NCBI RefSeq assembly: GCF_010692555.1
Contig: NZ_JAAHHG010000067.1
Location: 1 to 32,717 of the forward strand
Origin: Okeania sp. SIO3B5
GTDB lineage: Bacteria > Cyanobacteriota > Cyanobacteriia > Cyanobacteriales > Microcoleaceae
Reading direction: 5' to 3'
DNA: 32,717 nucleotides
Shown here: positions 1-32,717 of the stretch, piece after piece
Layout of the letters: the number at the start of each line of letters is the position of its first letter
Numbering within the stretch: position 1 is the first letter of the stretch
Made by a program: the position numbers and the translations under genes
Notes under the pieces: model-generated
What the model was told of the DNA's origin: nothing
Database searches by the model: none
Seen by the model: the letters and a program-made list of their open reading frames with translations, nothing else

Positions 1-162
1 ATCCCTCTGTGCTAATTTGTCTAAAGAAAAGTATGCTTCGCGGAAGATTTGACCATAAGTTTCTGTCATTTCTGCAAAGGTATTTAATGACTCCAGTACA
101 TATTTAGAATTACCTGCGAGTCGATGATGCAATGCTTCATCTATCAACAAAGATGTCAAAAC
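1..162 (-). pseudogene. Truncated fourth copy of GT4 C-terminus
   Basis: This is the tail of another duplicated GT4 fragment, cut by the window edge on one side and by an internal deletion at about 162 on the other. It retains the codons from ALxHRLAGNSKY to FSLDKLAQRD. The deletion removed its front half and the tail of the next copy, so the downstream reading frame reads through the junction. It may continue to the left of the window. Confidence 0.7.
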
Positions 163-412
163 AAAAGTATGCTTCGCGGAAGATTTGACCATAAGTTTCT
201 GTCATTTCGGCAAAAGTATTTAATGATTCCAGTACATATTTAGAATTACCTGCGAGTCGATGACGCAATGCTTCATCTATCAACAAAGATGTCAAAACAT
301 TTGCTAATTCTTCTGGATTATCGGGAGTATAGAATAAACCATTAACATTTGGTTTTACCTGTTCAACAATGCCAAATACTGGAGTAGTAATTATGGGTAA
401 ATCATAAGTCAT
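137..412 (-). pseudogene. Duplicated GT4 C-terminal fragment with deletion scar
   Basis: A 91-codon frame starts MTYDLPIITTPVFGI and follows the giant gene's GT4 C-terminus until ...FREAYF, then ends in unrelated residues because of the deletion at about 162. The segment just before its ATG reads RVI-stop-EAM in frame, where the parent gene has RVILEAM. It has no catalytic half and no clear ribosome binding site beyond GAGAAG. I read it as a duplication remnant, although a short peptide could be made. Confidence 0.65.
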
Positions 413-461
413 TGCTTCTCATATAACTCTATATTGGAAATTATTAGTAAAATTAAACCCA

Positions 462-764
462 CTAATTAATCCGTACATCTGTGCCATAATCCCTCTGTGC
501 TAATTTGTCTAAAGAAAAGTATGCTTCGCGGAAGATTTGACCATAAGTTTCTGTCATTTCGGCAAAAGTATTTAATGATTCCAGTACATATTTAGAATTA
601 CCTGCGAGTCGATGACGCAATGCTTCATCTATCAACAAAGATGTCAAAACATTTGCTAATTCTTCTGAGTTATCGGGAGTATAGAATAAACCATTAATAT
701 TTGGTTTTACTTGTTCAACAATGCCAAATACTGGAGTAGTAATTATGGGTAAATCATAAGTCAT
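462..764 (-). pseudogene. Duplicated GT4 C-terminal fragment, intact tail
   Basis: This 100-codon frame (MTYDLPIITTPV ... GTDVRIN) matches the last 100 residues of the giant glycosyltransferase with only a few substitutions (MT for MA, NIN for NVN, NSEEL for NPEEL). An in-frame TGA lies three codons upstream of its ATG, where the parent has a Leu codon, so the fragment is cut off from any full-length domain. It contains the C-terminal part of a GT-B second Rossmann fold but not the E-x7-E motif or the acceptor half, so it should not be an active transferase. The stop and 3' flank are duplicated with it. Confidence 0.65.
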
Positions 765-813
765 TGCTTCTCATATAACTCTATATTGGAAATTATTAGT
801 AAAATTAAACCCA

Positions 814-8460
<7,647 letters not shown>

Positions 8461-8470
8461 CTAAATTTTT

Positions 8471-8476
8471 CTCCTT
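8471..8476 (-). promoter_or_regulatory. Shine-Dalgarno site of the giant gene
   Basis: AAGGAG on the minus strand, 10 nt before the ATG at 8460. It sits in a leader that still matches the last codons of the methyltransferase gene (VSWNFANFV-stop), which supports the start choice and indicates that the two genes were once about 20 bp apart. The same leader is repeated in every unit of the 185-bp array. Confidence 0.75.
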
Positions 8477-8540
8477 ATATTAAACAAAATTTGCAAAATT
8501 CCAAGATACTAAATAATTGATAATTGATAATTAATAATTA

Positions 8541-8779
8541 GAGTTTGCTGATTAATCATCAAAGCATTGCCAAATAAAGAATTTAGCATTTTTTGGGTCG
8601 AAAAAAGTTCAAGCTTTTAGGTTGCTCAGGTTCAAAAAGTTAGCATTTTTAGGAAACAAGGGCGAAAAAATTAAGGGGCAATTCTTTATCCTACTTCCTC
8701 TATAGTTCCCATTTCTCCTAACTCCTAACTCCTGACTCCTGACTCCTACACTTACTCATAAGATTTTTTCAGCAAACCC
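8541..8779 (+). mobile_element. MITE-like element, copy A
   Basis: A 239-bp non-coding element that begins GAGTTTGCTGATTAA and ends TTTTCAGCAAACCC, so the two ends are inverted repeats. It is flanked by a perfect 6-bp direct repeat, TAATTA, on both sides. The interior holds the family block GGGCGAAAAAATTAAGGGGC and a run of CCTAACT/CCTGACT heptamers near the right end. It lies between the giant gene and the 185-bp array and carries no frame of note. Confidence 0.85.
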
Positions 8780-8782
8780 TAA

Positions 8783-9609
8783 TTAATCAGCAATTACAGC
8801 ATTTAATCTGAGAATTACTTCTCCATAATACTGAGGAATTTCTACTTCTATTACTCCATATAATTTCATCTGATTTTTCTCCTTATATTCAACAAAATTT
8901 GCCAAACTACCAGATACTGGGTTAACGGCAGTTAACTCCCACTATCTGTTTTGATGCTAGAGATATTATGGTGTGTAATTACAGCATTTAATTTGACAAC
9001 TACTTCTCCATAATACTGAGGAATTTCTACTTCTATTACTCCATATAATTTCATCTGATTTTTCTCCTTATATTCAACAAAATTTGCCAAACTACCAGAT
9101 ACTGGGTTGACGGCAGTTAACTCCCACTATCTGTTTTGATGCTAGAGATATTCTGGTGTGTAATTACAGCATTTAATCTGAGAATTACTTCTCCATAATA
9201 CTGAGGAATTTCTACTTCTATTACTCCATATAATTTCATCTGATTTTTCTCCTTATATTCAACAAAATTTGCCAAACTACCAGATACTGGGTTGACGGCA
9301 GTTAACTCCCACTATCTGTTTTGATGCTAGAGATATTCTGGTGTGTAATTACAGCATTTAATCTGAGAATTACTTCTCCAGAATACTGAGTAATTTCTAC
9401 TGCTACTACTGCATATAATTTCATCTGATTTTTCTCCTTATATTCAACAAAATTTGCCAAACTACCAGATACTGGGTTAACGGCAGTTAACTCCCACTAT
9501 CTATTTTGATGCTAGAGATATTCTGGTGTGTAATTACAGCATTTAATCTGAGAATTACTTCTCCATAATACTGAGGAATTTCTACTTCTACTACTCCATA
9601 TAATTTCAT
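8783..9609 (-). other. Micro-ORFs with ribosome binding sites in the array
   Basis: Four units each contain a 40-codon frame: 8932-9054, 9117-9239, 9302-9424 and 9487-9609. A 28-codon version lies at 8783-8869, and another short one starts at 9948. All start MKLYG or MKLYA, continue like EVEIPQYYGEVILRLNAVIT and most end ...SSIKTDSGS. Each ATG is preceded by AAGGAG at 9 nt spacing, copied from the giant gene's leader. The period is not a multiple of three, so the frames are independent rather than one long repeat protein. Whether they are translated is unknown; they may be passengers of duplication. Confidence 0.35.
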
Positions 9610-10128
9610 CTGATTTTTCTCCTTATATTAAACAAAATTTGCCAAACTACCAGATACTGGGTTAACGGCAGTTAACTCCCACTATCTATTTTGATGCTAG
9701 AGATATTCTGGTGTGTAATTACCGAATAATTAACTAATTAATAATTAAATAATTCAGGTTTAAAGCCTCCCCTTTTAAGGGGAAAAAAAGAAATAATATT
9801 TCCTTATATTCAATTCCGTAACGGTTTTAACCAGAGGTAATTATCAATTATCCATTATCAATTATCCATTAATGAAAGCATTTAATCTGAGAATTACTTC
9901 TCCATAATACTGAGGAATTTCTACTTCTACTACTCCATATAATTTCATTTTATTTTTCTCCTTATATTAAACAAAATTCGTCAAATTACCAGATACTGGT
10001 TTGACGGCAGTTAACTCCCACTATCTATTTTGATGCTAGAGATATTATGGTGTGTAATTACAGCATTTAATCTGAGAATTACTTCTCCATAATACTGAGG
10101 AATTTCTACTTCTACTACTGCATATAGC
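8792..10128 (-). repeat. 185-bp tandem array from the methyltransferase 3' end
   Basis: Unit landmarks (AATTACAGC) occur at 8792, 8977, 9162, 9347 and 9532, exactly 185 bp apart, and again at 10056; the unit reaching 9717 is interrupted by about 150 bp of other sequence (9721-9872) and resumes near 9873. Each unit resembles the end of the methyltransferase gene (EVEVPQYSGEVVVRLNAVIT) followed by its stop region and then the leader AAGGAGAAAAATCAG and ATGAAA of the giant gene. The array is therefore a repeated copy of the junction between the two neighbouring genes. The last copy (10056-10128) is truncated and followed by ATTCCCT heptamers before the real gene end. Confidence 0.9.
9721..9872. 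other. Insertion interrupting the 185-bp array
   Basis: About 150 bp without similarity to the array unit. It contains the near-palindrome TCCCCTTTTAAGGGGA (9768-9783) followed by an A run, and two copies of TATCAATTATCCAT near 9842-9870. No reading frame is evident. The array resumes afterwards at AAGCATTTAATCTG, so this looks like an insertion or gene-conversion tract and not the end of the array. Confidence 0.6.
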
Positions 10129-10176
10129 GTTTCCTCCCCCTTTACTATTCCCTATTCCCTATTCCCTATTTCGATA

Positions 10177-12699
10177 TTAAGCAAAATTAGCAAAATTCCA
10201 AGATACCATTACTTCCTGTTCTGCTGCTAGGGATATTCTATCTGTAATTACAGCATTCAATCTGACAACTACTTCCCCAGAATACTGGGGTACTTCTACT
10301 TCTACTACAACATAATTAGTTTTGCCAAATATATGATTGTGATTAAAAGGAATAGTTTTTTGTACTAATATTTTTCCATCCTCATTTTTAATCACCTCAA
10401 TTTCACATTCTATTGAATAAGCAGCAATAGGTTCTATTTGTGGATAAACTCGAAATCTTTTTTGACCTTCAATTTGAAATTTAATTTCAGTCTGACACTT
10501 ATGACTACCCGGTAAAATTTTCTCAGCAAATTTCCAAGTTTCTCCACCATCAAATAAAGGTAGTTGGTCAACTTTTTGTTCATTCTTTATTTTTTCCTCT
10601 TTCCCATTTTCAACTTCTTCCTCTATAACTTTTGACTTTTGACTTTTGACTTTTGAATTTATAAAAGCTTTTGACTTTTGACTTTTGACTTTTGACTTGA
10701 TAACTTCTTCCTTCCTTCTTAGAGGTTGAGCAACTAAACCACCAGAAATTGGCTTTTGTAAAATATATAAATCTTGCCCATTTGCCATATTACTTTGAGG
10801 AAATCTTTGAATATGTTTGAACATAGAAAATATTTTCTGATAAGCTGCTGGTGTATGTAATGCTGCAACAGTATGTTGACCTTGACCATCTGCTTCTCCT
10901 TGATGGTCTAGATACAAAAATAATCCCTCTTCACCAATACTATACATTTCAGCTTGATGAGTATTTCCAGTGCGAAAAATATCATAAACTATCGGAAAAA
11001 ATTGAGGTCCGTGAAGTGTCATAAATAATATTCCACCAGGGCGTAATACTCGATAAATATCCCAGGCCCAAAGATGTTGTAAATCTAAACGTAGGTGTGT
11101 GAATACTGAGACAGCATTGACTAGGTCAAATTGATTATTTTCAAAAGGTAATGGAGGTTGAATATTATTCTGTTTGACTGTGGCAAATTTGATATTTTCT
11201 TCACACCATTGAGCACATTCAGGAAAAACGTCACAACCAAATAGTTTTTGATTGGGCAAAAGTTCTGGTTTAAATGCCATTAAATAACGTCCTACTCCAC
11301 AGCCAAAATCTAGAATATTCTCAAATTGATGAAAATCAAATCCTGCTTTTTGCAGATAATTTTTTACTGTATATTTGAGGTCATCAAATGAACTAAGAAA
11401 AGCTTTAACACTGGAGTTACCACTAATTCTGAGTAACAGGTGATTTGGTGGTAATAAGACAATGGAATTAACTGGAGAAATATTAACAACTCGCTCTAAA
11501 TGGAAATTATTAATAATTTTGACCAAGATAACGTCATCTGGGGATAAATGTTCACTGTTAATGCTGTATGACCATTGATATTTTTTGGTTTGACTTTCGT
11601 CTTTTAGCAAACAGCTTTTTACTTTTATTCCATTTACTAAAATAGCTACTTCTTCTACTTTTTCTTCAGCATTAATATCTGCTGCCCATCCTTCTATATA
11701 AATATCTCCTGTAGATGTAACTTCGATACTTTTACAACCACCATCAGGATGACAATAAAAGTTCAATAATTCATCTATTTGTTCTACAACTTCTAACCTC
11801 TGAGTTCCAATTTCTGAATTATGACTTTGACTTCTAACTTCTGAATTTATCAAGACTTCTTCCTTCTGACTCCTAACTCCTAATTCCTCCCTCCTGTCTC
11901 CTGTCTCCTGTCTCCTGACTCCTGAGTTCCACACAATATATAAGTCATGATATCCACAAAGACCTTTTTTAATCCTATGCCATTTTGCCTTTCCCTTAGT
12001 TGCTTGATGAATAATTTTACCTACCCATTTTTCTCCTACATAAGTAACTCCATAATTTTCAGTGTTGAGAAAAAGACTTTCACTTTCTGGAGTAAAGTAA
12101 ATTTCTTCTGCATCTGTTTCTGTTTCTATAGTCATTAAAGATAAGTCATGGGTACTAAAGATTAATATGCCCTTTTCTGTCAATAAACTATATAACTTTT
12201 CTAACCAACCACTAAAAGTTTTTTGGGGAGTGTGACTAAAAAATGAACAGGCAAAAATGCAGTCAAATGTTTGATTTAGTTGATAATCTTCAGGATGATT
12301 AGTTGAAACTATCCCCTCTACTCCAAGTAAATTTTTTTGAAATTCTACTGCTTGAGAATAAATATCAGAAATCCAAATTTTATGAGCTGGTATTTCCTGA
12401 AGTAAAAATCTACTAAAGCGCCCATAACCACTGGCAAAATCTAGAAAAGAAGAGATATTTTCAAAGCCATCAAAATGCCATTCTACAATTTGTTTAACTG
12501 CATCTAATATTCTTTTGCCATTAGAAAAATATCGTAGTAGTGCTTCATCAATATTTCCTTCAGTATTTTTCAAAGCATAGAGATACATTTCATCCTGTGG
12601 ATGAATATTTACCTTCATTTCTTCAGGTTTTCTAGTTTGGTCTTGAATAAATGTATCTATAATTAGCTGATTATCTATTTCATTTTTTTCAGGATTCAT
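10177..12699 (-). CDS. Double SAM-methyltransferase with C-terminal beta domain
   Basis: An 840-residue protein with two class I SAM-dependent methyltransferase domains. The first (about 60-190) has motif I as FLDFASGYGRF (85-95); the second (about 440-650) has ILDFGCGVGRY (462-472), followed by FDLVNAVSVFTHL and VLRPGG. Between them a beta region (about 320-410) carries an EGWAADINAEEKVEEV motif like those in large glycan-modifying enzymes. A C-terminal beta domain (715-840) ends in VSWNFANFA. Linkers at 262-300 and 665-692 are encoded by heptamer repeats. It lies between the ABC exporter and the giant transferase, so methylation of an exported glycan is plausible, but the substrate is unknown. 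Its last codons are the source of the 185-bp array. The ATG at 12699 is the first in frame. Confidence 0.85.
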   Translation of the reverse strand: MNPEKNEIDNQLIIDTFIQDQTRKPEEMKVNIHPQDEMYLYALKNTEGNIDEALLRYFSNGKRILDAVKQIVEWHFDGFENISSFLDFASGYGRFSRFLLQEIPAHKIWISDIYSQAVEFQKNLLGVEGIVSTNHPEDYQLNQTFDCIFACSFFSHTPQKTFSGWLEKLYSLLTEKGILIFSTHDLSLMTIETETDAEEIYFTPESESLFLNTENYGVTYVGEKWVGKIIHQATKGKAKWHRIKKGLCGYHDLYIVWNSGVRRQETGDRREELGVRSQKEEVLINSEVRSQSHNSEIGTQRLEVVEQIDELLNFYCHPDGGCKSIEVTSTGDIYIEGWAADINAEEKVEEVAILVNGIKVKSCLLKDESQTKKYQWSYSINSEHLSPDDVILVKIINNFHLERVVNISPVNSIVLLPPNHLLLRISGNSSVKAFLSSFDDLKYTVKNYLQKAGFDFHQFENILDFGCGVGRYLMAFKPELLPNQKLFGCDVFPECAQWCEENIKFATVKQNNIQPPLPFENNQFDLVNAVSVFTHLRLDLQHLWAWDIYRVLRPGGILFMTLHGPQFFPIVYDIFRTGNTHQAEMYSIGEEGLFLYLDHQGEADGQGQHTVAALHTPAAYQKIFSMFKHIQRFPQSNMANGQDLYILQKPISGGLVAQPLRRKEEVIKSKVKSQKSKAFINSKVKSQKSKVIEEEVENGKEEKIKNEQKVDQLPLFDGGETWKFAEKILPGSHKCQTEIKFQIEGQKRFRVYPQIEPIAAYSIECEIEVIKNEDGKILVQKTIPFNHNHIFGKTNYVVVEVEVPQYSGEVVVRLNAVITDRISLAAEQEVMVSWNFANFA
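10628..10700 (-). repeat. Heptamer array (GTCAAAA) in the methyltransferase gene
   Basis: On the coding strand this reads as repeated GTCAAAA, giving KSKVKSQKSK around residues 668-690, between the second methyltransferase domain and the C-terminal beta domain. It is the same heptamer and orientation as in the giant gene. Confidence 0.85.
11866..11926 (-). repeat. Heptamer array (GGAGTCA/GGAGACA) in the methyltransferase gene
   Basis: Coding-strand repeats GGAGTCA and GGAGACA encode VRRQETGDRREELGVRSQ (about residues 261-278), a linker after the first methyltransferase domain. It is open on the coding strand only; the reverse heptamer would contain TGA. Confidence 0.85.
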
Positions 12700-12770
12700 A
12701 TTTTTAAATAGGTTTTAGGTTTTGGAAAAATACAAATAAAGAAGGAAGTTATGCTTAAGGAAAAATTTAA

Positions 12771-13199
12771 GCATTTCCTGCGGAATGCTGCGCAAACAGC
12801 GGTCAGCTAGCCTCCTATGGTCGGAACTTTCCTACGGAATGCTACGCAAACGTTAACAGCTATCAGCTTTATAGAATTCAAAGTATCAGTAATAGTAATT
12901 GCCCATTACTTAACCTTAGCAGTAAGTGCGAGCCACATCTACATTTCCCTCCATAGAGTTGAAAATTTAGTAGAAGTTAAACGAGTACTTGCTTCATTCA
13001 TTTTTATTTCTGATAGCAGTCAGCTATCAGCAACAATACTCTCTTCTTAAGGACAGTGTTTAAATTAACAACTGACTTTAAGCGCAAGGGAGTGAACTTT
13101 TGTAGTAAGACAATTAAATATTGCTTTTATCCTAAACTAAAAGCAATAGCTGATAGCTGATGGCTGACGGCTGTTTGCGCAGCATTCCGGAGGAAATGC
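12771..13199. mobile_element. Inverted-repeat element, family 2, copy 1
   Basis: A 429-bp non-coding segment bounded by 30-bp inverted repeats (12771-12800 and 13170-13199) with a single mismatch, each containing GGAATGCTGCGCAAACAGC. A related unit lies inside at 12828-12852. The core 13028-13152 is also present at 15242-15365. A 77-codon plus-strand frame inside (12817-13050) is built from repeat sequence and is not called. I see no clear target duplication, so mobility is inferred. Confidence 0.6.
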
Positions 13200-13716
13200 T
13201 TACCAATTTTAAGTACTCCCTTTGACCAGAAAATTAGATTTCAAGCTTCTCCTTATAAAGAGGATAAAAAAAGGAAATTCAGTATTTTAAGCCTTCTGTT
13301 TTCCTAGGTCATGCTGCGCAAACAGTAGGAGTTACTGTTAACTGATAACTGATAACTGAAATGACGGTGGGGTATTAAATTCGCAAAAGAAAATAGAAAA
13401 AAAATTAATAATTTTACTGTAATTCAATACGTTTTAGAGCAGACAAAAATTTATCTGATAGAGAACGTAAAAATTAGCTTTTTTTACATTACATATTTGA
13501 CCAAAAAATTATTAACTGAACCGTATTGTACCGTATTAATTTTATAGCAGTCGAAGGAAAGGTTAAAACAGTTCAAAATTTAAAATTCAGACAAAATAAG
13601 ACTTTTCCTTATTTCTCTTTCCTTCTGCTATACATAAGCATAATACCTGTTGCCAGATGAGCTGTTGCCTGTTGCCTAAAACAAACGAATTTTGTACCTA
13701 ACCAGCATGATAATTA
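13200..13716. other. Gene-free, repeat-bearing intergenic tract
   Basis: No gene is evident. It holds a variant of the GCTGCGCAAACAG repeat (about 13311-13327), a TAACTGA heptamer run at about 13335-13358, and GGTGGGGTATTAAATTCGC at 13366, which resembles GGTAGGGTATTAAACCCGCC at 32529. The rest is AT-rich. It separates the ABC ATPase from the methyltransferase gene on the same strand. Confidence 0.5.
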
Positions 13717-15096
13717 CTATATAAATGTCATATTTTTAATCTTTAAACTAGGTTCTATTAAAAAGTCAACTACTCCAGTACCACATGAATCACTACAATG
13801 CTGCACTCTAAACATAGCAATATCAATGCAACGGGATAAATATGTTAGATGGTCCCCTGCCATACCAACAACTCCAGCATTTAAAAAATATACCCCAGGA
13901 TTTAGCAAACATTTAAACTTAAATTTCACTATAACTTTCTGCTGTGCTTCTACATATTCTACTGATTTAGTATAACCATGTAATGATGCTCCACCTAAGT
14001 CAAATCCACTCAAAGTTTTAATCAACATTCCAAACCTAACTTTAGATGTAGAGTTAATAAATTTTACTGTATAAGTATAGTAATATTCTCGACGATTAAT
14101 TAAATGATTTACTCTCTTACCATCCAAAGTAATAATATGAGGGTCAATAATTTCCGAACCTTTATTAGGATAATGTATCGTATTTGAAGGTATCATTTCC
14201 GGGTCATAAATTTCTTCATATTCTGTTGATTCTGAAATTTCATTTTCACTACTTTGTTCTGATTGAGATGATTTTTCATCTGTTTCTTCATCATCCAAGA
14301 AATCCTTAACTGTTAAATTAGGAATCTGACGAATTTCTTCCCTAATTGATGGAATTTTATCAGGAAAAGCATAAATTAATTTCTGATATTTAGATACCAC
14401 ATATTTAGGAGCATGATAAAGTAACATTTCACCATGATCCATCAAAATTGCTGAATCACAAAGTTGTACAACTGTTGAAGCAGCATGAGATACAAATAAA
14501 ATTGTTCCACCCCTTTCTTGAATGTCTTGAATACGAGCAAAACACTTTCTCTGAAATGCTTCATCTCCCACCGAAAGTGCTTCATCAACTACTAAAATAT
14601 CTGGGTCAACACTTGTCGCTACAGCAAATCCCAACCTAATAAACATTCCACTAGAATAAGTTTTTACAGGCTCGTCAATAAAATCTCCAATGTCGGCAAA
14701 ACCAGCAATTTTATCAAATTTTTCTTCTATTTCTGATGGTTTTAATCCTAATAATTGACCATTAAAAAAAACGTTTTGCCTACCTGTAAACTCTGGATTA
14801 AATCCACTCCCAAGTTCCAAAAGTGCAGAAACTCTACCTTGAACTTTTACCGTTCCAGTTGTCGGTGTAAGAGTACCAACAATTATTTGTAGAAGAGTAC
14901 TTTTTCCCGAACCATTCCGCCCCACAATTCCTAAAGTATGCCCTCTTTCTATTTCTATACTTATATTTTGCACTGCCCAAAATTCATCAGCACGACTTTT
15001 TCCTGGGAATAGAATTTCTTTTAAACGGTCTACCGGATGCCGATATCGTTTAAAGCATTTAGAAACATTTTGCAGTGAAATTACAGTTTCAGCCAT
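13717..15096 (-). CDS. Polysaccharide ABC exporter ATPase, Wzt-like
   Basis: A 459-residue cytoplasmic ATPase of the O-antigen/teichoic acid export type. It has Walker A GRNGSGKS (59-66), signature SSGM (148-151), Walker B ILVVDEA (167-173) and the switch His in SHAAS. The first about 240 residues are the nucleotide-binding domain. After an acidic linker (about 270-300, rich in Ser and Glu) comes a C-terminal beta domain (about 310-459) with IIDPHIITLDG and GVYFLNAGV, as in Wzt proteins, where this domain recognises the modified end of the glycan. Its partner permease lies upstream on the same strand. The two are now separated by about 850 bp of mobile repeat sequence, unlike the usual tight pairing. 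Confidence 0.9.
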   Translation of the reverse strand: MAETVISLQNVSKCFKRYRHPVDRLKEILFPGKSRADEFWAVQNISIEIERGHTLGIVGRNGSGKSTLLQIIVGTLTPTTGTVKVQGRVSALLELGSGFNPEFTGRQNVFFNGQLLGLKPSEIEEKFDKIAGFADIGDFIDEPVKTYSSGMFIRLGFAVATSVDPDILVVDEALSVGDEAFQRKCFARIQDIQERGGTILFVSHAASTVVQLCDSAILMDHGEMLLYHAPKYVVSKYQKLIYAFPDKIPSIREEIRQIPNLTVKDFLDDEETDEKSSQSEQSSENEISESTEYEEIYDPEMIPSNTIHYPNKGSEIIDPHIITLDGKRVNHLINRREYYYTYTVKFINSTSKVRFGMLIKTLSGFDLGGASLHGYTKSVEYVEAQQKVIVKFKFKCLLNPGVYFLNAGVVGMAGDHLTYLSRCIDIAMFRVQHCSDSCGTGVVDFLIEPSLKIKNMTFI

Positions 15097-15204
15097 GAAT
15101 TTTCTGGGAAATATTAATCTTTAATATATAATACAAATTGATAAATGTTTTCTACAAATACCTAAGGTATTTATTAGAATTCAGGAGGTAAGTATTCATC
15201 TATT

Positions 15205-15402
15205 AGCTGTTAGCTAGCCTCCTACAGAGGAACTGTGTTAACAGCAACAATATTTTCTTCTTAAGAACAGTATTTAAATTAACAACTGACTTTAAAAGCA
15301 AAGGAAGCAACTTTTGTAGTAAGACAATTAATAAAGCTTTTATCCTAAACTAAAAGCAATAGCTGTTAACGCAGTTCCTCCGGAGGAGGCTGGCTGATGG
15401 CT
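15205..15402. mobile_element. Inverted-repeat element, family 2, copy 2
   Basis: A 198-bp non-coding element with 41-bp imperfect inverted ends (15205-15245 and 15362-15402), both containing a form of CAGCCTCC...GGAACTG(C/T)GTTAACAGC. The core 15242-15365 matches 13028-13152 closely. It lies between the permease and ATPase genes. The outer ends differ from those of copy 1, so the mobile unit may be just the core with variable tips. Confidence 0.6.
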
Positions 15403-15430
15403 GACTCCTGAATGCTTAGTTCAGGAGTCA
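15402..15430. repeat. Perfect 11-bp stem hairpin
   Basis: TGACTCCTGAA (15402-15412) pairs perfectly with TTCAGGAGTCA (15420-15430) across a 7-nt loop. It is built from the same GACTCCT heptamer seen elsewhere, here as an inverted pair. No T run follows on either strand, so I do not call it a terminator. Confidence 0.7.
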
Positions 15431-15680
15431 GGTAGAGGAGCCGTTGGATTGTCGATCCACAGAAGTCATAATTAATCTCTTCAATACCAGCTTTTAGGTC
15501 AGAAATTCTCTTTTTTATCAAAGGGATATCTCCTTTTTTTTTGACTTATTTATTATTTAAATTTAAAGAAGAGGAAGAGACTTTAAGAATTCATTATTCT
15601 GTCTTCAGAGAGTATTCATTATTGAAAAAGTATTAGTGAGCATTACTATCTATTTTTATAGATTAAGGTGTTTTTATTTA

Positions 15681-15947
15681 GGGCTTGCTGATTAAATATA
15701 AAAACATTTACATATAAATACTTTAGTCTTTTTAGGTCTGTAATACCTTGGTTTTCAACTCTTCACACTCAAAAAGGAGCGTATTTTAGGCGCATAGTTG
15801 GGCAGAAAAATCATTCTTACAATTCTTACTCCTACCTCTTCTAAATTCCTATTTCTCCTGTCTCCTGTCTTCCCCTCCAGGGAGGGGTTAGGGGTGGGTT
15901 GTCTCCTGTCTCCTACCCCAGCAAAAAGACTTTCCATACGCAAACCC
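15681..15947 (+). mobile_element. MITE-like element, copy B
   Basis: A 267-bp element starting GGGCTTGCTGATTAA and ending ATACGCAAACCC, flanked by the perfect 6-bp direct repeat TATTTA. It shares the blocks GTATTTTAGGCGCATAGTTGG and GGCAGAAAAAT with the other copies, plus CCTGTCT heptamers. It carries an extra block with CCCTCCAGGGAGGGG (15873-15887). The right-hand target duplication overlaps the permease stop codon. Confidence 0.88.
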
Positions 15948-15950
15948 TAT

Positions 15951-16802
15951 TTATAAAACATCTGCAAAAGCAGGACGTAATTTTATATACACCCACAAGC
16001 CAAAATAAAATATTAATACAGACATCAAAGCAGCAATTCCTAACTCTCCCCAGTGTTTAATTTCTCCTACTAAAACCAGGTCACGATATACTTCAGCGAT
16101 CGCTGTTAAAGGATTACACCAAAATACCCATATTCGCCAATTTTCAGGAATTACATCTGCCGGATATACTATTGGTGTAACGTAAAACCAAAGATTTAAA
16201 ATTACTCCTAAAGTCTGAGGAATATCCCGTAAAAATACTGTTAATCCTGCGGTAAAATAACCTAAACCTGCGGTTAATAAAAGCTGCGGTAAAAATACTA
16301 TTGGTAATAGCCATAATGTTTGATGGAGTACCCCAGATGATATACATACCATTCCTGTTAAAACTATTAATCCAAATGTACTTTCTATAAAAGTTGAAAA
16401 AACCGGAACTAAGGGCAATAAACTAAGGGGAAATACTACTTTTTTGACTAAATTAGGTTGTCCAATCACAGCTCCAGAAGCTTGAGTTAATCCATTAGTA
16501 AAAGCTAGCCAAGGTATTAAACCAGCAAATAACCATAATCCAAAAGTTACCTTACTATCTTCAGGTAGCCCTTCTAGGTTAAGCTTGACTTTAAGAATAA
16601 CTGAAAATACATAAGTATAAATTAAAAGTTGGGATACTTGATTAAGTAATGGCCATAAATTCCCCAGAATAGATCCTTTATATCTAGCCTCTAAATCTCT
16701 TCGTACTAATGTTAATAACAGGTTCAGATTTACCAACCAATAAGTATTGACCACAGTTAGCCACCTACTAACCCTGCTAGTTTTGCGGACAATTCCTTTC
16801 AT
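15951..16802 (-). CDS. Polysaccharide ABC exporter permease, Wzm-like
   Basis: A 283-residue ABC-2 type permease. It has an N-terminal amphipathic stretch with LVRRDLEARYKGSILG (33-48), the hallmark of O-antigen/polysaccharide exporters, then about six hydrophobic spans (for example LWLFAGLIPWLAFTNGL, LIVLTGMVCISSGVL and LLLTAGLGYFTAGL) and a C-terminal WVYIKLRPAFADVL. It should form the membrane pore for an undecaprenyl-linked glycan with the ATPase encoded downstream. The stop codon TAA lies at the exact edge of the MITE-like element's target duplication, so the insertion left the protein intact. Length fits the family. Confidence 0.9.
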   Translation of the reverse strand: MKGIVRKTSRVSRWLTVVNTYWLVNLNLLLTLVRRDLEARYKGSILGNLWPLLNQVSQLLIYTYVFSVILKVKLNLEGLPEDSKVTFGLWLFAGLIPWLAFTNGLTQASGAVIGQPNLVKKVVFPLSLLPLVPVFSTFIESTFGLIVLTGMVCISSGVLHQTLWLLPIVFLPQLLLTAGLGYFTAGLTVFLRDIPQTLGVILNLWFYVTPIVYPADVIPENWRIWVFWCNPLTAIAEVYRDLVLVGEIKHWGELGIAALMSVLIFYFGLWVYIKLRPAFADVL

Positions 16803-17036
16803 AGTCCTATGATTTTCCCTTTTCTCCTCTACACCACACTTAAGCAGAATTGCTCACGCTAAGTGTATATAATCTACTGTTTCCACCTACTAAACAATCA
16901 GCAGTTTAATTACTTTTTGCTAGTAGACGGCTACAGTTTTTGAGATTATATCAGGGGATTGCTCAAAATACTCTCTACAGATTAAAGTTATTACCAAATA
17001 TATGTGGTACACTTATAAATTTAAGCTAATACAAAA

Positions 17037-17585
17037 CTAAGAAAGTAATGGTTCAATTGCTTGCTGAATTACCTTTAACTGTTCATCATCGTAGCCCCAA
17101 CGTTCTAGAAACTCCTTGTAATTTCCCACTCCAGTAGTTGTACTTTGATATAATTCCTCAATTTCACCTTTTAAGGTAGGAATATCTACACTTTTAATTA
17201 GTCTTGTGGTTCGCGATCGCACTCTTTTTGATTCATTGGCTGTCTCCTCATCTTGATTTCGCTGATGGTGGACTACCATTGCCGAACACATGGCCAGATT
17301 TTTCACCAACAGTTCTACCACTATTTCTGGAGCTGACTCTAAGGCTTTAAATATTGATGGTGATGGATTATCTGCTAAAGGTCTAGAATCTGTAAGATAA
17401 CTAACGAAAAATCCTCTAGCACCATTTTTACTCTTGACTAAATCTCCAATTAATGACCCTATTTTATCTTCCGATAACTGGCCTGTTTCTATCTCAGACA
17501 TTATTTCTTGAGTTAAGGCGATCGCTTCTTCAAATGTTATATTTTCTGGTATAGATAATGATGTTGATTTCATAGCTTGGGACAT
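17037..17585 (-). CDS. Hypothetical protein, 182 aa
   Basis: I do not recognise this protein. It is soluble and largely helical, with SIPENITFEEAIALTQEIMSEIE near the start, a central GFFVSYLTDSRPLADNPS segment, a helix of EIVVELLVKNLAMCSAMVVHH, and a C-terminal YKEFLERWGYDDEQLKVIQQ. Two HIP1 sites lie inside it, which suits long-resident chromosomal DNA. It is divergent from the IS607-type recombinase, with 90 bp between the starts. ATG at 17585 and a second in-frame ATG (residue 5) are both possible. No catalytic motif is visible. Confidence 0.7.
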   Translation of the reverse strand: MSQAMKSTSLSIPENITFEEAIALTQEIMSEIETGQLSEDKIGSLIGDLVKSKNGARGFFVSYLTDSRPLADNPSPSIFKALESAPEIVVELLVKNLAMCSAMVVHHQRNQDEETANESKRVRSRTTRLIKSVDIPTLKGEIEELYQSTTTGVGNYKEFLERWGYDDEQLKVIQQAIEPLLS

Positions 17586-17603
17586 TTTCTTAAATATACT
17601 TTC

Positions 17604-17653
17604 TTGTATTGTAAAGTTTTAACACAAATACAATCAAATATAGTCAAATATAG
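17604..17653. promoter_or_regulatory. Divergent promoter with direct and inverted repeats
   Basis: Between the two divergent starts, TTGTATT (17604-17610) and AATACAA (17627-17633) form an inverted pair. They are followed by two perfect 10-bp direct repeats TCAAATATAG (17634-17643 and 17644-17653). One helical turn of spacing suggests cooperative protein binding. The N-terminal HTH of the adjacent recombinase is a candidate binder, but that is inference. Confidence 0.45.
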
Positions 17654-17675
17654 TCATTCATGTTAATCTATAGAC

Positions 17676-18248
17676 ATGAAACTCTCAGACTATGCTAAAA
17701 AAGTAGGAATAAGTTATCGAACAGCCTGGAGGTGGTGGAAACAAGGGAACTTAACAGGTTATCAGTTGCCTTCTGGTACAATTATTATCACCGATGAGTA
17801 CAATTCCAAACCAGATGTGGTAGCTTGCATTTATGCAAGAGTGTCCAGTGCAGAAAACAAAGATCATCTAGATAAACAAGCTGAACGGTTAAAAAATTAT
17901 GCCATTGCTAAAGGCTATAAAATCTATACAATAGTTCAAGAAATTGGCAGTGGTTTAAACGATAATCGGAAACAATTGGCTAAGATTCTAGTTGACCCCA
18001 ACTATAATGTTTTGATTGTCGAACATAAAGACCGTTTAGCCAGATTTGGTACAAATTATATAGAAATTTTGTTAAAAGAACTAGGTAAAGAAGTTGAGAT
18101 TGTTAATTCAAGCGAGGAAAAACAAGATGAGTTAATGGAAGACTTAATCGCTATTATTACTTCTTTTTGCTCGCGAATTTACGGATTAAGAAGCTCGAAA
18201 CGAAAAACTGAAAAGATGATTGCTGAGTTAAAATCTCAGGAAGGCTGA
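17676..18248 (+). CDS. tnpA: IS607-type serine recombinase TnpA
   Basis: A 190-residue serine recombinase with the IS607 layout: an N-terminal MerR-like helix-turn-helix (SDYAKKVGISYRTAWRWWKQ, residues 4-23) followed by the catalytic domain. The nucleophile should be Ser57 in YARVSS (53-58); the conserved arginine region is HKDRLARFG (117-125). Length is near the family norm of about 200. IS607 elements normally carry tnpB immediately downstream, often overlapping. Here the frame is followed after 31 bp by a MITE-like element and then ruvB, so this is a tnpA-only copy or a solo element. No frameshift is visible and the protein could be active. Confidence 0.9.
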   Translation: MKLSDYAKKVGISYRTAWRWWKQGNLTGYQLPSGTIIITDEYNSKPDVVACIYARVSSAENKDHLDKQAERLKNYAIAKGYKIYTIVQEIGSGLNDNRKQLAKILVDPNYNVLIVEHKDRLARFGTNYIEILLKELGKEVEIVNSSEEKQDELMEDLIAIITSFCSRIYGLRSSKRKTEKMIAELKSQEG

Positions 18249-18577
18249 TTTAGCTAGCTGAAATATATATTATTAACTAGGGCTTGCTGATTAATTCTAA
18301 AAGTATTGACTGATATTGGTTTTAGCGTTTTAGAGTTGAAAAAAGTACCAGCTTTTCGGTGGTAAGAGCTGCAAACAGCTAGTATTTTGGGATGATTATG
18401 GCAGAAAAATTGAGAGACAATTGTTACTCCTACCTCCTAGCTTATTCCCTGTTTCTCCTGTCTCTTGTCTCCTGTCTCCTACCTCAGCAAAAAGACTTTC
18501 CATACGCAAACCCTAACTAGCTATGAGCTAGCCTTTTGTAGAGGAATGTAAATAATGTTAGATATCATTTCCTATTT
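18249..18577. other. ruvB upstream region, mostly MITE copy C
   Basis: Apart from MITE copy C, only 31 bp on the left and 64 bp on the right remain. The right part contains AGCTAGCCTTTTGTAGAGGA (18529-18548), similar to the family 2 element ends, just before the ruvB start. I see no strong ribosome binding site. Confidence 0.4.
18280..18513 (+). mobile_element. MITE-like element, copy C
   Basis: A 234-bp element starting GGGCTTGCTGATTAA and ending ATACGCAAACCC, with a perfect 6-bp flanking repeat TAACTA. It contains the family block GGCAGAAAAATTGAGAGACA and CCTGTCT heptamers. It sits between tnpA and ruvB, ending 64 bp before the ruvB start, so it may contribute to or displace the ruvB promoter. 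Confidence 0.88.
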
Positions 18578-19732
18578 ATGGCCATAATTTCTTCCAAAAA
18601 ACAATCTCCACAACCAGAAAGGCCAGAAGATAACATTTTCTCAGCCTCAGAAAAAAAAACTTCATATAAAACCAAAAAATCAAAATCTCAGGCTGAATTA
18701 GAGGAAGTAGAAGCTCTATTAGAAGCACAGGCAACTACAGCAGAAAAGAGTAGTAGTCAAAATGAAGAAAAAATCCGACCTCAAAAGTTAGCCGAATATA
18801 TCGGACAAAAAGACCTGAAAGAAGTATTGAATATTGCGATTTCGGCGGCTAAATCTAGAAAAGAATCTCTAGACCATTTACTATTGTATGGTCCTCCTGG
18901 ATTGGGCAAAACTACTATGTCTCTAATATTGGCAGCAGAAATGGAAGTTAACTGTAAAATTACTACTGCTCCTGCCATTGAAAAACCTAGAGATATAGTT
19001 GGTTTGCTAGTAGGTTTACAAAAAGGGGATATTTTGTTTATAGATGAAATCCATCGCCTTTCCAAAATGACAGAAGAAATACTTTATCCGGCGATGGAAG
19101 ACTTTAGACTAGATATTACAGTCGGGCAAGGAAAAACATCTAAGACTAGGAGTATTCCTCTAAAACCTTTTACTTTGGTAGGAGCAACTACTAGGGTTGG
19201 TTCTCTAACTTCTCCTCTGCGCGATCGCTTCGGAATTATCCAGAGGTTACGTTTTTATGAGGTTGATGAACTGAGTCTAATTATTCTCCGAGCAGCAAAA
19301 CTTTTAAATACGGATATTACAGAGGATGGTGCTGAGGAGATTGCCCGTCGTTCCCGGGGTACGCCTCGAATTGCTAATCGTTTACTTCGGCGGGTTAGAG
19401 ATTATTCGGAAGTGAAAAAGTTGACTCCGATAAATGCTGAGGTTGCAGGTGAAGCTTTGGAGTTGTTTAATGTTGACCCTCTAGGTTTAGATTGGACAGA
19501 CCGTAATTTATTAAGGACGATGATTGAGAATTATAATGGTGGCCCTGCTGGCTTAGAGACAATGGCAGCAGCCACAGGGGAGGATGCTCAAACTATTGAG
19601 GAGGTTTATGAGCCATATTTGATGCAGATTGGGTTTATGCAGCGCACTCCTCGTGGTCGGGTTGTGACGGCTGCAGCTTGGAGGCATTTGGGTTTTACTC
19701 CGCCTGATGAACAGTTGAGTTTAAAGTTATGA
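18578..19732 (+). CDS. ruvB: Holliday junction branch migration ATPase RuvB
   Basis: The AAA+ motor that, with RuvA, drives branch migration of Holliday junctions in recombinational repair. The 384-residue protein has Walker A GPPGLGKT (105-112), Walker B FIDEIHR (154-160), sensor 1 GATTR (202-206) and the arginine-finger segment SPLRDRFG (212-219). The C-terminal winged-helix part includes [10 protein letters not shown] and a GGPAG motif, ending with [14 protein letters not shown]. An N-terminal extension of about 65 polar residues precedes the usual start of the fold ([11 protein letters not shown]). A HIP1 site lies within it. It is convergent with the four-gene cluster. Confidence 0.97.
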
Positions 19733-19927
19733 AATTTTAATTTGGTTATGATTTTGGAGGCAAGCTATTTGTTTTTGTTGTAGTTTAGTTTTGTTATAGA
19801 TAAGGAGTTATGAACCGCCATAAGATTTTTTTCTACGAGATTTATTATTAATCTACAGCGGTTTTAACTTTTAGGAAATGAGCGATCGCTTAATCTGCCT
19901 CAAATTTTGAAATATCTGTTGAAGATA

Positions 19928-20377
19928 TTATCGTGCTTTCAAGAATCCCCTGATTGTCTCTACTGGAATAGAGATTGCAGGATTATTAAATATTGCTTTT
20001 AATGCCTGAATACCTCCTGCTTCTAAAGCACTGATTAGTCGTTTTCTAAGAGTTGGATTATCATTTATTTGCTGTTGAATAGCTGTTTCTGCCAAAGCTT
20101 CATTTGCAGTTATGGGATTTTGGGCAAGATGTTCTAATAGTGGTTGAATTTTCTTTCTAAGTTCCTGAATTTCTACTTCTAATTGATAATTTTCAAGTCT
20201 TTCGTCAATCTTTCCTGTCTTTAAATTACCATTACTTACATCTATATTTTGCATATTCATAGATGTATTATTTTCCTCAGAAAGTGAATCTTTAGGAGTG
20301 TGAATATCTCCAGTTTTTATAGTAGCATCTTTCATTGAGCCACTGACTGTAATAGATGTATTATTTTTTTTGCTCAT
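19928..20377 (-). CDS. Small protein with duplicated TG(D/N/K)I motif
   Basis: I do not recognise a named family. The 149-residue protein starts with two copies of one pattern: NTSITVSGSMKDATIKTGDI (6-25) and NTSMNMQNIDVSNGNLKTGKI (37-57). A helix rich in Glu and Leu follows (60-85), then a region LRKRLISALEAGGIQALKAI (110-129) ending NPAISIPVETIRGFLKA. A third copy of the N-terminal motif is in the C-terminal part of the pentapeptide protein encoded just upstream (137-bp gap, same strand). No signal peptide or membrane span. It is last in the four-gene cluster. A short hairpin overlaps the stop codon. Confidence 0.75.
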   Translation of the reverse strand: MSKKNNTSITVSGSMKDATIKTGDIHTPKDSLSEENNTSMNMQNIDVSNGNLKTGKIDERLENYQLEVEIQELRKKIQPLLEHLAQNPITANEALAETAIQQQINDNPTLRKRLISALEAGGIQALKAIFNNPAISIPVETIRGFLKAR

Positions 20378-20514
20378 AGTTTTATCTCTTGTTTTTACAT
20401 AAACTCAGTGTAGCATTTTTCAAAGAGTTGTAGAAAATGGTTAACCTGAAATAGTTTCCAATAACTAGGTTGTTTGAACTGCTACTTTTATTTCAAATGG
20501 AAATCCAGTAAGAA

Positions 20515-22335
20515 CTAAGTTTCCTCATTCTCTTCATCGGATGAATCATTAGATTGAGTTTCATTATTATCTAGAGTATTATCTTTATTTTGTTCTAGCT
20601 CTTCATTAGAATCTGTTTCAATAATATTTCCTGTAGCAAATGAACTATCGCTCACCTCTCCTTGAGTATTTATTGAGGAATCATTGAAGTCTTCACCAGC
20701 ACTTTTTGCATTGGCATTTGCGTAAGTATTGAATATATAACTAGCTCCTTCTTTTGACAGATTAGTAATGACTGCAATGGCTGATTTTTCTCCTTTAATT
20801 ATCTTTAAAAAATCTTCTGCACTAATTTGTATTTCACCATCTCTTTTCGGATTCCAATCAATGCAAGAAATAGTGCAATTATTTTCATTTAACTTAATAC
20901 CTCCTCTTTGGGTTTGAAAAAAATTGGCGCAGTTAAGGATACATTTATCTATCTTTAATAGGGTTAAATCTGCGTATCTAAAATCAACTCCTGTTAAGTT
21001 ACTATTTAAAAATTTACTACCTCTTAAATTACCATTGCAGAAAGTAGCTCTCACTAGCTCAGAGTTATTAAATTTGGCATCTATCATTTTTACTTGAGAT
21101 AAGTTGACTTCATTTAAACTGCAATCTTCAAATTCACTACCTGAAATATCAGCAGATAAAAGATCCGCTGACTTCATAACTTTGCCAGCAAAATTAGTTT
21201 TAACAAATTTACAGTTACGAATTTTAGATTTGCGTAAGCTTGTTCCTTCAAAGTTACTTTCTTCAATTATCGTATTTTCACTAATGTCAATCAAATTCAT
21301 TAAAGCACCATTAAATTGACATTTACTGATTGTAGGATTATGAGTTTTTCCCTCCTTAATAGGAGAGTCTAGTTTAACTCCAATATAACAATTAATTAAT
21401 TCATCATTATTATCATTTTGCTTCTTATTTTTATCTACCTGTGTTCTAAAAACCTTAAATTGAGAATCAGAAAAGATGGTCTCTGAAAATTCACAATCGT
21501 AAAATCTACAAGCTACAAGTTGTGCTGAGGAAAAATCAGTTTTAGATAAATTGCAATCTTCAAATTTGCTACAAAGTATAGCTGTTTTAAAGCTAGAAGC
21601 AGTCAAATCACAATTGTCAAAAATCAGTATTTCATCATTTTCTATTTTCTGCTTAGTATAAACGGTACGACAATTATCAAAAGTAGCCTTTGTTAAATTA
21701 TTACATTGAGAAAACTCGACCTGAATTAACTGTGAATTACTAAACTTTGCACGATTAAGATTAGAGTTGAAAAATTTAACCTGCTTAAGGAAACTATTAG
21801 AAAAATTTACACCTTGAAGTTGAGCTTCAGAAAACTCTACATTAACTAACTGACAGTTAGCACATGAAAGTCCATCAACTACTACTTTCAAATTTGAAAA
21901 CTTAGTATCTACTACTCTAATTCCAAATTCACTACATTTTTCCAGAAATATTGTTGGCTCAATAGTATCTAAATCCTCTTGATTAACTTCGGCTTTAAAT
22001 ATTATCGTAGCTAAGTTATTGCCGATTTCTATTTTATCTCCCCCTCTAAGTGAACCTGTAGTTGAACGAAGAGAAGTTTTAGTTTCTTGGTCAATATATT
22101 GACAGAATTTGAAACCATTAACTCTTGACCAAGAAATTCTGAGAAAAAACCAGTATTTTGAAGTTAAAGGTAATTGCTTTTTTTCCTCTAAGGATTCTAC
22201 TAATATTTGAGGTTCATTTAGACTACCGTAAACTATTACATTGCAAAGGGTTCCTTCATATAAATAGGGTACTTCAAATAATTCTGGGTCAGAATTTTGC
22301 TGACTTTTAATTTTAAGAGAAAAACTAATCTTCAT
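20515..22335 (-). CDS. Pentapeptide-repeat protein with FHA-like N-terminus
   Basis: A 606-residue protein. The first about 125 residues are beta-rich and include SLRGGDKIEIGNNLATIIF (about 95-113), loosely like an FHA or related sandwich fold; this is tentative. Residues about 145-490 are pentapeptide repeats of the A(D/N)LXX type in relaxed form (for example LNRAKFSNSQLIQVEF, LTGVDFRYADL and LVACRFYDCEF), which fold as a right-handed quadrilateral beta helix. After a helical segment (about 505-540) comes INTQGEVSDSSFATGNI (about 555-571), matching the motif in the small downstream protein, then an acidic tail. I choose ATG 22335 (MKISFSL); the upstream TTG at 22344 gives only three more residues. 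It starts 18 bp after the preceding gene, so co-transcription is likely. Confidence 0.85.
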   Translation of the reverse strand: MKISFSLKIKSQQNSDPELFEVPYLYEGTLCNVIVYGSLNEPQILVESLEEKKQLPLTSKYWFFLRISWSRVNGFKFCQYIDQETKTSLRSTTGSLRGGDKIEIGNNLATIIFKAEVNQEDLDTIEPTIFLEKCSEFGIRVVDTKFSNLKVVVDGLSCANCQLVNVEFSEAQLQGVNFSNSFLKQVKFFNSNLNRAKFSNSQLIQVEFSQCNNLTKATFDNCRTVYTKQKIENDEILIFDNCDLTASSFKTAILCSKFEDCNLSKTDFSSAQLVACRFYDCEFSETIFSDSQFKVFRTQVDKNKKQNDNNDELINCYIGVKLDSPIKEGKTHNPTISKCQFNGALMNLIDISENTIIEESNFEGTSLRKSKIRNCKFVKTNFAGKVMKSADLLSADISGSEFEDCSLNEVNLSQVKMIDAKFNNSELVRATFCNGNLRGSKFLNSNLTGVDFRYADLTLLKIDKCILNCANFFQTQRGGIKLNENNCTISCIDWNPKRDGEIQISAEDFLKIIKGEKSAIAVITNLSKEGASYIFNTYANANAKSAGEDFNDSSINTQGEVSDSSFATGNIIETDSNEELEQNKDNTLDNNETQSNDSSDEENEET

Positions 22336-22353
22336 AGCTATCAAAAACTTTAG

Positions 22354-23505
22354 TTAGACTTTACTATCAATAACATCTTTTATCTGTGCTGATACTTTTG
22401 AAGGATTATTCATAATTTCCTCTGCTGTGAATACTAAACTTTGTATTCCTTCTACGGTGTGCTGATTAAATCTAGATTTAAAATTAATTTCATCTTCAGG
22501 AGTCCATTTTTTTTCTTTTCCTTTGAATTCTTCATCTCGGCAATACACAACAACATTATAGTCATCAAAATCTAAGACTAGACACTTTGGTAAACCTTGC
22601 TTTGGTGCATATTCCCTCACAATAGGTTTTGGCAAATGTTCGTTTTGTATTGCCTCAAACAGCAGATACGCAACAGGAGATAATTCTGATGGTAGTCGTA
22701 AATCTTCCTCTGATTTGCCATAGTTTTTCAAGTAGTATGTGCGTTTTTCAATCACTTCATTGTTACTCTCTGAAGAAATATCTATTTGAGGAGGTTGAGG
22801 AAAATTCAGTTCTTTAACTGACTCATCCAAACTAGATAATTTTTCAAGAATATTTTTACTTTGAGAAGCAAAATCTACAATTAGTTTTTTAACTGGATTA
22901 AAATTTTTCTTTAACTCACGCATAGAATCTGAATACTCTTTATAATCAATCAGCTTATCCTCAAGCCCTTGTATTTTTTGGATGTACTTTACTTTTTGAT
23001 CATATATTTCCCGTTTGTATAAATTTTTAATTATGGTTTTACTTATAAATAAGGTAGAAATAGATAATACTGCTGCTATGATAAGAGATGTCACGGCTCT
23101 CCAATTGTCATCAGAATTCGGTACAACATTTAACATAGCTATAAACGTTAGATAGATATCTGCTAGAAATAAAAACCATATTAAAGGTATGCCTAAAAAC
23201 TTTAACCTTTTAAGTAGAATTCCAGACTCGTCTATTAAAGAAGCAATGGGTAAAAATGTTGTTACTAGCAAGCTTATTAAAGTTTTGCTCGGAATACTAA
23301 AAATTTGATCAGAATCTAATTCAAATAAATTTCCTAAACCCTTATTTAGTATGGCAAGCTGAGAAAGACTAAGGATTAATAAGAATCCTATAAGTAACCA
23401 TGGTATGAGCGAATCAATAACAAAAAAGCCTGCGTTTTTTTGACTCCGATATCTTTCAAGTCGCTCGCAGTATTCTTTATGATTCTTTGAGCTAAATTTA
23501 TTCAT
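22354..23505 (-). CDS. Four-span membrane protein with soluble C-terminal domain
   Basis: No family recognised. The 383-residue protein has a short charged N-terminus, four predicted membrane spans (about 26-54, 75-92, 103-128 and 137-161), a charged probable coiled coil (162-232) and a soluble domain (about 255-383). That domain contains LPKCLVLDFDDYNVVVYCRDE (306-325, numbered from KCLV) and ends with NQHTVEGIQSLVFTAEEIMNN. The DFDDY and VVVYCR strands could belong to a nuclease-like or binding fold, but I cannot assign one. It lies 50 bp downstream of the secreted-type protein and 18 bp upstream of the pentapeptide-repeat gene. The topology suggests a membrane sensor or effector with its C-terminus in the cytoplasm. 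Confidence 0.8.
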   Translation of the reverse strand: MNKFSSKNHKEYCERLERYRSQKNAGFFVIDSLIPWLLIGFLLILSLSQLAILNKGLGNLFELDSDQIFSIPSKTLISLLVTTFLPIASLIDESGILLKRLKFLGIPLIWFLFLADIYLTFIAMLNVVPNSDDNWRAVTSLIIAAVLSISTLFISKTIIKNLYKREIYDQKVKYIQKIQGLEDKLIDYKEYSDSMRELKKNFNPVKKLIVDFASQSKNILEKLSSLDESVKELNFPQPPQIDISSESNNEVIEKRTYYLKNYGKSEEDLRLPSELSPVAYLLFEAIQNEHLPKPIVREYAPKQGLPKCLVLDFDDYNVVVYCRDEEFKGKEKKWTPEDEINFKSRFNQHTVEGIQSLVFTAEEIMNNPSKVSAQIKDVIDSKV

Positions 23506-23555
23506 AATTATACTTCAAATTAACAATCAGTTCTATGTGAATAAAAAAAAATTCA

Positions 23556-24401
23556 TCAGTTCCAATCTTTTGGTATTGCGCAAGCTCCCTCATTTTGAAT
23601 AGGGTCATACTTAACTATTTTATCTTGACTTTCTATAAGTTCAGCAACATATTTTCCTATATATAAACCTCCTTTTCCCACCAAACTTTCTACTTCACTA
23701 GCTAGGTTTGTGCTAACTTCATTTTTGGTACTCTCTAGCTTATCTTTTGCCCTTAACACAGACATTAGATTTTTATATTCTCTGATTCTAAAATAATTTT
23801 CATTTCCTATTCTATCCCAAGTATACTTATCAATAAAAATCTTAGTTTTCGCTTCTCTAATCTCTATAGGAAGAGACAAAATAAAAATAATACTTACAAT
23901 ATCTGAATCGCTAATTAATAAATTTCTTTCCATACTAGCGTGAAAAACCACTTCGTCTCCCTCAGTAGACCATTTGCCAGCAAAACAACTATCTTCACTG
24001 CTAAACTTTAGACTATCTTTGAGCCGATCTATGCGCCTTATATAAAATGTTTCAGGTTTATGAGAAAAAGTAACTATTGTCGAAACTTGTGGATTATGTT
24101 TTCCGTTTTTACGGCTATTATTGCTGTTTTCTATTATGGCGTTTATAGGCAATCTTAAAATTATTTTGTGCGGTAAACAATTTTGAGTTCTGAAGAAATT
24201 TCCATATATAGAACTATTAGGTTGCACACTTTTGGATAGAGGTGTTTCATTCTTAATCTTCTCAACCTCACAAAAATTAGTTCCCTTTATTCTTTTTGAT
24301 AATGTTGGGAAGAAAAACACTAAAATCACAAGTAATGGAATTATCGGACCTAATCTTGGAATTATCCTACTTAATGAAGATATAAAGCGATTGTTTTTCA
24401 T
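23556..24401 (-). CDS. Single-span exported protein with four cysteines
   Basis: No family recognised. The 281-residue protein has a basic N-terminus and one hydrophobic span, LGPIIPLLVILVFFFPTL (17-34), which would act as an uncleaved anchor or signal. The rest has four cysteines (44, 75, 139, 274) that could form two disulfides if periplasmic. The middle is beta-rich (for example KIILRLPINAIIEN and DIVSIIFILSLPIEI); residues 205-240 are helical. It appears to be the first gene of the four-gene cluster, with a perfect palindrome 80-98 bp before its ATG. The MKNNRF start is supported because the span then begins at a normal distance. Confidence 0.75.
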   Translation of the reverse strand: MKNNRFISSLSRIIPRLGPIIPLLVILVFFFPTLSKRIKGTNFCEVEKIKNETPLSKSVQPNSSIYGNFFRTQNCLPHKIILRLPINAIIENSNNSRKNGKHNPQVSTIVTFSHKPETFYIRRIDRLKDSLKFSSEDSCFAGKWSTEGDEVVFHASMERNLLISDSDIVSIIFILSLPIEIREAKTKIFIDKYTWDRIGNENYFRIREYKNLMSVLRAKDKLESTKNEVSTNLASEVESLVGKGGLYIGKYVAELIESQDKIVKYDPIQNEGACAIPKDWN

Positions 24402-24480
24402 ACGAAAACACCCAATTGAACTTATTTAATAAAATAAAAATACTAAGGTTCCTTAAACTCAGAACAAGTAATCCTAAACT

Positions 24481-24499
24481 ACAAATTTCCTAAATTTGT
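24481..24499. promoter_or_regulatory. Palindromic operator candidate of the four-gene cluster
   Basis: ACAAATTT, then CCT, then AAATTTGT: perfect 8-bp arms around a 3-nt centre, located 80-98 bp upstream of the first gene's ATG. Its place and symmetry fit a dimeric regulator site. No regulator gene is adjacent on that strand. Confidence 0.45.
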
Positions 24500-24994
24500 T
24501 TGCAAGCGATCTGACTATATTGGCAACTACCTCCTGAGTTTTTGAATTTCCAGAAATTGTCTAGTCAAAAAAACTGCAAGATGAACTTGTCTTTTACTCT
24601 ATAGAAAAGAAGTAGTTGATTAGAAGAATAGTTAAGGGTAAAAATAACCAGACAACGGGGGCAAGATAAAAAGGAAAAAAATTTTCTAAGCACCCATTTG
24701 TTTTCTATATTAGCAAGAAAAATTTTAGAGCTGATTTGTAAACTTAGCTGTTTGCGCAGCATTCCGAAGGAAAAGTTTTATATTACCTAGCTTTTAGTAA
24801 TTTGTTGATTACTGGACAATAATTCGCCACGCCTAAATATAGCAAGAAATTCAGCCTCTTAATATTTATTTTATAAATCAGATATTAGAAAGGATTTAAC
24901 GCCTTGGATAGACACTCAAAAATTGAACAGAACATTACCTCTGCTCAAAAATTCTCTTTCTCATACTCGTTTTTTATTTAACTGATTCTCTTAA
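24500..24994. other. Gene-free tract between the cluster and the HTH gene
   Basis: I see no convincing gene. A 65-codon minus-strand frame at 24565-24762 has no recognisable features. The tract contains one copy of the dispersed GCTGTTTGCGCAGCATTCCG repeat (24747-24774), otherwise AT-rich sequence. Confidence 0.5.
24747..24774. repeat. Dispersed GCTGTTTGCGCAGC repeat
   Basis: GCTGTTTGCGCAGCATTCCG followed by AAGGAAAAG is the same sequence that forms the inverted ends of the family 2 element at 13170-13199. Here it stands alone, with no partner nearby. Confidence 0.7.
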
Positions 24995-25552
24995 TTACCT
25001 TTTACCCTTCTTTTTTTGCTTTCTCTTTTTAGGTTTTGATTTTTTCTTTTGAAATCTCGCTCTCTGTTCAACCACTTCTGGAGGCGGACCATAATCTCCA
25101 TCGGAAAAATACACCCGTTCCACAATATGTTGTGGTTCTACTTCAATCCACAGACGAGCGCCACCAGCTTGACTTTTATTAGGGTTGTGAGGTTGATAAA
25201 CTATTTGACAAGGGCCATGAATTTTTAGAGCATGACAATAATCCTTTTTACCTCCCACTTTCACAGCAACTGCTGGATGAGAAGTTTTATTGTCTCGGTT
25301 GTAGTCAATAGTATCTCGTAAAACATGAATAAAGGTATTACCTGTCCGTCTATTCTTATTCCAAGTTCCTTGAGGACCACGACGACCGGGTTTAATTTCT
25401 GGCATTCCCTGATGGTTGAGAGGAATCATCCAGAGTCTTTTTAGCTTATAAGCACCAATAACTCGATTTTGGTTCAGCAACTCCCGCAATCTACCAGTGG
25501 AAATATTGAGTAAAAAAGCAGCTTGTGTAGTAGTAACTAAAGATACACTCAT
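24995..25552 (-). CDS. Cyanobacterial HTH DNA-binding protein, basic tail
   Basis: A 185-residue protein from ATG 25552 (MSVSLVTTTQAAFLLN); the longer frame needs a TTG start at 25609 and adds 19 residues that do not look conserved. The N-terminal part (SLVTTTQAAFLLNISTGRLR, RELLNQNRVIGAYK, LWMIPL) is an excisionase/MerR-like winged helix. The middle has CHALKIHGPCQIVYQP and LWIEVEP, a pattern I recall from small cyanobacterial proteins of this kind. The end is extremely basic (KKKSKPKKRKQKKKGKR), probably for nucleic acid binding. Function is unknown. It is not close to a recombinase or phage gene, so excisionase activity is doubtful. Confidence 0.8.
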   Translation of the reverse strand: MSVSLVTTTQAAFLLNISTGRLRELLNQNRVIGAYKLKRLWMIPLNHQGMPEIKPGRRGPQGTWNKNRRTGNTFIHVLRDTIDYNRDNKTSHPAVAVKVGGKKDYCHALKIHGPCQIVYQPHNPNKSQAGGARLWIEVEPQHIVERVYFSDGDYGPPPEVVEQRARFQKKKSKPKKRKQKKKGKR

Positions 25553-25937
25553 AACTACAACGTTGGGGTTTTTAGATATTAGATAATAAGTATAATTTTG
25601 GAAATGCAAAAAGCACTACCTTAGTTAATGTTAAGAAAGACTCCCGTTAAATTTCACAACTAAAAAATATCCACAGAAATTAACGGCGTTTGATTTAACG
25701 ACTGAGTGCCACAGAAATAGATTAAAGCAATATGACTTAGACTGAATTTTCCTAGTCTCTAATTGCAAAACAAAAATTAGTAATATGATTTTAAGTTAAT
25801 TTCCTTTGATTTATGGCTTTTTTTATTAGCCTAATTAATAGATTAACTTGTCAAGTTAGACACATCGTTTAATTATTTATTTTAAATTATCTCATAACAA
25901 GTATGGTATAACAGAAACTATAATTTAGTCAAAAATA
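25553..25937. other. Divergent intergenic region, HTH gene / FMN reductase
   Basis: A 385-bp AT-rich region between divergent genes. Only the 15-bp palindrome at 25844-25858 and a TATAAC near 25905 stand out. No gene or repeat seen. Confidence 0.4.
25844..25858. promoter_or_regulatory. Palindromic operator candidate upstream of FMN reductase
   Basis: TAACTTG, T, CAAGTTA: perfect 7-bp arms with a single central base, about 80 bp before the ATG. A possible -10 (TATAAC, about 25905) lies between it and the gene. This placement suits an activator or repressor of the reductase gene; the regulator is unknown. Confidence 0.45.
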
Positions 25938-26483
25938 ATGGTAAAAATCGTGGGAATTGGAGGTAGTTTGCGGTCTACTTCCTATAGTCAGCAAGCTCTA
26001 GAAATAGCAATTCAGAAAGTAGAAGCTCTCGGTGCAGAGGTGAATATATTGGATTTACGATCGCTCAATCTTCCTTTTTGTAAAGGAGAGGGTGATTATT
26101 CAGAATATCCAGATGTAGAGCGACTCCGAGAAGTAGTTAAGCAGGCTGATGGTCTAATTTTGGCCACGCCAGAATATCATGGCAGTGTTAGTGGTGTGAT
26201 GAAAAATGCCCTTGACTTGATGAGTTTTGAACATCTAGATGGAAAGGTAGCAGGTTTAATTAGTATTTTGGGAGGTCAATCAAATAGTAATGCGCTGAAT
26301 CATTTACGGTTAATTCTGCGATGGGTTCATGCTTGGGTTATTCCGGAACAAATTGCTATTGGTCAAGCTTGGAATGCTTTTTCTAGTGATGGTAAATTAT
26401 TGGATGAAAAAATATCGGAACGTTTTGATAAATTTGCTCAAAGTTTAGTTGATAATACTTGTAAAATTAGAGGTTGCAGTTAG
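25938..26483 (+). CDS. NAD(P)H-dependent FMN reductase
   Basis: A 181-residue flavodoxin-fold reductase of the NADPH-dependent FMN reductase family (SsuE/ArsH/azoreductase-like), which reduces FMN or FMN-bound substrates such as quinones in the cytoplasm. It has the phosphate-binding GIGGSLRSTSYSQQAL (6-21), LILATPEYHGSVSGVMKNALD (93-112, counted from ILAT) with the family's PEYHGS motif, and a Rossmann-type first strand. The full family length is present. It stands alone, with a palindrome in its upstream region. The physiological substrate cannot be read. Confidence 0.9.
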   Translation: MVKIVGIGGSLRSTSYSQQALEIAIQKVEALGAEVNILDLRSLNLPFCKGEGDYSEYPDVERLREVVKQADGLILATPEYHGSVSGVMKNALDLMSFEHLDGKVAGLISILGGQSNSNALNHLRLILRWVHAWVIPEQIAIGQAWNAFSSDGKLLDEKISERFDKFAQSLVDNTCKIRGCS

Positions 26484-26679
26484 TTTTGTTTGTCAAAAAT
26501 CCATTCAAATTATCTTGAATAGTACAATTAAATTGCTCACTACTATTTTGCATAACTATTGACTACTAAAAGTTCTCCTTTACAACTGTTGTGAAAAAAC
26601 TATCCTTGCAGATTAACCTTCTTTAAAAATAAAATTTCTTCTTTCTTCCTAATTTCCAGTCATCTCTTTAATATACCCA

Positions 26680-27705
26680 GTGAATCAACTTGCAAATCAA
26701 AACTGGACACCACTACATGACCAACTACATAAAACATTACGTCAACGAAAATTATTACCAGAAAACCAAAGAATATTAATCGCAGTATCTGGTGGTCAAG
26801 ATTCCATAAGCCTAACTAAATTACTGTTAGATTTACAATCAAAATGGGGTTGGTATTTAGCAATAGCTCATTGTGACCACAGATGGCGACCAGACTCAGA
26901 AGCTAATGCTAATTATGTGAAAAAATTAGCAACAAATTGGCAACTGCCATTCTTTTTAGCAGTAGCGGATAGAGTTTATCAAAGTGAAGCAGAAGCTAGA
27001 AAATGGCGTTATCAAACCTTAACTAAAATTGCTTTAGAGTCCAATTGTCCATACATCGTAACTGGCCATACAGCTAGCGATCGCGCAGAAACTCTTCTAT
27101 ATAATTTAATTCGTGGAAGTGGTACTGATGGACTACAAGCTTTGACTTGGCAACGTCCTCTGACAGAAAATTCTTCTATATTACTGATACGTCCTTTATT
27201 AGAAATTACTCGTAGTCAAACAGGCGACTTTTGTCAAAAGCAAAAAATTGGTATATGGGAAGATTCTACAAACCAAGATTTACGTTATGCTCGTAACCGT
27301 ATCCGCCTCGAATTATTTCCTATGCTACGCCAGTTTAATCCTCAAGCTGAACTATCACTGGCACAAACTGCAGAAATACTCAGCGCAGAAGTAGATTATC
27401 TTGAAAATCAGACAGAAAATCTATTGGAGAAAGTGACAAAGATAGATATAGATAATCTGAATATTTCTGAGCTTGAGTCTCAACAGGTAAAATATATTAA
27501 CCGTTTAGTATTACGCGAAGTTCCTCTAGCATTACAAAGAAGAGTAATAAGGCGTATTTTACAAGAAGTTTTACCTATTCATCCTAACTTCAGTCATATT
27601 GAAAAACTAACAAATCTAATTAATGCTCCTAACCGTTCTCAAACAGACCCATTTCCTGGTGGAGCGATCGCCAAAGTTCGACATCCTTGGATTTTATTAG
27701 TGTAA
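26680..27705 (+). CDS. tilS: tRNA(Ile)-lysidine synthase
   Basis: Converts C34 of the tRNA(Ile) CAU anticodon to lysidine using ATP and lysine, making it read AUA; essential in most bacteria. The 341-residue protein carries the PP-loop ATP-binding motif SGGQDS (37-42), followed by LAIAHCDHRWR and VTGHTASDRAETLLYNLIRG, all typical of TilS. The C-terminal half (NRIRLELFPML onward) is the short form usual in cyanobacteria. The start is GTG at 26680. Two HIP1 sites lie inside. The stop codon is followed after one base by a GGGAACA heptamer array. Confidence 0.95.
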   Translation: MNQLANQNWTPLHDQLHKTLRQRKLLPENQRILIAVSGGQDSISLTKLLLDLQSKWGWYLAIAHCDHRWRPDSEANANYVKKLATNWQLPFFLAVADRVYQSEAEARKWRYQTLTKIALESNCPYIVTGHTASDRAETLLYNLIRGSGTDGLQALTWQRPLTENSSILLIRPLLEITRSQTGDFCQKQKIGIWEDSTNQDLRYARNRIRLELFPMLRQFNPQAELSLAQTAEILSAEVDYLENQTENLLEKVTKIDIDNLNISELESQQVKYINRLVLREVPLALQRRVIRRILQEVLPIHPNFSHIEKLTNLINAPNRSQTDPFPGGAIAKVRHPWILLV

Positions 27706-27706
27706 T

Positions 27707-27748
27707 AGGGAACAGGGAACAGGGAACAGGGAACAGGGAACAGGGAAA
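27707..27748 (+). repeat. Heptamer array AGGGAAC
   Basis: Five perfect copies of AGGGAAC and a sixth ending AGGGAAA, starting one base after the tilS stop codon. It is an STRR-type array as found in filamentous cyanobacteria. Confidence 0.95.
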
Positions 27749-27932
27749 GAAAAACATAATAAAAAAGGTTGAATTTTTAGATTTTATGGAATATTGATTT
27801 TTTTATTGTAGGAATAAATCACAAATTATAAAGGGAACAGGGAATAGGGAAAGAAAAACATAATAAAAAAGGTTGAATTTTTAGATTTTATGGAATATTG
27901 ATTTTTTTATTGTAGGAATAAATCACAAATTT
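27742..27932 (+). repeat. 104-bp tandem duplication
   Basis: The block from AGGGAAAGAAAAACATAATA to GGAATAAATCACAAATT occurs at 27742 and again at 27846, 104 bp apart, with essentially no differences. The second copy carries with it part of the heptamer array (GGGAACAGGGAATAGGGAAAG). The near identity suggests a recent duplication, possibly by slippage between heptamer tracts. Confidence 0.9.
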
Positions 27933-28151
27933 AAGATGTAACTACCTTTGTGTGAATTTAGTAGAAAATATCTTAAGTTCAACTAATGGGGGGTTCAGAG
28001 AGCTATAAGTTCCTCATTATTTTTTCTTTTATCGCTTTGATGCCCCACCATCTATACAGTTCTTAAAATTACTTGGGGTTTGTAGACACAGAGTGGCGTG
28101 TCAAAGAATCCCCATACAATTTTCCCTTCTGCCTTCTGCTTTCTGCCTTCT
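27933..28151. other. Convergent intergenic region after the duplication
   Basis: This tract separates tilS from the convergent hmpF. It has no gene. A TTCTGCC/TTCTGCT heptamer run (about 28127-28151) abuts the hmpF stop codon. Confidence 0.4.
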
Positions 28152-29897
28152 TCAATCCGGTTGACCAATTATATTTTGAAGGACTTGCTGTAACTGCTCC
28201 ACCTGTGTCCCTATACCCTGTACTTGATTTACTCCTCCTGCTACTTCTTCTAGTTGCTGTTTAACTTGTTCAAGATAATCTTGCATAGGTAACATAACTT
28301 CTTGATAAATAGCTTCATTTCCTATTTGTGAATTTGCCTTCTGCTTTTCTCGTAAACTCGACTCTAGTTGTTCAATTTCTTTTTTTTTCGCTTCTTGTTG
28401 CTGAGTCTGACTATTGATAATTTCTTCTTTTTGGGCAATATCTGTTTGTATTTGTTGAATTTCAGCTTCTAAACTTTGTAAATTCTCTGTCAGTTTCTGC
28501 CTTTGAGCATCAACCTGTGATAACGTAGGCTTTAAATCTATTTTGTTTTGCTGCTGTTGGCCAGAAGAACTACCTAATCTGCGCCAGAGAACTTCTTGAT
28601 GTTGACTTAATATTTCTTGTCTTTCCTTAAGATTTCTTTGAGAACCTACTAAAGATTCATTTAACATTCTGTAACAATCTTGTTCGTCTGAAAGCTCTGA
28701 CTCTAAGCTAATTCTGTCATATTCAGTAGCTTGATCGATTCTTCTTTGCAAAGCATCCATTTCTTGTCGCTGTAATGCCAATTCTTCTTCCTGGTCTTTA
28801 ACAAAACTCATATCTCTCTGTAAGTCTTGTTGTAAACTTTGAACCAGTTGCTCTAACTCATTAAGAGAAATTTTTTCCAGAGCTTCAACATCTACTTTCT
28901 CAGAAATACCATCACTTTCTTCTAATGCTGTTGTTAGATTACTCAGTTGCTCATAAAGTTGTGTCTGTACCTCTATTTGACTATTTAAAACTTGACTATA
29001 TTCCTGCTTACTTGCCAATAAGGTTTGTTGCGACCTCAATTCCGAAATAGATTCGGCTAAAGACTCCCGGTCTTTTCGCCATTCTAGCCATTGGTTTTGG
29101 ACATGACTAACCAAACTTTCTATATCTTCCTGTTGTTCGCTAGAATTACTATACGACGTCGGCTGTTCTTTCCACCGTTGTCCATGTTGCTCTAGACTTT
29201 CCTGTTGAGAATTAACTATTTCTAAAGACTGACTTAACTTTTCTCCCAAAAGATTTGTAGGAGCGATCGCCTCATTCAACCAAGTCAGTAAATCTCGAAT
29301 ATACTGAGATTGTTCTTCATCTAAAACTGCTCCTTGAGACAGTTGTCCCTGATTTTGGTCAAACTCTTCTTGTTGTCTGTGTAATTCTAAACGAGTTGTT
29401 TCTAATTCTTCTCGGTTTTTTTCTATCTGTTCCTGAAGCTGCTGAGATGCTTCTTGAGCTTGACTAATTTCTTGACGTTGTTGCTCCAAGCGGTCGATTT
29501 CTGCTTGTAGTTCTTCAAGCTGCTCTTCCTTAGCCTGCAATTCCATTTCTCTACGATTCAACTCTTGGGCCTGAAAAGTTAGAGAAGCTTTCCATTGCTC
29601 AATTTCCTCCCATTGTGTTTTAGATTTTTCTTGAGAGCGAGAGAAATTTTGCAGAATTTTCACCAACTGACGGGCAGCATCTTGAATTTGCTGCACCTGC
29701 TTACTATTGTTCAAATCTACTAACACTAATGAACCAGGAGAAAATTCCTTAGCTTCATCGGCTAGAATAACTTCTTCTCCAGGTACAGCCACCCAATTAT
29801 TTTCACCACGCTGAGAGGCTAGTAGCTTCAAATCAGTTTTACCACCACCTAGACCAAAACCACTTGGTCTCTTTTGTACTTCTGCTAAATACAGCAC
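28152..29897 (-). CDS. hmpF: HmpF-like pilus motility/taxis protein
   Basis: A 581-residue, almost wholly coiled-coil protein. Residues 1-60 form a conserved head (MLYLAEVQKRPSGFGLGGGK, then TDLKLLASQR, WVAVPGEEVI and GSLVLVDL), which I recognise from HmpF of filamentous cyanobacteria, a protein needed for type IV pilus-driven gliding and phototaxis of hormogonia. From about 65 to 570 there are long Glu/Gln/Leu-rich heptads broken by a less regular region (about 205-260). No signal peptide or membrane span. It is divergent from a PatA-type response regulator across about 800 bp, and from memory hmpF lies next to the hmp chemotaxis genes in several genomes. The identification rests on recall of the N-terminal motif. 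Confidence 0.8.
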   Translation of the reverse strand: MLYLAEVQKRPSGFGLGGGKTDLKLLASQRGENNWVAVPGEEVILADEAKEFSPGSLVLVDLNNSKQVQQIQDAARQLVKILQNFSRSQEKSKTQWEEIEQWKASLTFQAQELNRREMELQAKEEQLEELQAEIDRLEQQRQEISQAQEASQQLQEQIEKNREELETTRLELHRQQEEFDQNQGQLSQGAVLDEEQSQYIRDLLTWLNEAIAPTNLLGEKLSQSLEIVNSQQESLEQHGQRWKEQPTSYSNSSEQQEDIESLVSHVQNQWLEWRKDRESLAESISELRSQQTLLASKQEYSQVLNSQIEVQTQLYEQLSNLTTALEESDGISEKVDVEALEKISLNELEQLVQSLQQDLQRDMSFVKDQEEELALQRQEMDALQRRIDQATEYDRISLESELSDEQDCYRMLNESLVGSQRNLKERQEILSQHQEVLWRRLGSSSGQQQQNKIDLKPTLSQVDAQRQKLTENLQSLEAEIQQIQTDIAQKEEIINSQTQQQEAKKKEIEQLESSLREKQKANSQIGNEAIYQEVMLPMQDYLEQVKQQLEEVAGGVNQVQGIGTQVEQLQQVLQNIIGQPD

Positions 29898-30691
29898 ACT
29901 GTTATCCTCTTAAGGTTTCTATGCTAAAAGCTTGATTTTTGTAGTTTTTTATGTTACCAGTAAAGTAAAGATTATTACTATACTGCCTTGAACTCAAGAA
30001 ATAGTAATTTTTTTTTTACTTAGGTGATCTATGTAGGATAAGTTTTACAACTATGTAAAATTATTGTAGTATTATATCGTTCCTTGAGTATTATTAAGAT
30101 AATAGTTTTAAGTTTAAGCACAAAGATACCATTATTTTAACTTATAGGCAACCTAATAATCATAATCAATATACTTTTAGCTGAATTTTTTTTCATAATC
30201 TAGTTTAGTCCTTGAGTTATGACTATATTATAGTATTATATTACTTACCTATCAATTGTATTTTTTAAATTTAGTAATCAATATTTTTATAATTTTTTGT
30301 ATATCTACAAAAAACCTAACTCAGTAATAAGGATTATAAAAAATCATGTTCCATAATTATAAATATGTACTTTGTGTACTCTTAAAAACAACTGTAAAAG
30401 TAAAATAAAGCGTAGCAATACCATAGGATGTTAGCTGTATCTATTTTATAAAAGTATAATATAACTCTGGTACTACTGCACAAATGCCTTATGATATTTA
30501 GACATCTGCACTTGAGACATAAATAGTCAGGTTATAATAGAGTTTAAATTGTTTTCTCCAAGATAACATTAACTTTCTTAAGGCATATTTTCATTGATTA
30601 TAATACTTGCTTGTTTTTGAAAAAATGAGATGGTATGTTAATCTTCTCAAGATATATATAAATTGTTTATCAAAAGTTATATACAAGCTGC
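29898..30691. promoter_or_regulatory. Long AT-rich divergent control region
   Basis: A 794-bp region between two divergent motility-type genes, without any supported frame. TAGTATTATAT occurs twice (30067-30077 and 30231-30241), each near a copy of TCCTTGAGT (30081 and 30209). An SD-like site for the right-hand gene is not obvious. The length suggests extended regulation or a small RNA, but nothing specific can be called. Confidence 0.35.
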
Positions 30692-31885
30692 ATGCAGGGA
30701 AATTTGAGTGAAATTGATATCCGCAGCATCCTGCAACTTATAGAGTTAGGTCAGCGAACTGGTGAACTGTTTGTGGAATCTTACAGCTCACCAGTCAATA
30801 ATAATGTTGCCGAACCCCAACACCACTTCCCCACAGAACCATCTTGGTTTGTATTCTTTCTCAATGGTCGAATCATCTATGCTACTCAAAGTGCGGGTAG
30901 CTTATCTCGTTTGAGAGACTATTTACGTTGTTACAAAGCAGATAAAGATATTGATAATATTAAAGTTCCTTATTTTGCATCCATCCATGCCCCTGAATAT
31001 GGATACTTATGGGCTTTGCTGGAAAAAGGAATTCTTACACCAACTCAGGGACGTGTAATTATCCATAATATGGTTCGTGAAACTCTCTTTAATTTACTAA
31101 GTCTTCGTCGAGGGTCCTTTATCTTCGATCTTAGTACAGCTCTCACACCTCAGTTAACAACCTTTGAAATCAGCTCATTGTTGGCCAAAATAATGAAGCA
31201 GATACAAGAGTGGAATCAGTTTTCTCCATATATTCAGTCTGCTGAACAGTGTCCAGTCATTTCAGATCCAGTTCAATTACAGAAAGCATTAAAACCCCAT
31301 ATATATAAAAGAATAAGAGATTGGTCAGATGGCCATACATCTATGCAGCAAATTGCTAGATATTTAAACAGAGATGTATTAACAGTAGCTAGGGCCATAT
31401 ACCCATTTGTGCAAAAAGGGATAGTGCAACTCAAAAAACCAGATCCACAACCACGAAAAACAAGAATTCAGAAAGTAGTGTGTATTGATGATGATGTAAT
31501 TATTCGGGAAAAGGTTGAATCAATTCTCAATCAGAATGGTTACAAAGCAAGTAGCTTAAGCGATCCTCTCAAAGCATTAGGTGAAGTATTTCTGATGAAG
31601 CCAGACTTAATTCTATGCGACATTGCTATGCCTGAACTAGATGGCTATGAAATTTGTGCAATGCTACGTAACTCTACAGCATTTCGACAAACACCTATCA
31701 TTATGCTCACTGGTATAGAAGGATTTATAGACCGGGTCAAGGCCAGGATAGTTGGAGCTACGCACTATCTGACCAAGCCTTTTGGAGAAAGTGAGTTACT
31801 AATGTTGGTGGAGAAGTACATTGGACCGGGAGTAGCTACAAACTCTCAAGTTGACAGAACTTTGTCAAAACTTCAAAATACTTAA
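30692..31885 (+). CDS. PatA-type response regulator (DUF4388 and receiver)
   Basis: A 397-residue regulator with the cyanobacterial PatA/PilG/PixG layout. The N-terminal DUF4388 domain starts MQGNLSEIDIRSILQLIELG and includes WFVFFLNGRIIYA (52-64); a helical middle (about 195-248) follows, and then a C-terminal receiver domain (260-380). Receiver residues are visible: acidic pocket DDD (266-268), phospho-acceptor Asp310 in LILCDIAMPELDG, Thr340 and Lys362 in LTKPFG. Such proteins act as CheY-like outputs of pilus chemotaxis systems. It is divergent from hmpF, as expected for a motility locus. No CheY, CheW, MCP or CheA gene follows within the window; the next about 600 bp are repeats. Confidence 0.9.
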   Translation: MQGNLSEIDIRSILQLIELGQRTGELFVESYSSPVNNNVAEPQHHFPTEPSWFVFFLNGRIIYATQSAGSLSRLRDYLRCYKADKDIDNIKVPYFASIHAPEYGYLWALLEKGILTPTQGRVIIHNMVRETLFNLLSLRRGSFIFDLSTALTPQLTTFEISSLLAKIMKQIQEWNQFSPYIQSAEQCPVISDPVQLQKALKPHIYKRIRDWSDGHTSMQQIARYLNRDVLTVARAIYPFVQKGIVQLKKPDPQPRKTRIQKVVCIDDDVIIREKVESILNQNGYKASSLSDPLKALGEVFLMKPDLILCDIAMPELDGYEICAMLRNSTAFRQTPIIMLTGIEGFIDRVKARIVGATHYLTKPFGESELLMLVEKYIGPGVATNSQVDRTLSKLQNT

Positions 31886-31887
31886 AT

Positions 31888-32485
<598 letters not shown>

Positions 32486-32511
<26 letters not shown>

Positions 32512-32717
32512 TTAAACACTCCCATTGAAGGTAGGGTATTAAACCCGCCACTGAAAATATAATCTGTACGAGATTAGAGTATAGAAGATTTTGACATCCT
32601 CTCCGGCCTAAAGGCGCGGAGATTCCTACCGAGCCGAAGCTCCTCGGTGGGTTGACGTTTTGCTGGCGCAAAGCTCCGCTAACACAGGCTGCTGCTACTT
32701 TTGCAGTAGTCTTACGC
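32486..32717 (-). pseudogene. tnpB: 3' end of an IS200/IS605 TnpB gene (runs off window)
   Basis: The minus-strand frame is open from the window edge: RKTTAKVAAACVSGALRQQ, then NVNPPRSFGSVGISAPLGRR and GC. This resembles the C-terminal tail of cyanobacterial TnpB (OrfB) proteins; all catalytic parts lie outside the window. The frame passes through the inferred element end at 32591 and stops at 32486 in host sequence, so either the natural stop is lost or this lineage normally ends outside the element. Status of the rest of the gene is unknown. Confidence 0.6.
32591..32717 (-). mobile_element. IS200/IS605 right end with hairpins
   Basis: On the minus strand the segment has two stem-loops: ACCGAG with CTCGGT (32628-32633 and 32643-32648), and an imperfect one, CTCCGCGCCTTTAGGCCGGAG (32601-32621, shown reversed), followed by AGGATGTCAA ending at 32591. 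A subterminal hairpin a few nt before TCAA is how IS200/IS605 right ends are recognised and cut. In TnpB systems this same region makes the 3' scaffold of the guide RNA. The left end is outside the window. Confidence 0.6.

Follow-up and report, generated by a model that had tools for sequence, protein, structure and literature searches.

Four genes beside ruvB

The window (the whole stretch of DNA analysed, 32,717 nucleotides from a filamentous cyanobacterium) contains four open reading frames, in the order D-C-B-A, that lie on one strand between ruvB and a further gene, E:

19928..20377, minus strand: gene A, 149 aa
20515..22344, minus strand: gene B, 609 aa; the start may be the ATG at 22335
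22354..23505, minus strand: gene C, 383 aa
23556..24401, minus strand: gene D, 281 aa
24995..25609, minus strand: gene E, multicopy and HTH-like, adjoining the cassette both in the window and in Trichodesmium
19736..24918, no strand: interval between ruvB and gene E, from blastn against sister genomes

The same-strand arrangement agrees with the original prediction, as do its intergenic gaps of 50 and 137 bp on either side of the C-B pair; its gap of 18 bp between C and B holds if B begins at the ATG at 22335, and is 9 bp if B begins at the upstream TTG. All four genes are present in the same order, and 69–73% identical, in Trichodesmium sp. MAG_R02, so we consider them to be real genes and not chance frames. 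The four frames are intact in both genera, and additional partial copies of B sit in tandem between C and B in MAG_R02. The complete set occurs in only these two genomes, and the cluster has no match among known defence systems.

In four sister species the interval that holds the set either contains nothing or has other contents, and a swap site adjoining ruvB is seen in five congeneric genomes. By blastn, homology to sister genomes ends at about 19728–19735 and resumes at 24909–24983 in the three genomes that have E or part of it, and at 25902 in G326; partial copies of a DUF6232 gene occur in G329. The whole of D-C-B-A has been gained or lost together at this site, which is a place to search for further cassettes. 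Gene E, for which G000 gives 30 matches, is also matched in 19 of 61 genomes of the family and in none of the plasmids; it is probably not part of the system. The cluster had been described as sitting next to a recombinase and repeat-rich DNA. Both descriptions need correcting: an IS607-like resolvase (17676–18248) is separated from A by about 1.7 kb that includes ruvB, and positions 17000–26000 showed only weak short repeats.

D and C, a membrane-associated pair

The cluster is composed of two modules, D-C and B-A. The first contains the following features:

24297..24365, minus strand: membrane segment of D, residues ~13–35, by hydropathy
22357..22707, minus strand: C-terminal domain of C, with conserved YCRDE...W...DE..FK

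Hydropathy assigns D a single strong hydrophobic segment, at its N-terminus, and the protein contains exactly four cysteines (44, 75, 139 and 274), as anticipated for a one-span protein with four cysteines. All four are invariant in an alignment of 11/11 relatives; a lipobox-like Cys, judged by eye, is found in the D homologues of family f10. We predict that the D domain is extracytoplasmic and anchored to the membrane at its N-terminus; its cysteines are probably of the disulphide type, forming two bonds. Residues 161–179 also score highly for hydropathy and may be a strand. D shows a likeness (32–35% over 69–81 residues) to restriction endonucleases of 319–321 aa, in 3/61 genomes, and in hhalign this comparison has a probability of 6.6%, with its score reached by 0/100 shuffles. 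We set aside the attractive idea that D is an inactivated restriction enzyme, given that low profile probability and the invariant cysteines and anchor, which point outside the cytoplasm.

C has about four membrane spans by hydropathy, a coiled coil and a C-terminal domain, which fits the four-span protein originally proposed; the domain is found in 7 of 11 homologues and missing from the other 4. This domain is possibly a distant DUF559-like (PD-(D/E)xK) fold that lacks recognisable catalytic residues: hhalign aligns it to DUF559 with a probability of 72% over 64 columns (0/200 column shuffles score as high). The catalytic D..ExD is absent, with YCRDE conserved in C versus IVDF...EVDG..H in the DUF559 rows, and hmmscan gave no match. 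AlphaFold models of D and C were unusable (pLDDT 33 and 44), and Foldseek with the model of C returned nothing at E<=0.001; among the 50 Foldseek matches listed, eight are what we take to be PD-(D/E)xK folds (McrC, 3hrl, Can2, BglII, XisH), an observation that carries no weight on its own. Comparison with solved structures gave none below E 0.2 for either the C domain or D.

PADLOC models with no curated cut-off shown gave weak matches of C homologues to CARF_TM (9.4e-4) and a 2TM effector (0.016), and of the window's C to RTasSLATT (0.13); we set aside C as a SLATT/2TM effector, as these matches are only weak. Neither D nor C fits a Pfam family or matches plasmids and viral contigs. The claim that none of the proteins belongs to a recognised family holds for these two and fails for B, a member of the known pentapeptide repeat family.

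Distribution of D-C among cyanobacteria

D was detected in 11/388 genomes, spread over three families with 31–34% identity between them. Homologues in other families surfaced only by profile search, and single-sequence searches undercount (C gave none outside G000 among 292 phylum genomes). D and C are not scattered, because each of the 11 D-positive genomes, across all three families, has them side by side on one strand; no housekeeping family fits either protein. They are two families lacking a Pfam entry that travel together through three cyanobacterial families. D-C occurs without B-A, at conserved chromosomal sites, in families f58 (5 genomes) and f10 (4 genomes): downstream of D-C lies a creatininase-like gene (the name is our own reading) in 4/5 of the former and a 292-aa gene in 4/4 of the latter. 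In both families the pair looks vertical, not mobile. Genome G409 has neither B nor A near D-C. Co-occurrence of three or more of the four genes in distant genomes had been named as support for a system; it is seen once, in Trichodesmium, which belongs to the same family, and the two more distant families have D-C only. We infer that D-C is an old core, which B-A would have joined as a swappable output module in Microcoleaceae-type genomes.

These distributions bear on the proposal that D-C is an ordinary, vertically inherited envelope pair beside which an unrelated conflict or adaptor pair, B-A, has landed. The solitary D-C of the conserved f58 and f10 neighbourhoods and of G409 would fit that account, as would A-like pairs found elsewhere without D-C; it is harder to reconcile with a D-C-B-A order kept in two genera at that level of identity, with gaps of only 9–137 bp in the window, and with a set that comes or goes as a whole beside ruvB. 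We regard it as a possibility to be taken seriously, although we doubt it.

A matching motif in B and A

The second module contains these features:

B, residues ~1–145: beta-rich N-terminus; ~146–490: pentapeptide repeats; then a tail with the motif
20623..20685, minus strand: C-terminal motif of B, residues 554–574, matching the A repeats
20303..20365, minus strand: repeat 1 of A, residues 5–25, from repeat comparison
20207..20272, minus strand: repeat 2 of A, residues 36–57, from repeat comparison
19931..20194, minus strand: helical domain of A, from a domain search of phylum genomes

The pentapeptide-repeat protein with a beta-rich N-terminus was correctly foreseen: B matches Pentapeptide_4 at 2.9e-30 (104.6 bits against a Pfam cut-off of 38), and this match follows a non-repeat N-terminus. 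Its scores against HalA (Hailong), HetL and Qnr (57.2/250, 78.5/260 and 51.3/240 bits, respectively) are far under the NCBIfam equivalog cut-offs, and we rejected all three identities.

Judged by its sequence, A looks like a small adaptor-like protein with two N-terminal repeats of ~21 residues and a C-terminal helical domain. The score of repeat 1 against repeat 2 is reached by 0/400 shuffles in each of two orthologues. At the sequence level, a ~21-residue motif near the C-terminus of B matches both copies. In three of four A-B pairings 2–4/400 shuffles reach the score, as do 47/400 for A against Trichodesmium B and 0/500 when B is trimmed around the motif; the best full-length alignment of the window's A and B lies in the acidic tail, not in the motif. 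Four other lineages have the matched-motif arrangement too, next to their A-like genes, with a pentapeptide protein, a DUF6232 membrane protein or a HEAT protein as the neighbour. Among pairs that were preselected, the top score in 7/7 rows goes to the cognate neighbour or to its orthologue; of 15 further A-like genes that have an ORF upstream, only 3 show a matched motif.

The likeness might instead be convergence of low-complexity, N/S/T-rich tails within a decaying genomic island of no joint function. The B tail is indeed acidic/polar, shuffles do reach some A-B scores (2–47/400), and there are the tandem partial B copies of Trichodesmium and the DUF6232 part copies of G329. Nevertheless, composition-preserving shuffles seldom reach the scores, and never that of the A repeats; the top-ranking cognate or orthologous partners and the four intact frames in two genera also argue against this explanation, which we consider very improbable.

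The helical domain of A occurs in 41/292 phylum genomes, and among 45 proteins that carry it is fused to pentapeptide repeats (9), Roc-COR (5), nSTAND1 (1), C14 caspase (1) or CHAT (1). Pfam includes EAD and TRADD-N models; neither was among the Pfam matches of 21 or 45 A-domain proteins, and we rejected both identities for A. No NTPase (NLR/STAND) domain is present in A-D. Component B of PADLOC PDC-M14 matches weakly in 4/21 A-domain members (best 1.4e-4).

A proposed sensor coupled to a signalling pair

Our preferred reading, which we hold tentatively and put slightly short of an even chance, is that D-C is an envelope sensor coupled to a tag-templated signalling pair, B-A, of the HET-S/BASS type. 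D, anchored at its N-terminus and folded outside the cytoplasm, would sense an envelope or redox signal. C, its observed neighbour, would relay the change in D to the coiled coil and C-terminal domain on its own cytosolic side, and the change in C would release or cluster B, whose pentapeptide beta-helix would serve as a rigid scaffold, so that the C-terminal motif becomes exposed. That motif could nucleate A by strand templating, like HET-S/NWD2 or BASS pairs, whereupon the helical domain of A would recruit or execute a response, most likely cell shutdown triggered by stress or an invader.

An alternative would make the cluster a classic BASS/Bell amyloid signalosome in which D-C, or C alone, replaces the membrane killer, with C as the pore and B-A as the trigger. 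It draws on the matched motifs in adjacent genes and on the CARF_TM, 2TM effector and RTasSLATT matches of C; these weak matches could stem from hydrophobic composition, the set lacks an NLR, the motif is N-terminal to the A domain rather than C-terminal as it is to Bell in BASS, and D-C exists without B-A. We judge it improbable.

Returning to the sensor coupled to B-A, the original prediction of a dedicated sensing, signalling or conflict system is supported as to sensing and signalling by the D cysteines, the membrane protein C and the B/A motif. As the distant families have D-C only, at stable sites, a dedicated four-gene conflict system is at most a candidate reading. A conflict role for the cluster is plausible, because of the variable ruvB-side interval and the fusion partners of the A domain. 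A bolder, unlikely version would be a prion-like relay triggered across the membrane, from D-C through the B tag to A, in which the conserved disulphides of D would detect redox or envelope damage. A-type adaptors would then be a widespread class in cyanobacteria, with private tags that match only their neighbour, and would provide a single filamentous cell with many insulated and swappable death or defence circuits. If tag signalling does operate here, its users include Trichodesmium and other filamentous cyanobacteria that form blooms, in which programmed cell death is much discussed. Because the tags match, short peptides would allow a direct test of the idea.

Comparison with known systems

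Dyrka reportedly set out, in 2020, the bacterial amyloid signalling pairs called BASS/Bell. As the accounts cited here present them, the defining logic of BASS pairs is matched motifs in adjacent genes (PMC7889193, PMC8086366). Insofar as those accounts describe them, our set resembles BASS/Bell in that the products of adjacent genes end and begin with a common short motif, that one partner is small and helical, and that hosts include filamentous cyanobacteria. It differs in lacking an NLR, in that the A motif precedes the helical domain whereas the BASS motif follows Bell, in that A-type proteins pair with pentapeptide, DUF6232 or HEAT proteins, and in the added D-C membrane pair. The Podospora HET-S/NWD2 pair, as outlined in PMC7889193, likewise has two motif copies of ~21 residues on one protein and one on its partner; B-A differs in having no HeLo domain or NLR, and is a candidate amyloid at most. 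TRADD-N/EAD systems, in the descriptions drawn on here (PMC8195603, PMC7159879), share with A the theme of a small, constant adaptor that in cyanobacteria is joined to pentapeptide, caspase and STAND proteins; the TRADD-N fold is RRM-like, whereas the A domain looks all-helical and has no Pfam EAD/TRADD match. For the PADLOC candidate system PDC-M14 we found no publication; A scores marginally for its component B, and its other components were not seen. The B-A pairing is possibly a novel form of the tag-templated signalling known from microbial immunity and, if so, would extend such signalling in bacteria past NLR-Bell pairs to membrane, HEAT and pentapeptide proteins with private tags.

Gene order and conservation of the cluster

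As originally noted, four genes (D, C, B and A) lie on one strand; gene E lies beyond D:

17676-18248, IS607-like resolvase
18578-19732, ruvB, between the recombinase and gene A
19928-20377, minus strand, gene A, small adaptor-like protein
20515-22344, minus strand, gene B, pentapeptide-repeat protein
22354-23505, minus strand, gene C, protein with about four membrane spans
23556-24401, minus strand, gene D, membrane-anchored protein with four cysteines
24995-25609, gene E, in the flank beyond D

The noted gaps of 50 and 137 bp hold; the one between them measures 9 bp, or 18 bp should the ATG at 22335 be the start of B. The recombinase, thought to adjoin the cluster, is not adjacent to it: ruvB intervenes. 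The window contains no tnpB-like ORF of ≥60 aa between the resolvase and ruvB; at two sister loci (L053 and L060) we read transposase-like ORFs between the resolvase position and ruvB. Gene E is multicopy and HTH-like (30 matches in the window's genome, 48 in genome G339), with matches in 19/61 genomes of the window's family and, in Pfam, weak HTH matches and nothing else.

The order E-D-C-B-A is retained in Trichodesmium sp. MAG_R02, where A to D are 69-73% identical to those of the window. Among the 61 family genomes, C was found in these two only, and D has a single close relative, in MAG_R02; three further D matches are all restriction enzymes. One scan of genome contigs with the C pattern matched the MAG_R02 record alone. 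Between B and C in that genome (locus L015, 5648-8207) are three partial copies of B segments, 96-99% identical to each other, together with a fragment from the 3' portion of C. These may be silent recombination cassettes, recent duplications or an assembly effect.

The D-C pair

A first D profile matched 10/386 genomes at E≤0.01: a distant homologue was found in genome G409 (3e-55) and, the window and G409 aside, there were eight weak matches (5e-5 to 0.008). A three-row profile found D in 11/388 genomes of the order, from six genera: two in the window's family and four and five in two other cyanobacterial families, f10 and f58, respectively. In all eleven, a C homologue comes next after D on the same strand. 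Across families, D proteins share 31-34% identity, and the D-C pairing is old. The surroundings of the pair are conserved within f58 and within f10, and neither B nor A was seen adjoining it there (tblastn at G409, and the same search in 10.5-18 kb fetched for the other eight genomes). Pfam thresholds were reached by neither D nor C, be it in the window or in the nine relatives scanned.

The four cysteines of D are invariant in 11/11 homologues and the f10 homologues carry, as judged by eye, a lipobox-like LQSC/LHSC, so that D probably lies outside the cytoplasm and forms two disulphides. D may sense an envelope or redox signal. The resemblance of D to restriction enzymes did not hold up in a profile comparison (hhalign), which gave a probability of only 6.6%, though 0/100 shuffles reached the score.

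C is modular: its membrane part is kept in all 11 homologues, and seven of them also carry the C-terminal domain (YCRDE...W...DE..FK), which the four f10 genomes lack. When this domain was compared by hhalign with 18 DUF559 sequences obtained from relatives, the probability was 39% with two rows, a score as high being found in 0/100 column shuffles and 0/49 slices taken from the rest of C or from the other proteins of the cluster, and 72% with seven rows (0/200 shuffles as high). The DUF559 catalytic pattern was not seen in the domain, for which a DUF559-like fold family is a lead. AlphaFold models from two-row alignments had mean pLDDT values of 33 (D) and 44 (C).

The ruvB-side site in sister species

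We compared the window with four congeneric genomes (ruvB 93% identical). In G326, an FMN-reductase gene lies directly beside ruvB, at ~195 bp. All that G329 has there is E plus a partial DUF6232 gene copy (L052, 8613-8789). G327 (L053, 5884-8996) has a calcineurin-like metallophosphoesterase, matching Effector and PDC-S60 in PADLOC (~5e-20), and two more genes without a Pfam family. In G328 (L060, 6009-7005), a DUF6232 gene whose 3' end is in a different frame lies beside an A-like gene that is 76% identical to its Trichodesmium counterpart. Two cassettes that adjoin in Trichodesmium thus fill one site in two sister species, the window's and G328. The ruvB side looks like a cassette-exchange site, five genomes being few.

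Matched terminal motifs

A motif of ~21 residues was found as two repeats at the N-terminus of A (0/400 shuffles in both orthologues) and is resembled by the C-terminus of B. Four ortholog pairings of this A region with the B tail were equalled by 4, 2, 47 and 3 of 400 shuffles; for the window's own pair, the best alignment was to the acidic tail of B. Beside B-A in Trichodesmium, the end motif of a DUF6232-type membrane gene matches the start of the adjoining A-like gene (0/400 shuffles). We examined 17 short A-like frames elsewhere, 15 with an upstream ORF; three of the 15 share a motif with it (0, 2 and 0 of 1000 shuffles). Two of these ORFs (L038 and L108) are, by eye, DUF6232-like membrane proteins, and the third (L122, from another order-level lineage of the same class) is HEAT-like (PADLOC, 2.2e-15). 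At L122 (1477-2840), the terminal motifs of the HEAT-repeat protein and the A-like adaptor are nearly identical (z 14.3).

When seven pairs were cross-compared (7 x 7), each adaptor scored best with its cognate partner or that partner's orthologue (z 4.3 to 14.3), other pairings being mostly z <3 and the highest unrelated one 4.6; bearing in mind that the pairs were preselected (matched or seen by eye) and B trimmed to the motif, this describes private tags and not how frequent they are. These alignments establish motif sharing between neighbours at the sequence level, and we infer templating between the matched motifs.

Protein A and known systems

A is adaptor-like. The helical domain at its C-terminus, which no Pfam model covers, is matched 19 times in the window's genome, A included, and occurs in 41/292 genomes sampled from the phylum (a survey whose per-genome counts are lower bounds, 18 candidates being scored in each genome). 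Within the open-access literature searched, we found no description of the arrangement (pentapeptide pairing, DUF6232, PDC-M14). PADLOC PDC-M14B weakly matched 4/21 members of the domain. Among 45 of 48 frames examined, the domain is fused to pentapeptide repeats (at least nine), Roc-COR (at least five), and nSTAND1, C14 caspase and CHAT (at least one each), all lower bounds because frames were cut by the 1.5 kb flanks. The frequent fusion of A-type domains to pentapeptide proteins makes B and A, encoded here by separate neighbouring genes, likely partners. A would provide the response output.
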